A stretch of DNA of 64,000 bases from an uncultured Pseudomonadota bacterium (GTDB taxonomy: Bacteria; Myxococcota_A; UBA796; SXON01). The position numbers and the translations under genes are program-made. Where the stretch lies: assembly GCA_903885375.1 (NCBI GenBank), contig CAISIK010000141.1:1-64000 (forward strand), in the 5' to 3' direction. This document shows, piece by piece, positions 1 through 64,000 of this stretch. Numbering within the stretch: position 1 is the stretch's first letter; the number at the start of each line of letters is the position of its first letter. The notes beneath the pieces are model-generated. The model made no database searches, was not told the DNA's origin, and saw only the letters and a list, made by a program, of their open reading frames with translations.

Positions 1-1002
1 ACCGTGGGCGTGCCCCCCGCTCGCGAGCCCGCGCCGGCCCCGGCGGCCGCCGCACCGCCACCCCTGCCCCCCTCGCGCGGCGCGGCGTCGCGGCTGCGTC
101 AGCGTGGCCAGCTCGCCCCCGACGCCGGCGTGTCCGATGTTTCGGCCGATGAGCATCTCGGGGGCGCAAGGCTGGAGCTCCCGCCGCGCCCGGCCGTGCC
201 TCCCGCGCCCGCGACGGCTCCTGCGGCCGCGGCGCCATCGCCCACCCGCGCTCCGGCTCCGTTCATTCCGCGCAACCAGCGGCCGCCGGAGTCCAGGCCG
301 CCCCGGGTGTCCGCCACCGTTTGGGCGGTCACCGGGATCGGGCTCATGGTGTTCTCGGCGGGCTTCATCTGGTGGCGCATCCGCGGGCAGGTTCGAAGCG
401 CCGAGCCGGCCGCCGAGCAGGAAGCGGCGCTCCCGCCCGAGGTGCCGCCGGCCGCTCCCGAACCCGTGGCCATCGCGGCCCCGGTGGAGCCGCCGGTCGC
501 CCCCGACCCCGTGGTGGAGCCCGAAGTCGTGCCGGTGCCCGCACCCGTCGTGGTCGTGGCCCCCCCGGTCGCGCCGACCGCGATCGTTCCCGCGCCGAAG
601 CCGCCCGAGGTGGTGGTGGTGGTCCCCCCGCCGGTGGCCAAGCCGCCGCCGGAGCCCCTGGTCATGACCGTGCCGGCCCCGAAGCCCCCCGCGCCGGCCC
701 CGGTAGAGCCGGCTCGTGTCCCCGCCACGCCGGTCCCGGCGGCGCCTACCATCCTCACGCCCGGCGCCGCACAGAGCTCGCCGGCCGAGGCGGCCGGCCT
801 CCTGCGCATCACCACGAACCCGCCGGCGCGCGTGCAGATCGATGGCAAGGCCATGGGTACCATCGCCGAGCAGGGTGAATTCAGCCTGTCCGGCGGCGAG
901 CACCGGGTGCGCGTGGTGTCGACGACCAACGGCAAGTCGCAGACGATGCTGGTGCGCATCGATCCGGGCCGCTCGACGGCGATCAGCTTTCAGCTCAAGT
1001 AG
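1..1002 (+). CDS. PEGA-domain membrane protein, C-terminal part (5' end outside window)
   Basis: The frame is open from the first base, so this is probably the tail of a longer protein. The visible part has a Pro/Ala-rich segment, one membrane span (about residues 103-124 of the fragment), a second long Pro/Val-rich linker and a C-terminal PEGA-like domain (about 268-330, with NPPARVQIDG and GEHRVRV). In myxobacterial-type genomes this layout often follows a Ser/Thr kinase domain, but no kinase is visible here. The linkers probably carry the PEGA domain away from the membrane. The 3' end overlaps the convergent yggS by 8 bp. A GTG at base 4 could be a start, but nothing argues for it. Confidence 0.7.
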   Translation, partial: TVGVPPAREPAPAPAAAAPPPLPPSRGAASRLRQRGQLAPDAGVSDVSADEHLGGARLELPPRPAVPPAPATAPAAAAPSPTRAPAPFIPRNQRPPESRPPRVSATVWAVTGIGLMVFSAGFIWWRIRGQVRSAEPAAEQEAALPPEVPPAAPEPVAIAAPVEPPVAPDPVVEPEVVPVPAPVVVVAPPVAPTAIVPAPKPPEVVVVVPPPVAKPPPEPLVMTVPAPKPPAPAPVEPARVPATPVPAAPTILTPGAAQSSPAEAAGLLRITTNPPARVQIDGKAMGTIAEQGEFSLSGGEHRVRVVSTTNGKSQTMLVRIDPGRSTAISFQLK

Positions 1003-1651
1003 CGGGCTCGCGCGGCGCGCGGGCGCCGAATATGGCAGTACCCACGCGGATCATCGTGGCGCCATGGCGCAGCGCCACGGGCCAGTCGTGGCTCATGCCC
1101 ATCGAGAGCTCGGTCAGCGGAAGGCCGTCGGCCCGCCCGCGGGCTGCGAGGTCGGCGAGCTCCGCGAAGCAAGGCGCGGCGCCCTCCGGATCGTCCGTCG
1201 CGGGCGGAATGGTCATCAGGCCGCGGAGCCGCACGCCGGGGAGGGCCATCACCGCCTTGCACAGCTCCAGCGCCTCGGCCGGCGCGACGCCGGACTTCTG
1301 GCTCTCGCCCATGTTCACGCCTACGAGGATGCCGGTGGGGCGGTCGCCCGAGCGCTTGCCGATCTCCTCCGCGAGGGCGAAGGAGTCGACGTCGTGGATG
1401 AGGCTGGCGCGCCCCACCACGTACTTCACCTTGTTGCGCTGCAGGCTGCCGATGAAGTGCCAGATCGGGCCCTTGCCCACCTCGTCGGCCTTGTCGCGCA
1501 GCTCCTGCGCGTAGTTCTCGCCGAAGTGCACCTGGCCGGCGGCGAGCGCCTCGCGCACCGCCTCGGCGGGACGGGTCTTGCTGACCGCGATCAACGTGAC
1601 CGAAGGGGGCAGGCGGGCGGTGATGCCGCCCAGGTTGGCCGCGATGCTCAT
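995..1651 (-). CDS. yggS: YggS/PLPBP family pyridoxal phosphate homeostasis protein
   Basis: 218 aa, normal for the family. It is a single-domain alanine-racemase-like TIM barrel that binds PLP without known catalysis and buffers the PLP pool. Visible signatures are the PLP lysine in LIAVSKTRP (K25), HFGENYAQE, the HFIGSLQRNK motif, GLMTIPP, LSMGMSHDW and the C-terminal RVGTAIFGAR phosphate-binding loop. The start is an ATG at 1651. It lies 55 bp after maf on the same strand and is convergent with the PEGA gene. Identification is very secure. Confidence 0.96.
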   Translation of the reverse strand: MSIAANLGGITARLPPSVTLIAVSKTRPAEAVREALAAGQVHFGENYAQELRDKADEVGKGPIWHFIGSLQRNKVKYVVGRASLIHDVDSFALAEEIGKRSGDRPTGILVGVNMGESQKSGVAPAEALELCKAVMALPGVRLRGLMTIPPATDDPEGAAPCFAELADLAARGRADGLPLTELSMGMSHDWPVALRHGATMIRVGTAIFGARAPREPAT

Positions 1652-1706
1652 GCCCCGCGGCTATCAAGGAATCCGACGCGGGGCCGCGCTCAGGGGCCTC
1701 CCGCGG

Positions 1707-2282
1707 CTATCGCGGCGGGCTGGCGAGCAGGGCCAGGCTTTCCCGCAGCGGCAGCCCGACGACCGCCGTGTAGCTGCCCACGATCCGGTCCACGAGCGCC
1801 CCTCCGCCGCCCTGGATGGCGTAGCCGCCGGCGCGATCGAGGGGCTCGCCGGTGGCCACGTACGCGGCGATCTCGGCATCGTCGAGGATGCGGAACCGCA
1901 CCCGGGTGGTCACCACGGTGCTGCGTTCGCGCCCGCCCTGGAGAACGACCACGGCGGTATGGACGTGGTGCCAGCGCCCGCTGAGCCGCCGGAGGGTGTC
2001 GATCGCGCGGGCGTCGGTGCCGGGTTTGCCGGGAATCCAGTCCTCCAGGGCCACGGTCGTGTCGGCCGCGAGGACGATCAGGTCGGCGCCGCCTTCCGGA
2101 TCGCGGGCGTCGGCTGCCCGCGCCTTCGCGCGCGCCACGCGCAGGCAGTACGCGCGCGGCGCCTCGCCGGGGTGCTCCGTCTCGTCGGTGTCGGAGGGCC
2201 GCACGAGCAGGGCCACGCCGACGGCTTCGAGCAGCGCGCGCCGCCGTGGGGAGGCGGAAGCAAGGACGAGCGGACGGCTCAC
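1707..2282 (-). CDS. maf: Maf family nucleoside triphosphate pyrophosphatase
   Basis: 191 aa. Maf proteins hydrolyse dTTP/UTP or modified nucleotides to the monophosphate and are linked to septum control and nucleotide-pool cleaning. The N-terminal LASASPRRRALLEAVG motif, the SDTDETEHPGE region, a VLAADTTVAL segment (family AADTVV), GKPGTDARAI and YAIQGGGGALV are all typical. The start is a GTG at 2282 that overlaps the thioesterase stop as GTGA, implying translational coupling. The frame continues upstream, but that part lies inside the thioesterase and lacks family similarity. Confidence 0.94.
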   Translation of the reverse strand: MSRPLVLASASPRRRALLEAVGVALLVRPSDTDETEHPGEAPRAYCLRVARAKARAADARDPEGGADLIVLAADTTVALEDWIPGKPGTDARAIDTLRRLSGRWHHVHTAVVVLQGGRERSTVVTTRVRFRILDDAEIAAYVATGEPLDRAGGYAIQGGGGALVDRIVGSYTAVVGLPLRESLALLASPPR

Positions 2283-2755
2283 CGCGCGCGGAGGCGATGC
2301 GCGCGGCGCGCGTTGGCTTCGAGCACGCGGGCTTCGCCGCCGTCGGTGTCGGGCACGAGGGTGGGAACCCGGCCCTTCGAGCCATCGCTGTTGAGGGCCA
2401 CGAAGGTGAGGTAGGCCGTGCTGGTGCGCGTGCGAACGCCGGTGAGCGGGTCTTCCCCGTCCACCGCGACGCCCACCTCCATCGAGCTGCCCCACGCCGC
2501 GTTCACCACCGCCTGGAAGATGGCGATGTGGCCGCGCTGGATGGGGTTGAGGAAGATGAGCTCGTCGATCGACGCCGTGACCACCTGACGGCGACAGAAC
2601 CGCTGCGCGGAGATCGCGCCGCAGATGTCGATCCAGGCGGCAACCTGACCGCCGAAGATGGTGCCGACCGCGTTGGTGTGCTCCGGGAGCACGAGCTGGG
2701 TCATCTCGACCCGGCTCGCGCTCGCGAGGGCTCGCTCTACTTGTCCAGCAACCAC
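2279..2755 (-). CDS. Acyl-CoA thioesterase, hotdog fold (YciA-like)
   Basis: 158 aa, consistent with a single hotdog-domain thioesterase that hydrolyses acyl-CoA. Seen: SRVEMTQLVLPEHTNAVGTIFGGQV, written here as SRVEMTQLVLP then HTNAVGTIFGGQV, followed by AWIDICGAISAQR and a VVTASIDELIFLNPIQRG strand. N28 with the following GGQ, and the D of AWID, match the YciA/ACOT active-site region. The start is a GTG at 2755, overlapping the preceding gene by 19 bp; an internal ATG at 2704 is less likely because it would remove the SRVE block. It overlaps maf by GTGA. The physiological acyl chain cannot be read from the sequence. Confidence 0.88.
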   Translation of the reverse strand: MVAGQVERALASASRVEMTQLVLPEHTNAVGTIFGGQVAAWIDICGAISAQRFCRRQVVTASIDELIFLNPIQRGHIAIFQAVVNAAWGSSMEVGVAVDGEDPLTGVRTRTSTAYLTFVALNSDGSKGRVPTLVPDTDGGEARVLEANARRAHRLRAR

Positions 2756-3282
2756 GCGCTCACTTCCACTCCGCCTCCGTAGGCGAGCGAGATCTCCGAC
2801 TTGGAGGCCTTCACCTGGCCCAGGCCGGGGAGGTTGGTGACGCCGAGCATCGGCACCACGTACACGCCGAAGCCCATGCCCTTCTTCATCTCCATGCCGG
2901 TGCGGAGCTGCGCCACGGCGTTGAAGCCACCGGACTGCATCTTGGCGTCGTCGAGCGCCTCGCCGAGGTCACCCATGAAGCCGAAGTAGCGGAGGCGCGC
3001 GCCGGGCGCCATCGTGCCTTCCACTTCGGGGGCGATCTGGCGCTTGAGGGCCACGAACGTGATGCCCGCGCCGAGGTTCAGCTGGTCGGAGCCCAGCCCG
3101 CCGATGGTGTCGATGGCCTGCAGGTTGAAGGTGATGCCGCTCGCCCGCCAGTCGAGCGAAGGCGCCCATGCCGTCCCGTCACTGAGGCCGCCCAGCTGCG
3201 CGGTGGCGCCGAAGCCCGCGAAGGCATGGGTCGGCGCGAGCGCCGCGAGTAGCGCGGTGGTACCAATCAGGTTCTTGAACAT
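2737..3282 (-). CDS. Small secreted protein, probable outer-membrane barrel
   Basis: 181 aa. I do not recognise the family. It has a clear Sec signal peptide (MFKNLIGTTALLAALAPTHA, then FAGFGA). The mature part alternates short amphipathic strands rich in Gly and aromatics (LGAGITFVALKR, ARLRYFGFMG, GFGVYVVPMLGV, ISLAYGGGVEVSAWLL), as in small beta-barrels. The ATG at 3282 has a good ribosome binding site, AAGGAGA, about 7 nt upstream. A possible promoter lies at 3305-3333. It follows moeA on the same strand with a 71 bp gap, and its end overlaps the thioesterase start. Confidence 0.72.
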   Translation of the reverse strand: MFKNLIGTTALLAALAPTHAFAGFGATAQLGGLSDGTAWAPSLDWRASGITFNLQAIDTIGGLGSDQLNLGAGITFVALKRQIAPEVEGTMAPGARLRYFGFMGDLGEALDDAKMQSGGFNAVAQLRTGMEMKKGMGFGVYVVPMLGVTNLPGLGQVKASKSEISLAYGGGVEVSAWLLDK

Positions 3283-3304
3283 TGCGTCTCTCCTTGTCGC
3301 GGAG

Positions 3305-3333
3305 ATCTTCCCACGGTTCCGTTGACACGTCAA
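3305..3333 (-). promoter_or_regulatory. Possible promoter with TTGAC dyad
   Basis: On the minus strand TTGACG (3333-3328), a 17 bp spacer and GAAGAT (3310-3305) resemble a sigma-70 promoter with a good -35 and a weak -10. The -35 sits in a perfect inverted repeat TTGAC-AC-GTCAA (3322-3333), which could be an operator. It would drive the small barrel gene starting at 3282. No other evidence supports it. Confidence 0.35.
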
Positions 3334-3353
3334 GTTTTGTTCGGGACGCCTGC

Positions 3354-4604
3354 TCAGCAACAGCCGTCGCTCGATGTCTCCACCGTGCCCCAGCCGTAGG
3401 CGGGGTCGGGTGCATCGTCGAATTCGCGGTCGAAGAGCTGGACGCGCACGGTGCCGGAAACCTCGGCGGTGTCGGCGTCGAGGAGGGCAAAACCGTGGCC
3501 CTCGGCCATGCCCACCACGTTGCCGCTGCCCTGGTGGCGACCGGCGGGCACGGCGAACAACTGGCCGCCCTCCCGCTCGAGGCGCACGCGCAGGAGCTCC
3601 ACCCGGCCCGTGGCCCGCCGGAGCGGGGACCGAAGCGTGGCGTGCACCACCGGCAGGAAGGGGTTCGGGTCGCCCATGGTGCGGCGGATCACCGGGCGCA
3701 CGAACTGGAGAAAGTTCACCATGCAGGAGACGGGGTTCCCGGGGAGACCGAAGAACGGGCGCCCGGCGAGGCGGCCATAGGCCAGCGGCTTGCCGGGCTT
3801 CATCGCCACCCGCCAGAAGTCGATCGCGCCCACGACCTCCTTGACGTGGTCGAAGTCGCCGACCGACACGCCGCCGGTGGAGACGACGAGATCGGCGCGC
3901 GCGGCCGCATCCGCGAAGGCGGCGCGCAGGGCCTCGCGGTCGTCGCCCACGTTCCCGCAGTCGACGGGCTCGGCGCCGGCGGCGAGCACCAGCCCGACGA
4001 GGGCGTGGTTGTTGCTGCTGTAGATCTGGCCCGGCCCGAGGGGCAGGCCCGGCGCCACGACCTCGTCCCCGGTGGAGAGGATGGCCACCCGAGGCCGACG
4101 CGCCACCCGAACCCGCGCGAGGCCGAGGCTCGCGAGGAGGCCCACCGCGCCCGGCGTAAGGCGCGCTCCGGGCTCGAAGGCCCGGGCGCCACGTTGAACG
4201 TCGGCGCCCTCCCGGCGGATGTGCTGCCCGAGTCTTGCGCCCACGGCGATGGCCACCCGGTCTCCCTCGGAGCTGGTGTCCTCCACCATCACGATGGCGT
4301 CGGCGCCGGCGGGCACGGGAGCCCCCGTCATGATGCGCGAGGCGGTGCCCGGCTCCACGACGTGACGACCGACCGACCCGGCCGCGATCGTTTCGAGGAC
4401 GCGCAGGGTGCCCGGCAGGTCCGCGGCGCGGACCGCGAATCCATCCATCGCCGAGTTGGCCCAGGGCGGCAGGGAGAGCGGCGCGAGCACGGGTTCGGCG
4501 AGCAGGCGCCCGTAGGCCTGCGAGAGCGCGACCTCCTCACTCCCACCCGGCACGACATCGGCGAGGATTCGCGCCAGCGCCGCTTCGACGGTGAGCGTGC
4601 TCAC
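3354..4604 (-). CDS. moeA: Molybdopterin molybdenumtransferase MoeA
   Basis: 416 aa, full length. MoeA inserts molybdate into adenylylated molybdopterin in the last step of Mo-cofactor synthesis. All family landmarks are visible: PPWANSAMDGFAVR, RIMTGAPVPAGADAIVMVED, RPRVAILSTGDEVV, the molybdopterin-binding STGGVSVGDFDHVKEV, AMKPGKPLAYG and FGLPGNPVS. It starts with GTG at 4604, overlapping the mltD stop as GTGA, so it is probably translated together with an unrelated cell-wall enzyme. No other moa/mob genes are nearby. Confidence 0.97.
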   Translation of the reverse strand: MSTLTVEAALARILADVVPGGSEEVALSQAYGRLLAEPVLAPLSLPPWANSAMDGFAVRAADLPGTLRVLETIAAGSVGRHVVEPGTASRIMTGAPVPAGADAIVMVEDTSSEGDRVAIAVGARLGQHIRREGADVQRGARAFEPGARLTPGAVGLLASLGLARVRVARRPRVAILSTGDEVVAPGLPLGPGQIYSSNNHALVGLVLAAGAEPVDCGNVGDDREALRAAFADAAARADLVVSTGGVSVGDFDHVKEVVGAIDFWRVAMKPGKPLAYGRLAGRPFFGLPGNPVSCMVNFLQFVRPVIRRTMGDPNPFLPVVHATLRSPLRRATGRVELLRVRLEREGGQLFAVPAGRHQGSGNVVGMAEGHGFALLDADTAEVSGTVRVQLFDREFDDAPDPAYGWGTVETSSDGCC

Positions 4605-6397
4605 TCCTTGATCTTCAGCTTCTGGCCGGGGTAGATCGTGCTTCCCCGGATGCCGTTCCAGCTCTTGATCTGCGCCACGGTGCAGTCGTAACGCTCGGCG
4701 ATGGTGCCGAGGGTGTCGCCGCGCTTCACGGTGTAGCTGGTGGAGCGGGGGGCGGCGGGCTCGGCCTTCGCGGACTTCTTGCTTTCGCTCGCCGGTACCG
4801 CCACCGTGCCGACCTTCAGCGTTTGGCCGACGAGAATCTTGTCGCTCTTGAGCCCGTTGAGCGACTTGAGCTCGCTCACGCTCAGCTTGTACTTGCCCGC
4901 CACGCTGGAGAGGGTTTCACCCGACGCGACCTTGTGGGTGCGGGCGCGCGTGGTGGAGGTGGCCTTCTCGGCGGCGGGCTCCGTGCTCTTCGACGCGCTC
5001 GCCGGCGCGCTCGCCTCGGCGGCGCCCGACTCGGTCGGCGCCATCGACACAAGCGACGAGCTGCCGGGCCGCGCGGGCACCACCAGCTCCTGCCCCACCT
5101 TGAGCTTGCTCTTCTTGGTGAGGTGGTTGAGGCGCGCGATCTCCTCGGATTCCACGCCGTACTTCTTCGCGATGGCGGCGAGGGTTTCCTTGCGCTTGAC
5201 CACGTGGCGCGCCAACGTGATCCGCTCCTCGGGGGGCACCTTCGCAAACTCCACCTTGAAGGAGTCGACCTTGTTGGGAGGCAGGTTCACCCGCCAGTTG
5301 GGCACATCTGGCGGGAGCGCCCATCGACGCAGCCCCGGATTGAGCTCGAGCACCTGCTCGTCGCCCAGGCCGGCGGAGCGCGCGATCACATCCACGCCGG
5401 TGCCCCCCGGCACCTCGACGGTGACCTGTTCCAGCGGGTCCTGGTACTTCACCCCGACAAAGCCGTACCGTTCGGGGTGCTTGCCGATGATCGCCGCTGC
5501 GATGAGCTTGGGCACGTAGTTCTGGGTTTCGGTGTGGAGCGCGTTGCGCTCCACGAGCGTCCAGAAGTCGGTCGTGCCGTGTCGACGACACTCCTTGCCC
5601 ACCCGGCCTTCACCACCGTTGTAGCTGGCCCAGGCCAGCCACCAGTCGCCCTCGAACATCTTGTTCAAGTAGGCGAGGTAGGTGAGGGCGGCGGCGGTGG
5701 CGCGCATCGGGTCGCGGCGCTCATCAGCCCACCAATCCACCCGCAGACCGTACTGCCGCGCGGTGGCCGGCATGAACTGCCAGAGGCCGGCGGCGGAGGC
5801 ATAGCTCGTGGCGGAGGTGGTGAAGCCGCTCTCGATCATCGAGAGGTAGACGAGGTCCCGCGGGAGGCCGCGCCGTTCGAGCTCGGCGTGCATCATCGGC
5901 AGGTAGCGCGTGCTCCGCATCAGGTAGCGCGAGTAGTACTTGCGGCCGCGCCCGAGGAAGTAGGTCATCCACTTCTGCACCATCGTGTTGGTCACGATGG
6001 GGATGTCGAACTCTTCGGGGTTCACCTTGTCGAGTTGGAGCGGGTCGATCGACGTGGCGGTGAGGGGGGCGAGGTAGTACTCGAGCGGCAGGTCGGCGCC
6101 GATGGCACCCGTGTAGCCGAGCTCCGCGAGACGCTCGGCGGCGAGCTCCTCCGAGCTGGCCGAGGCGATCGCCCCGGCCGCATCGCTGCCCTCGATCTGT
6201 TCCCAAAGGCTGCCCTCTTCGACCTCGGCGGCCGGCTCATCGACATCGGGAGCCGCGAGCGCATCCGAGGGCGTGAGCATCGGCCGATCGCCCGCGTGTG
6301 CGCTGAACGGCGAGCCGAACAGCATCAGGAGGAAGGCGCCCGAGAGGAGGGTGGGCGAATGGGCCGGCCGGGGAGGCCGAATCGGGGATGTGGGCAT
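4601..6397 (-). CDS. mltD: MltD-type lytic transglycosylase with three LysM domains
   Basis: 598 aa from ATG 6397. An N-terminal signal or anchor (LLSGAFLLMLFGSPFSAHA) is followed by an acidic region, an SLT/MltD catalytic domain (about 165-300) with catalytic Glu189 in YLSMIESGF, AAGLWQFMPATARQYGL and WASYNGGEGRV, then three LysM modules (about 397-440, 488-533, 552-598; HVVKRKETLAAIA, HKVASGETLSSVA, YTVKRGDTLGTIA). It cleaves peptidoglycan glycan strands by forming 1,6-anhydroMurNAc in the periplasm. E. coli MltD has two LysM domains, so three is slightly longer. It is divergent from the regulator-like gene at 6428, with only 30 bp between the starts. Confidence 0.95.
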   Translation of the reverse strand: MPTSPIRPPRPAHSPTLLSGAFLLMLFGSPFSAHAGDRPMLTPSDALAAPDVDEPAAEVEEGSLWEQIEGSDAAGAIASASSEELAAERLAELGYTGAIGADLPLEYYLAPLTATSIDPLQLDKVNPEEFDIPIVTNTMVQKWMTYFLGRGRKYYSRYLMRSTRYLPMMHAELERRGLPRDLVYLSMIESGFTTSATSYASAAGLWQFMPATARQYGLRVDWWADERRDPMRATAAALTYLAYLNKMFEGDWWLAWASYNGGEGRVGKECRRHGTTDFWTLVERNALHTETQNYVPKLIAAAIIGKHPERYGFVGVKYQDPLEQVTVEVPGGTGVDVIARSAGLGDEQVLELNPGLRRWALPPDVPNWRVNLPPNKVDSFKVEFAKVPPEERITLARHVVKRKETLAAIAKKYGVESEEIARLNHLTKKSKLKVGQELVVPARPGSSSLVSMAPTESGAAEASAPASASKSTEPAAEKATSTTRARTHKVASGETLSSVAGKYKLSVSELKSLNGLKSDKILVGQTLKVGTVAVPASESKKSAKAEPAAPRSTSYTVKRGDTLGTIAERYDCTVAQIKSWNGIRGSTIYPGQKLKIKE

Positions 6398-6427
6398 GAC
6401 GGAGGGGCATTCAGGATAACCGGTCGT

Positions 6428-7615
6428 GTGATCGTCTTCGCGACCGACCGTGAAAGTTCTCGTGATCGTTGGTTGCCGGTGCTCGCTGGCGGCGGATCGG
6501 CCATCCTCGTGGTCCGCGGTTGGGCGGAGCTGGTGGCGGAGGTAGCGAACCCCCGGGTGCGGATCGCGGTCATCGATCCGGCCCTGCCCGGGCTCCTTCC
6601 GGAGCTGCTGCTCAAGCTGGTCGAGTCCTTTCCCCATGCGCCTCTCCTCCGTTCCCTGGATGAACCCCTCGGGGCCATCCCTTCCCTCCCAGTGCGGGCG
6701 GTGCAGATCAACGGGCTGGTCCGGCGCCGGGGAAAGGGCGGCGCCGCCGAGGAGCTGCAAAGGCGCCTCCCGCACAGCGGGCTCGGTCCGGACGCCGCGG
6801 TGATCATGGCGCGGGCGGCGGCCGATCGCGGCACGCTGGTGCTCGTCGGCCCACGCGGCACGGGCAAGGAGCTCCACGCCCGCCTGCTGCACCGCATGTC
6901 GGGCGCCACGGGCCCGTTCGCAGTCCTCGCGGCCGACGCGGTCTGGCAGGCCACCGACCCGGTGGGCACGCTGTTTGTCGACGGGGGCCACATCCGGCCC
7001 GACCTCGCGGAGGTGGTGGTGTCGGCCACCGACGCCGGGTGGCGGGTGATCGTCGGCTCGCGGGCCCCGGTGGATGTGCCCATGGCCAGCACGCTGCAGC
7101 TCACCGGGCTGAGCCAGCGGCCCGACGCCATTGTCCCCCTCGCGCGGCACTTCGCGGAGAGCTACGCCCGCGCGCTCGGTCTCCCCCGCCGGCGCTACGA
7201 CCGGCGGCTCCTCGCCATGATGCAGGCGTGGAGCTGGCCGCAGAACGACCGTGAGCTCGACCGTTTCGTGCAGCAGGCCGTGGCCGCCTCCACGGAGCCC
7301 GTGCTCCGCCTGGAGCGACTCCCCCCCGAGCTGCGTGCCCGGCTCGACCCGGCGGAGGCCGCGCCCACGGTGAACCTCGAGGGCTTCGAGGAGCTCGTAG
7401 CGGAGCGGCTCGCCGCCGTGGTGCGCGGCTGGCATGCGGGGGGGGCCACCGACCTCCACGGGTTGGTGATCGACGCAGCGGAGCGGGCGCTCCTCCGCCT
7501 CGTGCTGGCACGAACGAAAGGCAACCGGAAGGCCGCCGCCCAGCTCCTGGGGCTCGCCCGCAACACCTTGCAGGCGCACCTGCAGCGGCTCGGGGTCACC
7601 GCAGGCGGCGAATGA
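6428..7615 (+). CDS. Degenerate sigma-54 activator-like protein with Fis HTH
   Basis: 395 aa from GTG 6428 (AGGAT nearby upstream). Residues 1-75 look like a receiver domain. Residues 135-290 resemble a sigma-54 AAA+ domain: Walker A GPRGTGKELHARLLHR and a Walker-B-like GTLFVDGGHI. The roughly 60 residues that normally carry the GAFTGA loop and sensor elements are absent, and the Walker-B glutamate is missing. A Fis-type helix-turn-helix follows (350-390, GNRKAAAQLLGLARNTLQAHL). It therefore probably binds DNA but is unlikely to remodel sigma-54 holoenzyme. Its 30 bp divergence from mltD makes mltD a natural candidate target. The true start could lie slightly elsewhere. Confidence 0.78.
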   Translation: MIVFATDRESSRDRWLPVLAGGGSAILVVRGWAELVAEVANPRVRIAVIDPALPGLLPELLLKLVESFPHAPLLRSLDEPLGAIPSLPVRAVQINGLVRRRGKGGAAEELQRRLPHSGLGPDAAVIMARAAADRGTLVLVGPRGTGKELHARLLHRMSGATGPFAVLAADAVWQATDPVGTLFVDGGHIRPDLAEVVVSATDAGWRVIVGSRAPVDVPMASTLQLTGLSQRPDAIVPLARHFAESYARALGLPRRRYDRRLLAMMQAWSWPQNDRELDRFVQQAVAASTEPVLRLERLPPELRARLDPAEAAPTVNLEGFEELVAERLAAVVRGWHAGGATDLHGLVIDAAERALLRLVLARTKGNRKAAAQLLGLARNTLQAHLQRLGVTAGGE

Positions 7616-8141
7616 CGCTCCGCGGGTCGGGAGCCACCCAGATGGCGCCCACCACCGCCCATCCGGCCACCCCGGTGGCGCGCACCTCGTCGATGTTCTC
7701 CAGCCCGATGCCGCCGATGGCGACGACCGGGCGTGCGGAGGCGGCGACGGCCTCCGCCAGCATGGGGATGCTGCGCGGCGACCAGGGGGTGTCCTTGGTG
7801 CCCGTCGCGAAGACGGGGCCGAAGCCGATGTAGAGGGCCTCGCGTTCGGCGCGCACCTGCTCCAGCGTGTGCGTGCTGCGGCCGTGGGGGCCCTGGGCGG
7901 CGCCATCGGTGTCGCCGAGGTGGGCGCAGAGCCCGAGCTCGGCGGCGAGCTCGGCGTCATCGTTCACGACGAGCACGAGGGGGAGGGGCCGACAGCGCTC
8001 GGCCAGCGCGCGGACAGCCGAACGCGGCCAGCCCTTGCAGCGGAGCTGCACGACCGCCACGCCCTCGTCGGCGAGGAGCCTCACTTGCCGCTCCGGATCG
8101 CCCCGCGCGGGGTCGGTCATGCCGTAGAGGCCGGCGATCAC
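7596..8141 (-). CDS. thiE: Thiamine phosphate synthase family protein
   Basis: 181 aa, a little shorter than the usual 200-220. ThiE joins HMP-PP and thiazole phosphate. Seen: GLYGMTDPARG, the pyrophosphate-binding VVQLRCKGWP, VLVVNDDAELAAELG with CAHLGDTD, YIGFGPVFATGTKD and the terminal VVAIGGIGLENI / GWAVVGAIW phosphate loop. The GTG start at 8141 overlaps the pabB stop as GTGA. The 3' end overlaps the convergent regulator gene by 20 bp. A TenI-like or other ThiE paralogue cannot be excluded. The thiO-like gene at 11191 is nearby but on the other strand. Confidence 0.85.
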   Translation of the reverse strand: MIAGLYGMTDPARGDPERQVRLLADEGVAVVQLRCKGWPRSAVRALAERCRPLPLVLVVNDDAELAAELGLCAHLGDTDGAAQGPHGRSTHTLEQVRAEREALYIGFGPVFATGTKDTPWSPRSIPMLAEAVAASARPVVAIGGIGLENIDEVRATGVAGWAVVGAIWVAPDPRSVIRRLR

Positions 8142-9313
8142 AGCGCCGCCTTCAAGCGCTGCACCTTCAGGCGCGCCTCGGCGAGCTCGCGCTCGGGGTC
8201 GCTGCCGAGCACGATGCCGCTGCCGGCCTGCACGTGCGCCTCGTCGCCTCGCAGGCTCACCGTTCGGATGGCCACGTTCGCGTCGGCCTCGCCGGGCGCG
8301 AACCAACCGATACTTCCGCAATACACGCCGCGCGGAACGGGTTCGAGAACACGGATGATCTCCATGGCTCGCACCCGCGGCGCCCCCGTGACGCTCCCCG
8401 GGGGGAACAGGGCCGCGAAGGCATCCACCGCGTCGAAACCGGGCGCCAGCTCGGCCTCCACGCGGCGCATCGCGTGCCACACATGGCCGACCCGCCCCAC
8501 GCGGCGCGGTCCCGCCACGATCGAGCCGGGCAAGGCCACCCGCCCGAGGTCGCTGCGCACGAGGTCCACGATCATCGTCAGCTCGGCGCGCTCCTTCGGG
8601 CTGCGCAGGAGCAGCTCGGAGGACTCGCCGATCGGCGCGGTGCCCTTGATGGGCACGGAGAGCGCCCGGCCGTTCCGTACGCGGAGGAGCAGCTCCGGCG
8701 AGTTGCAGACGAGCGTGCCCTCGTCGGTATCGAGCAGGATGGCCCGACGCGCCCGGTTGCCGGCGCGGAGGCGCAGCCAGGTGGCGAGGGGGTCGAAGCG
8801 CCCGCGAACGACCTCGCGGCGGGTCAGGTTCACCTGGTAGCAGTCCCCGGCCCGGAGGTGGTCGAGGATGCTGGCCACGCCGCGCAGGAACGGGGCGTCG
8901 GGGGGCTCCTCGAAGGTGAGGGGCGCGGTCCCGGCGGGCGAAACGGGCGCGACGGGGGGCGGGAGGCTGCCCACCTGGTGGAGCAGCGCGCCGCGGCCGT
9001 CGAGCACGACCGCCGCCACCACCCGGCCCCACCACGAGTCGGGCAGAAGGCGGGCCGCCACGGGTTCCGGACAGCGCTCGAACGCGGAGCCGGCTTCGTA
9101 CCCGAACCACCCCACGAGCCCGTGCGTCCACGCCGGGCCCCCGCTGGTGGGCGCGCGCACCGCCTCCGTCCACGACTCGCGACTCAATTCTCCCAGCGGC
9201 GCGAGTCGACCAACGACGGTTGTCTCCGCGCCGAAGTCAGCCCAGAACGCCGGGCCCTCACGACGGTAGCGCCGCCAGACGTCGGCGGGATCCAAGGGAG
9301 GGATACGCTGCAC
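8138..9313 (-). CDS. pabB: Aminodeoxychorismate synthase component I (chorismate-binding)
   Basis: 391 aa from GTG 9313. It belongs to the chorismate-binding family (PabB/TrpE/MenF). PabB aminates chorismate for folate synthesis. Seen: GLVGWFGYEAG, LRAGDCYQVNLTRRE, NSPELLLRV, the PIKGTAP lysine motif characteristic of PabB, ERAELTMIVDLVRSDLGRV, FPPGSVTGAPRVRAMEII and YCGSIGW. No pabA or pabC lies beside it. It is divergent from the gene at 9353, with 39 bp between the starts. Anthranilate synthase is an alternative, but the PIKGT motif argues for PabB. Confidence 0.92.
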   Translation of the reverse strand: MQRIPPLDPADVWRRYRREGPAFWADFGAETTVVGRLAPLGELSRESWTEAVRAPTSGGPAWTHGLVGWFGYEAGSAFERCPEPVAARLLPDSWWGRVVAAVVLDGRGALLHQVGSLPPPVAPVSPAGTAPLTFEEPPDAPFLRGVASILDHLRAGDCYQVNLTRREVVRGRFDPLATWLRLRAGNRARRAILLDTDEGTLVCNSPELLLRVRNGRALSVPIKGTAPIGESSELLLRSPKERAELTMIVDLVRSDLGRVALPGSIVAGPRRVGRVGHVWHAMRRVEAELAPGFDAVDAFAALFPPGSVTGAPRVRAMEIIRVLEPVPRGVYCGSIGWFAPGEADANVAIRTVSLRGDEAHVQAGSGIVLGSDPERELAEARLKVQRLKAAL

Positions 9314-9352
9314 GAGTTCGGGCCCCGCTATAATCCGGCGTTGGGCCCTCCC

Positions 9353-11170
9353 GTGAAGCTGCTGATCGTCGACGATGACCTGAACTTCGGCCGCATCCTC
9401 GCCACGGTGCTGGAGGCGGAGGGGCATGTCGTCCGCCACGCCGAGGGCCCCTCCGGCGTCGGCACCCTGCTCGTCGTATTCGATCCGGATGTGGTGCTCA
9501 TCAGCGTGGATGCCACGTCGCCGGCGAGCATGTCCTTCCTCGAAGGGTTCCGCGGCCTCCCGGGCGGTCACCGCGCCGCGGCCGTGGCGATCGCCGCGTC
9601 GGCCGACGATCGCATCCGCCAGGCCTGCGCGGCCAGCAACACCGACCACCTGCTCGTGCGCCCGTTCAGCGTGTTGGAGCTCGCCGTGCTCGTCCGCGGG
9701 CTCCGTCCCGTTGTTTCGGGGATGTCCACGGAGGCCTCGGGGGAGGAGCTCAACCTCGAGAACACCTCCAAGCTGATGCGCCTGTGGGCGCGCGGCGCAA
9801 ACGGCGTGCTCAACTGTCAGGACGAGTCGGGCGACGAGCTGGTGATCCTCGCCAATGGCGGGCCGGTGGACCACGCGGTGCTGCCCGCCTTGCGCCGGAT
9901 GCTGCATGCCGGCGCGCTGGACTTCCAGCCCTGCGATGTGGACGGTGACGGGGATCCGGCCGCGATGGCCGCGCTCCTGTGGGCCGAGGCTTGCGCTTCC
10001 GCGCCCCCGCTGAAGACCCGCCCTTCCCGGTCCACCGTGGTCGTGCCCTCGCGGCTGAGCGAGGTGGCGGCGCGGCTGCCGCTCCCGAGCGGTCTCGGGC
10101 TCATCCTGTCGTCGCTGCAGGGCCCCACGGGCCTCGGCCGCATTGCGGATCAGTACGCCGTGCCGGCCGAGGCGCTCGCCGAGGGCATGCCGGGCCTCGC
10201 CGCGCTCGGCCTGCTCACCCTCCAGAACGCTCCCGACATGCCGGTGGCGGTCACGCGGCTCCAGCCGGCCGCGCCCCCGCCAACCTTCGAGGTGCAGCGG
10301 CCGCGTGCGGCGGCGGCCCCCGTTCCCGTTCGTCCGCCGCACCCGGGGGCCGGTCCGCGCTCGGTGGATCGGTCGGCCGCCGAGCGCCCGTGGGCCGATC
10401 GGATGTCGTCGGTGTCGCCGCCCTCGATGCCTCCGCGCGACCTGCCCCCGCCGGGCGCAGCCCGCGCCCCGTTGCCCCGGCCGCCGCTCCCGGCGCTTCG
10501 CCCCGCCGGCGGCCCGCAGGCCCTCCCCCCCACGGACAGCGCCGCGCTGATTCGCCGGCTGCGCCGCGAGGTCGACATGGCGCGCACGAATGATGCCTGG
10601 GTGGTGCTCGGCGTGCCCCACGATGCTGATCAGGCGATGGTCGATCGGGCGGGCGAGCGCATGGTGGCCCGCTACTCCGACCTCGTGTCCAAGGAAACGG
10701 GCGAGGCCGGCGACCTCGCGCAGGCCATGCTTGATGCCGTTCGGCAGGCCATCTCCTCCTTGCGGTCGGACGATGACCTTCAGCGCGAGGATGAGCCGGG
10801 AGAGGATGCCTTCCGGGCTGGCCTGCGGGCCATGACCGGCGGCGATTGGGCGCTGGCCGACCGGTGTTTCCTCGCCGCCCGGGATCGCAACCTCGACAGC
10901 GTTCGTAACATTGCCCACGCGGGCTGGGCGCGGGTGCACAATCCCACCCGACCGGTCAAGGAGCGCACGGCGGAGGGGCTGGAGCTCCTCCTCCTCGCCG
11001 AGCAGCTCGAGCCGGGCTTCGCCGACGGCCAGTACTTCCTCGCCACGGTGCTTCATCGCAGCGGCGATGAGGATGGCGCCCTTCGTCGGATCCGCCGGGC
11101 GCTGAAGGCCGACCCCAGCCACGTGGCCGCCTCTGCGCTGAACCGCAAGCTCCGGCGGCCGCCGGTCTGA
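9353..11170 (+). CDS. Pseudo-receiver/DUF4388/J-like/TPR protein
   Basis: 605 aa from GTG 9353. Residues 1-120 form a CheY-like fold that keeps the N-terminal acidic patch (LLIVDDDLNFG). The phospho-acceptor position reads DVVLIS instead of D, and the usual KPF lysine is Arg (VRPF), so phosphorylation is unlikely. A DUF4388-like segment follows (about 140-220, ANGVLNCQDESGDELVIL). After a Pro-rich linker comes a J-domain-like stretch (DAWVVLGVPHDADQAMVDRA) without a clear HPD, then TPR-like helices to the end. Such proteins occur in gliding and predatory deltaproteobacteria; the role here is unknown. A TATAAT at 9329-9334 lies just upstream without a recognisable -35. Confidence 0.78.
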   Translation: MKLLIVDDDLNFGRILATVLEAEGHVVRHAEGPSGVGTLLVVFDPDVVLISVDATSPASMSFLEGFRGLPGGHRAAAVAIAASADDRIRQACAASNTDHLLVRPFSVLELAVLVRGLRPVVSGMSTEASGEELNLENTSKLMRLWARGANGVLNCQDESGDELVILANGGPVDHAVLPALRRMLHAGALDFQPCDVDGDGDPAAMAALLWAEACASAPPLKTRPSRSTVVVPSRLSEVAARLPLPSGLGLILSSLQGPTGLGRIADQYAVPAEALAEGMPGLAALGLLTLQNAPDMPVAVTRLQPAAPPPTFEVQRPRAAAAPVPVRPPHPGAGPRSVDRSAAERPWADRMSSVSPPSMPPRDLPPPGAARAPLPRPPLPALRPAGGPQALPPTDSAALIRRLRREVDMARTNDAWVVLGVPHDADQAMVDRAGERMVARYSDLVSKETGEAGDLAQAMLDAVRQAISSLRSDDDLQREDEPGEDAFRAGLRAMTGGDWALADRCFLAARDRNLDSVRNIAHAGWARVHNPTRPVKERTAEGLELLLLAEQLEPGFADGQYFLATVLHRSGDEDGALRRIRRALKADPSHVAASALNRKLRRPPV

Positions 11171-11190
11171 GCGGCGCGTTAGGCGCGCGG

Positions 11191-12201
11191 ATGCGTGCGG
11201 TCATCGTTGGCGGCGGCCTGGTGGGGTGTGCGGTCGCGCTGGAGTTGGCGCGGCGCGGCGTGGCGGCCACGGTGCTCGAACGGGCGGTCCCCGGCGCGGA
11301 AGCCTCCAGCGCCGCGGCGGGCATCCTCGCGCCGCGCGTGGAGGCGCACGGGGATGCTTCGGCGCGGGCGCTCGGGCTGGAGAGCCTCGCGCTCTACGAG
11401 GGCTGGGTCGCCTCGCTGGGCGCCGACGTCGGCCTCGTACGCTCGGGCGTGGTGGTCGTGTCCGGCGCGAGCCCCGACCGCTCCGCCCTGAGCCTGGAGG
11501 GCGCCCCGCTCGATCGGCTGGTGCCGGGGCTCGCGGCGCGCCAGGCCTGGTACCTGCCCGACGAGGGGCGGCTCGACACCCGGCGGCTGGTCGGGGCGGT
11601 GCATGCCGCGGCGGCCGCGGCGGGCGCGACCTTCCGCACAGGGGTGGAGGTCGTGGCCCTCGCGGCGGGGCAGGTGGAGCTGGCCGGCGGCGAGCGGATG
11701 GAGGGCACCGTGGTGGTGTGTGCCGGCGCCTGGACCCCGCGGGTGGCCGGGATGGGGGCGCTGCCCGTCCGGCCGGTGCGCGGGCAGCTCGTTGCGCTGG
11801 GTGGGGCGCCCGCGTTCTCCCCGGTCGTCTTCGGGCCGGGCGGCTACGTCGTGCCGCGGGCCGATGAGCTGGTGGTGGGCTCCACGATGGAGGAGGTGGG
11901 GTTCACCCGGGGGGTCACCGCCGCGGGAATGCAGGAGGTGCTTCGGTCGGCCGTGGCGCTCCTGCCCGAGGTGGGCGGCCGCGAGGTGCTGCGCCACTGG
12001 TCGAGCTTCCGCCCAGGCTCGCCCGACGGCCAGCCCCTCGTGGGGCGCACGGCCAGCGGCTGGGTGGCGTCGGGCCACTTCCGCAACGGCATCCTGCTGG
12101 CGCCGCTCACGGCGCGCCGCCTCGTTTCGGCCATGCTGGACGACGCGGCCCTGCCGTCGGCGTGGGCGCCGGAGCGGTTCGGCGTCGCCTCCCGCCCGTA
12201 G
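11191..12201 (+). CDS. thiO: FAD-dependent glycine oxidase-like protein (ThiO family)
   Basis: 336 aa. A DAO-family flavoenzyme; ThiO oxidises glycine to the imine used for the thiazole of thiamine. The Rossmann FAD-binding motif opens the protein (VIVGGGLVGCAVALELARRG), followed by LERAVPGAEASSAAAGILAP, LPDEGRLDTRRLVGA, VVCAGAWTP, RPVRGQLVAL, VPRADELVVGSTME and the C-terminal RPGSPDGQPLVG / GHFRNGILLAP. The last motif and the overall pattern match ThiO better than D-amino-acid dehydrogenases. It starts 20 bp after the TPR gene on the same strand. Confidence 0.88.
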   Translation: MRAVIVGGGLVGCAVALELARRGVAATVLERAVPGAEASSAAAGILAPRVEAHGDASARALGLESLALYEGWVASLGADVGLVRSGVVVVSGASPDRSALSLEGAPLDRLVPGLAARQAWYLPDEGRLDTRRLVGAVHAAAAAAGATFRTGVEVVALAAGQVELAGGERMEGTVVVCAGAWTPRVAGMGALPVRPVRGQLVALGGAPAFSPVVFGPGGYVVPRADELVVGSTMEEVGFTRGVTAAGMQEVLRSAVALLPEVGGREVLRHWSSFRPGSPDGQPLVGRTASGWVASGHFRNGILLAPLTARRLVSAMLDDAALPSAWAPERFGVASRP

Positions 12202-12442
12202 ACCGCGTCCCGCTCGAAACGGCGACTTCGCCGATCTCGACCGGTATCTTGGGAGGTCGAGCTCGATATCGGCTTTGGGCACCTCGCGCGCGTGGTCCGG
12301 GTACGGCACGGGGACGGCCGCACGTTTCTTCTGGCCCGCCGGTCGGGCTGCGCGCGTGGCCCGCTTGGGATGGGGATTGGGGGGGGGCATCCTGGTCAGC
12401 GGGGGCCCCTCCCAGAAGGTACTGCTCGCGCGGCCAGAGCCC
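12202..12442. other. Intergenic region between thiO and the M56 gene
   Basis: A 241 bp region between two convergent genes. I see no credible gene, tRNA or clear terminator hairpin with a T tract. It has long G and C runs near 12379-12388 and 12411-12418. A basic reading frame on the minus strand is open here but continues deep into the antisense of thiO and shows weaker third-position GC bias than real genes. Confidence 0.5.
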
Positions 12443-13927
12443 TCAGCGGAGGAGGCTCGGATCGTCGAGCAGCATGGCGGCGGCGAGCACCTGCGCCACG
12501 TAGTCGTTCAGGTGCCCGGCGTCGGCCAGGGCCAGCGCGTCGCGGGTGCCGCCGGCCGCAATCGCGATGTCCACCGCGCGCTCTCCCTGGTTGTACGCCG
12601 CGAGTGAGAGCGCCCAGTCGCCGTAGCGCTCGCGGTTCTGGCGGAGGAGCGCGATGGCGGCGGTGGTCTCGCGGCCGAGGTCGAGGCGCTCGTCCCGAGC
12701 GGGGGACACCTCCAACCCGTAGGCGCGCGCGGTGCTCCCGATGAACATCCAGTAGCCGGCGCCACGTTGCCCGGGGGGCACGGTGGCCGGAAGGCTGGAC
12801 TCCTCGCGGTTGCGGTAGCCGGACTCGACGAAGGGCACAGCCGCCAACGCGAGCGGCAGCCCGGCCGCGCGCAGCTGCGCCTCCACGTACGCCCGAGCGC
12901 CGGCGTCCGACGTCAGGCTCCGGTCCGCCCAGCGGCGGCCCCCCTCGGTGGCCACGAGCTGGTCGAGGGCGCGGGCCACGCCGGGGTGGGCGGCGGTGGG
13001 GAAGTCCTGGAGGAGGGGAAGCGTGGCCTCCCTGAAGTCGCGGGTGGCCACGCGGTGGTCCGCCAGCAGGTCGCTGCCGGCCCAGCCGGCGGGCGCGGCG
13101 AGCAGCACGAAGGCGAGCAGAACGAAGGGGGCGGCCCGGGACGGTGCGGGGGGCTTGAGCAGCATGGTGAGTCGCCGGGGCAGGAACGCCGCCATGCCGC
13201 TGCCGAGGGGCAGCGGAGGGGCGGCGCGGGTGGAGAGGGAGAAGAGGGCCGCGGCGTAGGCGGCGCGCGGCTCGCCGCGGCGAACGAGCGCCGCGTCCAC
13301 CGCCAGCTCCTCCGCCTCGGTGAACGGCCGACGGAGGAGCAGCGCGGCTGGCGCGACCAGGCCGAGCGCCCAGATGAACCACGCCACTTGCGGGTCGTGA
13401 TGCCGGTGGTGTTGAAGCTCGTGGCGCACGGCCAGGGCGGCCAGACCGCGGTCCATCGCCGTGTCCGGATCCAGCACCACAATGGGCCGCCCGAGCCACA
13501 CCGCGAAGGGGGTGCGGGCTGCGGGCGCCAACCACAGCTCAACGCCGCGGATGCGGCGGATCCGGCGCGCTCCCCGCAACGTGCGGGCCAAGCCCGCCAA
13601 CGCGAGCGCGGCCGGGATTGCAGAGAGCGCCACCAACGCGGCCGCCGGCGGCAGAAGCCAGCGTGCGGGCACATCGGCAGGCGCCGCGGCGCTCACCGAG
13701 AGCGCGAGGGGCGCTTTCTCGCGGTCCGACGGTGCGTACACCTGGGCGGCCGGCGGGAGCGCCGGCATCGCCGCGGGGCGCGGGGCAGCGAGCATGGCGA
13801 GCGGGATCGCGAGGAGCAGGAGGCGTTGCGCGGGTGCGGCCCGGAGCGGCTCGATCCGCACCGCGGCCCAGGAAGCCAGCGCCACCACTGCGAGCGGCCC
13901 GTTCAGGCCCAGCCAGAACGAGATCAG
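12443..13927 (-). CDS. M56 (BlaR1/MecR1-type) membrane protease fused to a lytic-transglycosylase domain
   Basis: About 494 aa. The N-terminal half is a BlaR1-like M56 metallopeptidase with spans near residues 8-24, 33-48, 90-113, 181-198 and 266-284, the zinc motif HELQH (169-173) and a third-ligand region EAEELAVDAAL. The C-terminal half (about 340-490), predicted outside the membrane, is an SLT/MltD domain: VPFVESGYRN with Glu368 at the catalytic position, GAGYWMFIGSTARAYGL, LDLGRETTAAIALL and WALSLAAYNQGERAV. BlaR1 normally carries a penicillin-binding sensor there. The gene follows a BlaI-type repressor in one operon. The start is unclear: a CTG at 13927 overlaps the repressor stop as CTGA; GTG at 13888 is the alternative. 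Confidence 0.86.
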   Translation of the reverse strand: MISFWLGLNGPLAVVALASWAAVRIEPLRAAPAQRLLLLAIPLAMLAAPRPAAMPALPPAAQVYAPSDREKAPLALSVSAAAPADVPARWLLPPAAALVALSAIPAALALAGLARTLRGARRIRRIRGVELWLAPAARTPFAVWLGRPIVVLDPDTAMDRGLAALAVRHELQHHRHHDPQVAWFIWALGLVAPAALLLRRPFTEAEELAVDAALVRRGEPRAAYAAALFSLSTRAAPPLPLGSGMAAFLPRRLTMLLKPPAPSRAAPFVLLAFVLLAAPAGWAGSDLLADHRVATRDFREATLPLLQDFPTAAHPGVARALDQLVATEGGRRWADRSLTSDAGARAYVEAQLRAAGLPLALAAVPFVESGYRNREESSLPATVPPGQRGAGYWMFIGSTARAYGLEVSPARDERLDLGRETTAAIALLRQNRERYGDWALSLAAYNQGERAVDIAIAAGGTRDALALADAGHLNDYVAQVLAAAMLLDDPSLLR

Positions 13928-14292
13928 GGCGCCGCCTTGAGCAGGGCTTCGACTGCGGCCCGCTCCTCGGAGGTCAGCGACTCCGTGGCGGCGAGCGTAC
14001 GCACGAGCGCGGCAGCGTTTCCGGAGAAGACGCGCTGCACGACATCCGCCACCGCCGTGGCCTCGTAGGCTGCCTTCGACACGACCGGGAGGACGACGAG
14101 CCGGCGACCGTCCCGCAGGGATTTGGCGAAACCCTTGTCGTCGAGAATCTTGAGCAGGGTGGCCACGGTGGTGTAGGCGCGGGGAGGGGCCGCCAATCCA
14201 GCCTGCACCTCGGCCACGGTGCTGGCGCCGCGCTGCCAGAGGACGTGCATCAGTTCGAGCTCGGCGGCGGTGAGGAGGCGCGGGTCGCTCAT
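13924..14292 (-). CDS. BlaI/MecI-family transcriptional repressor
   Basis: 122 aa, the normal BlaI size. A winged helix occupies residues 1-75 (LTAAELELMHVLWQRGASTVAEV, TTVATLLKILDDKGF, DGRRLVVLPVVSKAAYEA) and a C-terminal dimerisation region follows (ADVVQRVFSGNAAALV). The family represses its own operon and is cleaved or released when the partner M56 protease is triggered. The ATG at 14292 lies downstream of a strong promoter overlapped by two dyads (14303-14342), as expected for autoregulation. The M56-transglycosylase fusion gene follows without a gap. Confidence 0.93.
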   Translation of the reverse strand: MSDPRLLTAAELELMHVLWQRGASTVAEVQAGLAAPPRAYTTVATLLKILDDKGFAKSLRDGRRLVVLPVVSKAAYEATAVADVVQRVFSGNAAALVRTLAATESLTSEERAAVEALLKAAP

Positions 14293-14298
14293 GAAGGC

Positions 14299-14327
14299 AA
14301 TTTACTAAGGACATAGTAGAGTGTCAA
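14299..14327 (-). promoter_or_regulatory. Sigma-70-type promoter of the blaI-like operon
   Basis: On the minus strand a perfect TTGACA (14327-14322), a 17 bp spacer and TAAATT (14304-14299, 4 of 6 matches to TATAAT) lie just upstream of the repressor ATG at 14292. The region is AT-rich against a very GC-rich background. Transcription would begin very close to or at the start codon region, so the mRNA may be nearly leaderless. Confidence 0.65.
14303..14318. promoter_or_regulatory. BlaI-type operator, proximal dyad
   Basis: The sequence TACTA-AGGACA-TAGTA is an inverted repeat resembling known BlaI/MecI operators (TACTACATATGTAGTA type). It covers the spacer and the edge of the -10 of the promoter at 14299-14327, so a bound repressor dimer would block RNA polymerase. 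Confidence 0.65.
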
Positions 14328-14342
14328 CTAAAGTTTTAGTTG
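14325..14342. promoter_or_regulatory. BlaI-type operator, distal dyad
   Basis: A perfect inverted repeat CAACTAAA-GT-TTTAGTTG overlaps the -35. It contains ACTA/TAGT half-sites like the proximal dyad. The two dyad centres are 23 bp apart, about two helical turns, which allows cooperative binding of two dimers. Confidence 0.65.
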
Positions 14343-14361
14343 TCGAACATTCTGGCGGAGA

Positions 14362-14683
14362 CTACCGTGTATGGTCGTGCGTTTTGGCGGCGGTGGCGTC
14401 CCCGCCTGCAAGGACGTCCTCCATCACGAACGTCCCGCCGCGAGCATGGTCGCCGTCGTCGTTTCCTGCCGCGAGCTCCGGGCGCCCGTCGCCGTTCCAT
14501 TCCAGAAGGATTGCGTCCTGAACGTCGGTGGACCCTACGCCGGACTGCCGTCCGCCCGTGAACACCCACGCGCCTCCGCTGTGGTCGCCCAATCCGCCGG
14601 AGGCCACGACGCCGGCGTCGACATCGACCTCCCGATATCCGCGGTCGGGCTCGGAGAAGTCGCCTGGCCGCGCGGCATTGCCC
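14362..14683 (-). pseudogene. Decayed FG-GAP repeat protein fragment
   Basis: Between the blaI promoter and the Mrp gene, the minus strand encodes readable FG-GAP-type sequence without a start: REVDVDAGVVASGGLGDHSG, GGAWVFTGG, then LLEWNGDGRPELAAGNDDGD and ARGGTFVMED. These match the calcium-binding loops of the intact FG-GAP protein at 41889-44330 (DLDGDGADELVVGADGDD, AGVAWVFSYA). The frame has no plausible start codon or signal peptide, and upstream it runs out of frame into the Mrp gene. I read it as the remnant of a larger gene. Confidence 0.55.
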
Positions 14684-15790
14684 CTAGACCAGCTTCGACA
14701 CCCGCTCGGCGATGGCCATGAACACCTCGTCGCCATCGAGCACCGCGGGGCGACCGGCATCCCCGCCGGCCCGGTACCGCTCGCGGAGCGGCACCTGCCC
14801 GAGCAGCGGCACGCCATACTCCGTGGCCATGCGGGCCCCGCCGCCCTCGCCGAAGGGGTAGGCGCGGGCGCCGCCCGGCATCTCGAACCAGGACATGTTC
14901 TCGACCACGCCGAGCACCGGCACATCGAGCTTCTTGAACATCTCCACGCCGCGAACGGCGTCGAGGAGGGCCACGGCCTGCGGGGTGGTCACCACGATGC
15001 CGCCGGTGATCGGCACGCCCTGGATCATCGTGAGCTGCACATCTCCCGTGCCGGGTGGGAGGTCGACGATGAGCCAGTCGGTGTCGCTCCAGTCCACCTC
15101 CTTGAAGAACTGGTTCACCACGCCCATCACCATCGGTCCGCGCCAGATCACCGGCTCCTTCTCATCCACGAGGAGGCCGATGCTCATGCACTTCACGCCA
15201 TGGGCGGGGATGGGCAGGATCTGCTTCTTCTCGTTGCCGAACGGGCGGGTGTGCACGTTCATCATCAGCGGCAGGCTGGGGCCGTAGATGTCGGCGTCGA
15301 GCAGGCCCACCTTGTGTCCGAGACGGGCGAGGCCCACGGCGAGGTTGGTGGCCACGGTGCTCTTGCCCACGCCCCCCTTGCCGGACATCACCGCGATGAT
15401 GCGCTTGACGCCCTCGGGCATCGTCTTGGTGATGGGGCCGCCGTGCGGCTGCATGCCCGGCCCGCTCATGCCCTTGATCGGGTCCTTGGCGGGGGCCGCG
15501 GCGTGCTTGTGCTGGTGGTCGTGGCCGGCGGAGGGGGCGGTCAGGCCCTCCACGCGCAGGGTGCACACGACCTCGCCCTTCCAGCCGCGCTCCACCAGGT
15601 TGCGCACGAGCGCCTCCTTCATGCGCTGCCGGTCGTCGGGGCTGTGCTCCTTCTTCACGGCGAGCACGAAACGCAGCGTGTCGCCGTCGATCTTCGCGTC
15701 CTGCACGAGGCCCGCGAGCCAGACGCTCCGGCCGGAGAGGGGGTCACGAACGCGGGTGGCGGCGGGTTCGATCAGGCTCAGTGGATCCAT
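14684..15790 (-). CDS. apbC: Mrp/ApbC-family P-loop ATPase, iron-sulfur carrier type
   Basis: 368 aa. It has an N-terminal DUF59/MIP18-like domain (1-90), a His-rich linker (HDHQHKHAAA) and an NBP35/Mrp ATPase domain. Seen: the deviant Walker A MSGKGGVGKSTVATNLA, LLDADIYGPSLPLM, IWRGPMVMG, WLIVDLPPGTGDVQLT and VVTTPQ. Mrp proteins carry and deliver Fe-S clusters. The C-terminal ENMSWFEMPGG segment lacks the CxxC that in many homologues bridges a cluster between two subunits. It is divergent from the lipoprotein gene at 15843. Confidence 0.92.
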   Translation of the reverse strand: MDPLSLIEPAATRVRDPLSGRSVWLAGLVQDAKIDGDTLRFVLAVKKEHSPDDRQRMKEALVRNLVERGWKGEVVCTLRVEGLTAPSAGHDHQHKHAAAPAKDPIKGMSGPGMQPHGGPITKTMPEGVKRIIAVMSGKGGVGKSTVATNLAVGLARLGHKVGLLDADIYGPSLPLMMNVHTRPFGNEKKQILPIPAHGVKCMSIGLLVDEKEPVIWRGPMVMGVVNQFFKEVDWSDTDWLIVDLPPGTGDVQLTMIQGVPITGGIVVTTPQAVALLDAVRGVEMFKKLDVPVLGVVENMSWFEMPGGARAYPFGEGGGARMATEYGVPLLGQVPLRERYRAGGDAGRPAVLDGDEVFMAIAERVSKLV

Positions 15791-15842
15791 GCGGCGCGGG
15801 TAGCCCCTCGCGGGGGCGCGAGCCAGCGGGCTACGCTACCCA

Positions 15843-16940
15843 ATGCTGTTGTTTCTCCTCGGATGTGATGCCGGTGCCGACGATACCGACGGGTCCGTCG
15901 GGGAGACCGGCCGCGCCGACACCGCAGAGGGCGACACCGGCGATACGGGCGACTCCGGTCCCACCGACATCCCCGCCGGCCCGGACTGTGATGCGTCGTC
16001 GCTACCGATGGACGAAGCCTACAACGTGGTCGTTGGCCACGTGGTGGAGGGCTCGGCCACCGAGGCGGAGCTGGCCGACCTGCAGCGGCTGGTGGAAGAA
16101 TGGGCGCCGTCGGTCTCCGGCCCGTGGAGCCACGACGTACGGGGGCCCTACGTGGTGGCGGAAGACCTGTCCGTTTCGGGCGGCGGCGATTCCCTCGCGG
16201 CGGCGTCGGTGGCCGACGTGATCCAGCGCGACGACGGCAGCTTCCTCATTTTCTTCGTGGACGGTGATCTGACCGCCATGCTCGCGCAAGCCCGCGCGGG
16301 CGTGCCCTTCCGCACCGGACTGCGCGGCCTCGGTGGGCTGGCCGCCGCGACCTCCCCCGACGGTCGCTCGTGGACGCCGGCCGAGCTGACGGTGGATGTG
16401 GCATTCCCGGCCTACGCGGTGGACCCCGAGGTGGTCCGGGCGGCAGATGGCGGCTTCGTCCTCTACTTCCTCGGTGTTCCTGCCGAGGAGCTGTGCGCCG
16501 ACACCCCCGACCCCTTCGTGGTGCCGGGCGCGCATCGGTTGTATCGAAGTGTGTCATCGGATGGCTTGCACTGGGCGGAGGCCCGGGAGGTGTGGGCCAA
16601 CCCCGACGGCGGGACGGACCCGGCCGTGTGGTGTATCAGTGATACACGTTGTCTCGGATGGTTCTGGGGCGGGATCGGCTCGGTGGATGGTGGTCTCACC
16701 TGGCAGGAGGAGGAGACGCTGGCCTTCGACAGCACCCCGCAGCTCCCCGACGTGGTGCAGGTGGCCGAGGGATGGCGCATGTTCCTGCTCGGCGCCGAGG
16801 GGGTTTCCACCGCGTGGAGCGCGGATGGTTATGCCTTCACGGAGGAAGGGCCGCTCGGTCTTCCTGCGTCGTCTCCTTCGGCGGTGATGGCGGGCGGCAA
16901 GGTGCGGCTATACCTGTCGGGACCTCCTCCCCAGCCCTGA
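15843..16940 (+). CDS. Probable lipoprotein with propeller-like repeats
   Basis: 365 aa, family not recognised. The N-terminus is MLLFLLGCDAG: a hydrophobic stretch of only seven residues before a lipobox-like Cys, then a Thr/Asp/Gly linker (DTAEGDTGDTGDSG). The body has repeated motifs such as LAAATSPDGRSWTPAEL, LYRSVSSDGLHWAEAREVW and GGIGSVDGGLTWQEEE, which resemble the Asp-box or five-bladed-propeller strands of glycosidase-like or sialidase-like proteins. It is probably a surface or periplasmic protein. Its stop overlaps the next start (TGATG), so it is coupled to the DUF5916 gene. Confidence 0.72.
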   Translation: MLLFLLGCDAGADDTDGSVGETGRADTAEGDTGDTGDSGPTDIPAGPDCDASSLPMDEAYNVVVGHVVEGSATEAELADLQRLVEEWAPSVSGPWSHDVRGPYVVAEDLSVSGGGDSLAAASVADVIQRDDGSFLIFFVDGDLTAMLAQARAGVPFRTGLRGLGGLAAATSPDGRSWTPAELTVDVAFPAYAVDPEVVRAADGGFVLYFLGVPAEELCADTPDPFVVPGAHRLYRSVSSDGLHWAEAREVWANPDGGTDPAVWCISDTRCLGWFWGGIGSVDGGLTWQEEETLAFDSTPQLPDVVQVAEGWRMFLLGAEGVSTAWSADGYAFTEEGPLGLPASSPSAVMAGGKVRLYLSGPPPQP

Positions 16941-19009
16941 TGCTCCTGCTCCCATTCGTCAACGACGCGCTCCTCACCCTCGATGGAAAGGCCGACGAGC
17001 CGGGGTGGGCGCAAGCCGTCGAGCTCCCAGACGGCGCGCCGTTCTGGCCCAACGACACCGTGGCCACGGTGGGTTCGCTCCGCGCGCGGGTGCTCACCGA
17101 CGCCCGGAACCTGTACGTGCACTTCGAGGTTGCCGACCCGGAGCCCGAGCTCGTGCGGGCGGGGTTGGGCCGTCGCGACTCGCGGTATGCCGACGACTAC
17201 GTGGGGCTTGAGATCGACCCCGGCGTGGGCGGCCGGCGGAGCTTCCGGTTCGTGAGCAACCCCATGGGCGTGCAGACCGATGGGGTGCACCTCCTCGGCG
17301 AGGCCACCTACGAGGAGGACAACTCCTGGGACGGCTTGTGGTCGTCGGTGGGGCGCCGAACGTCCGCGGGGTGGGAGGTCGAGATGGCCATCCCATGGAG
17401 CACGCTGCAAGTGTCCCGGGAGGCGGGCAAGCTCGGCGTGGCGGTGATCCGGCAGGTTGCGCGCAAGTCCCAGACCTACTCCTGGCCCAAACGGGAGCCG
17501 AGCACGGACGGGTTGCTGTCGCAGGCCACCGCGCAGGGCCCGTCCGGGCTCCCCGCTCGAGTGGGCCTCGAGCTCCTCCCCGAGCTCACCGGCGGCTGGA
17601 GCGACCCGCCGGCCGACACGGGGCGCTTCGGCCTGTTCGGGGTCTCGCCGGGGCTCACGTTGCGCTACGCCCCCAGCGGAAACTTCTCCGCCACGCTCAC
17701 GGGCAATCCGGACTTTTCACAGATCGAGTCTGACTCCTCCCGCATCGAGGTGAACCAGCGATACGCGCAGAGCTACGAGGAGAAGCGTGCCTTCTTCCTC
17801 GATGGCCAGGAGTCCTTCGCCCATCCCTTCCGCGGGATGTATTACACCCGCTCGGTGAATGCGCCGCTCTACGGAGCGAGGCTCGACGGCAAGGCGGGCG
17901 GACTGTCGGTCTCCGGCATGCACGCCCTCGACATGGCGCCGCCCCCATCGGTGAACGAGGGCGGAGGGTGGACGGAAGCGCAGCTCGCCGGGCACGCCGC
18001 GCTCGCCACCGTGGCCCGCACCCAGTACGCCACCTCCAACGGGAGCTCGGTTGGGCTCCTGCTTTCGGATCGGACGGTGGTCGACACGAACCTCTCCAAC
18101 CGGGTGGCGGGGGTGGATGGCAGCGTGCGGGTGGGCCGGAACTTCTCGGTGGATGGCTCACTGGTGGGTTCGGCCACGACGTTCACCGAGGGTGAGGCGG
18201 AACGTCTCGCGCCGGCCGGCTCGCTTTCCGGCTCCTGGGAGAGCGACACCGTCTACGTGGCGGCCCGGGGCGTGGCGATCGGCGAGGAGTTCCGGCAGGA
18301 GAATGGCTTCGTGACGCAGTCCGACGTGGCAGGCGGTGCGGCCGAGGCGCACTACCAGTTCCACCCCGGCGGCATCCTCCCCATGCTGTCGGTGGAGCCC
18401 ACCGATGGGTGGGCCTTCTTCGATCTGGCGGGTGTTCCCCGCGAGCGGGCCTGGGATCCGAGCGTCTGGGCACAGTTCGAGGATGGAACCTTCCTCAAGC
18501 TGGACGGGCGCGTGGCCGGTGAGGCCTTCGCCGGGGAGTGGGTGGACTACGCGCGCGCCGAGCTCTACGCCAACACCTCGGTGGGTGAGTGGTTGAGGTT
18601 GGAGGCCGAGGTGAACGCGGGTACCTCGCCGTTCTACGACCCCGCGCACCCCCGGGCGGGCGTGCTTCAGGAGGGCGAGCTCGGCCTGCAACTCCAGCCG
18701 ACCTCCTGGCTGCTGCTGGAGGTTTCGCCCGGGGTGGCGCACATGACGGAGCTCACCGGCGAGGAGATGTTTCTCGCCTGGACCGGCCGGGCGCGCCTGG
18801 AAGCCTTCGTGAGCCGGCGGGCGTGGGTGCGCCTCGTGGCCGATACCCAGGGTCAGGCCGACGCCCTCGACTCCTGGCGGCTGGAGCCGCTGTTCGCCTA
18901 CGAGTGGACGCCCGGTCGCGCGGTGTACCTCGGCGGGAGCTACGGGCAGGAGGAGGAGGTGGCGAGCTGGGGGGTGTTCGCCAAGGCAAGCTGGCGATTC
19001 CTGCTCTGA
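16940..19009 (+). CDS. DUF5916-type outer-membrane protein with CBM9-like N-terminus
   Basis: 689 aa from ATG 16940, which overlaps the preceding stop. The N-terminal 190 residues match the carbohydrate-binding-like domain found in DUF5916 proteins (LDGKADEPGWAQAVEL, ARVLTDARNLYVHFEV, WEVEMAIPWSTLQ). The rest is strand-rich with NPDFSQIESDSSRIEVNQRY, FFLDGQESFAHP and a C-terminal Phe/Leu-ended strand (KASWRFLL), consistent with a beta-barrel. No standard signal peptide is visible before VNDALLTLDG; only MLLLLPF precedes it. Function is unknown for the family. Confidence 0.8.
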   Translation: MLLLPFVNDALLTLDGKADEPGWAQAVELPDGAPFWPNDTVATVGSLRARVLTDARNLYVHFEVADPEPELVRAGLGRRDSRYADDYVGLEIDPGVGGRRSFRFVSNPMGVQTDGVHLLGEATYEEDNSWDGLWSSVGRRTSAGWEVEMAIPWSTLQVSREAGKLGVAVIRQVARKSQTYSWPKREPSTDGLLSQATAQGPSGLPARVGLELLPELTGGWSDPPADTGRFGLFGVSPGLTLRYAPSGNFSATLTGNPDFSQIESDSSRIEVNQRYAQSYEEKRAFFLDGQESFAHPFRGMYYTRSVNAPLYGARLDGKAGGLSVSGMHALDMAPPPSVNEGGGWTEAQLAGHAALATVARTQYATSNGSSVGLLLSDRTVVDTNLSNRVAGVDGSVRVGRNFSVDGSLVGSATTFTEGEAERLAPAGSLSGSWESDTVYVAARGVAIGEEFRQENGFVTQSDVAGGAAEAHYQFHPGGILPMLSVEPTDGWAFFDLAGVPRERAWDPSVWAQFEDGTFLKLDGRVAGEAFAGEWVDYARAELYANTSVGEWLRLEAEVNAGTSPFYDPAHPRAGVLQEGELGLQLQPTSWLLLEVSPGVAHMTELTGEEMFLAWTGRARLEAFVSRRAWVRLVADTQGQADALDSWRLEPLFAYEWTPGRAVYLGGSYGQEEEVASWGVFAKASWRFLL

Positions 19010-19014
19010 GCGAG

Positions 19015-19812
19015 CTACCGCCGGGGCTCGCGCAGGTAGGCGACCTGGTACACCCCCGCCACGAGCAGGGTGCCGCCGAGCAGGTTGCCCACGGTGACCC
19101 ACAGCAGGTTCCTCAAGATGCCCGCGAGCGGCACGGCCGTGGGGTCGAGGAGCGCGCCGTACGGCAGAAAGAACAGGTTGGCGATGGAGTGCTCGAACCC
19201 CATCGCCACGAACGCCGCCACCGGGAAGACGATGGCCACCACCTTGTCCACCACGCTGCGCCCCGCCATCGCCAGCCACACGGCGAGGCAGACGAGCCCG
19301 TTGCAGAGCACCCCGAGCGCGACGAGCGCGAGGGGCTCCAGACCGGTCTTGTGAACGGCCACCGCCACCAGCGTGGCGCCGACCGCGCCCTTCGCCAGCG
19401 TGTGCACGCCCCCCAGCCAGGCGAGCGCCACCGTGCCCAGCGCGCCAACCGCGTTGCCGGCGTATACGATCGCCCAATTGCGCACCACTTCGCGGAAGCG
19501 GAGCTGTCCGGAGGCCCACGCCATCGCCATGAGGTTGTTCCCTGTGAACAGCTCGGCGCCGGCTACCACCACGAGGATGAGCCCGAGGCTGAAGACCCCG
19601 CCGGCGAGCAGGCGGGTGGGGCCGAAGCCCAGCTCCGAACCGGTGCTCACTACGCTCGCAGCCAGCGCCCCGAGTCCGATGAAGGCACCGGCCAGCACGG
19701 CGAGCACCACGGTGCCGAGCAGATCGCGGCGGGCCTTGACCACCCCCACGTCGCGTACCCGCGCGGCGATCTCGAGGGGACTGTAGGCGTCGGGACCAGC
19801 TTCGTTCAACAT
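19015..19812 (-). CDS. Formate/nitrite transporter (FNT) family channel
   Basis: About 265 aa from ATG 19812, with six predicted membrane helices. FNT channels pass formate, nitrite, hydrosulfide or similar anions across the inner membrane. Seen: VVAGAELFTGNNLMAMAWAS, VVRNWAIVYAGNAVGA, VLCNGLVCLAVWLAMAGRS and GFEHSIANLFFLP, all family hallmarks. A longer start at 19854 exists, but the extra 14 codons have unusually poor third-position GC. Specificity among focA, nirC and fdhC types cannot be read. It is convergent with the DUF5916 gene. Confidence 0.9.
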   Translation of the reverse strand: MLNEAGPDAYSPLEIAARVRDVGVVKARRDLLGTVVLAVLAGAFIGLGALAASVVSTGSELGFGPTRLLAGGVFSLGLILVVVAGAELFTGNNLMAMAWASGQLRFREVVRNWAIVYAGNAVGALGTVALAWLGGVHTLAKGAVGATLVAVAVHKTGLEPLALVALGVLCNGLVCLAVWLAMAGRSVVDKVVAIVFPVAAFVAMGFEHSIANLFFLPYGALLDPTAVPLAGILRNLLWVTVGNLLGGTLLVAGVYQVAYLREPRR

Positions 19813-19939
19813 GCCGATCCGGGGTGCAAGAGCGATGCCACCGGGAAGCGGCATTCCGCGGGGCCGGAATCAAGGGAGGGGGTGGGTTGGCCCACTCCGG
19901 CCCGGGGCCTGTGCACGCTCGCCCGTGGCGAGCTCCGCC

Positions 19940-20599
19940 TCAACGGTCGCGGGGCTGCCGGGCCACGTCGACCACGGCCTCGGCGTAGGCCATGGCGGCT
20001 GCCTCGCAGGCGGGCAGATCACCGGCCAGCCATGCGGCCGTGAAGTTGGTCTCGGTCGGCGGCGGAAAGGCCTTGAGCAGCCGCACGTCGGCCGACTTCA
20101 GCGCGAAGTCCAGCGCGAGGGTGCCTTCGAGCGGGGGCGCCACGAGGTAGGCCATCGGCTCCCCCGGACGGAGGCCGGCCTGGGCGCTCAGGTAGTGGCC
20201 GAGCGAGGCGATCACGTGGGGGAATACGGCGATGCTGCTGTCGGCGTTGGCGCCGTAAAAGCAGGCGTCGTGCGCGAGGGTTTGCAGGATGGCGTCGAGC
20301 GCGCTGTCGATCTCGGACGGGTCGTCGCTGGCGATGACACCGAGGATTTCGCCGGAGAGCGGCCCGCTCTGGTGCTTGCTACCCGCGTAGAAGCTCCGAG
20401 CGTACACCACATCCACCCGGGCGTGCTTGGTGGCCTCGTCGAGCGCCACGTAGGTGGGATCGTCCTGATCCACGGTGATGAGGCCCAGCGAGCGGTGCCG
20501 CTCGGGGTCGGCGCCATAGGCCCGCAGGAGCGCAGGGTCCGCGCCGGGGATGCGGCGGACGGCGAGGACACGGGGGAGCAGGGCTTCGAGAACCGGCAT
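19940..20599 (-). CDS. eutL: Ethanolamine utilization microcompartment shell protein EutL
   Basis: 219 aa. EutL is a tandem-BMC trimeric shell protein with a gated pore. Landmarks: SLGLITVDQDDPTYVALDEATKHARVDVVY in pieces (SLGLITVDQDDPTYVA; DEATKHARVDVVYARSFYAG), GEILGVIASDDPSE, EPMAYLVAPPLEGTLALDFA, LKSADVRLLKAFPPPTETNF and AWLAGDLPACEAAAMAYAEA. It is translationally coupled to eutC (TGATG at 20599). No hexameric or pentameric shell protein (EutM, EutK, EutN) is present in the window, so a complete compartment cannot be inferred here. Confidence 0.95.
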   Translation of the reverse strand: MPVLEALLPRVLAVRRIPGADPALLRAYGADPERHRSLGLITVDQDDPTYVALDEATKHARVDVVYARSFYAGSKHQSGPLSGEILGVIASDDPSEIDSALDAILQTLAHDACFYGANADSSIAVFPHVIASLGHYLSAQAGLRPGEPMAYLVAPPLEGTLALDFALKSADVRLLKAFPPPTETNFTAAWLAGDLPACEAAAMAYAEAVVDVARQPRDR

Positions 20600-21522
20600 C
20601 AGCCCTCCACGAGGCGGGTTCGCACCTGGGGAGCCCGGTAGCCGCCCCGGGCGGCCTCGCCGAGCTCGGCGGCGCGTGGGGAAAGATCGAGGTGGACCCC
20701 ACTGGTCTTCTGCTCCAGCATCAGCTGGGCCATCACCGCGAGGCGGCGGGCGGCATCCACGGGAGGAGTCCCCCGATTGTGGATGTTCGACATCATGTTT
20801 CGCTGCCCGTCGGTGTTGCCCACCTTCGGGCCGTACACGAGGTAGGCGCTGAGGCCATCGCCCGTACCGAGTCCCGGGCGCTCGCCGAGGAGGATGACGG
20901 CCACCTTCGCCCGCGCGAGCTCGCCGATCTCATCCTCGAGCCACACCCGCGCGTGGCGGGCGCACACCGGCGTGCCGGTGGAGAAGCCGCGCTTCTCGCA
21001 CTCGGCGATGAACGCGGACATCAGCGCCGGACCCGCGCCCTGCGTGGCCACGGCGCTCAGCCCATCGGCCAGGATCGGCTGCACATCCACTTCCTTGCGG
21101 CAGGTGGCCGCCCAACGCTCGGCGCTCTCTGGGGCGAGGCGGCGGCCGAGGTCGGGGCGGAGGAGGAACTCCCGATGGGAAGTCACCCGTGAACCAAGTG
21201 ATACATACCCCTGCGCCACGGCCCATTCTTCGGGGAGCTCCGTGGCTACGGCGCCGTGCGCCACGGCCAGCTCCGCCTGGAACTGGAGGACGACGTCGGT
21301 GGCGTAGCGCGTACCGACCGAGCCGATCCCCACGAGCGCCGTGGTGTGTGCGGCCGCGAGGTCGGCGAGCCGGCTGCGCCGGCTGGGGGAGGGGAACACC
21401 CGTTGGGGAGGCAGCTCGACGGGCGGGAGCGGCGCCCGCGGCGGCATGGGGTCGTCCTCGCCGAGCTGCCGGCGGAGCTGGGCCACGAGGTCGCGCGTGC
21501 GGGAGAGCGGACGAAGGCTCAT
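20599..21522 (-). CDS. eutC: Ethanolamine ammonia-lyase small subunit EutC
   Basis: 307 aa. It is the small subunit of the adenosylcobalamin-dependent enzyme that converts ethanolamine to acetaldehyde and ammonia. Seen: LADLAAAHTTALVGIGSVGTRY in part, REFLLRPDLGRRL, VQPILADGLSAVAT, VILLGERPGLGTGDGLSAYL, NMMSNIHNRGTPP and the cobalamin-site surroundings typical of EutC. The ATG at 21522 overlaps the eutB stop (ATGA) and its stop overlaps the eutL start, so all three genes form one tight operon. Confidence 0.96.
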   Translation of the reverse strand: MSLRPLSRTRDLVAQLRRQLGEDDPMPPRAPLPPVELPPQRVFPSPSRRSRLADLAAAHTTALVGIGSVGTRYATDVVLQFQAELAVAHGAVATELPEEWAVAQGYVSLGSRVTSHREFLLRPDLGRRLAPESAERWAATCRKEVDVQPILADGLSAVATQGAGPALMSAFIAECEKRGFSTGTPVCARHARVWLEDEIGELARAKVAVILLGERPGLGTGDGLSAYLVYGPKVGNTDGQRNMMSNIHNRGTPPVDAARRLAVMAQLMLEQKTSGVHLDLSPRAAELGEAARGGYRAPQVRTRLVEG

Positions 21523-22880
21523 CGCAGCACCGAGACATCGCCGAGGCGGGGGCCGGGCGTGTGACCCGAGGAGATGCCCACGGAGGCGAGCCAGGCATCG
21601 AACTCGGGGGCTGGCGCCTTCCTCACCAGCGAGCGCACGGTGGGCACGTCGTGGAACGAGGTGCTCTGGTAGTTGAGCATGATGTCGTCGCCGACCGGCA
21701 TGCTCATCAAGTAGGTGCAGCCGGCGGCCCCGAGCAGCACCTTCAACGACTCCAGTTCATCCTGCGACATCTTTGCGTGATACGTGAAACATGCATCACA
21801 GCCCATGGGCAGGCCCATGAGCTTGCCCATGAAGTGATCCTCGAGGCCGGCGCGGGTGATCTGCGGCCCATCCTCGAGGTACTCGGGGCCGATGAAGCCC
21901 ACGACGGTGTTCACCAGGAAGGGTTTGAATCGCCGGGCGAAGCCGTAGCAGCGGGCTTCGAGGGTGACCTGATCGGCGCCGTGGTGGGCATCGCTCGAGA
22001 GGGCGTTGCCCTGCCCCGTCTCGAAGTACATGAAGTTGGGACCAGCGCTGTTCTTGAGGCGCCGCATCTTGTCGTAGGCCTCGTCCATCAGCGACACATT
22101 GATACCAAAGGCACGATTACCGGCTTCGGTCCCGCTGAAGCTCTGGAACATGAGGTCCATCGGGCAGTCGAGGTCGAGCGCCTTCATCTGCACCGTGACG
22201 TGGCTGAGCACACACTGCTGCGTGGGGATGCCGTTGCGCGTGCGCAGGGTGTGGATGGCCCGCAGGATTTCTGCGGTGCTCTCGGGCGTGTCGGTGGCCG
22301 GGTTGATGCCGATGACGGCATCCCCGCAGCCGTAGCTCAGCCCCTCGCGGGCGCTGTAGAGGATGCCTTCCACATCATCGGTGGGGTGGTTGGGCTGGAG
22401 CCGCGAGGAGAGGGTGCCCGCCAGCCCGAGGGTGTTGTTGCAGCGCACCACGACCTCGCACTTGGCGCCCACCACCATGAGGTCGAGGTTCGACATGAGC
22501 TTGCAGGCCGCCGCCGCCATTTCGGGCGTGAGGCCGGGGGCCACGCTGCGCAGGACCGCCCCGGTGGTCTTCGGCTCCAGGAGCCACTCGCGGAACTGCC
22601 CCACGGTGAGGTGCTTGACCGCCGCGTACGCGCCCTCGTCGAGGTTGTCCTCCACCAGCCGGGTGAGCTCGTCCAGCTCGTAGGGCACCACCGGGTTGGC
22701 GCGGAGGTCGGCGAGCGTGAGCTGGGCCAGCGTGGCACGGGCGGCCACCCGCTCCACCGGCTCCCGCGCGGATAGGCCCGCGAGGTCATCGCCCGACTTC
22801 GGCGGGTTGGCCTTCGCCAACACCTCGCGCACCGAGGAGAAGGTGTAGGTCACGCCTCGGATGGTGGCCTGGAGCTTCAT
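21519..22880 (-). CDS. eutB: Ethanolamine ammonia-lyase large subunit EutB
   Basis: 453 aa, full length. Catalytic subunit holding the substrate and most of the B12 site. Seen: TYTFSSVREVLAKANPPKSGDDLAGL in parts, EDNLDEGAYAAVKHLTVGQF, CNNTLGLAGTLSSRLQPNHP, DAVIGINPATDTPES, IPTQQCVLSHVTVQM, MYFETGQGNALSSDAHHG, GFIGPEYLEDG and GMGCDACFTYH-like LPMGCDACFTYHAK. First gene of the eutBCL operon. The 50 bp to the divergent gene at 22931 is far too short for a B12 riboswitch, and no reactivase (eutA) or aldehyde dehydrogenase gene is nearby. Confidence 0.97.
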   Translation of the reverse strand: MKLQATIRGVTYTFSSVREVLAKANPPKSGDDLAGLSAREPVERVAARATLAQLTLADLRANPVVPYELDELTRLVEDNLDEGAYAAVKHLTVGQFREWLLEPKTTGAVLRSVAPGLTPEMAAAACKLMSNLDLMVVGAKCEVVVRCNNTLGLAGTLSSRLQPNHPTDDVEGILYSAREGLSYGCGDAVIGINPATDTPESTAEILRAIHTLRTRNGIPTQQCVLSHVTVQMKALDLDCPMDLMFQSFSGTEAGNRAFGINVSLMDEAYDKMRRLKNSAGPNFMYFETGQGNALSSDAHHGADQVTLEARCYGFARRFKPFLVNTVVGFIGPEYLEDGPQITRAGLEDHFMGKLMGLPMGCDACFTYHAKMSQDELESLKVLLGAAGCTYLMSMPVGDDIMLNYQSTSFHDVPTVRSLVRKAPAPEFDAWLASVGISSGHTPGPRLGDVSVLR

Positions 22881-22930
22881 GCAGCCGCCTGCCTATCCGA
22901 AATCCCGCCGCCGGGCGTTGGCAGGAAGGG

Positions 22931-23365
22931 ATGACGCCCGCAGTGCCGCCGCCCGATCCCGCAGCACGCCGCGGGGCGGCGCTCACCTTTGCGGTGGTCT
23001 GGTCGGTCGTGCTGGTGCTCGTGGCGCTGATCACGCGCGAGTTGGCGTACGTCTGTTTCGTGCCTCCGCCGCTCTCGCTGCTCGATGTGCTCCTCGGCGG
23101 CCTCCGCAGCCGCGCTCCGGATGGGGGCGACTTCGCGGCACGCGGGCGCGAGGTGCGGGCGTTTGCCGATACCCACCCGGGAACGCGGGTGGTTTGGGCG
23201 GGCTACCCGAGCGAGACGATGGCCGACGGGCGCCACCTCGCCGACGAGCGCGCCGCCTTCGGCATCCCTGCGGAGTCGCTCGACCTCCACGGTGCGTGGC
23301 TCCCGGCCGACCTGCACTGGACCCCGACCGGAACCGAGGCCGTGGCGGCGCAGCTCTGCCCCTGA
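22931..23365 (+). CDS. Small membrane-anchored protein with SGNH-like C-terminal tail
   Basis: 144 aa, not recognised. One membrane span (about 14-38, ALTFAVVWSVVLVLVALITR) precedes a soluble part that ends DLHWTPTGTEAVAAQL. That tail resembles the catalytic D-x-H-W-x-P-x-G block of AlgJ/AlgX-type SGNH hydrolases. The GDS nucleophile block is missing, so it is either a truncated SGNH enzyme or a domain remnant. An AGGAAGG-like sequence precedes the ATG. It is divergent from eutB. Confidence 0.6.
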   Translation: MTPAVPPPDPAARRGAALTFAVVWSVVLVLVALITRELAYVCFVPPPLSLLDVLLGGLRSRAPDGGDFAARGREVRAFADTHPGTRVVWAGYPSETMADGRHLADERAAFGIPAESLDLHGAWLPADLHWTPTGTEAVAAQLCP

Positions 23366-23394
23366 GCACCGCGCGTCGAGATAGGCACGATGCC

Positions 23395-25650
23395 GTGAAG
23401 CTGGTCGGTGCCACCCTCCTGTTGGCCGGTCTGGCCCGCCCGGCCCTGGCGCACTCCCCCCACGATGTGGTCCGCGGTGCCGCGGTGCTGGACGGCGAGG
23501 TGGTGTCCGCCGAGGAGGTGCGGCTCGCGCGCTCCACCGATGACGGCGAAACGTTCCTCCACAGCAACTCGCCGGCCGGAACACCCACCTGCCTCGTGCC
23601 GCTGGCCACCACCGCCCACGCCTTTGTCCTCGTCACCGACGATGGGCAGGCGTTCCGCTCGCTCGATTCCGGCGGCTCCTGGTTGGCGGTGGAGGGTCTG
23701 CACGCCTGGACCTGCGCCCCCGCCCTGCGCGGCGCGCTCGTTGCGGGCCCGGCGGGCCTCGTGCGTGTGCTCGCCGACGGCGGGGAGCCCATCGCGCGGG
23801 CCGGGAGCACGCTGAAGGCGATGGCGGAGGCCCCGTGGGGCGAGGTGGTGGGGGTGACGGCCAAGGGGAGCTGGGCCACGGTGGAGGGGGCGAGCTGGGT
23901 GGAGGGCGCGCCGCTCGGGTACACCGCGGTGGCGGCGGGCGATGGCGTGCTCCTCCGCGCGAGCGGAGCCGGCATCGAGGTGAACGAGGGCACGGGCGAA
24001 TGGCGGTTGGTGAACGACCTCCCCGCCCTCGCGCTGGGCGTCGCCGAGGCGGGTTGGATGGCAGCGGGGGCGGAGGAGGGCGTGCTCCTCTCGCGCGATC
24101 GGGGCGCCAATTGGGAATGGGTGACCGAGGGATTGGAGAAGACGGCGACCGGAGGGGGGGCACCGAAGCCGGGCGCCCCCCACTGGTTCAGCCTCCTCGG
24201 CGATGGTGACACCCTCTGGGCGGGCGCGTGGGAGGGGCTCTACCGTATGCGGTCCGGCGAGTCCGCATGGACCCAGCTCCAACTGCGGGGCCAGCCGATG
24301 ATCCGCGACCTCGCCTGGATCGGCGACGAGCTGCTCCTCGCCGACAACGGCGCGGGACTCCTGCGCGGAACCCCGGGTGAGGATGACTGGGTGGATGCGG
24401 CGCCCGGGCTCGACTGGCCCTGGCTCCGGGCCCTCGTGCCCACGGAGGATGGTGCGGGGCGCTGGTACTTCTCCGGCGGCGTGCTGCTCTACCGCAGCGA
24501 CAACGGCGGCGCGCTCGTCCGGGCGGTGGAGAGCGGGCTGGCCGAGGATGGCGATTGTATCGATGTGGCCCCGCACTACCCGAACGACCCCCACGCATGG
24601 GCCGGCGGCCTCCTCGAGGACGGCACGGGCGCGGTTGCCGAGACCGTCGATGCCGGCGAGACCTGGTCGCCCGTGGCCCTCGAGGGGTGCGCCGACAAAC
24701 CGGCCGCGCTCGCCGGGACCGCCACCGGCGCCTGGGTGGGGTGCGGCTCGGGGGTGTGGTGGGGGCGCGACGGGGCCTTCTCGCCCGTGGCGGTGCTCTC
24801 CGACGGGGTGGGGGCGCTCCTCGACGATGACGGCGGCGTGCTGGCGGGCACGCCGGCGGGGCTCGACCGGGTGGCGCTCGGCGGGGAGGTGGAGCGCATC
24901 TGGGCGGAGGCCAGGGTGGACGCTCTGGCGCGCGAGCCCGATGGGAGCGTGCTCGCCGCCACGTCGCTGGGGCTCGTCCGCTTCCGGGAGGGGGTGGCGA
25001 AGCGGCTCGGGTGGCCCGTGGACGACGTAATCCTCACCCTCTCCGTGAGCGGCACTGGTGCCATCGCCGCGGGGGGCTACGCCGGCGCCTTTGTGTCCGA
25101 CGACGGAGGGGCGAGCTTCAGCTCGGCCTCCGACTGGGACCGCTACGATGACGGCGACACCGCCTTCACCTGGTCCGACGCATGGGTGTGGGAATCCGAC
25201 GACACGGCGAAGACGCACCGGGCGCACGTGGCCTCGACGCCGGGGGCATGGGGACGCTGGCGGGTGTACGGGCGAACGGTGCGGCTGGTGGCGCGCGGGC
25301 AGGGGAGCCTCACGGTGAGGGTGGACGGGGGTGCACCCGAAACGGTGACGGTGGAGACGGCCGACTGGGCGGCCGTTACTTCCTGGGTGATCGACGAGGG
25401 CTGGCATCGGGTGGAGTTCACGCTGGACGCGGGCGAGGTGTGGGTGGACGGCGGGGACCGGTGGCGCACGAACGTCGGCCGCGGGCCCGATGCGACCGAG
25501 GCGCCCGGCGGGGAGTGCGGCTGCGGTCACGGCCCGGCGCGCCCCTCCGGGCTGGTCCTCGCCGCGCTGCTGGCCGGCGCCGAGGCGCGTCGCCGGCGCG
25601 CGACCGGCCCGCGCCCCGCCGCCTCCCCCGAGCGCGCCCCGATGCGGTAG
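23395..25650 (+). CDS. Secreted beta-propeller protein with MYXO-CTERM-like tail
   Basis: 751 aa from GTG 23395. A signal peptide (VKLVGATLLLAGLARPALA) is followed by many Asp-box/BNR-like repeats: RSTDDGETFLHS, RSLDSGGSWLAVEG, LSRDRGANWEWVTEG, RSDNGGALVR, ETVDAGETWSPVAL, VSDDGGASFSSAS. These build a sialidase- or photosystem-assembly-like propeller. The C-terminus GECGCGHGPARP, then LVLAALLAGAEARRRR, looks like a MYXO-CTERM sorting tail: Cys-rich motif, short hydrophobic helix, Arg cluster. The protein is therefore probably displayed on the surface. Ligand or substrate is unknown. Confidence 0.78.
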   Translation: MKLVGATLLLAGLARPALAHSPHDVVRGAAVLDGEVVSAEEVRLARSTDDGETFLHSNSPAGTPTCLVPLATTAHAFVLVTDDGQAFRSLDSGGSWLAVEGLHAWTCAPALRGALVAGPAGLVRVLADGGEPIARAGSTLKAMAEAPWGEVVGVTAKGSWATVEGASWVEGAPLGYTAVAAGDGVLLRASGAGIEVNEGTGEWRLVNDLPALALGVAEAGWMAAGAEEGVLLSRDRGANWEWVTEGLEKTATGGGAPKPGAPHWFSLLGDGDTLWAGAWEGLYRMRSGESAWTQLQLRGQPMIRDLAWIGDELLLADNGAGLLRGTPGEDDWVDAAPGLDWPWLRALVPTEDGAGRWYFSGGVLLYRSDNGGALVRAVESGLAEDGDCIDVAPHYPNDPHAWAGGLLEDGTGAVAETVDAGETWSPVALEGCADKPAALAGTATGAWVGCGSGVWWGRDGAFSPVAVLSDGVGALLDDDGGVLAGTPAGLDRVALGGEVERIWAEARVDALAREPDGSVLAATSLGLVRFREGVAKRLGWPVDDVILTLSVSGTGAIAAGGYAGAFVSDDGGASFSSASDWDRYDDGDTAFTWSDAWVWESDDTAKTHRAHVASTPGAWGRWRVYGRTVRLVARGQGSLTVRVDGGAPETVTVETADWAAVTSWVIDEGWHRVEFTLDAGEVWVDGGDRWRTNVGRGPDATEAPGGECGCGHGPARPSGLVLAALLAGAEARRRRATGPRPAASPERAPMR

Positions 25651-25660
25651 GCTGCGCGCC

Positions 25661-26992
25661 ATGTTCCTCCTCTCCCGCATCACGAACGTCGACGGGGCCA
25701 CCGCCAACGGGCGCACGGCCGCCCACCAGCTCTGGCGGGACCGCGTCTTCGTGGCCACCTGGCTCAGCTACGTGGGCTTCTACTTCTGCCGCAAGCCGTG
25801 GAGCGTGGCGAAGTCGGCGATCGGTCGCGAGGCGGGCTTCGACAGCAACACGCTCGGCCAGATCGGGGCGTCCTACCTCGTGGCCTACGCCATCGGGCAG
25901 TTCCTTGCTTCGGGGATGGGGCCGCGCTTCGGGCCGCGGCTCAACGTGCTCGGGGGGATGGCGCTCTCGATCCTGGCGTGCGTGGCGATGGGGTTCACCC
26001 TCGACGCCACGCTGCTCTTCGGGCTGGCGGCCGTGAACGGGCTCGCCCAGGCCACGGGCTGGTCGGGCAACGTGGGTACGCTCGCCTCCTGGTTCCACAA
26101 GCACGAGCGCGGGCGCGTGATGGGCGTGTGGGCCACCAACTTCACGGTGGGCTCGCTCGCCTCCACCTGGGTCTTGTCCTGGGTGCTGAGCTTCGGCACC
26201 CCGGAGGTGCCGGTGTGGCGGTACGCCTTCTTCGGCGGCGCGGCGGTGCTCACCATGGTGTGGTTCGTGTTCTTCGCCTTCCAGCGCAACCGGCCGGAGG
26301 ACCTCGGCCTCGCCGCGATCGACGATCCGGTGCATCCTGACGGGGGCGAGACCGTCGTCGAGGTGGCCGGTCCCGAGTTCCTCGGGCTCCCGAATTCCGC
26401 CTGGGTGAACCTGCTCCTGGTGTCGGGCTTCTACTTCTTCGCCAAGCTCATTCGCTACGCCGTGTGGTCCTGGGTGCCCTTCTTCCTCAACCGCAACTTC
26501 GGCCTGAGCGACGCCGAGGCCGGCGCCTACTCGACCGCCTTCGACCTCATGGGCATCCCCGGCGTGTGGGTCACCGGCTGGCTCAGCGACCGCTACTTCA
26601 ACAGCCGGCGCGGCGAGATCGCGCTCATCATGATGCTGGCGATGACGGCGTCGTGTGGGGCCCTGCTCCTCTTCGGGCACGTCCACGTCGGCGTCTTTGC
26701 CGTGCTCATCGGGTGCATCGGGTTCACCCTCTACGGGCCCGATGCGCTCCTCACCGGCGCCGGCGCCATGGACATCGGCAGCCGCAAGGCGGCCACGCGG
26801 GCGGCCGGGCTCATCTCGGGCTTCGGCAGCCTCGGCCCGATCGTGCAGGAGCTGTGGATCGGCAAGCGGTACTCCGCGAGCTCGGGCGACCTCGGCCCCG
26901 TGTTCATGCTGTTGTTCGGCAGCGCCGCGCTCGCATGCGTGTTCTGCGCCGGCCTCGTGATCCGCAACCGCCGCGGGGGCAAGGGCGTGTAA
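25661..26992 (+). CDS. MFS organophosphate:phosphate antiporter-like transporter (GlpT/UhpT type)
   Basis: 443 aa from ATG 25661, about 12 membrane helices. The N-terminal FVATWLSYVGFYFCRKPWSVAKSAI block is typical of the OPA subfamily (YxxxYxxRxxxxxA), and is followed by LGQIGASYLVAYAIGQF, NGLAQATGWSGNVGTLASWF and ERGRVMGVWATNFTVGS, again like GlpT, UhpT and PgtP. It probably exchanges a phosphorylated sugar or glycerol phosphate for phosphate in the inner membrane. It starts 10 bp after the preceding gene. Substrate is not deducible. Confidence 0.88.
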   Translation: MFLLSRITNVDGATANGRTAAHQLWRDRVFVATWLSYVGFYFCRKPWSVAKSAIGREAGFDSNTLGQIGASYLVAYAIGQFLASGMGPRFGPRLNVLGGMALSILACVAMGFTLDATLLFGLAAVNGLAQATGWSGNVGTLASWFHKHERGRVMGVWATNFTVGSLASTWVLSWVLSFGTPEVPVWRYAFFGGAAVLTMVWFVFFAFQRNRPEDLGLAAIDDPVHPDGGETVVEVAGPEFLGLPNSAWVNLLLVSGFYFFAKLIRYAVWSWVPFFLNRNFGLSDAEAGAYSTAFDLMGIPGVWVTGWLSDRYFNSRRGEIALIMMLAMTASCGALLLFGHVHVGVFAVLIGCIGFTLYGPDALLTGAGAMDIGSRKAATRAAGLISGFGSLGPIVQELWIGKRYSASSGDLGPVFMLLFGSAALACVFCAGLVIRNRRGGKGV

Positions 26993-27067
26993 AGAGTCGG
27001 GCAGCATTGGCCGCGCGCCGGTCCGCCGGTCCCGCGGCGCGGCCGATAGACGCTACGTTCCGAACCC
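26993..27067. repeat. GC-rich inverted repeat between MFS and SGNH genes
   Basis: GGCCGCGC (27009-27016) and GCGCGGCC (27037-27044) can pair around a 20 nt loop. There is no T tract after it, so it is at best a weak or Rho-assisted pause site rather than a standard terminator. Confidence 0.3.
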
Positions 27068-28294
27068 ATGGCGCGCGCCCGCAGAACCACCCGGACCAGC
27101 CTCCGCTTCCGGATCGTGGCTTCCGCGGGCGTGCTGCTGGGCGCGCTGATGATCGGGGAAGGGGCGGCGCGGGTGGTGGGGCCGACGGCGATCGGTTTTC
27201 GCGGCGGCGATCCGGGGGCAACCCTGATGGTACCGCACCCCACCCGCCTGTGGGCGCTGGGGCCGGGCCCCCGGCAGAACGCGGGCATCACCGCGATGAT
27301 CGCCGAGAACGGATTGCGTGGAACGATGCCGGAGGGGTCGCGGGCGGAGGGGGAGGAGCGCGTGCTGGTGCTCGGGGACTCGAGCTTCTTCGGGCATGGC
27401 ATCCCCGACGAGGCCACCATCGCCGTGCAGATGCAGGCGCGCTTGCGGGAGGGCGGGGTGAACGCCACCGTGATCAACGGCGGCACGCCGGGGTACAGCA
27501 CCGAGCAGTCCCTGCGCCTGCTCGACGAGGAAGGTTGGCAGCTTGAGCCCACCCTGCTGCTCGTCTGCAACCTGTGGAGCGACAACAACACCGACGGTTT
27601 TCGCGACCGCGACCTCCTCCGCACCGCCGACGTGCAGCGCGACAACCCGCTCATGCGCTCCTCGCTGGTGGGGCTCGTGGCCGGCTGGCTGGACCGCGCG
27701 CGCGGGGGCACCGGCGCCCACCTCGTGACCTGGACGCGGACCAGCGAGTGGCCGGAGGCGCGCGAGCGCCGCGTCCCGCTCCAGGACTACGCAGCCAACC
27801 TCGACCTCATGGCCCGCCTCGCCCGCGAACACGGCGCCGGCGTGGCTTTCCTCGCGCCCGCCAACCAGGGCCTCGTGGACGACCACTTCAAGGAGGGGGC
27901 CGGTTGGGACCCCTACTTTGCCGCGCAGGCGAAGGTCGCGGAGTGGCACGGCGCGCCGGTGGTGTCGATGAAGAAGGCGTTGCAGGAGGATGGCCTCGAC
28001 ACGCCGGCCGACTTCGTGGACGTGATGCACCCCTCGGCCGCGGGGGCCCTCGCGGTGGCGCAGGAGGCGGTCAATGTCCTGCAGGCCGCGGGCTGGCCGC
28101 AGAACCGCCTCCTCGCGAAGGGCGAGCCCTTCGACACCTCCGGCCTGGTTGACGACCGCCGCTTCGCAAACGGCGGGCAACCCCCGCAGTTCTCGCCGCA
28201 GGCCCAGCTCTTCCCGCTCGACCTCCCCGACGCGGGCGGCGGCGCGGGCGACCCGGGCGCCACCCAGGGCGCCCCCTCGGCGCCGGGGAGGTAG
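27068..28294 (+). CDS. Membrane-anchored SGNH/GDSL hydrolase
   Basis: 408 aa. A basic N-terminus and one span (about 14-33) lead to an SGNH domain: RVLVLGDSSFFGHGI with the nucleophile in GDSS (103-106), NGGTPGYSTEQSLRLL (block II Gly), LLLVCNLWSDNNTDGF (block III Asn) and DFVDVMHPSAAGALAVA (Asp-His dyad). The family includes esterases and O-acetyl or acyl transferases acting on polysaccharides and lipids. The tail is rich in Pro, Gly and Ala. It probably acts in the periplasm on cell-envelope glycans; the substrate is unknown. Confidence 0.85.
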   Translation: MARARRTTRTSLRFRIVASAGVLLGALMIGEGAARVVGPTAIGFRGGDPGATLMVPHPTRLWALGPGPRQNAGITAMIAENGLRGTMPEGSRAEGEERVLVLGDSSFFGHGIPDEATIAVQMQARLREGGVNATVINGGTPGYSTEQSLRLLDEEGWQLEPTLLLVCNLWSDNNTDGFRDRDLLRTADVQRDNPLMRSSLVGLVAGWLDRARGGTGAHLVTWTRTSEWPEARERRVPLQDYAANLDLMARLAREHGAGVAFLAPANQGLVDDHFKEGAGWDPYFAAQAKVAEWHGAPVVSMKKALQEDGLDTPADFVDVMHPSAAGALAVAQEAVNVLQAAGWPQNRLLAKGEPFDTSGLVDDRRFANGGQPPQFSPQAQLFPLDLPDAGGGAGDPGATQGAPSAPGR

Positions 28295-28295
28295 C

Positions 28296-28799
28296 CTACT
28301 CCTCGGGCTTTTCGGCCACGGTCAGCCAGAGGTAGTTCGCCGAGCCGGCCACGCCGAGCTCGAGCGTGCTGAGCGGCATCCACACCCCGGCCTCGTTGGT
28401 CACCGTCATGTAGTGCACCCCCACGAGCGCCACCGCGCTGTACTCGGCGCCCTGGTAGGTGCCGAGCAGGTCGGTGCCGGGGATGAGGTTGTCGTCGGGC
28501 TCCTGGATGCCATCGACCACCCAGAGGAGCGGGAGATCGATGAAGCCCCACCCGCCGGCGAGGTCCAGCATGAGGCCGAGGCGGGGGCCGGTCAGCGAGA
28601 CGGGAACCTCCAGCATTTCGCCCTCGGCGGTGGCCACTTCGAGGGTGGCTTCCCCCGTCTCCACCCCCACCACCGCGCCCACCCGGAAGAGGGACACGTC
28701 GGTGATCGAGGCCTCGATGACGTCCACCCCGTCGAGGCGGCTGCCTTCCGCGCAGCCCGCGAGGGCCGCAGGGAGGAGGAGGATCGCCGCGCGGGTCAT
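28296..28799 (-). CDS. Small lipoprotein of unknown function
   Basis: 167 aa. A typical type II signal (MTRAAILLLPAALAGCAEG) is followed by a strand-rich domain (VDVIEASITDVSLFRVGAVV, ATLEVATAEGEMLEVPVSL, YSAVALVGVHYMTVTNEAGV). I do not recognise the family. The ATG at 28799 overlaps the stop of the upstream membrane SGNH gene (ATGA). It is the third gene of a coupled operon with the sulfatase-fold gene (30904-32559) and the membrane SGNH gene, so it probably serves the same envelope process. Confidence 0.75.
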   Translation of the reverse strand: MTRAAILLLPAALAGCAEGSRLDGVDVIEASITDVSLFRVGAVVGVETGEATLEVATAEGEMLEVPVSLTGPRLGLMLDLAGGWGFIDLPLLWVVDGIQEPDDNLIPGTDLLGTYQGAEYSAVALVGVHYMTVTNEAGVWMPLSTLELGVAGSANYLWLTVAEKPEE

Positions 28800-30904
28800 T
28801 CCGCTCGCTCTATCGCGACGACGACGGGCGCGAGCCCCTGCGCGAGGGCCGTGGCGCCTTCGGGGGTGAGGTGGTTTCGATCGGCGAGGAGCGTCGCGGC
28901 GCCGGGCCCCAGGGCTTCGGCGGGGTTGACGTACGTGGCGGCCGGGGAGGTGGCCGCCACCCGCGCGAGCATCTCCGCGTAGGGGCGGAGCGCCGGGGCA
29001 AACGTGTTGGTGGCGAGCTCGGGCACGAGGAGGCTGTGGGCCCCCGCGGTACCCGCCGCCGCGATCACCCGCCGGACGTTCGCCTCCGCATCCTCCACCG
29101 GCACCGCCGGCACGAGCGGGCGCGGGTCGCTCCCGCGCAGCAGGAGGGCGGCCGCGGTGAGCAGCCGCGACTCGGCCGCCATCGCGGCGAGCCGGCCGGT
29201 GGCGGCGGACCGCGCTTCCAGCGCCTCGTGCCGCTGGCGCCGGGTGAGGGGACTGTCCACGGTGAGGAGGTCGTTCACGCCGAGGTAGAGCACCACCACG
29301 TCGGGGGGGAGGGCGGCGAGGGTGGCCTCGGCGGCCTCCGCGATGTCGAAGCTGTCGCGGCCGCTGTCGCCGTAGTTCAGCGAGCGCACCGCGAGGCCCT
29401 GGGCGCAGAGGGTTTCGTGCAGGCGGGCGGGGAAGAAGGCGTCGGGCCGGCCGCGGAACTGCCAGGCGCCGCCGGTGGAGCTGCCCCCGAAGGAGACGAC
29501 CACGAGGGGGTCGCCGGCGCCGCAGCGCTGGTCGGAGAAGGGCGTGAAGGCCGAGTGCGCCGTGGGCGCTCCGATGGAGGCCCCGGTGAGGCTCTCGGCG
29601 CTCCACGCGCTGCGGAGCGGCCCCACGCGCGCGAGGGCTTCGGCGGCCACCGGGGAGAGCAGCCCGAGCACGAGGAGCCCGTTCACACCGGCGCCGGCCG
29701 CACCCCGCTTCAACAATAGAGGGGCATCCTGCACGATGCCCAGCGCACGCCAGGCGAGCGCCAGCGGCAGGCCAGCGCCGAGGCCGAACGCGGCGGCCAC
29801 CAGCCCCGCGGGAAGATCCCGCCACCAGGCTGCACCCGGCGGCAGGTTCGCGGCCCGCGCCACCCGCCACGGCACCGCCGCCGCGAGCGCTGCGGCGCAC
29901 ACGAGGCCCCCCCCCTCCAGATCGAAGGACCGGGTGGCCGCGAGCACGAGCGCGGCGGTCACGGCCAGCCGCACCGGGGCCGGCGGGGCCGGGCGCTCCT
30001 GCGAGGCTTCCAGCGCATCGGTGAGCAGGAGGATGCCGGCGGTGCCGGGGAGGAGCGACAGCGCCAGCGCCAGTCGGCGCACCGTGCCCACGTCGATGCC
30101 GACGAGGCGCGTGGCCTCGAGCCACGAGGCCCACTCGCCGTAGCGGGTGGCCAGCACCCAGGCGGGCAGCAGCAGGCTCAGCCCCACGACGACCCGGCCG
30201 AAGGGGGTTCCGCCGCGGCGCTGGATCGCCGCGGCGAAGGCCGCGGCGGCCGCGGCGGCCAAGAGCGCCCAGCCGAGCCGCCCGAGGGGGGTGGGGCGGG
30301 AGCGGAAGCTGTCCTCGAGGAGGATGGCGCCGCCCGCGCCCCGCAGGGTGATCCCTGCGAGGCGGGCGGTGCCCTCGGGGGCGAGGTCGGCGAAGGGAGT
30401 GCTGGCGCCGAGCGCGGTGCCATCGGCGAAGGCCTGGCCCTCACCAAACTGGATGCGCGCCACCCCGGGAGTGGCCCAGGGCACCGTGCCCGCGCGTGGC
30501 GCCACCGCGCCCTCCCACTTCAGCGTGCCGAGCGTGGCGGGCCCGCCGCCTGCGGTGCGGCCGGTGAAGCTGATCGGCGGACTGCCCGCAGCGAAGCGCA
30601 ACTCGAGCTCGGTGAGCTCCGGCCGGTTGAAGGTGAGGCGTTCGGCGAGGCCGAACGCGCGGGGCTGCAGGATGAGCTCCCCGTCGGCGATCCCGCTCCA
30701 GGCGGCCTGCGCGAAGTCGCCGCCGGCCGCGGCGGCGCCGGGCACCCAGAGGGTGTACCGGTCGGGGTCGAGGGGGGTGCGGCCGGAGGTGCGCTCCGTG
30801 AGCCAGGGGGCCTGCCAGGCCGCGAGCGCGCCGGCGAGGAGGGCGGCCAGCGCCGTCCAGGGCGCCGTTCCCTGCTTGCGGGCGGAGCTCCGGCGCCGCC
30901 GCAT
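28796..30904 (-). CDS. Polytopic membrane protein with C-terminal SGNH hydrolase domain
   Basis: 702 aa. An N-terminal anchor (ALAALLAGALAAW) and a periplasmic strand-rich region (about 40-200) precede several membrane helices (about 205-440). The C-terminal SGNH-like domain (about 470-700) shows LVVVSFGGSSTGGAWQFRG, where GGSS replaces GDSS, LNYGDSGRDSFDIAEAA, VVLYLGVNDLLT (block III GxND) and LADRNHLTPEGATAL (Asp-His). The arrangement recalls acyltransferases that move acyl groups across a membrane to an SGNH domain, but the helices are not recognisably acyltransferase-3. Its start overlaps the sulfatase-like stop (TGATG). Confidence 0.78.
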   Translation of the reverse strand: MRRRRSSARKQGTAPWTALAALLAGALAAWQAPWLTERTSGRTPLDPDRYTLWVPGAAAAGGDFAQAAWSGIADGELILQPRAFGLAERLTFNRPELTELELRFAAGSPPISFTGRTAGGGPATLGTLKWEGAVAPRAGTVPWATPGVARIQFGEGQAFADGTALGASTPFADLAPEGTARLAGITLRGAGGAILLEDSFRSRPTPLGRLGWALLAAAAAAAFAAAIQRRGGTPFGRVVVGLSLLLPAWVLATRYGEWASWLEATRLVGIDVGTVRRLALALSLLPGTAGILLLTDALEASQERPAPPAPVRLAVTAALVLAATRSFDLEGGGLVCAAALAAAVPWRVARAANLPPGAAWWRDLPAGLVAAAFGLGAGLPLALAWRALGIVQDAPLLLKRGAAGAGVNGLLVLGLLSPVAAEALARVGPLRSAWSAESLTGASIGAPTAHSAFTPFSDQRCGAGDPLVVVSFGGSSTGGAWQFRGRPDAFFPARLHETLCAQGLAVRSLNYGDSGRDSFDIAEAAEATLAALPPDVVVLYLGVNDLLTVDSPLTRRQRHEALEARSAATGRLAAMAAESRLLTAAALLLRGSDPRPLVPAVPVEDAEANVRRVIAAAGTAGAHSLLVPELATNTFAPALRPYAEMLARVAATSPAATYVNPAEALGPGAATLLADRNHLTPEGATALAQGLAPVVVAIERAE

Positions 30905-32559
30905 CAGAACTTGTAGCCGTTCTTGTGGAGCTCCTCGACGTAGGCCGGGTCGAGCTCGAGGGTGCGGGCCTCCGCGCCGTTGGCCACGCGGAACTTCTCC
31001 CAACGGGCGGCGAGGTCGGCCACGATGTCGGGGTGGAGGGCAGCCACGTTGCGGTTTTGGAGGGGGTCCTCCCCGAGGTTGAAGAGGCAGGTGCCCGGCG
31101 CGCCGGGGGCCCGGGGGCCGGCGCTGCCGCAGCCCGGGTCCTGCTGCAGAAGCGCCCACGGCGGCGCGATGACCGCGCCCCGCGGCGGGCCTTCGCCGCG
31201 CCACGTGACGCCGCCCTCCACCAGCGTGGTGGTGCGGATGCTCTCGGCCTTGCCGGTGAACAGCGGCAGCATGGAGGCGCCGTTCACGCCGGCCGGGGCC
31301 ACGGCACCCACGGCGTCGAGCACGGTGGGGAGCACATCCACCTGGCTCACGAGCGCGTCGGTCGGTCGGCCTGGCAGGCCCGGCACCCGGATCAGCATCG
31401 GGATGTGCACGACACCGTCGTAGTAGGCATCGCCGTGAAGGAGCTCGCCGTGGTCGTCGAGGCTCTCGCCGTGGTCGGCGAGCACGACGAGCACAGTGCG
31501 GTCGAGCCGGCCGCGTGCTTCGAGCGCGGCCCCGAGCACCGCGAAGTCCGCGTCGGTGCGGGCCACCGCCTCGGCGTACCGCTTCCGCCACACGGCCACG
31601 CCCTCGGCGCCCGCCGCCCGCACGCCGGCCGCCACCGGGTCGCCATCGGCCACGTTGACGACGCCGCGCTGCGCCGTGCCGCCTGCGATGCCCGGCATCG
31701 CCGCTGCCGAGCCAGCGGACACGCGGTCGGCGTTGAAGAGCAGGGTGCTCACGCCGGTGGGGTCGGTCGGGTCATCCGCGATCACGAAGGGGTAGTGCGC
31801 GCTCCGGGTGTGGAACATCGCGAAGATGGGCGTGTCGGTGGGTTGCGCCGTGATCCACGCCGCGGCGGGCGCGGCGCTCTCGCCGGGCGTGCCGGTGCCG
31901 GCCTGGCTGTTGCGGCCGTCGGGCGTGCCGCGCGGCGGGGCGAGGATTTCCATGCGCTGGAAGCCGCGGTCGAGCCCGTAGTCGGGCCGGAATCCGCTCG
32001 GCGCGTCGGTGGTGAAGCCGCCGGTGCGGTACCCGTACACGCCGAGCACCTCGGGGAGCGTGGGCACATCGGCCACGAGGCCCTTGTCCCACCCGGTCAC
32101 CCCGGTGGCGCTGCCGAACCGCCCCGTGAGGATGGCGGTGAGGCTGGCGAGCGTGAAGTTGCTGGCCGACCAGGCCGAGTTCATCTGCCACGCGCCGGCC
32201 GTGAGGCGATCCATCGCCGGGGTGAGGGAGCCGCCCTCCCGCCAGGCGCCGGTGTGGTCGCGCCGGAGCGAGCACACGGTGACGATCACCACGTCGCAGC
32301 CGGGGCAGATCGCCTCGTGGTCGGCGGCGGCATCGGGGGCGGGGGCGGGTTTTTCCCAGGTGCCCGTCCCCCGCGCGGTCACGCGGGCGGCGGTCTCGGG
32401 AGCGGGGCTTGGGGTGCCGGTGGCGGCGGCGGGCGGGGACCCCGGCGCGGGCTGTGCATTGGCCCCCCCAAGGGCCTTCCAGAGGCCGAACCCGAACAGC
32501 CCCGCGCCACCCGCGGCGAGCGCGAGGAGCACGGCAGGAACGGGCGCGGACCGCGGCAT
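30904..32559 (-). CDS. Sulfatase-fold (alkaline phosphatase superfamily) membrane-anchored protein
   Basis: 551 aa. An N-terminal anchor (VLLALAAGGAGLFGFGLW) and a Pro/Ala linker precede a sulfatase-like domain: VVIVTVCSLRRDHTGAW, SASNFTLASLTAILTGRFGS, TLPEVLGVYGYRTGGFT, FHTRSAHYPFVI, VLVVLADHGESLDDHGELLHG and VHIPMLIRVPG. In standard sulfatases the first metal-binding motif is D-x-LRxDH; here Cys-Ser replaces the Asp. The nucleophile site CxPSR is not seen, with Thr/Ser in SNFTLAS instead. It could be a phosphodiesterase, phosphoglycerol transferase or altered hydrolase. First gene of a coupled three-gene operon. Confidence 0.8.
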   Translation of the reverse strand: MPRSAPVPAVLLALAAGGAGLFGFGLWKALGGANAQPAPGSPPAAATGTPSPAPETAARVTARGTGTWEKPAPAPDAAADHEAICPGCDVVIVTVCSLRRDHTGAWREGGSLTPAMDRLTAGAWQMNSAWSASNFTLASLTAILTGRFGSATGVTGWDKGLVADVPTLPEVLGVYGYRTGGFTTDAPSGFRPDYGLDRGFQRMEILAPPRGTPDGRNSQAGTGTPGESAAPAAAWITAQPTDTPIFAMFHTRSAHYPFVIADDPTDPTGVSTLLFNADRVSAGSAAAMPGIAGGTAQRGVVNVADGDPVAAGVRAAGAEGVAVWRKRYAEAVARTDADFAVLGAALEARGRLDRTVLVVLADHGESLDDHGELLHGDAYYDGVVHIPMLIRVPGLPGRPTDALVSQVDVLPTVLDAVGAVAPAGVNGASMLPLFTGKAESIRTTTLVEGGVTWRGEGPPRGAVIAPPWALLQQDPGCGSAGPRAPGAPGTCLFNLGEDPLQNRNVAALHPDIVADLAARWEKFRVANGAEARTLELDPAYVEELHKNGYKF

Positions 32560-32616
32560 CCCCGCTCGGATATCCCGCTCGACCGGATAAGCTGCCCTTC
32601 TGGGAGTTGCTCAACC

Positions 32617-34125
32617 GTGCTCTGGCTCAACCTGGCTTGTTCAACCCCCGACACCGGCGAGGACAGCGCGGCGCCGCTCCCGATGGACGATCGGGTGTCG
32701 CTGGGCGAGGTGCAGCCCTGCGAGAGCCCCGCGGCGTCGGTGAGCTACACGGAGTCCGGGGTGGCGTGGGGATTCCAGGACGGCGAGACCGAGGAGGAGC
32801 GCCACGAGGAGAGCCCGTCGATCGCCATCGGTGACATCTCGGGGGATGGGCTCGATGATGTGGTCGTGCTCCAGCAGCTCGGCAGCTCGTACGTGTACAC
32901 GCGGTCGGGCTCGGGGTTCCAGTCGCAGCGCGTGGCGGGCCCGGGCACCTCCGCCCTGCTGGTCGACCTCGATGAGAACGGCCGCCTCGACCTCATCGTG
33001 GGCGGCATCGCGCCCTACCTGTTCCCCGACATGAGCTCCTCGCCGGTGTTTCTCACGGGCGTCCCGGCGATCGACGAACACGCGCCCGTGGGCCTCCACG
33101 ACTTCGCGCCCGGCGATCTCGACAGCGATGGCCAGCTCGACTTCTACGTGCCGATCACCCGCGATCAGCACGGCGGGACCGACTACAACGACGTGCTCGT
33201 GGCCTACGACGGGCTCGATCCGGTCGTGGATGCGGAGACGGTCCCTTCGGACGTGGGCATCCGCCACGGGTTCGACGCGACCTGGTTCGACGAGGACGGC
33301 GATGGCGACCTCGACGTGTACCTCGCCAACGACCTCGGCTCGGTGCTGGGTGCGAGCACGCTCCTCCGCAACGAGGGCGGCGTGCTGGAGGATGCTGCGG
33401 CGAGCTGCTTCTGCTCGCTCATGACGAACAACAAGGGCATCGACGTGGGCGACGTGAACCGCGACGGGCGGCCCGACCTCTACGTGACCGGAAACCCCAC
33501 CAACACGCTCCTGAGCCAGCTGGCCGACGGCACCTGGGTGGACGTGACGGCCGCCACCTCGGCCACCGGGGTGGATTCGGGCTTGACCGGCTGGGGCGGC
33601 AACCTCGTGGACTATGACAACGACGGCTGGCTCGATCTCCTCTCCGCGCAGGGCGATCGGTGGAACACCGGCAACGACAACGAGCGGATCGACGTGTCGC
33701 CCCGCCTCTTGCGGCAGGTGGACGGCGCGTTCGTGGACGTGGGGCCCGAGGTGGGCGTGGAGGGCCTGGGCTCCTTCCGCGCGGCGGCCTCGATCGACTT
33801 CAACGCCGACGGCGTGGAGGACCTGCTGGTGACCGGCCTCGAGGGCCCGCCGCTCTTCTTCCTGTCGGACAGCTGCACCGAAGCCGCATGGCTGGAGGTG
33901 ACGGCGCCGCGCGGTAGTCGCGTGGAGATCGACGTCGACGGGTCCACCCAGACCGCCTGGGTCCGGGGCGACGAGGGCTACCTTTCTAACGGCCCGCCGC
34001 GCGTGCACTTCGGGCTCGGGGAGGCCGATGGCGTCGAGGCGATGCGGGTCATCCTGCCCGGCGGCGGGCGGGTAGAGACCGGCGCCTTCGAGGGACGGCG
34101 CCGGGTAACCGTGGTGGCCGACTAG
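32617..34125 (+). CDS. FG-GAP repeat lipoprotein with ASPIC/UnbV-like C-terminus
   Basis: 502 aa from GTG 32617, preceded by GGGAG at 10 nt. The N-terminus VLWLNLACSTPDTGEDS gives only seven residues before a putative lipid-modified Cys. Several FG-GAP/VCBS calcium loops follow: IGDISGDGLDDVVVL, VDLDENGRLDLIVGG, GDLDSDGQLDFYVP, WFDEDGDGDLDVYLAND, GDVNRDGRPDLYVTG, VDYDNDGWLDLLS, IDFNADGVEDLLVTG. The C-terminal part (LEVTAPRGSRVEIDV, RVHFGLGEADGVEAMRVILP) matches the ASPIC/UnbV domain. It is probably a surface-exposed beta-propeller adhesin or binding protein. Confidence 0.85.
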   Translation: MLWLNLACSTPDTGEDSAAPLPMDDRVSLGEVQPCESPAASVSYTESGVAWGFQDGETEEERHEESPSIAIGDISGDGLDDVVVLQQLGSSYVYTRSGSGFQSQRVAGPGTSALLVDLDENGRLDLIVGGIAPYLFPDMSSSPVFLTGVPAIDEHAPVGLHDFAPGDLDSDGQLDFYVPITRDQHGGTDYNDVLVAYDGLDPVVDAETVPSDVGIRHGFDATWFDEDGDGDLDVYLANDLGSVLGASTLLRNEGGVLEDAAASCFCSLMTNNKGIDVGDVNRDGRPDLYVTGNPTNTLLSQLADGTWVDVTAATSATGVDSGLTGWGGNLVDYDNDGWLDLLSAQGDRWNTGNDNERIDVSPRLLRQVDGAFVDVGPEVGVEGLGSFRAAASIDFNADGVEDLLVTGLEGPPLFFLSDSCTEAAWLEVTAPRGSRVEIDVDGSTQTAWVRGDEGYLSNGPPRVHFGLGEADGVEAMRVILPGGGRVETGAFEGRRRVTVVAD

Positions 34126-34146
34126 GGAGCGGGAGAGCGGCCCGGC

Positions 34147-34725
34147 TCAGGGCGGCTCGTTGGCCGTATCGCCCGTATCGGGCACGGGCGGCTCGCTGGG
34201 CGGCTCGCCGGGGGTGGGGACGATCGTGGCGGCCACGGACACGGAGCGGCCATCGACGTCGGTGGTGTCGATCTGCATCCGCGCGTTGGTCCACAGGAGC
34301 TGGGTGGCGATGTCCTCGCTCTCCGTGCCGCCGCCCATGAAGCCGAGGTAGGCGTAGAGCCCCACCGCCGAGGCCGTGCAGTCGGCCTCCTCGATGAGCA
34401 GGATCCGGTAGGTCTGGTCGGACACCACCTCGCCCGTTTCCGCCGTGATGGTGAAGTGCACCAGCTGGATCGGGTTCATGTGGTGAACGCGGATGCTGCC
34501 GAGGATGTGGTTGCCGCCTTGCGAGCCGTGGATGACGGGGAGCTCGTCGCCATCGGAAACGGGTACGAACGCGGTATCGCCGGTGCCCAGCTCGGCGATG
34601 GCGGCATCGTCGGTACAGCCGGCTGCCGGGCTCCCTCCGCCGCTGTCGACCGTTTGCCCCGGGCTCGGGCTCGAGCAGGCGGCGACGAGGGCGGCGAGCG
34701 GGAGGGCACACACGACGGAGCGCAT
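34147..34725 (-). CDS. Lipoprotein of unknown function
   Basis: 192 aa. A standard lipoprotein signal (MRSVVCALPLAALVAACSSPSPG) is followed by a compact domain with TDDAAIAELGTGDTAFVPV, HMNPIQLVHFTITAETGEVV and ARMQIDTTDVDGRSVSV, and ends in a Pro/Thr/Asp-rich tail (PPVPDTGDTANEPP). The family is not recognised. It is convergent with the FG-GAP gene and follows the SGNH gene (34733-35734) by 7 bp, so it is probably cotranscribed with it. Confidence 0.72.
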   Translation of the reverse strand: MRSVVCALPLAALVAACSSPSPGQTVDSGGGSPAAGCTDDAAIAELGTGDTAFVPVSDGDELPVIHGSQGGNHILGSIRVHHMNPIQLVHFTITAETGEVVSDQTYRILLIEEADCTASAVGLYAYLGFMGGGTESEDIATQLLWTNARMQIDTTDVDGRSVSVAATIVPTPGEPPSEPPVPDTGDTANEPP

Positions 34726-34732
34726 GGGGCAA

Positions 34733-35734
34733 CTATAGCGCGCCGAGGCAGGCTCCGGCCCGGATTCGCAGCCATGCCGCGAGCGCTTCGCCGGTGACAC
34801 GATTGCCGTTGGCGCTGAGGTGGCCCTCGTCGTCGGAGAGCACGAAGTCCGTCTGGCCGACGGCGCTCGATCGGAGGTCGGCCACTCCCGGGGGGCCCGC
34901 ATTCTCGAGCATCCAGCCATCCAGCACCCGGGGGTGGGGGCCGGGCTGCACGTCCTGCGCGAAGGGGAGGTAGCCGAGGTGCACGCTGCCCCCCCAGGCG
35001 GCCGCCGCGGCGCGCATGTCACCGAGGACGGTGGTGCGTTCGACATCGCTCACCCGCGGCACACGCGATCGATCGGTGGGGGTATCGCCCGAGGCGGTGT
35101 GGACGGGCACGACGAAGGGAGCGTCCCCATCCGGGGTGAGCGCGCGGCGGAGGAGCGCGTAGATGCGCGAGTGCCGGTTGAGGGTGACGCGGAGCCAGGC
35201 CGGGAGGTCGGCGGCGCCCCGCCGGGCTTCGAGGTCGCTCACGAGGGCGAAGTTGGTGTCGTGCATGGGCACGAAGAGGACGGTGACGTCGGGCTGGTAG
35301 GCGGCCACCGCCTCGCTGAACAGGGTGGCGGCCATCACGGTGGTGTACCCGGGCTGGCCGGCGTTGAGGACCTCGGCGGCGGGGGCGAGGGCGGCCTCCG
35401 CGGCGTCGGCCACGGTGGCGCCGTCGTCGACCCCCCATCCGAAGACCGTGCTGTCGCCGAGCAGCGCGATGCGGCAACGGCCCGGCGTGCGGGCGGTCGG
35501 CACCTGTGTGCGCAGGCCCCCGGCGTTGGTGGAGACGACGAACGCGTGCCCATCGCGGGGGCCGCGGAGCGGCTCCGCCCGAAGGTTGGCGGTGAAGCGC
35601 CACACTCCGAAGCGGCCCACGTCGTAGGCCGGGGCGGTGCCGGCGAGGTGGAGGCCCGCTTCCACGAGCACCAGGAGGGTGAGCGCCACGAGCACGCCAA
35701 GGAACGGGCGGCGACGCTGTCGACGGCTTCTCAC
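34733..35734 (-). CDS. Membrane-anchored SGNH hydrolase
   Basis: 333 aa from GTG 35734. A very basic N-terminus (VRSRRQRRRPFLG) and one span (VLVALTLLVLVEAGLHLAG) precede the SGNH domain: CRIALLGDSTVFGWGV (GDST nucleophile), LNAGQPGYTTVMAATLF, VLFVPMHDTNFALVSDLEAR and the C-terminal LSDDEGHLSANGNRV, where D-E-G-H supplies the Asp/His pair. This organisation matches the gene at 27068, so the two are probable paralogues acting on envelope polymers. A longer frame upstream has low-complexity sequence and was not used. Confidence 0.82.
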   Translation of the reverse strand: MRSRRQRRRPFLGVLVALTLLVLVEAGLHLAGTAPAYDVGRFGVWRFTANLRAEPLRGPRDGHAFVVSTNAGGLRTQVPTARTPGRCRIALLGDSTVFGWGVDDGATVADAAEAALAPAAEVLNAGQPGYTTVMAATLFSEAVAAYQPDVTVLFVPMHDTNFALVSDLEARRGAADLPAWLRVTLNRHSRIYALLRRALTPDGDAPFVVPVHTASGDTPTDRSRVPRVSDVERTTVLGDMRAAAAAWGGSVHLGYLPFAQDVQPGPHPRVLDGWMLENAGPPGVADLRSSAVGQTDFVLSDDEGHLSANGNRVTGEALAAWLRIRAGACLGAL

Positions 35735-35802
35735 ACCCCAATAGAGCCCGGCCGGCGCACGCCCGCAAGCCCGGATAGGGGGAGGCGGCCGGGGGTGGGG
35801 AC

Positions 35803-37050
35803 GTGGTGCTGCAGCTGATGACCGCGCTTTGGATTTCGACCGGCCAGGCCGTGGAGCCGGCTGCCCCCGGAACACCGCCGCCGCCGGGAGGCGCTCTGGC
35901 GCCTACGGCTCCGGGCACCGCGCCTGCGGGCGGGGCCGACCCTACGGCCTCCACGGCCGGCCCCAGCGTGGGTGGCTCGGGCATCGTGGTCCGCCTCATG
36001 GCCGACCCTCCGCCCGCCTCGCCGCTCACCGTGGAGCTCGCGGCCGGCGGCACGAAGCTGGCCGAGACCACGCTCAACGACGAAGGCAAGGACCCCGACG
36101 TGACGGGGGGCGATGGGATGTACTCCGGCGCCACGTTCGTGTCGGGCGACAGCTTCACGGTCACGGTGAAGGCGGCCGGCAGCCTGCTGGGCACCACCGA
36201 GGTGGCCTGGAAGCCGGCCGACGCGCAGCGCGATCTCACACTGGCCTGGTCGGGAGGCAAGCTCACCGGCGAGGCCGGCGTTTCGAACCCCGCTCCCGCG
36301 CCGGGCACCGCCAGCCCCCCCACGCCGGGAGGCGAGCCCGCCTCGCCCGGCGCTTCGCCGGCCTCGCCCGGCGGTCAGCCCGGCTCCCCCGGCGGTCAGC
36401 CCGGTGGTCAGCCCGGCGGCCAGCCCCCGGCGGGCCCCGGCGGTGTGGCCACCAGCGCCGATGCCACCTGGTACCTGGTTTTCGGCGGCGCGCTCCTCGC
36501 CGCGGCGGCCCTCGGCTACTTCTGGTTCCGCTCCCGGAGTGCGGCGCCCGCGCTCGCGCTCCCGCCGGGGGTGGCCCGCGTTGCCGAGCGGGGCTTGTTC
36601 GGCCCCGGCACGCCTCCCGCGAGCGGCGGCCCCTCCACCTGGACGTTGCCGGTGGAGCCCGAAGCGCTCCCCGGCCTCCTGGGCGCGCTCGCGGCCCGCC
36701 GCCGCGTGCTCGTCGTGGTGGCCGATGGGCAGGCGCTGCCCGAGGTGGCCGGCGGTCCCGTGCACCGGATCGCGCCCGACAGCACCGACGCCGTGCTCGA
36801 TGCCGCCGAGGAGCTCCTCGGCAACGACAGCGCCGGCGCCGTGCTGTGGCTGGCCCCGCTGCCGGAAGGCTCCGCGCGCGAGGCGCTCCTCGCGGAGCTG
36901 CCGCGCGGCGCGGGGCTCCTCGCCGCCGGCGGCGGCGGCGACCCGGCCTGGCCCGCGGCCACGCTGATGCGGGACGACGGCTGGGTGCTCGAGTGCGGCG
37001 GCCTGCGCCGGGCGCTCCGCCCGGGCCCCGAGGGCTTCCGCGAGGGGTGA
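35803..37050 (+). CDS. Secreted/membrane protein with Gly-Gln-Pro repeats
   Basis: 415 aa from GTG 35803 (GTG 35806 also possible). A weak signal (VVLQLMTALWISTGQA) leads to a Pro/Ala-rich stretch, an Ig-like or CARDB-type segment (LTVELAAGGTKLAETTL, DGMYSGATFVSGDSFTVTV), a collagen-like low-complexity linker (GGQPGSPGGQPGGQPGGQP), one membrane span (about 222-242, WYLVFGGALLAAAALGYFWF) and a cytosolic C-terminal domain of about 160 residues (RRRVLVVVADGQALPEV, SAGAVLWLAPLP). I do not recognise the C-terminal domain. It may couple an external module to a cytosolic one. Confidence 0.7.
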   Translation: MVLQLMTALWISTGQAVEPAAPGTPPPPGGALAPTAPGTAPAGGADPTASTAGPSVGGSGIVVRLMADPPPASPLTVELAAGGTKLAETTLNDEGKDPDVTGGDGMYSGATFVSGDSFTVTVKAAGSLLGTTEVAWKPADAQRDLTLAWSGGKLTGEAGVSNPAPAPGTASPPTPGGEPASPGASPASPGGQPGSPGGQPGGQPGGQPPAGPGGVATSADATWYLVFGGALLAAAALGYFWFRSRSAAPALALPPGVARVAERGLFGPGTPPASGGPSTWTLPVEPEALPGLLGALAARRRVLVVVADGQALPEVAGGPVHRIAPDSTDAVLDAAEELLGNDSAGAVLWLAPLPEGSAREALLAELPRGAGLLAAGGGGDPAWPAATLMRDDGWVLECGGLRRALRPGPEGFREG

Positions 37051-37051
37051 C

Positions 37052-37900
37052 TCAGCCGGCGGAGGGGTAGTCCTCGACCGCGCGTTGGCCCAGCTTCACC
37101 TCGATCGCTTCGACGAGGCCGGGCTCGGTGAACGCCAGCACGAGCAGCGCCGCGAGGCGCGCGCCGCGGATGCGTGAATCGGGCCCGTGGCCGACGACGT
37201 CGGCCGTCCACAGGCCGCCGACGTTCATCTCGGGCTCGTTGTTGCCCGGTGCGGTGACGCGCAGTGCGCCGAAGTCGGCGCCGTTCCAGGGAGTGCCCAG
37301 CCAGTCGGTGTAGGCGCCTGGGGTGGAGAGCGCGCCCGCGCGGTGCTGGAGGAAGAAGCGCGCGTCGGCGAGGTGCTCCTGCCGCTGCGCGGGGAGGGTG
37401 GTGACCCAGGACTCGGCGGCCCGGAGCTGCGCCGTGAGCGCCTCCCACGTGGCCTTGCGCGGATCCTCGAGCGGGGCCCGCGCGGCCTCGAGATCGGCGC
37501 CCAGCGCGGCCAGCTCCGCCTCCTCGGGGGTCGGGCCGGCGGCGTAGCGCGCCGCGATGGCCTGCAGGGCCGGGGTGAGCGCCTCCTCCGCCACGCCCGC
37601 CGCCTCGGCCCGGGCGGCGGCTTCGGCTTCGGCCGCCTTCGCGGCCGTGGCCAGCTCCTTGAGCGCTTCGAGCTCGGCGGGGGTGAAGCCGGCCTCGGAC
37701 AGCCAGATCAGCATCCGCGCCCGCTGGCCCACCCGGCGGGCGGGCTCGCCCACTTCGCCGGCGTAGAGGCTCCGGTAGAGCGGCTCGGGCTCGGCCACGG
37801 CGGCGGGCGCCGCGGGCGTAGCCGGGGCGCCCGGACCCGCCGCGGAGAGGTCGACCTTGCACGCCGCGATGAGCATGAAACCAACGCCGAACGCCACCAC
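37052..37900 (-). CDS. Alanine-rich lipoprotein with coiled-coil region
   Basis: 282 aa from GTG 37900. A lipoprotein signal with lipobox IAAC (FGVGFMLIAAC) precedes a long Ala/Glu helical region (TPAELEALKELATAAKAAEA and following) likely to form a coiled coil. The more globular C-terminal part contains AESWVTTLPAQRQEHL, YTDWLGTPWNGADFGALRV and LLVLAFTEPGLVEAIEVKL. Not recognised. It is divergent from the large membrane gene at 37922, with only 21 bp between the starts, and convergent with the gene at 35803. Confidence 0.72.
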   Translation of the reverse strand: MVAFGVGFMLIAACKVDLSAAGPGAPATPAAPAAVAEPEPLYRSLYAGEVGEPARRVGQRARMLIWLSEAGFTPAELEALKELATAAKAAEAEAAARAEAAGVAEEALTPALQAIAARYAAGPTPEEAELAALGADLEAARAPLEDPRKATWEALTAQLRAAESWVTTLPAQRQEHLADARFFLQHRAGALSTPGAYTDWLGTPWNGADFGALRVTAPGNNEPEMNVGGLWTADVVGHGPDSRIRGARLAALLVLAFTEPGLVEAIEVKLGQRAVEDYPSAG

Positions 37901-37921
37901 GCGGGTTACCTCGTTGTTCCT

Positions 37922-39676
37922 ATGCTAACACGGCGCTCGGGGGCCTTGGGCCGTCGCGACCTCCTCGCCGCCACCGGCCTCTACGTCGCCCTCGCCCTCC
38001 TCGTCTGCGCGCCGGCGCTCCCCGCGCCCACCCGGTACGCGCTGGGTCACCCCGAAAACGACGTGTGGAACCACGTGTGGGGCTACGGGTGGGTGGAGCA
38101 CGAGCTCGCCGCTGGCCAGCTTCCCGTCCACACCACCGACGTGGGGTGGCCCACCGGGGGGAGCCTGTGGTTCATCGATGCCTTCAATGCCGTGCTCACG
38201 CTGCCGGTGCAGTGGCTCGGCGGACCGGTGCTGGCCTACAACACGGCCATCTTCCTGAACCTCGTGCTCGCCGGGCTCGGCGCCTGGGCCCTCGCCCGGG
38301 AGGTGACGGGCTCGCGCTCCGGCGCGCTCGTGGCGGGCGTGGCCTACGCCTCGGCGCCCCACCTCCTTGGGCAGCTCTACAACGGCATCTCGGAGACGCT
38401 CGCGGTCGGCTGGCTGCCGCTCGCGGTCCTCGCCCTCCGCCGCCTCTTCGTCGCGCCCAGCGCGGGCCGGGGGCTGGTGGCCGGGGCGCTCCTCGCCATC
38501 ACCGCGCTGGCCAACTGGTACTACGGGCTCTTCGCCGGGGTGATCGCGCTGGGGCTCCTGGCGCGCGAGGGCCTGCGTCGGCTTGCGGCCCGGCGCCGGC
38601 GAGGGCAGCTCGCCCCATTGCCCTCCCTCGCCTCGGCCGGGATGGCGGGGGCCGCGCTGGCCGCGCTGCTGGTGGCCGGCCCCTTCGCGGCCTTCGCCTC
38701 AACCATGAACGCGCCCGACGCGCTCGTGACCCGCAACCCCGCCTTCGTGTGGGCCACGCTGGTCATGCACAACATGACCGACGTGGAAACCTTCGTGCAC
38801 CCCGGCAAGTTCTACAGCCCCGACTTCTTCGCGGAGTCAGGGGAGCGGCTCATCGTGGTCGTGTACCTCGGCCTCGCGCTCCTCGTGCCGGCGCTGGCGG
38901 CGCTGGCTACCCCGGCCCGCCGGCAGGCCGAGCCGTGGTTTCTGCTCTTCGGCTCATTCTTCGTCCTCTCGCTCGGGCCCTTCCTCTACGTGGGCGGCGC
39001 CTACGTGGCGGCGCGCGGCGGCTGGATTCCGCTGCCGTTCCTCGCGCTGTACCAGTGGTTTCCGATGTTCTCGCGCATCTCGCACGCCTACCGCTTCGTG
39101 GTGGGTTCCACGCTCGCGCTCTCGGTGCTGCTCGCGTTCACGGTGCGGGAGTCACCGCGCTGGGGCATCCGGGCGGGCGTGTTCGCCGCGATCGTGGGCG
39201 GACTGCGGGTTGCCGAGGCCTTCTTCGCCTCGCCCGCGGTGTGGCCCCTCCCCGTGGCCGACGTGAGCGTGTCGCCCGCGGTGGCCGCGCTCGACGACGG
39301 CGCGGTGCTCGACCTGCCCATCACCATGCCGGTCCTCGCGCGGTCCCGTCTGCTCGCGGGCCAGTTGGCGCACGGTCAGCCCGTTCCTTTCGGGCTCAAC
39401 GATCCCGTCCCCACCGCGTTGCACGAGAACCACTACACCAACTTCCTCGTGGAGCTGGAGCGGCGGAACGTGAGCGCGCGGCCGGGGGCCCTCCCGCTCT
39501 TCGACCTCGCCGTGGGCGCCACCGGCCTCAGGGCCCTCGGGCTCCGATGGGTGGTGGTGCACCGCGGCGACTACCACCCCGACCAGCTTGCCCGGGTGCA
39601 GGCCTTCCTCGAGCTCACGGCGCGGCGCGTGGCCGAAGATGACCGGGTGAGCGTGTACGAGCTGCCGGGCGTCTAG
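37922..39676 (+). CDS. Polytopic membrane protein, GT-C glycosyltransferase-like
   Basis: 584 aa with about 10-12 membrane helices and a soluble C-terminal domain of about 150 residues. The first periplasmic loop carries HPENDVWNHVWGYGW, with acidic and aromatic residues where GT-C enzymes keep their catalytic Asp/Glu. Other landmarks: GWPTGGSLWFIDAFNAV, YASAPHLLGQLYNG, FSRISHAYRFVVGS. The family resembles YfhO/DUF6311-type polyprenol-sugar-dependent transferases. No known homologue is certain. It shares its stop codon region with the next gene: a single CTAG at 39673-39676 supplies TAG to both convergent genes. Confidence 0.75.
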   Translation: MLTRRSGALGRRDLLAATGLYVALALLVCAPALPAPTRYALGHPENDVWNHVWGYGWVEHELAAGQLPVHTTDVGWPTGGSLWFIDAFNAVLTLPVQWLGGPVLAYNTAIFLNLVLAGLGAWALAREVTGSRSGALVAGVAYASAPHLLGQLYNGISETLAVGWLPLAVLALRRLFVAPSAGRGLVAGALLAITALANWYYGLFAGVIALGLLAREGLRRLAARRRRGQLAPLPSLASAGMAGAALAALLVAGPFAAFASTMNAPDALVTRNPAFVWATLVMHNMTDVETFVHPGKFYSPDFFAESGERLIVVVYLGLALLVPALAALATPARRQAEPWFLLFGSFFVLSLGPFLYVGGAYVAARGGWIPLPFLALYQWFPMFSRISHAYRFVVGSTLALSVLLAFTVRESPRWGIRAGVFAAIVGGLRVAEAFFASPAVWPLPVADVSVSPAVAALDDGAVLDLPITMPVLARSRLLAGQLAHGQPVPFGLNDPVPTALHENHYTNFLVELERRNVSARPGALPLFDLAVGATGLRALGLRWVVVHRGDYHPDQLARVQAFLELTARRVAEDDRVSVYELPGV

Positions 39677-41217
39677 GGCGCGGAGCTTCCGCCCTCGGCG
39701 GCGTCGAGGTCGGTGAGGACGGCGAGGAGGTCGGCGTTGTCGGCGGGATCGATCCCATCGGTGAGGCGCCGGGCGAGGACGAGATCGCCGGCATCGAGGG
39801 CGGCGCGACCGGCCGCGGCGGCGAGCGGGGCGCTGCGTGGGCAGTGGGCGGAGACGACGAGCCGGGCGCCGCGGGCCGCGCCTTCGGCGTTGCCGAGGCG
39901 CAGGGGCAGCGTCACGGCGGGCAGGCAGGCGGCCCGGTAGGGCACCGCGGCCTCCAGCGCCGCCTGGTAGAGCACGGCGGCCTCGGCGGAGCGGCCTTCC
40001 GCCACGAGCACCGCCGCGAGCGAGTTGCTGGTGTAGGCGGAGGGGGTGTCGGCGTGGGCGGCCTCCCAGAGCGTGAGGTCCGAGCTCCAGGCCGGCAGCC
40101 GCCCGTGGAGGATGACCACCCAGCCCACCACGACCGGCCCGAGCACCGCGAACGCCCCCCGGCGGTCGGGAACCGCCGACGCGATCACGACCGCGATCCC
40201 GGCGAGCGGCACGTAGAGGTAGCGCTCCCCGATCTGCCCCCGCACGGCGATCGCGAGGAGCGAGGGCGTCATCGAGATGGCCGCGAGCGTGAGCCCCGCC
40301 CAGGCGAGCGGCCCCCCGCGCCGTACGCAGAGGGCCAGGCCCGCGAGGAGCAGCCCGAGCAGCATGTACTCGAGCGGGCTGCCCTCGAGGTAGGGCAGGA
40401 ATTCGCCGATGGAGAGCGGGTAGGGGAAGACGAGGAGCGCCGCGTAGTGGGTCGCCAGCTGCGGCGAACCCTGGAGCAGCCCGACGAGTTGGATGGACGA
40501 CGGCACCGACGCGGGCGGGATGGCGGCCGCCGTCCGAAGCCCCAACCACGTGCCGATCGCGAGGACGCACGCGAGGTAGCGCGGGAGCGGTCCTGGCCGC
40601 CGGTCCCGGGCGAGGTCCAGGCAAAGGAGCGCGATCGGCGTGAGGACGGCGCTCTCCTTGGCGAGCAGGCCAGCGAGCGCGAGCGCGAAGCCGACCGCGA
40701 GCCTCGCGGGCCCGGGACGCGCGGGCAGCAGCGCGAGCAGGGTGGCGAAGATGAAGCTCGCCGCCATCAGGTCGTTCCGGGCGGCGATCCAGGCGACCGC
40801 CTCCGACTGGAGCGGATGCAGGGCGAAGACCGCGGCCCCGACCAGCGCGGGGGTGGGCGGCACGAGCCGCCGCAGGAGCGCGAGGAACAGGCCGACGGCG
40901 GCGAGGTGCCAGGCCAACGAATGGAGGTGGTGGGCGGCCGGGGAGAGGCCGAAGGCCGCGCGGTCGACCATCAGGTCGAGGAGGAGGAGCGGGCGGTAGT
41001 AGCCGCTGAACGCATCGACGCCGGCGGTCTTCCAGAGGTCGGTGCGGAACGCTTCCATCCACCGGCCGGGGTGTCCGGTGAGGGTGTTCTGCACCACGAG
41101 GGGCACGTCGTCGAAGACGAAGCCGGCGAGCGCGAGCGCGCTGTAGGCGCCGAGCAGGCAGGCGAGCAGCATGGCGCCGGCCACGCCGACTTCGCGGGTG
41201 GTCGGCGTCTGGGTCAA
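39673..41217 (-). CDS. TMTC-like membrane glycosyltransferase with TPR-like C-terminus
   Basis: 514 aa from a TTG start at 41217. An N-terminal GT-C-type membrane domain carries the DD motif in the first loop (GFVFDDVPLVVQN), YYRPLLLLDLMVDRAAFG, HHLHSLAWHLAAVGLF, ALHPLQSEAVAWIAARNDLM and LAKESAVLTPIALL. These are hallmarks of the TMTC/DUF1736 family of O-mannosyltransferase-like proteins. The last about 130 residues contain TPR-like helices (NSLAAVLVAEGRSAEAAVLY). It may glycosylate secreted proteins or lipids at the periplasmic face. It follows the YceI gene on the same strand. Confidence 0.8.
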   Translation of the reverse strand: MTQTPTTREVGVAGAMLLACLLGAYSALALAGFVFDDVPLVVQNTLTGHPGRWMEAFRTDLWKTAGVDAFSGYYRPLLLLDLMVDRAAFGLSPAAHHLHSLAWHLAAVGLFLALLRRLVPPTPALVGAAVFALHPLQSEAVAWIAARNDLMAASFIFATLLALLPARPGPARLAVGFALALAGLLAKESAVLTPIALLCLDLARDRRPGPLPRYLACVLAIGTWLGLRTAAAIPPASVPSSIQLVGLLQGSPQLATHYAALLVFPYPLSIGEFLPYLEGSPLEYMLLGLLLAGLALCVRRGGPLAWAGLTLAAISMTPSLLAIAVRGQIGERYLYVPLAGIAVVIASAVPDRRGAFAVLGPVVVGWVVILHGRLPAWSSDLTLWEAAHADTPSAYTSNSLAAVLVAEGRSAEAAVLYQAALEAAVPYRAACLPAVTLPLRLGNAEGAARGARLVVSAHCPRSAPLAAAAGRAALDAGDLVLARRLTDGIDPADNADLLAVLTDLDAAEGGSSAP

Positions 41218-41221
41218 CGCC

Positions 41222-41833
41222 TCAACCGCGCGGCGCGACGAGGAGGAGGCGCAGGACCACGCCGTCCTGGATCAGGTTGTCGGGCTTGCCGGGGTACACC
41301 ACGCCGAAGTCGGCGCGGTTGATGGAGAATTCGGCCCGCGCCGTGACCTCGGTGGGCGTGATGGCCACCGTGGCGGGGAAGGTGATCTCCCGCGACACGC
41401 CCCGCAGGTTCAGGGTGCCCTTGATGGTGTGGGTGGCACCGTTCTCGCCGCCGGGCGTGACCATCGAGCTGGCGAAGGTGGCTTCGGGAAACTGCTGCGC
41501 CGAGAAGAAGTCCTCGGTGAGCAGGTGGCTCGTGAGCTTCTCGCTGTCGGTGGACACGGACGCCACGCCCACCTTCGCGACCACGTTCACGAAGGCTTCG
41601 CCGTCGAGCCCAAGCTCGCCCGAGAACTCGGTGAACGTGAGCTCGTGGCTGCCGGTGACCTTGGCCCCGACGGCGACGACGCTCGATCGCGTCTTGTCGA
41701 CCGGGAGGCCGGGGGCGCGAGCAGGTGCGGGTGGGGCGGCCGCCGTCGGGACGGCCGGGCCGGCATCGGCGGCGGGCTTGTCCTGGGTGACGTCGGGAGC
41801 GCAGGCGAGGAGGGCGAAAGCGAGGTGGAGCAT
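41222..41833 (-). CDS. YceI-family lipoprotein
   Basis: 203 aa. A short signal MLHLAFALLAC places a lipobox Cys at residue 11; an Ala/Pro linker then leads to a YceI domain (about 45-200): VDKTRSSVVAVGAKVTGSHE, TFTEFSGELGLDGE, EKLTSHLLTEDFFSAQQFPE, THTIKGTLNLRGVSREITFP and ARAEFSINRADFGV. YceI proteins are lipocalin-like and bind polyisoprenoids or amphiphiles in the periplasm. It lies 4 bp before the TMTC-like gene and is probably cotranscribed; a lipid-carrier role next to a polyprenol-sugar transferase would make sense but is only inference. Confidence 0.9.
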   Translation of the reverse strand: MLHLAFALLACAPDVTQDKPAADAGPAVPTAAAPPAPARAPGLPVDKTRSSVVAVGAKVTGSHELTFTEFSGELGLDGEAFVNVVAKVGVASVSTDSEKLTSHLLTEDFFSAQQFPEATFASSMVTPGGENGATHTIKGTLNLRGVSREITFPATVAITPTEVTARAEFSINRADFGVVYPGKPDNLIQDGVVLRLLLVAPRG

Positions 41834-41888
41834 GGGCACGACCGCCGGATAATTCGCCGATCGCCAAGCGTCTCGCCGCTCGACCGTC

Positions 41889-44330
41889 TCACCAGCCGCG
41901 AACGATCCAAACGACGCCCGCGTCGGTCGCGCTCGTGTCGTCGGCGAAGGCGCCCAGCGCCACGTCCTCGAGGCCGTCGGCGTCGAGATCGGCGCCGCCC
42001 GCGCCACCGCTGCCGAAGTAGCCGTCGACCTGCGTGCCGTAGAGGGTGGCGCGCGCATCGGAGGCGGTCAGGGCGCTCGCCCAGGTGCTCGCGTAGGAGA
42101 AGACCCACGCCACGCCGGCGTTCGCGGCGGCGGTGTCGTCGCCATCCGCCCCGACCACCAGCTCGTCGGCGCCATCGCCGTCGAGATCGCTGTCGAGCAC
42201 GAGGCTCGAGCCGAGGTCGCCGGCGGTTCCGGCCAGGCTGTGGTCGGCTGCCGTGTGGTCGTACACGCCGCTCAGCGTGCTGCCGCCGAGGAAGAGCCAG
42301 ACGCCGCCGTTGTCCTCGTTGGTCAGGCCGAGATCGAGGTCGCCATCGCCGTCGACATCGCCGGGGTGGGCGAGCGGGTCCTCGCCGAGGTTCAGGTCGC
42401 GCGTGGCGCCGCGGATCTCCGCGTGGGCGGCGTCATCGGCGTAGGTGTCCCACGTCATCGAGTTGTTGCCCGCGAACACGAAGATGCCGCCGCCGCTGGA
42501 CGCCGCCTCGTCGTAGTAGGGCGCGCCCGCGATGGCGTCGAGGTAGCCATCGCCGTCGAGGTCGGCGGTGACGAGCGAGTAGCCGAGGTAGTCGCGCTCC
42601 TCAAGGCCGTAGATCCGAGCCGCGGCATCGGCGAGGTCGAGATCGTCCCCGGAGAGCGAAGCGCCGGAGAAGAAGCTCACGCTGCCGCAGTTGTCCTCCC
42701 GGGAGGAGCTGTCGGCGTAGGCGCCGATCACGAGGTCCGCCTGGCCATCCCCATCCACGTCGCCCAGCGCGGACACGCGGGGGTTGTCGGCAGAGTACGA
42801 GGAATCGCCGGAGATGCGCACGTCGTAGGCGGAAGCGCTGACCGCGCCCGAGAGGGCCGGCCCGCCGAGGAAGAGGTAGCTGCGGCCGTAGGTGTAGTAG
42901 TAGCTGTAGCTGCCGCCGACGATGAGGTCGGCGGTGCCATCGCCGTCCACGTCGGCCATCGGCCCGTTCACCCAGCCGATCTCATAGTAGAGGCCGTAGC
43001 CGGCGGCCTCCCCGGTGAAGGCGGCCGTATCGTAGGCGGTGACGGAGCCGGCCGCCGACGTGGCCGTCGCCCCGTCCACCACCCAGAGGTAGCCGGTGGA
43101 GGAGACCGGCGCGCCGAGCAGGAGGTCGGGCAGCCCATCGCCGGTGATGTCGGGCCCCATGCCGAGGAGGCCCTTGTCGCCGAGCCGGTTGGAGGCCGCC
43201 GCACCCTGGAGCTGGCCGGAGGCGGCGTCGCGGATGACGAGATCGTCCACGAGGCCGTTGCAGTCGTCGTCGACGTGGTTGAGCGACTCGGCGGCCGCGC
43301 CGATCACGGTGGGATCGGTGTCGTTGCAGTCCGCCGGCGACTCCACCCCGTCGCCGTCCTGATCGTAGTCGTCGTCGCCGAGACAGTCGCTGTCCACGCC
43401 GTCGTACCACGTGTCGGGGGCGCCGGGATGCACGCTGGCGTCGGCGTCGTCGCAGTCCTCCCCGCCGTAATCGGGCGGGCGGTACCCATCGCCGTCCTGG
43501 TCGTAGTCGTCGTCGCCCGCGCAGTCGCTGTCCACCCCGTCGTAGCCGGCGTCGGGGGCCGATGGGCTCACGGTGGGATCGGTGTCGTCGCAGTCGTCGC
43601 CGCCGTGGTCGGCCGCCGCGTGGCCGTCGCCGTCCTGGTCGTTGTCGTCATCGCCGGCACAATCGCCGTCGACCCCGTCGTACCAGGTCTCGGTGGCGCC
43701 GGGGTGGATGGTGGCGTCGGTGTCGGCGCAGTCGTCGCCCCCGAAGGCGGTGGCCGCGTGGCCATCACCGTCCTGATCGAAGTCGTCGTTGCCGGCGCAG
43801 TCGCTGTCCACGCCGTCGTACCACGCATCCGGCGCGCCCGCGTAGACGGTAGGATCGACGTCGTCGCAGTCGCCGCCGCCCGTCTGGCGGCTGCCCACGC
43901 CGTCGCCGTCGTTGTCCTCCTGCACCTCGGCCGCTACCGGAAGCTCCACCTGCCCGCCGGAGACGGCATCCTTGATGAGGAGGCTCACGTCGTGGATGCC
44001 CCAGTCGGTAGGCCGGAGGGTGAGGGCGTGCACGGTGGTCTCGCCGGCTTCGGGCGAGGCGGTGTAGCTGTCGAGCGTGTAGGCGGTGCTCCACCCCCCG
44101 ACAACTTGCACCGAAACGGCGGCGGTGGCATCGCCGATGTTGGTCACGCTCACGGTGGTGGAGCGCGACTCCCCGATGAAGAGCACGCCGAGGTCGACCT
44201 CGACCGGCGATACGGAGAGGGCACCCGACACGATCGCATCGGGGTTGGCGCTGCCGCCGGGCTCGTGGTCCACCACGACCGAGATCTTCTCGCACCCGCC
44301 GAGAAGGAGGAGGAGGGGGAGCCCTCGCAC
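41889..44330 (-). CDS. Lipoprotein with MopE-type calcium repeats and FG-GAP propeller
   Basis: 813 aa from GTG 44330. The lipobox LLGGC puts Cys at residue 13. Next come an Ig/ASH-like domain (35-135, VDLGVLFIGESRSTTVSVTN), five tandem MopE/Put_metal_bind repeats (139-363; unit like DFDQDGDGHAATAFGGDDC, then PGA and YDGVDGDC), and FG-GAP repeats (365-813; ADVDGDGTADLIVGG, GDVDGDGQADLVIGA, ADLDGDGYLDAIAGA). It should bind much calcium and form a surface propeller. It starts one base after the anti-sigma stop, so it is probably cotranscribed with the ECF sigma and anti-sigma genes. Confidence 0.9.
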   Translation of the reverse strand: MRGLPLLLLLGGCEKISVVVDHEPGGSANPDAIVSGALSVSPVEVDLGVLFIGESRSTTVSVTNIGDATAAVSVQVVGGWSTAYTLDSYTASPEAGETTVHALTLRPTDWGIHDVSLLIKDAVSGGQVELPVAAEVQEDNDGDGVGSRQTGGGDCDDVDPTVYAGAPDAWYDGVDSDCAGNDDFDQDGDGHAATAFGGDDCADTDATIHPGATETWYDGVDGDCAGDDDNDQDGDGHAAADHGGDDCDDTDPTVSPSAPDAGYDGVDSDCAGDDDYDQDGDGYRPPDYGGEDCDDADASVHPGAPDTWYDGVDSDCLGDDDYDQDGDGVESPADCNDTDPTVIGAAAESLNHVDDDCNGLVDDLVIRDAASGQLQGAAASNRLGDKGLLGMGPDITGDGLPDLLLGAPVSSTGYLWVVDGATATSAAGSVTAYDTAAFTGEAAGYGLYYEIGWVNGPMADVDGDGTADLIVGGSYSYYYTYGRSYLFLGGPALSGAVSASAYDVRISGDSSYSADNPRVSALGDVDGDGQADLVIGAYADSSSREDNCGSVSFFSGASLSGDDLDLADAAARIYGLEERDYLGYSLVTADLDGDGYLDAIAGAPYYDEAASSGGGIFVFAGNNSMTWDTYADDAAHAEIRGATRDLNLGEDPLAHPGDVDGDGDLDLGLTNEDNGGVWLFLGGSTLSGVYDHTAADHSLAGTAGDLGSSLVLDSDLDGDGADELVVGADGDDTAAANAGVAWVFSYASTWASALTASDARATLYGTQVDGYFGSGGAGGADLDADGLEDVALGAFADDTSATDAGVVWIVRGW
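43242..43916 (-). repeat. Tandem 138-nt coding repeats (MopE/Put_metal_bind)
   Basis: Five in-frame repeats within the calcium-binding lipoprotein. The three central units are exactly 46 codons and the flanking ones 43-44. Each contains D-x-D-x-DG, DCDD-x-D, PGA and DGVDSDC. High sequence similarity between units makes copy-number change by recombination likely and could also cause assembly errors. Confidence 0.85.
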
Positions 44331-44331
44331 C

Positions 44332-45297
44332 TCAGCGGCCCGCGGGCTCGATGGCCGGCGGCTGGCCGCACGCTTCGAGGGCGGTGGGCCCGAGGTCGAG
44401 CAGCCAGGCGGCGGCGGTGGCACAGCCGCCCTGCTCGGCGGCGAGGCCGGCGGCGAGGCGGATGACCTCGTCGGCGCGGGCGCTGCCGCCCGCCTTCAGG
44501 AGCGCGTGGGCGCTCTCGAGGGCGGCGCTCCCCTGTCCGGAGGCGGCGAGCACCTCCACCTTCATCGCGCCCAGCTCGGCGCCGATCGGGTCGCCGAGGC
44601 TGGTGAGCGCGAGGCCGCGGTCGAGGCTCGCGGCCACCAGCGCCACTTCGGCGCCGGACTCCTGCAGGGCCTGCGCCCGACCCAGCAGGCCGGCGGGCGA
44701 GCTGGGGAGGCAGGTGACCTGATCGCCCTGGTGGAGGGCCACCGGCGCTTCGCCCACGCAGCTCGTCTCCACCACGCCGTGCCGCACCTCGACCGAGGTG
44801 CCGAGCGCATCACGCTTGACGGTGAACCCCGTGCCCACGACCCGGACCTCGGCCTCGCGGGTCTGGACGCGCACATCGAGGCCCCGGCCGGGCATGACTT
44901 CCACGTTGAGCGTGCCGCGCTGCCAGTTGATCCGGGGCGCCACCTCCGACCCGGCCACCTCGCCCGCGCCGCGGTAGGTCAGGTCCACGCCGTCGAGACG
45001 GCGGCCTGCCCAGACGGTTTCGCTGTCGAGGCGGCCGATCGCGTTGGGCGCGGTGCCATCGTCGGTGCGGGCACGGAGGACCATGGCCGCGCTCGCCGCG
45101 GCGAGGGCCACGGTGAGGCCGCCGATGAGCCACGGCGAGAGCGCGGTGCGCCGCGGCTCGGGCAGCGCGCGGGAGCGTGCAAGCCGCCGGCCGACGCGGG
45201 CTTCGGCCCCGGTTGGGGGCTCGGGGAGCTCGCGGAGGAGGGCAGCGGCCATCGCATCGAGCTGGGATTCGGATTGGATGTCGGGCGGGGGCTTCAT
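44332..45297 (-). CDS. FecR-type anti-sigma factor
   Basis: 321 aa. A short cytosolic N-terminus (about 1-50) with helices suited to sigma binding is followed by one membrane span (about 55-75, PWLIGGLTVALAAASAAMVL) and a periplasmic FecR domain (GTLNVEVMPGRGLDVRVQT, VRVVGTGFTVKRDALGTSVE, VRHGVVETSC). The last 100 residues are TPR/helical (EQGGCATAAAWLLDLG). The ATG at 45297 overlaps the ECF sigma stop (ATGA), the classic sigma/anti-sigma layout. No TonB-dependent receptor is nearby; the adjacent gene encodes the MopE/FG-GAP lipoprotein. Confidence 0.9.
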   Translation of the reverse strand: MKPPPDIQSESQLDAMAAALLRELPEPPTGAEARVGRRLARSRALPEPRRTALSPWLIGGLTVALAAASAAMVLRARTDDGTAPNAIGRLDSETVWAGRRLDGVDLTYRGAGEVAGSEVAPRINWQRGTLNVEVMPGRGLDVRVQTREAEVRVVGTGFTVKRDALGTSVEVRHGVVETSCVGEAPVALHQGDQVTCLPSSPAGLLGRAQALQESGAEVALVAASLDRGLALTSLGDPIGAELGAMKVEVLAASGQGSAALESAHALLKAGGSARADEVIRLAAGLAAEQGGCATAAAWLLDLGPTALEACGQPPAIEPAGR

Positions 45298-45884
45298 GGC
45301 GCGTCGCCTCCAGGGAAGACGTTCTTGGCGCGGGCTTGTTTGAGGAAACGGTCGCGGGCGCGGCGGAGCCGGCTCTTCATCGTGCCGAGCGGGATTTCGA
45401 GCATGGCGGCCACCTCGGTGTCGGGACGATCCTCGAGCAGCGCGAGCACGAGGACCTCACGGTCCTGCTCGTTCATGTTCTCGAGGATCTCCTGGACCCG
45501 CCGGTTGGTCTCGGCCACCGCGTAGAGGCGGACGGGGCTGGCGGCGGGATCGGCCGCGTCCACCGAGAGGCCCGGAATCCACCGGGCGACGAACGCGCGC
45601 CGCCGGTGCCGGGCGAGGGTGCGACGGGTGATGGCGAAGAGCCACGCGGGGAACTGTTCGGCCGCGAACACGGTGCCGATGCGGCGCGCGACCACCATCA
45701 TCACGTCGTGCGCGGCATCCTCCGCATCCACGCGGGGCCCGCCGAGGCGACTGCACCAGCCCAGGACGACCGGCAGCCAGGCGCCGATCAGGCCGTCGAG
45801 GTCCTCGCGTTCCCCACGCAGGGCACCGGCGGTGTGGCGCTGGAGTTCGGGGGTGAGCTGCATCACCCACCCGTATGCCGCCAT
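45294..45884 (-). CDS. ECF-family RNA polymerase sigma factor
   Basis: 196 aa from ATG 45884 (ATG 45863 is an alternative). Region 2 (about 30-100) shows LDGLIGAWLPVVLGWCSRLG, VDAEDAAHDVMMVVARRIG and FPAWLFAITRRTLARHRRR; region 4 (about 135-190) shows LENMNEQDREVLVLALLEDR, TEVAAMLEIPLGTMKSRLRR. It directs transcription when released from the FecR-type anti-sigma encoded next. It follows the barrel gene (45911-46936) with a 26 bp gap, suggesting one operon. Confidence 0.94.
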   Translation of the reverse strand: MAAYGWVMQLTPELQRHTAGALRGEREDLDGLIGAWLPVVLGWCSRLGGPRVDAEDAAHDVMMVVARRIGTVFAAEQFPAWLFAITRRTLARHRRRAFVARWIPGLSVDAADPAASPVRLYAVAETNRRVQEILENMNEQDREVLVLALLEDRPDTEVAAMLEIPLGTMKSRLRRARDRFLKQARAKNVFPGGDAP

Positions 45885-45910
45885 GCGGACCAAACGATCG
45901 CCTTCGGGGC

Positions 45911-46936
45911 CTAAATTCCGGTGGCGAACCGCAAGGTGACGCCGACGTCGGCCGAGAGGGGCCAGAGGTCCCGGTCCCCGTTCTTCGACGAGAGCAATTC
46001 GAGGGCGCCGAACACCACCGCCACGCGCACGTAGGGTTCGACCGCCACGCCCCCGAGGCCGGCGAGGGCCGGCGAGGCCCATGCCACCTGGGCGGCCGTG
46101 CGGGGAAAGACCACGGCCGGGTGGAGGAGGGCGCCCTCGGCGTCGGCCAGGAACAGGAGGCTGGCCCCGAGCTCCACGCCCACCGAGACGCCACCCGCCG
46201 CATCCGGCCGCCAGCTCGCGAGGGAGACCATCGAGAAGGAGGCGATCGTGGGCGCGACGTCGAAGTCGGGCAGGCGCGCCGGGAGCTCGCCGGTGGTGCC
46301 CAGCCCGACGGAGAAGGCGCCGAGCCGCCGGAGGACGTCGGCGCGCAGCACCGGCGACGGCAGGGCATCGGCCCGCAGCCCGGCGGAGATGCCGGCCTCC
46401 ACCTCCCAGCGGTCGGGGGGCGGTCGGGAAGGCTCGACCTCCACGGTAGGCGCGGGCACGGGCGCGGCGGGGATCGGCTCCGGCTCGGGCTTGGGCACGG
46501 GCTCGGGCTCGGGGGGCGGGGCCGGCGCGGGCGCCGGCGGAGGCGCCGGACGCGGCTTCGGGGTGGGCTTCGGCGCGGCGGGCGCGGTGGCGACCGGCAC
46601 CGGCGTGGGCGGCGTTGCCGGCGGCCTCGTGGCGGCGGTCAGCGGGCGGAGCAGGCTCGCGGAGAGGAGCGCCACGTCCTCCCGGGCCTCGGGCGCCCGC
46701 GGTTCGGAGATGGTGAGCTCACGAACCTGCGTGCCGGTGCCGTGCGCGCGGATCGTCCACGTTTCGCCCCGGTCGAGAATCTCCACCCAGACGCCGCTCC
46801 CGCCCGGGCCGCTCCGAAGCCCGGCGAGGGCGAGGCACTCCGCCCACTCCTCGACCGGCTGGTCCGGTGGGAGCTGGACGTCGTAGGTCGCGGCTGCGGC
46901 CAGGGTGCACCAGAGGAGCCACATCGTGCCCATCAT
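45911..46936 (-). CDS. Secreted proline-rich protein with C-terminal barrel
   Basis: 341 aa. A signal peptide (MMGTMWLLWCTLAAAATYD), a small N-terminal domain of about 90 residues (VWVEILDRGETWTIRAHG), a long Pro/Ala/Glu-Pro spacer (about 105-170) and a strand-rich C-terminal domain (WEVEAGISAGLRADALPS, FSVGLGTTGELPARLP, GVSVGVELGASLLFLAD, SADVGVTLRFATG) ending in a barrel-like strand. The Pro-rich spacer suggests that it spans the periplasm, with the barrel in the outer membrane. It precedes the ECF sigma factor and may deliver the signal to the FecR domain. Confidence 0.75.
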   Translation of the reverse strand: MMGTMWLLWCTLAAAATYDVQLPPDQPVEEWAECLALAGLRSGPGGSGVWVEILDRGETWTIRAHGTGTQVRELTISEPRAPEAREDVALLSASLLRPLTAATRPPATPPTPVPVATAPAAPKPTPKPRPAPPPAPAPAPPPEPEPVPKPEPEPIPAAPVPAPTVEVEPSRPPPDRWEVEAGISAGLRADALPSPVLRADVLRRLGAFSVGLGTTGELPARLPDFDVAPTIASFSMVSLASWRPDAAGGVSVGVELGASLLFLADAEGALLHPAVVFPRTAAQVAWASPALAGLGGVAVEPYVRVAVVFGALELLSSKNGDRDLWPLSADVGVTLRFATGI

Positions 46937-46957
46937 GACCGGGCGCGGCCGGGGGCG

Positions 46958-47908
46958 CTACCGCAGCCGACCTTCCACGAAGGGGACCTCGTGGCATTTC
47001 GCGTGCTGGATCGGCCCGTGTCCGAAGTAGCCCTGTTCCCCGAAGAGCTCGCCGTGGTCGGCCGTGATGGTGATCCACGTGTTGTCGGGCACGAGGTCGA
47101 AGAGCTCCTCGCAGGCCCGGTCCACCCACTTCACGGCATCCACCTGGCGCGCGTGCAGCGCCGCCATCTTCTCGTCGTCGAAGAACTGGGGGGCCTCCGC
47201 CGTGGAGACGAGCGCCCCGGCGCGCACGTGATCGTCGAGGTGCTTGAACACCCCGTTCACACCCGAGATGCGTGGCCAGGCATTCTCCGGCTCGTCGGGG
47301 GTGGCGTAGGGGTAATGCGTCTCGCCGGTGTTGAGCACGAAGAAGCTGGGCCGCTCCTCGTAGAAGCGCATCTTGCGGAAGATGGCGCTCACGTCGTTGT
47401 GGTGCGGCATCAGCGCGTAGTCGTCGAAGTCGCGGTTCACCGGCGTGGCGGGGTTGAGCACCGGCATGGAGACGTACATGTTGGTGCGGTAGCCGAGCTG
47501 GTTGCGCAGGTAGCTGGGGAGCCACAGGCCCGGCACCATCTTGCCGAACTCGATGGTGTCCACGTTGAAGCGGTCGCGGAAGCGGAGGAAGTCGTCCTTG
47601 TAGTACTCGGACGCGTACACGTGGCGCGGCGAGGAGTGCGGCAGGAGGCCGATGAGCAGGTTGTAGTGGCTCGGCGACGTCCACGTGGCGTAGCTCCAGC
47701 GCTTCTGCACGGGGCCGAGCTTGCTCATGACCTTCGGACGCGCCCGCACGAAGCTGTCGAAGCGGCAACTGTCGAGGATGAGGATGACGTAGTTGCTGGC
47801 GCCTTCGGGCGGCCTGGGGCGCTCCGACACGGGGGGGGGCGCCACCGCGATGGGGCTCGCGGACTCTCCTGGCTGGAAGCGGTGCCGGAGGCGCTTCAGG
47901 ATGGACAT
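46958..47908 (-). CDS. Small sulfatase-fold (alkaline phosphatase superfamily) protein
   Basis: 316 aa with no clear signal peptide. Seen: NYVILILDSCRFDSFVRA (first metal-binding Asp), YATWTSPSHYNLLIGLLPHS (sulfatase-type S/T-x-PSH nucleophile region), FVLNTGETHYPY and the C-terminal WITITADHGELFGEQGYFGHGP in parts. The fold is secure, but the protein is shorter than most sulfatases. A cytosolic position is possible. It lies 21 bp upstream of the barrel gene of the sigma operon and 86 bp from the divergent lpxA. Confidence 0.82.
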   Translation of the reverse strand: MSILKRLRHRFQPGESASPIAVAPPPVSERPRPPEGASNYVILILDSCRFDSFVRARPKVMSKLGPVQKRWSYATWTSPSHYNLLIGLLPHSSPRHVYASEYYKDDFLRFRDRFNVDTIEFGKMVPGLWLPSYLRNQLGYRTNMYVSMPVLNPATPVNRDFDDYALMPHHNDVSAIFRKMRFYEERPSFFVLNTGETHYPYATPDEPENAWPRISGVNGVFKHLDDHVRAGALVSTAEAPQFFDDEKMAALHARQVDAVKWVDRACEELFDLVPDNTWITITADHGELFGEQGYFGHGPIQHAKCHEVPFVEGRLR

Positions 47909-47994
47909 CCCCGGTGGGTATCCGCAGCGGGCGGGGAGGGGAAGGGGGGCTGGGGAACATGGGGATTCGTGTTAGCCTCGCGGGCGGAGACACC

Positions 47995-48798
47995 ATGGCC
48001 ATCCACCCCACCGCGATCGTCGACCCCCGCGCCGAGCTGGGGTCCGACGTGGAGATTGGGCCCTACGCCGTGGTCGAGGGCCCCGTGCGCCTCGGCGACC
48101 GGGTGGCCGTACATGCGCACGCCATCGTGCGTGGGCAGACCGAAGTGGGCGCGGACTGCAAGATCTACTCCTTCGCCTGTGTCGGTGGCGATCCCCAGGA
48201 CCTCAAGTACCGGGGCGAGCCCACGCGGCTCATCATCGGGGAGCGCAACAGCTTCCGCGAGAACTCCACCGCCAATCGCGGCACCGCCACCGGCGAGGCC
48301 CTGACGCGGATCGGCAGCGACAACCTGTTCATGGCCTCCACGCACGTGGCACACGACTGCATCGTGGGCAACCACTGTGTCTTCGCCAACTCCGTGGCGA
48401 TCGCCGGGCACGTGCAGGTGCACGACCGCGTGGTGCTCGGCGGGCTGGCTGCGGTGCACCAGTTCGGGCGCATCGGTCGGTGCGCGATGGTCGGGGGCGG
48501 CGGCATGGCCGCGCAGGATGTGCCCCCGTTCACCATCGCCCAGGGCGATCGGGCGCGGCTCGTCGGCCTCAACGTCGTCGGCCTGCGGCGCGCGGGCTTC
48601 TCCCGCGAGGTCATGTCGGCCCTGAAGAACGCCTACCGCGAGCTCTTCCAGTCCGGCATGCCGATGCGGATCGCGGCCGAGCAGGTGCGGGCGTTCTACA
48701 ACGACGTGCCGGAAGTGATCGAGCTGGTCGACTTCCTGGAGAGCAGCCAGCGCGGCATCTGCCGCTCCGTGGGCGCGCCGGATCAGGCGGACGAGTAG
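47995..48798 (+). CDS. lpxA: UDP-N-acetylglucosamine acyltransferase LpxA
   Basis: 267 aa from ATG 47995 (GGAG nearby upstream). First step of lipid A synthesis: transfer of a 3-hydroxyacyl chain from ACP to UDP-GlcNAc or its 3-amino analogue. Left-handed beta-helix hexapeptides run through IHPTAIVDPRAELGSDVEIG, VGGDPQDLKYRGEPTRLIIG, NSFRENSTANRGT, STHVAHDCIVGNHC (catalytic His) and GGLAAVHQFGRIG; the C-terminal helical domain ends ELVDFLESSQRGICR. It heads an operon with a GnnA-like oxidoreductase and lpxB. Confidence 0.97.
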   Translation: MAIHPTAIVDPRAELGSDVEIGPYAVVEGPVRLGDRVAVHAHAIVRGQTEVGADCKIYSFACVGGDPQDLKYRGEPTRLIIGERNSFRENSTANRGTATGEALTRIGSDNLFMASTHVAHDCIVGNHCVFANSVAIAGHVQVHDRVVLGGLAAVHQFGRIGRCAMVGGGGMAAQDVPPFTIAQGDRARLVGLNVVGLRRAGFSREVMSALKNAYRELFQSGMPMRIAAEQVRAFYNDVPEVIELVDFLESSQRGICRSVGAPDQADE

Positions 48799-48803
48799 CC
48801 GCC

Positions 48804-49622
48804 ATGCGCGTGGCCCTCTACGGCCTCGGCCGCATGGGTTCGCACCACGCGCGGCACCTGGGTGAGCTCGGGCACGAGGTGCACGTGGTCGACCCGGCGA
48901 AGGGGCGGGCGGAGCCGCCCGTGCCGCCGGATGCGGTGGTGGTTGCCTCGCCCACCGGCACCCATGCGGAGGTGGCGCTGCCCTGGCTGGAGCGCGGCGT
49001 GCCGGTCCTGGTGGAGAAGCCGGTAGCGGCCACGCTGGGAGAGGCGAGGGCGCTCGCCCGCCATCCCCGTTGCTTCGTGGGGCAGGTGGAGCGGTTCAAC
49101 CCGGCGTTCCGGGCGCTGGGAACGCCCGGGGCGCGGTTTCTGCAGGCGGAGCGGCTCGCGCCCTGGGCCGACCGTGGCATCGATGTGGACGTGGTGCTCG
49201 ACCTGATGGTGCACGACCTCGATCTCTTCGCGGCGCTCTGCCCGGCGCCGGTGCGCGAGGTCCGGGCCAACGGCCTCTCGCTGGTGAGCGGGCGCATCGA
49301 CATCGTGCACGCCCGGGTGGAGCTCGAGGACGGGGCGGTGGGCCTCTTCACCGCCAGCCGGGTGAGCCGCCGGTCGGCCCGCACGCTGCGGGTCTTCGCG
49401 CCGGGCGGCTACTGGAGCGCCGATCTGAAGGCGGGGACGCTCGTGCACGTGGCGCCAGACCTCACCGAATCCGTGGTGCCGGTGGAGCCCGGCGATGCGC
49501 TTCGCGCCGAGCTGGTGGCCTTCCTCGCGGCCGCGGCGGGGGATGGGTCCTTCCCGGTGCGGGCCGCCGACGCCCTGCCTGTCCTGGAGCTTGCCGAGCG
49601 GATCCGGTGCGCCTGCTCCTGA
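48804..49622 (+). CDS. Gfo/Idh/MocA oxidoreductase, candidate UDP-GlcNAc 3-dehydrogenase (GnnA-like)
   Basis: 272 aa. An NAD(P)-binding Rossmann motif (VALYGLGRMGSHHARHLGEL), VVASPTGTHAEVALPWLERG, the VLVEKPVAATLGEARAL motif with the EKP lysine, and VERFNPAFRAL are typical of the family. In Acidithiobacillus, Leptospira and others a family member (GnnA) sits between lpxA and lpxB and oxidises the 3-OH of UDP-GlcNAc, so that the transaminase GnnB can make UDP-GlcNAc3N and hence amide-linked lipid A. Here the gene lies in the same position, 5 bp after lpxA and overlapping lpxB. No gnnB is in the window. Confidence 0.85.
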   Translation: MRVALYGLGRMGSHHARHLGELGHEVHVVDPAKGRAEPPVPPDAVVVASPTGTHAEVALPWLERGVPVLVEKPVAATLGEARALARHPRCFVGQVERFNPAFRALGTPGARFLQAERLAPWADRGIDVDVVLDLMVHDLDLFAALCPAPVREVRANGLSLVSGRIDIVHARVELEDGAVGLFTASRVSRRSARTLRVFAPGGYWSADLKAGTLVHVAPDLTESVVPVEPGDALRAELVAFLAAAAGDGSFPVRAADALPVLELAERIRCACS

Positions 49623-50632
49623 GCGCCATCGAGCCGAGCGCCGACCGGCTCGGCGCGGAGCTGGTGGCGGAGCTGAGGCGGCGCGGGGTGCCGCTCGAGC
49701 TGCGCGGCCTCGGCGGGCCGCGCCTCGCGGCGGAGGGTCTCGTTTCGCTCGTGCCGCTCGCCCCGCCGGCCATGGGGCTCGTGGAGGTGCTCGCGCACCT
49801 GGGCGCGATCCGTCGGCAGCGGCAGGCGCTGATCGACGCGGCCGTGCCCGGCGTGGACGTGCTCCTCTGCATCGATGCCCCCGACTTCCACCTGCCGGTG
49901 GCGGCGGCGGCGAAGGCGCGTGGGCTCCGCACGGTCGGCTGGGTCTCGCCCCAGCTCTGGGCCTGGCGCCCGGGGAGGAAGCATGCGGTGGCGCGGGCGC
50001 TCTCGCAGTTGTGGTGCCTGTTTCCGTTCGAGCCACCGCTCTACGCCGGGACCGGCCTCGATGCGCGGCCGCTCGGCCATCCCGCGATCGACCGTGTGGC
50101 GCCCCGGAGCCCGGAGCCCGGCGTGGTGGCCATCTTCCCCGGCTCGCGCCCGGCGGAGCTCGCCCGCCACCTCGAACCCTTCCTCGACGCCACCCGCCAC
50201 CACGCCACGGTGCTGGTGGCCGAGTCGCCGGGGTCGGATCTCCGCGCCCGGCTGCCCGCCGACCCCCGCCTGCACGTGGTGGACAGCGCCGAGGCCATGA
50301 TGCGTGCCGAGCGCGCGCTCGCCAAGTCCGGCACCGTCACGCTTGAGCTTGCCTTGCACGGGGTGCCCTCGGTCGTCGCCCACCGCGTGCATCCCCTGAC
50401 CTACGTGGTGGGCCGGCTCCTCGTACGGGGCATCCGCTTCCTCGCCCTGCCGAACCTGCTGCTGGACCGCGAGGTCTTTCGCGAGTTCGTGCAGCACTTC
50501 ACGCCCGACGACCTCCGCGGGGCGCTCGCGCGCGCAGAGCCGCCGGCGGCCGGCGAGCTCGCGGCGCTCGTGGGACCGCCGGGGGTCATCGGTCGGGCGG
50601 CCGACCTGCTGCTGGCGCGCCAGGGCGGCTGA
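49607..50632 (+). CDS. lpxB: Lipid-A-disaccharide synthase LpxB
   Basis: 341 aa from GTG 49607, overlapping the preceding gene by 16 bp. LpxB (GT19) joins lipid X and UDP-diacylglucosamine to the beta-1,6 disaccharide at the inner membrane. Seen: LLLSAIEPSADRLGAELVAE (family GEPSGD), GLGGPRLAAEGL, MGLVEVLAHLGAIRRQ, CIDAPDFHLPVAAAAK, VSPQLWAWRPGRKHAV, FPFEPPLYAGTGL, IFPGSRPAEL, AKSGTVTLELALHGVPSVV and LPNLLLDREVFREFVQ. It is about 40 residues shorter than the E. coli enzyme. Confidence 0.94.
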   Translation: MRLLLSAIEPSADRLGAELVAELRRRGVPLELRGLGGPRLAAEGLVSLVPLAPPAMGLVEVLAHLGAIRRQRQALIDAAVPGVDVLLCIDAPDFHLPVAAAAKARGLRTVGWVSPQLWAWRPGRKHAVARALSQLWCLFPFEPPLYAGTGLDARPLGHPAIDRVAPRSPEPGVVAIFPGSRPAELARHLEPFLDATRHHATVLVAESPGSDLRARLPADPRLHVVDSAEAMMRAERALAKSGTVTLELALHGVPSVVAHRVHPLTYVVGRLLVRGIRFLALPNLLLDREVFREFVQHFTPDDLRGALARAEPPAAGELAALVGPPGVIGRAADLLLARQGG

Positions 50633-50637
50633 TCCCC

Positions 50638-52443
50638 TCAGCTGAGCTGGACGCCGCCCATCTTGTCGAGCAGGTGCGCGGCGAAGCGCTTGAGGTAGTT
50701 CGAGGTGTCCTCGAGGTTGGTCTTGTCGGTGCTCTTGGCGAGCGCCATTCGACCGCGCTTGAGCGCCTGCTCGGCCTCGCTGGAGTCCTGACGGTGGAGC
50801 ACCGCCTTGTGCTCGCGGAGGAAGGTTTCCAGCGCGACGATCTGCTTTTCCACGGCGAAGCGAAGGTCCTTCGTTTCGGCGGCCGCCTCGCGACGATCTT
50901 CGTGCGCCTGCGCTTCGGAGCGGGCTTCCTCGATCTCCAGCTTGGACAGGCCCGTCGGGGCGCGGATGGTGACCTGGTTCTGGAGACCGCGCCCATCACG
51001 CGCGCTCACGTTCACGATGCCGGAAGCATCGATCGCGAACTTCACTTCGATGCGCGGCACGCCGCGGGCGGCAGGGTCAAGCCCGACGAGCTCGAACTCG
51101 CCGAGCGAGACGTTCTCGGTAGCCAAGGCGCTCTCGCCCTGGAGGACGTGGATCTTCACCGCGCGTTGGTTGTCGACCACGGTGCTGACAAGCTGCACCT
51201 TCTGCGCGGGGATCGTGGTGTTCTTGGGGATCAGCTTGGCGAAGCGCCGACCCTCCACCTCGATGCCGAGGGAGAGGTTGGTGACGTCGAGCAGGGTGAC
51301 CGACTTCACTTCGCCTTCCAGCACGCCGGCCTGGATGGCCGCGCCGATGGCCACCACTTCGTCGGGGTTGAACGCGTGGTTGAGGGGGCGGTTGAAGAAC
51401 TCCTTCACCAGCTCCTTCACCCGCGGGATGCGGCTGCTGCCGCCCACCATCACGACCTCATCGATGTCGGCGGGGCTGAGCTTCGACTCCTCCATCACCT
51501 GACGACACTCCGTGATCGTCTGCTGGAAGAGGGGGGCCGCGAGCGTTTCGAACATCGCGCGGGAGAGCCGCACCTGGAGGTGGCGGGGCCCGGAGGCGTC
51601 GGCCACGAGGAAGGGGAGGTGGATCTCCGTTTCCATCGCGGTGGAGAGCTCGATCTTCGCTCGCTCTGCCGCATCGCGCAGGCGCTGCCGGACGATCTTG
51701 TCGGCCGACACATCGATGCTGTGCTCCTCCTTGAACTGCTCGGCGAGCCAGTCCACCAGGAGGCGATCGAGATCGGCGCCGCCGAGGGCGTTGTTGCCCC
51801 GGGTGGAGCGCACCTCGCCCACCTCCCGGTCGATGTGCACGATGCTGATGTCGAAGGTGCCACCGCCGAAGTCGTACACCGCGATCGTGGCGTTCTTGCG
51901 GCGGTCGTGCACGTAAGCGAGCGCGGCGGCCGTAGGCTCGTTGATGATGCGCAGCACGTTGAGGCCGGCGATGGTGCCGGCGTCCTTCGTGGCCTGCCGT
52001 TGCCGATCGTTGAAGTGGGCCGGGACCGTGATGATGGCCTCGGTGACCGGCTCGCCCAGGAAGTCTTCCGCGCTGCTCTTCAGTTTCTGAAGGATCATCG
52101 CAGATAGTTCTTGCGGACTGTAGAGTCGGCCGCTGACCTTCACCGCGGCATCGCCGTTGCGGTTCTCGGCGACCTCGTAGTTGACCAGCGGGATGTCACG
52201 GGCCGCCTCGCGGTACCGCTTGCCCATGAACCGCTTCACGCTGTGGATCGTGGCATCGGGGTTGATGAGCATCTGCCGCTTGGCGATTTCGCCCACGAAG
52301 CGTTCACCCGTTTTCGAGAAGCCCACCACCGAGGGGGTCACTCGACCGCCTTCCTCGTTGATGATCACGCGCGGCTCACGACGATCCATGTACGCGACCA
52401 CCGAGTTGGTGGTGCCGAGATCGATACCGATGACTTTGCCCAT
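50638..52443 (-). CDS. dnaK: Hsp70 chaperone DnaK (paralogue-type)
   Basis: 601 aa. ATPase domain: GIDLGTTNSVVAYMD, TVPAHFNDRQRQATKDAG, NEPTAAALAYVHD, VYDFGGGTFDISIV, VGGSSRIPRVKELV. The substrate-binding domain is present (LLDVTNLSLGIEVEG, ARDGRGLQNQVTI), but the C-terminal lid is shortened and the protein ends LLDKMGGVQLS without the EEVD-like acidic tail. At 601 aa it is shorter than canonical DnaK (about 640). There is no grpE or dnaJ beside it, so it may be a second, specialised Hsp70. It is convergent with lpxB, with 5 bp between them. Confidence 0.93.
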   Translation of the reverse strand: MGKVIGIDLGTTNSVVAYMDRREPRVIINEEGGRVTPSVVGFSKTGERFVGEIAKRQMLINPDATIHSVKRFMGKRYREAARDIPLVNYEVAENRNGDAAVKVSGRLYSPQELSAMILQKLKSSAEDFLGEPVTEAIITVPAHFNDRQRQATKDAGTIAGLNVLRIINEPTAAALAYVHDRRKNATIAVYDFGGGTFDISIVHIDREVGEVRSTRGNNALGGADLDRLLVDWLAEQFKEEHSIDVSADKIVRQRLRDAAERAKIELSTAMETEIHLPFLVADASGPRHLQVRLSRAMFETLAAPLFQQTITECRQVMEESKLSPADIDEVVMVGGSSRIPRVKELVKEFFNRPLNHAFNPDEVVAIGAAIQAGVLEGEVKSVTLLDVTNLSLGIEVEGRRFAKLIPKNTTIPAQKVQLVSTVVDNQRAVKIHVLQGESALATENVSLGEFELVGLDPAARGVPRIEVKFAIDASGIVNVSARDGRGLQNQVTIRAPTGLSKLEIEEARSEAQAHEDRREAAAETKDLRFAVEKQIVALETFLREHKAVLHRQDSSEAEQALKRGRMALAKSTDKTNLEDTSNYLKRFAAHLLDKMGGVQLS

Positions 52444-52517
52444 GGAAGGTCATGGTACTAGCACCACCCGGGCTTGGCAATCGGCAATTGCAAGGAATGA
52501 ATGAAGTAAAAGAATAC
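52444..52517. promoter_or_regulatory. AT-richer upstream region of dnaK
   Basis: This 74 bp gap is markedly less GC-rich than its surroundings. On the minus strand CTTGCAA (close to a heat-shock sigma-32 -35) lies about 15 bp from CCCGGGTG, a poor -10 match, and TTGC occurs three times in close succession. No CIRCE element (TTAGCACTC-N9-GAGTGCTAA) is present. A promoter for dnaK is expected here but cannot be fixed. Confidence 0.3.
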
Positions 52518-52985
52518 TCAGGGGGCAGGAACGGTTTCGAACGATTGCAGGACAGGCGAAAGTTGACTCGCCGTCACGACGCCAACGAAACGAGTGGCCT
52601 CCTTTCCGTCGGGTCGGATCACCATCGTGACCGGAATTCGCTCGGGCCAGTCAGGCACAACCCGGAGCATCGTGCCGGCCGGATCCTTCGCCTGCAGGTG
52701 AACGACGGGGGAGAGGAGGCCGGTGCGGTCGACCAGCTCCTGCACCCGCTGGGCATCGCCCAGCGCGTCGAGCGAGACGAAGATGGCCGTGGCGCCGGGG
52801 TGGGCGATCACCACGGTCTGCAGCATCGGCAGCTCCGCCGCGCAGGGCGCGCACCACGTGGCGAAGAAGTTCACCATCAAGGGCCCGGGGTGGGTGCTGC
52901 GAAGGAGGCTGGCCAGCGCCGCCTCGTCGACCGGGCGGACGGGCGTGGCGGCCGGCAGGGCGAGGGCGAATGGGAGGAGGAGCAC
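52518..52985 (-). CDS. TlpA-like periplasmic thioredoxin-fold protein
   Basis: 155 aa from GTG 52985. A short signal (VLLLPFALALPAAT) precedes a thioredoxin fold with the WCAPC active site in MVNFFATWCAPCAAELPML, a second half with AIFVSLDALGDAQRVQELV, and the cis-Pro in ERIPVTMVIRPDGKEA. It probably reduces or oxidises disulfides in the periplasm (TlpA/ResA type). It lies 74 bp upstream of dnaK on the same strand and is divergent from the TPR gene at 53085. Confidence 0.88.
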   Translation of the reverse strand: MLLLPFALALPAATPVRPVDEAALASLLRSTHPGPLMVNFFATWCAPCAAELPMLQTVVIAHPGATAIFVSLDALGDAQRVQELVDRTGLLSPVVHLQAKDPAGTMLRVVPDWPERIPVTMVIRPDGKEATRFVGVVTASQLSPVLQSFETVPAP

Positions 52986-53084
52986 GAGGGCGCGGCGCCG
53001 GGTGAGGGGGCAGGGACCCCTGAGCCTATCCGGAGATTGCCGGCCATGGAGCCCCGCGCTATCGCTCGCGGCACGGAGATTGCG

Positions 53085-53909
53085 ATGTCATTGCTCTTCT
53101 TGGCCGGCATGGTGTGGGCGCTTGCCCCCGAGGTGGAGGAGTCCGAGCGGCTCGCCAACGCCGGCGATGTCGAGGGGTGCATCCGCGCGCTGGAGGGCTA
53201 CACGGCTGTCCATCCCGACGACCCCGAGGCGCTCTGGCGGCTCTCGCGGGCGCTCTACGAGAACGGCGAGCTGCTCGCGCAGAAGGTGCCCGACAAGCAG
53301 CGCCTGCCGATCTATGCACGGGCGCGCGTCCTCGCCCAGAAGGTCCAGGCCCTCGATCCCGACAGCGGCTTCGGCTACCTGTGGGAGGGCGTGGCCATGG
53401 GGCGCATCGCCACGGCCTCCGGCATCCTCTCGCAGCTGAGCACGGCCGACGACATCGAGAAGCTCTGGCTGAAGGCGCTCACGAAGAAGACCACCTACCG
53501 GATGGAATCGGGCATCTCCTCGTTCCCCGGCGATGTGTACAACGCCCTCGGCCAGTTCTACCGCCTCTGCCCCGACTGGAAGGCCATGGAGTGGATCAGC
53601 GGTACCCGCGGCGACATCGACAAGTCGGTGAAGTACTTCCGGATGATGGTGGCCGACGACCCGAAGCGCATGGAAGGCCTGAAGGAGCTGGGCGTGGCGT
53701 TGCTCTGCAAGGGGTACAAGCAGAACGACATGGCGGCGAAGACCGAGGGGCGCGTGTGGCTGCACAAGGCCTACGAGCTGCCCTACAGCTACCCGACCGA
53801 CCGGATCGACCACTTCCAGATCCCGCGCATCCTCGAGCGGGAGAAGGACGCCTGCGGCTACTCCCGGGATGGTTGGGAAGACGTGAGCGAAGCCGCGTAC
53901 AAGCAGTAG
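53085..53909 (+). CDS. TPR-containing exported protein
   Basis: 274 aa from ATG 53085, which has GGAG six bases upstream and gives a signal peptide (MSLLFLAGMVWALAPE); a longer start at 53046 is less likely. TPR-like helices run through the protein (AGDVEGCIRALEGYTAVHPD, ALWRLSRALYENGE, YARARVLAQKVQALDPDSG, KSVKYFRMMVADDPKR). The segment around GYLWEGVAMGRIA resembles the RMD (regulator of microtubule dynamics)-type TPR family seen in many Gram-negative bacteria. Function unknown. It is followed after 5 bp by a lipoprotein gene of related length. Confidence 0.78.
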   Translation: MSLLFLAGMVWALAPEVEESERLANAGDVEGCIRALEGYTAVHPDDPEALWRLSRALYENGELLAQKVPDKQRLPIYARARVLAQKVQALDPDSGFGYLWEGVAMGRIATASGILSQLSTADDIEKLWLKALTKKTTYRMESGISSFPGDVYNALGQFYRLCPDWKAMEWISGTRGDIDKSVKYFRMMVADDPKRMEGLKELGVALLCKGYKQNDMAAKTEGRVWLHKAYELPYSYPTDRIDHFQIPRILEREKDACGYSRDGWEDVSEAAYKQ

Positions 53910-53914
53910 CGGGC

Positions 53915-54655
53915 GTGCTCCGCTCCCTGCGATGGCTCGGACTGGCCCTGTGCTGCACCCTGCCGATCCTGGGGAGCTGCAAGCGCGCCTCGCGGGCCCC
54001 CGACCCCTTTGGAGAAGCTGTCGCCGCGGCCGACAAGGTGTGGGCTGCCCGGGCGTCGACGGGGAGCGTGGACGCCGCCGAGCGGGCGTACACCGCGCTG
54101 CTGGCCCAGCGCCCCACCGCCGGGGCGGTGCTGTGGCGCCTCTCCCGGGTGGCGTGGTCCCGCGCGATGATCGAGCCGGCACGCGCGGCGAAGTGGCACG
54201 AAGTGGGCCGTGAGCTCGCGCTTCGGTGCGTGGCGGCCGCGGAGCCCGTGGCCGAGGGGCTGCTCGTGCGGGGCGATCGACTCGGCCCGCCGGTCGTGCT
54301 CGACGAGGCGCCGGCGCCCTGTCGGGTGTACGCGGCGGCCCACGTCGTCGGCCTCGTGTACATGCGGGGGCCGGGCGCGGCGCTCGATCTCGAGGATGCG
54401 GCGCCGCTGCTGGCCGGCCTGCCCGAGGGCGTGGAGCCGGCCGTGCAGGGGTGGACAAGCGCGCGGCTGCGGCTCCTGCAGGGCGCCGAACCCGCCGCGG
54501 CTCGCGAGGCCATGCGACAGGCGGTTGCCGCCGAGCCAGGCGTGCGCTTCTACCGGGCCGAGGCCATGCTCGCCTTCCCCGACCTCGATGGCAGCCTCCC
54601 GCCCCTCCTCGACGATCCCCGTTGGGCGCTCGAGAACGCGGCCTTCCCGCGCTGA
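53915..54655 (+). CDS. TPR-like lipoprotein
   Basis: 246 aa from GTG 53915. A lipoprotein signal (LRWLGLALCCTLPILGSCKR) with lipobox ILGSC, then helical repeats (AERAYTALLAQRPTAGAVLW, EVGRELALRCVAAAEPVAEG, AAREAMRQAVAAEPGVRFYR) like the preceding protein. The pair (53085 and 53915) are probably cotranscribed and may work together in the periplasm; homology between them is suggested by the shared alpha-helical repeat pattern only. Confidence 0.75.
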   Translation: MLRSLRWLGLALCCTLPILGSCKRASRAPDPFGEAVAAADKVWAARASTGSVDAAERAYTALLAQRPTAGAVLWRLSRVAWSRAMIEPARAAKWHEVGRELALRCVAAAEPVAEGLLVRGDRLGPPVVLDEAPAPCRVYAAAHVVGLVYMRGPGAALDLEDAAPLLAGLPEGVEPAVQGWTSARLRLLQGAEPAAAREAMRQAVAAEPGVRFYRAEAMLAFPDLDGSLPPLLDDPRWALENAAFPR

Positions 54656-54677
54656 GGGGCGCCCGAGCGGGGGCGGC

Positions 54678-54707
54678 AAAAACGCCAAAAGGTGCCACGG
54701 GGGCACC
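54678..54707 (-). terminator. Intrinsic terminator of rpsU
   Basis: On the minus strand a GGTGCC/GGCACC stem with a 5 nt loop (54707-54691) is followed by TTTT (54690-54687) and TTTTT (54682-54678). It is correctly placed 47 bp after the rpsU stop. Confidence 0.7.
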
Positions 54708-54754
54708 CATCGGGTCGAACCGGTAACGGTCGCACGGCGCGCGGCCGCGCGGCG

Positions 54755-55000
54755 TTATCCGCCGTTCGGCATGCTGTTCGGAGGCGGCGCCTTCGACGGC
54801 ATCTTGCGCTGGGCGCGGCGAGCGGCCTTCCGGCGACGCTTCTCCGCGAGGCGCTGCTTGAGGCGGCGCTTCTCACCCGGCTTCAGGTAAAAGCTGTTCT
54901 TCTTGATGTCCTTCCGAATGCCCTCGCGCTCCACCTTGCGGCGGAAGCGGCGCAAGGCCTTCTCGAACGGCTCATTGTCGCGTACGGTTACGAGGACCAC
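54755..55000 (-). CDS. rpsU: Ribosomal protein S21
   Basis: 81 aa from GTG 55000. Small basic protein of the 30S subunit that helps mRNA binding. Seen: VRDNEPFEKALRRFRRKVER, GIRKDIKKNSFYLKPGEKRR and a Lys/Arg-rich tail (LAEKRRRKAARRAQRK) with an extra ending KMPSKAPPPNSMPNGG, longer than in E. coli. A TTGGAG sequence lies upstream as ribosome binding site. It is a single gene between convergent and same-strand neighbours, with its own terminator. Confidence 0.96.
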   Translation of the reverse strand: MVLVTVRDNEPFEKALRRFRRKVEREGIRKDIKKNSFYLKPGEKRRLKQRLAEKRRRKAARRAQRKMPSKAPPPNSMPNGG

Positions 55001-55063
55001 GAATCAGACTCCAAACGGCCCCGCCGTCTAATCGACCACTCTCCCCGGCGCAAGGCGCGAGGG

Positions 55064-55855
55064 TCAGAAGACGACGCTGACCGCGCCGCCGCCGTAGAAC
55101 ATGTCGTGGAGCCCGCCTTCGAGGCGGATCGAGGCCTTGTCGGAGATGTTGAAGCGGAAGCCCACGTTGATGTCGATGAAGGGGATCACCGGGGGAATGT
55201 CGCCGTCGGCCACCAGCTCGGCGTCGTGCTCGCAGGAGTCCACCCGCAGGAACGCGGGCTCCAGGGATCCGCAGCTCGGCTCCTGGTTGTCGTTGTTGCC
55301 CTCGGGGTCCGACGGGTCTTCTCCCGCCTGCCACTCGTAGAGGTCGCCGAGCACGATGCCGCCGCCGAGGCCGGCCCCGAAGAGGAAGCTCAACCAGTTG
55401 GTGGCGCGGAGCTCGTAGGCGTAGTTGGCGCCGATGGTGATGAGCGCGAAGTTCTGCGGCTCCACCCAGCTGCCGTCGTCGGGGTCGGGCGAGCCGCGAT
55501 CGGCGTCGTCCCAGTACCCGGCCTCGATCATCGGGTTCATGTACTCCACGTAGAAGATGCCGTTGGCCGACTTCTCTTTCACCACGAACTCGAGCCCCAG
55601 GGCGTAGGCCGAGATGTCGGGACGGGTGGGGTACTCGTCGTCGGCGTGCTCCGACACGAAGGCGTTCAGCAGCTCGCCGGGCACCGCCATGTAGCGACCG
55701 CGGAAGCCGACCTCCATGAGGTAGCTGCGCTTGCGGGTGCCGGTGGTGGCCGCGCTGGCGGCATCGGGCTCGCCCTCGGTCATGCGGAAGGTCGTGGGCA
55801 GCGGTTCGGCCGGCGTGGCAGCCAGGGTGAACGGCGCGGCGAGGAGGAGGAACAT
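55064..55855 (-). CDS. Probable outer-membrane beta-barrel protein
   Basis: 263 aa. A signal peptide (MFLLLAAPFTLAA) is followed by amphipathic strands (YLMEVGFRGRYMAVP, ISAYALGLEFVVKEK, FALITIGANYAYELRATNWLS in parts, LFGAGLGGGIVLGDLYEW, IPFIDINVGFRFNISDKASI, GGLHDMFYGGGAVSVVF). Long acidic loops (EDPSDPEGNNDNQEPS) fit extracellular or periplasmic loops. The C-terminal strand ends in Phe as in many OM barrels. Family not recognised. Confidence 0.78.
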   Translation of the reverse strand: MFLLLAAPFTLAATPAEPLPTTFRMTEGEPDAASAATTGTRKRSYLMEVGFRGRYMAVPGELLNAFVSEHADDEYPTRPDISAYALGLEFVVKEKSANGIFYVEYMNPMIEAGYWDDADRGSPDPDDGSWVEPQNFALITIGANYAYELRATNWLSFLFGAGLGGGIVLGDLYEWQAGEDPSDPEGNNDNQEPSCGSLEPAFLRVDSCEHDAELVADGDIPPVIPFIDINVGFRFNISDKASIRLEGGLHDMFYGGGAVSVVF

Positions 55856-55903
55856 GCGGGCCCCGAGGTAGACTGGGGCGCATCCTCGCCCCGGTGGCCC
55901 CGC

Positions 55904-56323
55904 CTGTCAACCCTCCTCCTGCTCCTCGGCTGCGCCCTCCACGTGGGCACCGCGCCCGTCGTAGGCTTTCAAGTCGCATCGATCCGCGCCGTCGTGGCCG
56001 AGCCGGGCGTGGAGCAGGCTGTCTCGTCCGCCGTGGAGCGTGCCCTCGGTGCGCGGCGCGCGCTGGGGCCCACCCCGCTCGAGCTGGTGGTCGCGCGGGC
56101 CGATGCCCGCCCGGGCCGGCGCACCGGCAACACCGTGATCTACGAGATGACCCTGGTGGTGGAGTTCCGCTCCGGCGCCCGCTCGCGAACGGTCACCGTG
56201 AGCTCCCCCCTCGCCGACCCCGGCACCGCCGGTGCCGCCGCCGTGGAGCGCGCCGCCGGCTTTCGACGGCTCGCCGAAGCGGCCGCGGATGAAGGTGTCG
56301 CCTGGCTCACGCTGGGGCAATAG
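55904..56323 (+). CDS. lptE: LptE-like lipoprotein of LPS assembly
   Basis: About 139 aa. A lipobox LLLLLGC followed by ALHVGTAPVVGFQVASIRAV resembles the LptE N-terminus (Cys-G-Y/L-H). The body is a small alpha/beta domain (VVAEPGVEQAVSSAVERALG, PLELVVARADARPGRRTGN, TVIYEMTLVVEFRS). LptE plugs the LptD barrel in the outer membrane. The order lptE-holA is the same as in E. coli, which supports the call. No ATG, GTG or TTG start is in frame near the signal, so CTG 55904 is taken; a sequencing error or another start remains possible. Confidence 0.7.
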   Translation: MSTLLLLLGCALHVGTAPVVGFQVASIRAVVAEPGVEQAVSSAVERALGARRALGPTPLELVVARADARPGRRTGNTVIYEMTLVVEFRSGARSRTVTVSSPLADPGTAGAAAVERAAGFRRLAEAAADEGVAWLTLGQ

Positions 56324-56332
56324 CAAGCACCA

Positions 56333-57334
56333 GTGTCTGCCTCCGACGACCTCCTCCGCACGCTGGCCACGCCCCACCCGGTCTACGTGTGCGTGGGCGG
56401 CGAGGCCCTGCTCGTGCGCGAGGCGGTGGAGGCGGTGCGCGGCGCCGTGCTCGCGGGGGGGATGGCGGCGTTCAACCACGCCATCCACACTGCCGGCGAG
56501 GAGGGAGCGGTAGGCTTTGCCGATGCCTGCCGCCAGGTGCCGGTCATGGCGGCGAAGCGGCTGGTGGAGCTGCGGCAGGTGCAGGACGCCAACGTGGCCA
56601 CGCTCGATGCGCTCCTCGCCTACGTGCAGTCCCCGGTGGACAGCACAGTGCTGCTCGTGTCGGGCGAGAAGATGCCCGCCGCGGTGGGCGGGGTGGACCG
56701 TGGCCTGCGCATCCAGAACGCGGTGAAGAAGCTGGGGCTCGTCCTGAAGCTCGATGGCGCCGGGATGGACCCGGCCAGCTTCGCCCGCGCCCGCGTGCAG
56801 CCCTGGGGCGCCACGATCGACACCGCCGCCATCCGGCGGCTCATCGAGCTGGGCGGGGAGGACTACGACACCCTCGCAGGCAACGTGGAGCGCTGCGCCG
56901 GTTTTGTGGGGATGGGCGGCGCCGTCACGGTGGCGGTGGTGGACGAGGTGTGCGCGAGCACCGCCCTCGCCGACGTGTGGGGGCTCACCGACGCCATCGT
57001 GGCCGGCAACCGGGACGCCGCGTTGTGCGCCCTCCACCGGCTCCTCGAGGATGGCGAGGCGCCCCACCGCCTGATGGCCAGCATCGCCTGGCAGCTCCGG
57101 CAGGTGCTTCTGGTGCAGGATGCCGTGCGCCGGCGCATTCCCGAGCGGGAGGCCGGCGTGAAGATGCCGCCCTTCAAGCTCGCGGCGGTGCGCGCCATGG
57201 TGGAGAAGCGCCCGGTTTCGCCGAGCGCGTGGCTCGAGTCGCTCGCGGTGGCCGGCCGCCGGATGAATTCCGCACGCGCGGGCGATCGGCGGGTGCTCGA
57301 GGCCTTCGTGCTTGGGCTCGTCGTGCGGGAATAG
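56333..57334 (+). CDS. holA: DNA polymerase III subunit delta
   Basis: 333 aa from GTG 56333, 9 bp after lptE. HolA opens the sliding clamp within the clamp loader. The pattern matches the family: PVYVCVGGEALLVREAVEAV, FADACRQVPVMAAKRLVELR, STVLLVSGEKM, RIQNAVKKLGLVLKL, ARVQPWGATIDTAAIRRL, ELGGEDYDTLAGNVERCAGF, DVWGLTDAIVAGNRDAALCA and LMASIAWQLRQVLLVQDAV. Convergent with rpsT. Confidence 0.93.
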   Translation: MSASDDLLRTLATPHPVYVCVGGEALLVREAVEAVRGAVLAGGMAAFNHAIHTAGEEGAVGFADACRQVPVMAAKRLVELRQVQDANVATLDALLAYVQSPVDSTVLLVSGEKMPAAVGGVDRGLRIQNAVKKLGLVLKLDGAGMDPASFARARVQPWGATIDTAAIRRLIELGGEDYDTLAGNVERCAGFVGMGGAVTVAVVDEVCASTALADVWGLTDAIVAGNRDAALCALHRLLEDGEAPHRLMASIAWQLRQVLLVQDAVRRRIPEREAGVKMPPFKLAAVRAMVEKRPVSPSAWLESLAVAGRRMNSARAGDRRVLEAFVLGLVVRE

Positions 57335-57357
57335 GGCACATCGGCACAAACGACAAA

Positions 57358-57375
57358 GGCCGCCTCGAGGCGGCC
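57358..57375 (-). terminator. Intrinsic terminator of rpsT
   Basis: GGCCGCCTCGAGGCGGCC is a perfect 18 bp palindrome between the convergent holA and rpsT genes. On the minus strand it is followed by TTTGTCGTTTGTG, a fair T-rich tail, so it should terminate rpsT; on the plus strand no T tract follows. Confidence 0.7.
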
Positions 57376-57414
57376 CGTCGCAGCGGGAAGCTCGCGCCTC
57401 GCGGCGCGGGCGAC

Positions 57415-57681
57415 CTACTTCTTCAGCGCGTTCAGGGCCTTGGCGAGGCGGCTGATGCGGCGCGCGGCGGTGCGCTTGTGGAGCGCGCCCTTGCGAGCCA
57501 TGCGCTGGAGGGTGGACACGGTTTCGCTCAGCGTAGCGGTGCTGGCCGCCGCATCGCCGGTGGCGAGGGACTCGCGCATCGACTTGACCGCGTTCTTCAC
57601 GCGGGTGCGGTTGGCGCGGTTGCGCTCGTTGGCTTCGGCGCTGGTACGGATGCGCTTGATGGCGCTTTTGTGGTGGGCCAC
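57415..57681 (-). CDS. rpsT: Ribosomal protein S20
   Basis: 88 aa from GTG 57681 with GGAGAG upstream. Seen: AHHKSAIKRIRTSAEANERN, RVKNAVKSMRESLATGDA and the basic C-terminal HKRTAARRISRLAKALNALK. It binds 16S rRNA early in 30S assembly. It is divergent from scpA (143 bp between them), where promoters for both probably lie. Confidence 0.96.
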   Translation of the reverse strand: MAHHKSAIKRIRTSAEANERNRANRTRVKNAVKSMRESLATGDAAASTATLSETVSTLQRMARKGALHKRTAARRISRLAKALNALKK

Positions 57682-57824
57682 GGGAACTCTCCGGATTGTC
57701 GGAAACGGCGACTAAATCGTGCTGCGGTGCTTGTCAAGGCGGGGCGGGTCCGGTAAGAAGGACTCCCCCCCCCGGCTGCCTTCCCCGGCCGCCCCCGTAC
57801 CCCGCTTTACGGACACCAGACACG
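57682..57824. promoter_or_regulatory. Divergent upstream region of rpsT and scpA
   Basis: 143 bp between two divergent genes, so promoters in both directions are expected. It includes a long C run (57766-57774). I cannot assign -35 and -10 boxes with confidence. Confidence 0.35.
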
Positions 57825-58658
57825 ATGCAAGCCGAGCGCGCCCTTGCGGTGCTCCCGTCTCCGGCCCCGGAACCGATTCGCGCCGATCCGCCGGTGCATG
57901 TCGGCGTTTACGACGGTCCGTTGGACCTGCTGCTCTTCCTCGTGCGCCGCGAGGGAGTGGCGCTCCGGGAGATTCCCGTCGCCCGAATCTGCGCGGCCTA
58001 CCTCGAGCACCTCCACGGCCTCGACGATATCGATGTCGACCGCGCTGGCGAGTACCTCGCGATGGCGAGCACGCTCTGCCTGCTGAAGGCACGTGAGCTC
58101 CTGCCCCGCTCGCCCGATGCGGCGAAGGTCGAGGAGGAGGAGGACCCGCGCGAGGCGCTGGAGAAGCGGCTCGTGGAGTACGAACGCTTCCGCGATGCGG
58201 CGGAGAACCTCGGGGGGCGCCAGCTGCTCGACCGCGATGTCTTCGCGCGCCGGGTGGCCCCGGCCGCGCCCGACGAACAGCCGATCGATCCCGGCACCGA
58301 CGCCTGGGGCCTCGCTTCCCTGTTCTACGGCATGCTCGAGCGCCGTGCGGCGCCGCCGGCCGAGCACCGCGTGGCCTTCGAGAAGTACACGATGCTCGAC
58401 ACCGTGCGCACCGTGCTCCACCGGCTCGATGATGGCGAGGAGCACCAGCTCGCCGAGCTGTGGATGGACATGCCCTTCCGTCGGGCCCGGCTCATCACCT
58501 TCCTCGCCGTGCTCGAAACCGCGCGCTTCCAGCTCATCGATGTGACCCAGCGCGTGCATCTGGGTGCCGTCACCCTGCGTTCGCTCGGCCCGGCCAGCGA
58601 GGCCGACCTGTCGATGTTCGCGGGCCACGAACACGACGACGCGGAGCACGCTCCGTGA
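57825..58658 (+). CDS. scpA: Chromosome segregation and condensation protein ScpA
   Basis: 277 aa from ATG 57825. Kleisin subunit of the SMC complex. The N-terminal VYDGPLDLLLFLVRREGVAL, IPVARICAAYLEHLH, EYLAMASTLCLLKARELLP and the C-terminal winged-helix part (LITFLAVLETARFQLIDVTQ) are family hallmarks. The stop overlaps the scpB start as GTGA, so the two subunits are translated together. Confidence 0.96.
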   Translation: MQAERALAVLPSPAPEPIRADPPVHVGVYDGPLDLLLFLVRREGVALREIPVARICAAYLEHLHGLDDIDVDRAGEYLAMASTLCLLKARELLPRSPDAAKVEEEEDPREALEKRLVEYERFRDAAENLGGRQLLDRDVFARRVAPAAPDEQPIDPGTDAWGLASLFYGMLERRAAPPAEHRVAFEKYTMLDTVRTVLHRLDDGEEHQLAELWMDMPFRRARLITFLAVLETARFQLIDVTQRVHLGAVTLRSLGPASEADLSMFAGHEHDDAEHAP

Positions 58659-59431
58659 AGGACCCCGACGCTCCGGACGACGACGTCCCGGGCGAGGAAG
58701 CTCCGGGCGAAGCCCCCCCGGGCGAGGGCGATCCCGGCTCCACCGCCGCCGAGCCTGTTCCGGTCGAAAACGTCATCGCCTTCCCCCGCGCCGGCGCTGC
58801 GGAAGATCCGGCCGGCGCCCCGGGCGACCCGCGGGTGTGCCCGCCGGAGCTCCTCGTTCCCGCCCTCGAGGCCTGCCTGTTCGCGGTGGCCGAGCCGCAG
58901 GCGGTGGCCGCGCTGGCGCTGGCCCTCGGGGTGGACACCGGGCGGGTCGAGGCGGGCCTCGAAGCCCTGCGGGAGCGGCAGATGCACTCCGGCAGCGGCA
59001 TCCGGCTCGTCGAGGTGGGGGAAGGGTGGCAGCTCCGCACCGAGGCGCGGCTGGCGTCCTGGGTGGCGGCGGTGCGGGGCGGGCGTCCGTTCAGGCTCAG
59101 CAAGCCCGCGCTCGAGACCCTCGCGGTCGTGGCCTTTCGCCAGCCCGTGGCCAAGGGCGCGATCGACGACATCCGTGGGGTGGACAGCGGTGGCATCCTC
59201 CGCTCCCTGCTCGACCGCGGCCTCGTCAAGCTGGCCGGCCGCAGCGAGGAGCCCGGGCGGCCGATGCTCTATGGCACCACGCCGGCGTTCCTCACGCTCT
59301 TCGGCCTCCGCTCGCTCGCCGATCTCCCCACCCTGCGCGACCTGCGCGGCCTCCTCGAAGATGACCCCGAGGCCAGCGTGGTGCCCGTGGTGCCCTTCCC
59401 CGAAGGCGGCGGCGAAGAAGAAGAGGACTGA
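58655..59431 (+). CDS. scpB: Segregation and condensation protein ScpB
   Basis: 258 aa from GTG 58655. Two winged-helix domains: LLVPALEACLFAVAEPQAVA, GIRLVEVGEGWQLRTEARLA, RLSKPALETLAVVAFRQPVA, KGAIDDIRGVDSGGILRSLL, YGTTPAFLTLFGLRSLADLP. An acidic N-terminal extension of about 60 residues (DAPDDDVPGEEAPGEAPPGE) is longer than usual, and the tail ends GGGEEEED. It works with ScpA on SMC. Confidence 0.95.
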   Translation: MKDPDAPDDDVPGEEAPGEAPPGEGDPGSTAAEPVPVENVIAFPRAGAAEDPAGAPGDPRVCPPELLVPALEACLFAVAEPQAVAALALALGVDTGRVEAGLEALRERQMHSGSGIRLVEVGEGWQLRTEARLASWVAAVRGGRPFRLSKPALETLAVVAFRQPVAKGAIDDIRGVDSGGILRSLLDRGLVKLAGRSEEPGRPMLYGTTPAFLTLFGLRSLADLPTLRDLRGLLEDDPEASVVPVVPFPEGGGEEEED

Positions 59432-59555
59432 GAAAGCGGACACCTCGCGGCGATCCAGCTCGCCGGCGGCTCCCGCCGCCCCGGAGGTGGCCGCGGTCGC
59501 GGCCATTGCGGCGGTTGCCCCCCCCCCGCTACGCTGCCGGCCTCCCCAGTTACCG
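59432..59555. other. Intergenic region between scpB and the vWA lipoprotein
   Basis: 124 bp, GC-rich, with a C run (59519-59527). No obvious promoter, terminator or RNA feature is visible. Confidence 0.4.
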
Positions 59556-61202
59556 ATGCACCTCCTGATTCCTGCCCTGTTCACCGTGCTCCTCGGTTGC
59601 GATGAGGAGCCCACGGCACCCCCGGCGGCCCCGCCCCCCCAGAAGTTGGCGTTCTCGCTGCTGGCGGGTTCGGAAAACAAGGCGCTGTCCGACATTTTCA
59701 CGCGGGTCGCCGCGCAGAATGGCGTGGACCTCACGGTCACGTACAAGGGCTCGGTCGACATCGGCAACACCCTGCGCACCGGCACGGTGGAGGCCGATGC
59801 TGTGCTGCCGGCGAGCAGCTTCTGGCTCCAGGCCGCCGACACGAAGAAGGTGGTGAAGGACGCCGCGAGCATCGCGCGCTCGCCGGTCATCCTCGGGGTG
59901 CGAAAGAGCGTGCTCGAACGGCTCGGCTGGGCGGGGAAGACCGACGTGCGCGTGGCCGACATCCTTGCGGCCGCGGAGGCGGGTCAACTGCGGTTCGGGA
60001 TGACCTCGCCGCTGCAGAGCAACTCCGGCGCGGTCGCGTACTTCGGCATCCTCTCCGCCAACGCCGGCAGCCCCGAGGTGCTCCTGAGCTCGCACCTCGC
60101 CGACAAGGCCGTGCAGGCCTCCACGCAGCGGATGCTCCGGACCGTGAACCGCTCCACCCATTCCTCCGGCTTCCTCAAGGACCTCCTCGTGGCCGACGAC
60201 AGCCGGCTCGATGGCATGTTCAACTACGAAGCGGTGGTGATCGAGGCCAGCCAGACGCTCACGGCGGCGGGCAGGGAGCCGCTGGTGGCGGTGTACCCGG
60301 TGGATGGCATGTCGATCGCGGACTTCCCGTTCGGCTGTGTGGATCACGGCGATGCCGCGAAGACCACCTTCTGCCACACCCTGCAGGCCTACCTGCTCTC
60401 GGAGGCCGGGCAGCGCGAGATCGAGGCCCAGGGGCGGCGCACCGGCCTCGGCCTCGCGGCGCGCTTCGCCGATCCGAGCGTGTTCAACCCGGAGTGGGGC
60501 ATCCAGGCCGAGGTCACGGTAACTCCCGTGCCCATGCCCACCACGGCGGTGGCGCAGGAGGCGCTCGACCTCTACGCCAGCCTGCGCAAGCCGGCGTTCA
60601 AGGTGTACGTGGTGGATGTGTCCACCAGCATGCGTCAGGTGGATGAGGGGCAGCACGAGTCCCGGGAGCGCCTGATGAAGGCGGCCATGGAGAGCGTGCT
60701 CGTGCCCGAGGTCGCGCGCACCCTCGGGTTCCCCCCGGCTGCGGGCGACGTCACGGTGATCCTGCCCTTCGCGCAGCGTCCCCGCGAGCCGCTCCGCGTG
60801 GATGGCAACAACGCCGACGAGCTGCGGCTCCTCGCGCGGAAGGTGGAGGACGAGCCGCTCGAGGGCGGCACGGCGCTCTACACCGCCACGATGACGGCCA
60901 TGCAGTACTTCGAGGCCCACGCCACCGCCCACCCTGACGTGTCCGACCCGCTCGCCCTCGCCCACTACAGCACCTCGATCGTGCTGATGACCGACGGCGC
61001 CCCGACCGACGAGGAGGCCGCCCCCACCTTCCGGCAGTACGTGGCGGCGCACCCGGCCTTCGCGGAGGCGCTCCCCATCTACGCGGTGCAGTTCGGCGAG
61101 GCGCAGGAGTCCGTGCTGAAGGAGCTGGCCGTGGGCGGCAAGGTCTTCGACGGCACGAAGAACCTGTCGGACGCCATCCGACAGGCCAACGGGAACAACT
61201 GA
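59556..61202 (+). CDS. Lipoprotein with substrate-binding and vWA domains
   Basis: 548 aa. A lipobox LLGC at residue 15 (MHLLIPALFTVLLGCDEE) is followed by a type-2 periplasmic-binding fold (about 28-335: FSLLAGSENKALSDIFTRVA, TGTVEADAVLPASSFWLQAA, SPVILGVRKSVLERLGW, FGMTSPLQSNSGAVAYFGIL) and a von Willebrand A domain (about 345-548) with an intact MIDAS: VYVVDVSTSMRQVD, EGGTALYTATMTAM and IVLMTDGAPTDEEA. No permease or ATPase is nearby. It heads a three-gene operon with an XpaC-like and a second binding-protein-like gene. Confidence 0.85.
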   Translation: MHLLIPALFTVLLGCDEEPTAPPAAPPPQKLAFSLLAGSENKALSDIFTRVAAQNGVDLTVTYKGSVDIGNTLRTGTVEADAVLPASSFWLQAADTKKVVKDAASIARSPVILGVRKSVLERLGWAGKTDVRVADILAAAEAGQLRFGMTSPLQSNSGAVAYFGILSANAGSPEVLLSSHLADKAVQASTQRMLRTVNRSTHSSGFLKDLLVADDSRLDGMFNYEAVVIEASQTLTAAGREPLVAVYPVDGMSIADFPFGCVDHGDAAKTTFCHTLQAYLLSEAGQREIEAQGRRTGLGLAARFADPSVFNPEWGIQAEVTVTPVPMPTTAVAQEALDLYASLRKPAFKVYVVDVSTSMRQVDEGQHESRERLMKAAMESVLVPEVARTLGFPPAAGDVTVILPFAQRPREPLRVDGNNADELRLLARKVEDEPLEGGTALYTATMTAMQYFEAHATAHPDVSDPLALAHYSTSIVLMTDGAPTDEEAAPTFRQYVAAHPAFAEALPIYAVQFGEAQESVLKELAVGGKVFDGTKNLSDAIRQANGNN

Positions 61203-61212
61203 CGGGGCATGC

Positions 61213-61869
61213 TTGGCTGACTCGCGACGCATGGCCGCGGGCGTAGGCATCACCGCAGGGGTGGTGGGCGCGCTCCTGGGGGGGATCGGGGTCGGGCTGC
61301 CGCCCCTCGCCACGGGCGTGCTCGTGCTCGCCGCGTTTGCGGGTACCGCAGCCGTGGCCAACGGCCTCAACCTGCTCCGCCAGCCCCAGGCGGGCGCCGG
61401 GGCCGCCTCCGAGGGGCCCACGCTGGCGGAGATCGCCGCCGCAGGGCGGCGTGAGGCGGCCACCTTCGGGCGGCTCGCCGAGCGCATCCGCGACGGCGAC
61501 CTGCGGCGGCGGGTGGGCCACCTCGGCGAGCGGCTGGCCGTGGTGTTCACCGAGCTCGAGCGGCGGCCCGAGGCCCTCGAGGACATGCAGGCGGTGCGCA
61601 GCTTCGTGTCGGAGGTGCTCCCGCGGGCGGTGATGGTCATCGAGCGATACATGGAGCTGAGTGAGCGTTTCTCCGACGTCGATCCTGCGCGCCTCTCGGC
61701 CATCCGGGACACTGTCCACCAGATCGCCGATGCCGTGAAGGGCATGCACGATCGACTCATGAACCACGAGCTCGCCGAGTTCGCTTCCATCAACTTGATG
61801 CTCCAGGCCGACCTGGAGCTCGATCAGCTCACCCTTCAGCCGAGGCGTGGGACCGAGGGCACCACATGA
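61213..61869 (+). CDS. XpaC-like membrane protein
   Basis: 218 aa from TTG 61213 (ATG 61231 possible). Two short hydrophobic segments (AAGVGITAGVVGALLGGIGV, PLATGVLVLAAFAGTAAVAN) are followed by a helical cytosolic domain (RLAERIRDGDLRRRVGHLGE, VRSFVSEVLPRAVMVIERYM, INLMLQADLELDQLTLQ). The pattern fits the XpaC family (5-bromo-4-chloroindolyl phosphate hydrolysis protein), usually found with TelA/toxic-anion-resistance and vWA proteins. TelA is absent here. Its stop overlaps the next start (ATGA). Confidence 0.72.
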   Translation: MADSRRMAAGVGITAGVVGALLGGIGVGLPPLATGVLVLAAFAGTAAVANGLNLLRQPQAGAGAASEGPTLAEIAAAGRREAATFGRLAERIRDGDLRRRVGHLGERLAVVFTELERRPEALEDMQAVRSFVSEVLPRAVMVIERYMELSERFSDVDPARLSAIRDTVHQIADAVKGMHDRLMNHELAEFASINLMLQADLELDQLTLQPRRGTEGTT

Positions 61870-62987
61870 GCAACGACAACAGCGGCCGGGGTGGGGGCCT
61901 GTTCGTGGCGGGGGGGCTGCTGTTCGTGATGGCCGTGGTCCTCGCCATCGGCGCGCAGTACTACCTCGGCCGGGGCTCCGACCCGGCGTCCGGCCCGGCG
62001 AACCCGCCAGGCGGCGCGACCGCAGCACCGGCGGTCGCCGCCCCCGTGACCGCCTTCGTGGGCGGCGAGAAGATGAGCTTCCTGAAGGACCCCCGGGTGG
62101 TGACCATCCTGAAGGACCGGTACGGGATCACCGTCGAGGCCGCCAAGGCGGGCAGTCTGGAGATGGTACAGACGGCGATGCCGGGCAAGGATGTGCTCTG
62201 GCCCTCCACGGCCGCGGCGGTCGACCTCTTCGCGGCCCACGGGGGCACCTGGGTGGCCAAGGAGAACCTGTTCTCCTCGCCGCTGGTGGTCGACTCCTTC
62301 GATACCGTGGCCGCCGGTCTGCAGACCGCGGGCATGGTCTCTGAACGGGGCGGTACCCGCTACCTCGACATGGGGCGGCTGGTGGCGGCGATGGAGGCCG
62401 GGAAGACCTGGAAGGACCTGGGGATGACCTCCACCACGCGCGTGAAGGTCTTCTGTACCGACCCCGTGAAGTCCAGCAGCGGCCTGATGTTCGCGGGTCT
62501 GCTGGTGAACGTGCTGAACCACAACGAGCCGCCCGACGAGGCGGCGGTGGAGTCGCTGCTGCCCTCGTTGAAGGCGTACTTCGCTCGCCTTGGCAACATG
62601 GATGCCTCCAGCGCCGACCTCTTCGCCAAGTTCCTCTCGATGGGCGCGGGCGCCTACCCGTTGGTCGTGGCCTACGAGAACCAGCTCGTGGAGTTCGTCG
62701 ACGCCAACCCACAGTACCGCGACGACATCAAGGCCCACGTGGTGGTGCTCTACCCGGAACCCACGATCTGGAGCGAACACCCCATGCTGGCACTCACCGC
62801 CAATGGGAAGCGCCTCCTCGATGCGCTTCAAGAGGATGCGGAGCTCAAGAAGCTCGGCACGGAGGCCCACGGCTTCCGCTCCACGCTCTCCGGCGTGACC
62901 GGGACGTTCGCCGCGATCGACGCGACGGTGCCGATGCCCAGCGAAGCCGTGACCGCGCGGATCCTGGGCGCGTTGTCCGCGCCGTAG
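61866..62987 (+). CDS. Membrane-anchored substrate-binding-like protein
   Basis: 373 aa. One N-terminal span (about 11-34, LFVAGGLLFVMAVVLAIGAQ) anchors a periplasmic domain that resembles the binding-protein part of the gene at 59556: AFVGGEKMSFLKDPRVVTIL, TVEAAKAGSLEMVQTAMPGK, LWPSTAAAVDLFAAHGG, CTDPVKSSSGLMFAGLLVNV, FLSMGAGAYPLVVAYENQLV and ALTANGKRLLDALQEDAELK. No vWA domain. ATG 61866 overlaps the XpaC-like stop. The pairing suggests that two binding-type domains form one envelope complex with the XpaC-like protein. Confidence 0.78.
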   Translation: MSNDNSGRGGGLFVAGGLLFVMAVVLAIGAQYYLGRGSDPASGPANPPGGATAAPAVAAPVTAFVGGEKMSFLKDPRVVTILKDRYGITVEAAKAGSLEMVQTAMPGKDVLWPSTAAAVDLFAAHGGTWVAKENLFSSPLVVDSFDTVAAGLQTAGMVSERGGTRYLDMGRLVAAMEAGKTWKDLGMTSTTRVKVFCTDPVKSSSGLMFAGLLVNVLNHNEPPDEAAVESLLPSLKAYFARLGNMDASSADLFAKFLSMGAGAYPLVVAYENQLVEFVDANPQYRDDIKAHVVVLYPEPTIWSEHPMLALTANGKRLLDALQEDAELKKLGTEAHGFRSTLSGVTGTFAAIDATVPMPSEAVTARILGALSAP

Positions 62988-63136
62988 GGGCGCCCCGGCG
63001 GCGCCGCAATACGCCCCTGCCCCCTTCGCCCCAACGTTGGCGGGCATCCGCGTATTGCCCAACCGCCCTTGATCTTTCTGCCGAGCTGACTTAGCCGCCG
63101 CCCGCCCACGCGGTGACGCGCCGGCAGGAGTTTCGA
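62988..63136. other. Short intergenic region before rluB
   Basis: 149 bp, somewhat less GC-rich around 63065-63095 (CTTGATCTTTCTG), where a promoter for rluB may lie. I see no clear -35/-10 pair and no terminator with a T tract for the preceding operon. Confidence 0.4.
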
Positions 63137-63997
63137 ATGAATGCAGATGGAACCGAGCGGCTCGCCAAGGTGCTGGCCGCGCATGGGGTGGCCAGCCGCC
63201 GCGAAGCCGAGGCGATGATCGCGGAAGGGCGCGTGAAGGTGAACGGCGCGATCGTGAAGCACCCCGGCCATCCGGTGAACGAGAAGAAGGACGTCATCCG
63301 GGTGGATGACGCCGCCATGCCCGACGCGCCGCGGCTCGCCTACTACGTGCTCTACAAGCCCAAGGGCTACATCGTGAGCCGCGCGGACCCGACGGCCCGC
63401 AAGTCGGTGATGGAGCTCCTCCCCGAGCTGCCCGAGCGCGTGGAGCCCGTGGGCCGGCTCGACATCAACACCGAAGGCGTGCTGCTCCTCACCAACGATG
63501 GCGACCTCGCGCACCAGCTCACCCACCCCAGCGCCGGCGTGCCCAAGCGCTACCTCGCCAAGGTGTACCGCACGCCCTCGCCGCGCACCATCGCGCGCCT
63601 CGAAGCCGGCATCCAGCTCGAGGATGGCAAGACCGCCCCCGCGCTCGTGCGGGTGGTGAGCGCCACCGACAAGGAGAACGCCTGGGTGGAGATCACGGTC
63701 ACGGAGGGGAGGAACCGCCTGATCCGTCGCATGTTCGCGGAGGTGGGGCACCCGGTAGCCAAGCTGGTGCGGCAGAGCTTCGGCACGGTGTCGCTTCGCG
63801 GCCTTGAGCGGGGGCACTTCCGGGCGCTGAGCCGCGATGAGGTGGCGCGCCTCAAGGAGATCGGCACCGGTACGCCGGCGGCGCTGGCGGGTCACAACAA
63901 GCCCGCGTCCAGCAAGCAGGGCTTTGCCAAGGTCGATCCCGACTGGCTGAAGCGCCGCACCAAGGGCAACCGCAAGCGCGCCGCCAAGCGCGGCTGA
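63137..63997 (+). CDS. rluB: Ribosomal large subunit pseudouridine synthase (RluB family)
   Basis: 286 aa from ATG 63137, preceded by AGGAG six bases upstream; a GTG at 63113 is less likely. An N-terminal S4 domain (RLAKVLAAHGVASRREAEAM, GRVKVNGAIVKHPGHPV) precedes the catalytic domain with YYVLYKPKGYIVSRADP, the catalytic Asp in VGRLDINTEGVLLLTNDGDL, KRYLAKVYRTPSP and GRNRLIRRMFAEVGHPVAKL. RluB/E/F-type enzymes modify 23S rRNA uridines. The basic tail (KRRTKGNRKRAAKRG) may aid RNA binding. Complete; the window ends 3 bases after its stop. Confidence 0.95.
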   Translation: MNADGTERLAKVLAAHGVASRREAEAMIAEGRVKVNGAIVKHPGHPVNEKKDVIRVDDAAMPDAPRLAYYVLYKPKGYIVSRADPTARKSVMELLPELPERVEPVGRLDINTEGVLLLTNDGDLAHQLTHPSAGVPKRYLAKVYRTPSPRTIARLEAGIQLEDGKTAPALVRVVSATDKENAWVEITVTEGRNRLIRRMFAEVGHPVAKLVRQSFGTVSLRGLERGHFRALSRDEVARLKEIGTGTPAALAGHNKPASSKQGFAKVDPDWLKRRTKGNRKRAAKRG

Positions 63998-64000
63998 ACC

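Follow-up and report, generated by a model that had tools for sequence, protein, structure and literature searches.

In a 64,000-nucleotide stretch of DNA from an uncultured bacterium (contig CAISIK010000141.1; hereafter the window), we identified a gene for a BlaI-type repressor overlapping a gene for an M56 zinc protease that is fused to an MltD-like lytic transglycosylase (LT). Lytic transglycosylases need careful dosing, and how cells gauge the state of their wall to dose them is an open question. The reading put forward here, to which we give an even chance of being right, is a self-contained, self-repressed BlaI/BlaR1-type module in which the LT of a membrane protease is both gauge and effector in a closed loop.

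An original prediction, made from the letters alone, had described a BlaI repressor overlapping an M56 protease gene fused to an SLT/MltD-like domain. This arrangement was confirmed, both Pfam domains of the fusion scoring above their curated cut-offs in one frame, and the HELQH, ELAVD, VESGY (with its candidate catalytic Glu) and AYNQG motifs are all present in the fusion where they had been placed. The features of the gene pair are as follows.

13924..14292, minus strand: blaI-type repressor gene, 122 aa (PF03965, E 2.4e-25, 89.6 bits against a cut-off of 22.6)
12443..13927, minus strand: m56-slt fusion gene, 494 aa, TTG start (Pfam, single frame)
13157..13579, minus strand: M56 zinc protease region, residues 117-257 (Pfam, alignment, Foldseek)
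13409-13423, minus strand: HELQH, residues 169-173
13295-13309, minus strand: EXXXD (ELAVD), residues 207-211
12446..13045, minus strand: MltD-like LT region, residues 295-494 (Pfam, PDB sequence match, alignment, model, Foldseek)
12824-12826, minus strand: catalytic-type Glu368 (VESGY)
12584-12598, minus strand: AYNQG, residues 444-448

The genes overlap by 4 nt, where the TTG start of the fusion (TTGA) meets the blaI stop. In Pfam searches the M56 domain (PF05569) covered residues 126-237 (E 5.3e-10, 39.4 bits, cut-off 31) and the SLT domain (PF01464) residues 351-461 (E 1.3e-12, 47.8 bits, cut-off 21.3); these were the only two matches up to E 10, in a search whose HMMER filters drop most weak matches. 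Up to the same E value no LysM domain was matched, and a penicillin-binding (SXXK) sensor domain was absent from the C-terminal half, which is SLT. NCBIfam returned a single match, to murein transglycosylase D, at 53.8 bits and thus far below the equivalog cut-off of 508, and the sole match among PDB sequences at E ≤ 1 was P. aeruginosa MltD (8rhe, E 3.5e-11). A structured RNA at the locus was rejected, Rfam giving 0 matches over window positions 10000-17000. The second M56 protein of the same genome (L002, L047) also has BlaI alongside; it lacks SLT and was rejected as a part of the module.

The same fusion was then found in other genomes. A full-length match was obtained in 13 of 93 genomes (the source genome included) and some match in 77, the other 64 being matched by the LT part only. 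Within the genus the fusion was seen in one of ten congeners (G004), and in two of 11 other members of the family (G019, G020), many of these assemblies being incomplete. The cassette is patchy and its job is therefore not housekeeping. With the M56 half as query against one species-level genome collection, 69 named loci were recovered, and in 59 of them SLT lies in the same frame as M56; homologues are thus not always separate genes, and no stop or frameshift separates the two halves. Eleven of these 59 fusion loci (L066-L074, L076, L122) are apparently 11 of the 12 relatives used below, so that the two sets overlap. By record titles, some of which look wrong, the hosts belong to the Myxococcota (Myxococcus xanthus (L104), Corallococcus, Archangium and Pyxidicoccus), the Acidobacteriota (Acanthopleuribacter, Sulfidibacter and a Holophagae MAG), the Bdellovibrionota (MAGs only) and the Gammaproteobacteria (MAGs only, Steroidobacteraceae and Lysobacteraceae). 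The source assembly is fragmented (224 contigs), which would suit a joining of two ordinary genes by accident or by the assembly, but conservation in 59 of the 69 loci, including records titled as strains of Myxococcus, Corallococcus and Archangium and a Sulfidibacter record titled as a complete genome, refutes that explanation and leaves it a negligible probability. A plasmid origin was also rejected: 22 plasmid records matched the M. xanthus protein, none covered 80% of it, and those listed, ten of the 22, matched its LT end only.

The ten unfused loci comprise eight short M56 proteins from Paracoccaceae or other Alphaproteobacteria, one of which (L128) stops at a contig end and may therefore be fused after all, and two proteins (L121, L125) in which the same M56 subfamily is joined to a transpeptidase domain of the PBP type (PF00905, E 6.9e-35 and 3.8e-38). 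In a quick-search M56 tree of 66 rows, seven of the eight short rows stood apart with a support of 100 (L128 was left out), and the PBP forms fell on the side of the LT forms. A single origin of the M56-LT form is possible on this tree (SH-aLRT 74). In a quick-search LT tree of 56 fused and 19 standalone rows the two kinds were strongly clustered, three changes being needed.

Structure prediction of the fusion, together with the profile searches, returned an M56/BlaR1-like half and an SLT/MltD-like half, as had been anticipated. The AlphaFold monomer model, built with the 55-row alignment as input, has a mean pLDDT of 87.2 and a pTM of 0.71; the SLT-like character of the C-terminal half is upheld by sequence and by the predicted fold, with block pLDDT values of 89-98 from residue 301 on (residues 301-494) and P. 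aeruginosa MltD as the top Foldseek match. Among the best 50 of 71 Foldseek matches, nine had E ≤ 0.001, six of them P. aeruginosa MltD and three S. aureus BlaR1 chains (fusion against BlaR1, E 2.5e-4). Four TM-like helices are seen in the model (residues 2-25, 27-47, 88-116 and 266-285), giving the predicted membrane features below, all from the model and hydropathy.

13853..13924, minus strand: predicted TM1, residues 2-25
13787..13849, minus strand: predicted TM2, residues 27-47
13667..13786, minus strand: predicted extracytoplasmic loop equivalent to BlaR1 EL1, residues 48-87, with a PPAAQVYAP motif
13580..13666, minus strand: predicted TM3, residues 88-116
13073..13132, minus strand: predicted TM4, residues 266-285

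The C-terminal domain is probably extracytoplasmic. The EL1-like loop is disordered in the monomer model (pLDDT < 50 for residues 51-86) and no docking of it in the LT groove was seen there. Read by eye, the window's clade and many Bdellovibrionota rows share an [FW]xPxx[KQ][VI]W-like motif in this loop, which is altered in Myxococcaceae.

This anatomy resembles that of BlaR1. The accessible part of PMC9834060 describes BlaR1 as having an N-out, C-out topology, a zinc site formed by H201EXXH and E242XXXD, a loop EL1 (56-96) that lies in the sensor active site until beta-lactam expels it, and a C-terminal domain after TM4 that is the sensor. Like BlaR1 and MecR1 of S. aureus and B. licheniformis, the fusion has the M56 HEXXH and EXXXD motifs, four predicted TM helices, a C-terminal domain after TM4, a TM2-TM3 loop similar in place and length, an adjacent BlaI-family repressor and operator-like dyads at the promoter. 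Unlike them, it carries an LT and not a penicillin-binding sensor; no beta-lactamase or PBP2a gene was seen under its control, and what can be seen of its regulon is mainly the module. The M56-PBP proteins L121 and L125 share with the fusion the M56 branch, the adjacent BlaI and tandem dyads upstream, and differ in their PF00905 transpeptidase and in their TACTAA- or TACGAA-type dyads, the L121 genome having both types (L157). Since one M56 subfamily carries a PBP transpeptidase in L121 and L125, a swap of sensor domains is visible in nature. By analogy it is plausible that the LT replaces the penicillin-binding domain as sensor. That part of the original prediction remains plausible, given the BlaR1-type anatomy, the MltD-like LT in the sensor slot and the PBP-bearing sister proteins; its other part, reporting to other genes, is not supported by the operator scans below. 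Signal-peptidase shedding of the sensor after TM4 is also reported for BlaR1 (PMC9834060, accessible part); position 281 of the fusion is Ala, Gly or Ser in 55/55 rows, but a clean A-x-A is not common to the Myxococcaceae rows, and a signal-peptidase site shedding the LT after TM4 is not claimed.

Conservation was analysed in an alignment of 55 proteins, namely the window's fusion and 54 of the 59 others, five shorter than 470 aa (L079, L090, L113, L116, L123) being left out. H169, E170, H173, E207, D211, E368 and S369 were invariant (55/55), and Y445 and N446 were kept in 54 of 55; judged from these residues, both enzymes of the fusion look live. Of the two halves, the LT is the better conserved: identity to the window across 12 relatives was 42-65% for the LT half versus 32-53% for the M56 half, and mean column entropy over the 55 rows was 1.59 bits for the LT versus 1.83 bits for the protease. 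Like MltD-type (family 1) LTs, the fusion has SLT, a catalytic-type Glu with ESG, AYNxG, GxW.FI and the MltD fold (8rhf, 8rhe); unlike them, its LT is tethered behind M56, shows no LysM match and, at position 394, has Met for the Gln of WQF. The Gln of the WQF motif is a defining residue of MltD and the family 1 lytic transglycosylases. Position 394 is Met in the window and in 40/55 fusions overall and Gln in the other 15, whereas the matching position, read by eye, was Gln (WQF) in 19/19 rows of standalone LTs; LT catalysis may therefore be weakened. The LT could on this account serve in sensing alone, its weakened enzyme fold binding glycan or muropeptides while the real targets are as yet unseen, and the BlaR1 precedent of a sensor built from an enzyme fold and a second operator target in Sulfidibacter (below) also speak for it. 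We consider this quite unlikely, however, because the catalytic-type Glu368 is invariant in all 55 proteins and 39 of 40 genomes have no second exact tandem operator.

The repressor accompanies the fusion wherever the upstream DNA is available. BlaI was found upstream in 12/12 relatives (cut by a contig end in L037) and, as the original prediction had suggested looking for, in 54 of the 59 named fusion loci, the other five being cut by contig ends. The distance from the end of BlaI to the start of the M56 profile was at most 100 nt in 48 of these 54 loci and 102-156 nt in the other six. In a phmmer search the window BlaI matched MecI (1okr/1sd6) at E 0.0019, and residue 102 (Phe) of MecI aligns with its Leu100, a position that is Leu in 55/55 rows. 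S. aureus BlaI is cleaved between Asn101 and Phe102 (PMC9834060, accessible part), so the candidate P1' residue would be Leu in the window BlaI versus Phe in S. aureus BlaI. An alternative is that it is mainly a peptidoglycan fragment in the cytoplasm, and not cleavage, that releases BlaI; the LT would provide this fragment by turning over the wall, and M56 would tune that turnover. According to the accessible part of PMC3305447, a peptidoglycan dipeptide does bind BlaI/MecI and destabilise the DNA complex; against this, HEXXH, EXXXD and BlaI Leu100 at the cleavage-aligned position are invariant in 55/55 rows, and BlaI proteolysis therefore looks selected for. We regard release mainly by a fragment as very unlikely, while such a fragment could add to cleavage or replace it.

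Upstream of blaI we found a control region with tandem predicted operators, a new finding of this analysis that the original prediction had not included.

14326..14341, minus strand: predicted operator O1, AACTAAAACTTTAGTT, overlapping the -35 element
14303..14318, minus strand: predicted operator O2, TACTATGTCCTTAGTA, between -35 and -10 and overlapping the -10 element
14299..14327, minus strand: predicted sigma-70-like promoter TTGACA-17-TAAATT, 10/12 consensus matches

The promoter is the only sigma-70-like one in 12200-14700 (mean of 0.0 in shuffles), and the O1 and O2 dyads start 23 bp apart. With at most two mismatches over both sites in a 22- or 23-bp register, a tandem operator was present in 51 of 52 testable fusion loci versus 0 of 1040 dinucleotide shuffles (1 of 1040 at three mismatches); L098 was the sole testable locus in which none was recognisable. 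The 52 come from 60 loci (the window and 59 others), from which L090, L106, L113, L116 and L123 were dropped as having no BlaI and L069, L092 and L093 as having too little upstream DNA. Unknown bases occur in L079 only, and the result was 51/52 whether N was read as A or as a mismatch, the shuffles being from the N-as-A run.

The number of targets was then assessed by genome-wide operator scans, which are blind to targets whose sites are diverged, single or spaced in another way. In the source assembly (6.0 Mb, about 90% complete) the exact matches to WACKAWNNNNTTMGTW were O1 and O2 only, and with three mismatches in the 23-bp register the tandem operator occurred at the blaI promoter of the module alone. 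The WACKAWNNNNTTMGTW scan gave a match in 12 of 13 genomes (none in G063), some with additional single sites. At three mismatches in the 23-bp register, 11 of 12 genomes had the pair at a single place and Sulfidibacter had it at two (control 0/12). For the exact tandem pair, 46 genomes were scanned, those of 44 of the 59 fusion loci and of L121 and L125: the pair was present in 40, of which 39 have it at a single place and Sulfidibacter corallicola at two, and was not found in the other six, while the reversed-pattern control gave 0/46. In 36 of the 40 it is placed just upstream of the fusion's blaI, and 35 of these 36 genomes contain no other exact pair. The four not so placed are the genomes of L090 and L106, in both of which the fusion's blaI is cut off, and those of L121 and L125; in the latter two an AACTAA pair precedes another blaI, followed by an LT fusion in L157 and by the contig end in L158. 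In five genomes of 9-14 Mb (four titled myxobacteria and one titled Comamonas but grouping with Myxococcus), exact WACTAANNNNTTAGTW matches were the two sites of the pair only. Single operator sites mean little, because the reversed-pattern control gave 1-4 per genome in these five; among the matches listed, single 16-mer sites elsewhere (e.g. L160, inside an RNase E/G gene) were about as frequent as the control in many genomes, and tandem pairs alone were therefore counted. The second pair of Sulfidibacter lies about 26 kb from the first and precedes a gene for a polysaccharide deacetylase (PF01522, E 3.2e-16), plausibly a wall enzyme.

The neighbourhood gave a similar picture. Across 13 loci (that of the window and those of 12 relatives, of which two lie on 3.5-kb contigs), no ORF match above 90 bits besides blaI and the fusion was common to more than two, and those shared lay more than 2 kb away; on this basis we rejected the idea that a target gene, divergent or downstream, adjoins the module. 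No beta-lactamase or resistant PBP gene was found as a shared neighbour in the 13 loci, nor did the tandem-operator scan of the source assembly, which is blind to other types of site, point to one, and no other target gene was obvious by eye beside the M. xanthus copy (L104). With the exact tandem pair, nearly unique in these genomes, at one place in 39 of 40 and at the fusion's own blaI promoter in 36, the regulated product in sight is the fusion itself, and the expectation that the module reports wall damage to another set of genes was not borne out.

The LT could accordingly be an output only, M56 sensing membrane state, a periplasmic protein or spontaneous turnover, with the fusion tying the dose of a hazardous wall hydrolase to a private repressor. 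The only visible target of the repressor in the source assembly is the fusion promoter, as in most genomes scanned, and conservation is highest in the LT half and at the LT catalytic residues, all of which would fit. We nevertheless think this unlikely, because the BlaR1 C-terminal domain at the equivalent position is the sensor (PMC9834060, accessible part) and because the close M56 relatives L121 and L125 carry a PBP transpeptidase there, as fits a sensor slot. LT activity itself is as likely an output as a sensor. As the visible regulon is the module's own operon and the LT occupies the BlaR1 sensor position, the fusion acting as gauge, switch and effector together is the simplest reading.

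In the closed loop that we propose, a BlaI dimer at rest would occupy the two operators covering -35 and -10 and keep both genes low. The fusion would sit in the inner membrane with both termini outside, its LT in the periplasm and its zinc protease in the cytoplasm. The trigger may be engagement of the LT with abnormal wall, for example uncrosslinked or broken glycan, or with a ligand or inhibitor in its groove, upon which the TM2-TM3 loop and the transmembrane part would shift as in BlaR1. The activated protease would then cut BlaI near a conserved C-terminal LVxxL site and the promoter would open, yielding mainly more LT-protease to act on the wall, until falling substrate or BlaI resynthesis shuts the loop. 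The sequences themselves show the anatomy, the keeping of both active sites, the link to BlaI and the nearly unique tandem operators; the topology in the cell, repression through these sites, BlaI cleavage, LT catalysis, the part played by the loop and the sensing step with its signal are inferred.

The literature searched, in titles and abstract openings and omitting most subscription papers, held no description of an M56-LT fusion, in agreement with the claim that no such system had been described. The nearest mention is of M23-M56 proteins, referred to in passing and without a function in the accessible part of a review (PMC9662197), which describes no repressor, operator or function for them. 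They resemble the fusion in joining M56 to a peptidoglycan hydrolase and differ in that this is an endopeptidase, not an LT. For M. xanthus, the accessible part of PMC11444678 tabulates 14 LTs, one as 'family unknown' and two as 'Slt/MltD/MltE', and 'M56' is absent from its main text as available; the same holds for the available main text of PMC12265050 on the sporulation LTs LtgA and LtgB.

A broader reading, which we hold tentatively and at less than even confidence, is that the LT groove, reached or vacated by the TM2-TM3 loop, gates a protease that destroys the LT's private repressor, so that the state of the wall would set the dose of the enzyme. Together with the PBP-fused sister and the M23-M56 proteins, the fusion would then exemplify a general design in which wall enzymes are carried on BlaR1-type proteases under a single-promoter BlaI; penicillin sensing by BlaR1 may be a specialised offshoot of this design. 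If the closed loop is true, gauge, switch and enzyme are held in two overlapping genes with a private promoter and have been kept across four phyla, as judged by record titles, and the module is present in the genetic model M. xanthus. The module suggests that BlaR1-type signalling extends beyond antibiotic resistance, and that new wall sensors are made when the outside domain is exchanged.

At a distance of about 6.5 kb from the fusion there is an unfused lytic transglycosylase (LT) frame.

Window 4601-7963, minus strand: standalone MltD-like SLT domain in a long open reading frame

This domain spans residues 653-830, numbered on the stop-to-stop frame, and the usual WQF motif is retained. 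When 93 genomes, the window's own included, were searched, the fused LT domain had its top-scoring unfused relatives in three standalone SLT frames of 218-287 aa (L016, L017 and L018), one of which has a stop inside the matched stretch. These may be split or precursor forms.

Among the fused proteins, that of the record titled Klebsiella pneumoniae (a MAG; L076) clusters with uncultured entries close to the window, and that of the record titled Comamonas sp. KCTC 72670 (L124) clusters with Myxococcus. Both titles look mislabelled.

The 40 genomes bearing the exact operator pair yielded one additional exact pair, in Sulfidibacter corallicola, about 26 kb from the fusion operator.

L155:4641-5831: extra tandem operator upstream of a polysaccharide deacetylase gene

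BlaI-M56 modules of other composition were also found, together with a further LT fusion.

L159:4607-6634: more distant BlaI-M56 pair, genome G032
G000:C207:77171-77407 (L002, L047): second BlaI-M56 pair of the window's own genome
L121:3762-5675: M56 with a PBP transpeptidase domain replacing the LT
L125:3712-5799: M56 with a PBP transpeptidase domain replacing the LT
L157:608-2170: LT fusion with AACTAA dyads, same genome as L121

The G032 pair has no SLT match and carries two TACGAA dyads, spaced 17 bp, upstream of blaI. The second pair of the window's genome has neither a wall-enzyme domain nor an exact operator match. The two PBP-type proteins are near relatives of the fusion's M56, and their loci include BlaI and tandem dyads of TACTAA or TACGAA type. 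Since the genome of L121 holds both this PBP form and the L157 fusion, PBP-type and LT-type modules seem to exist there in parallel, each with its own operator type.
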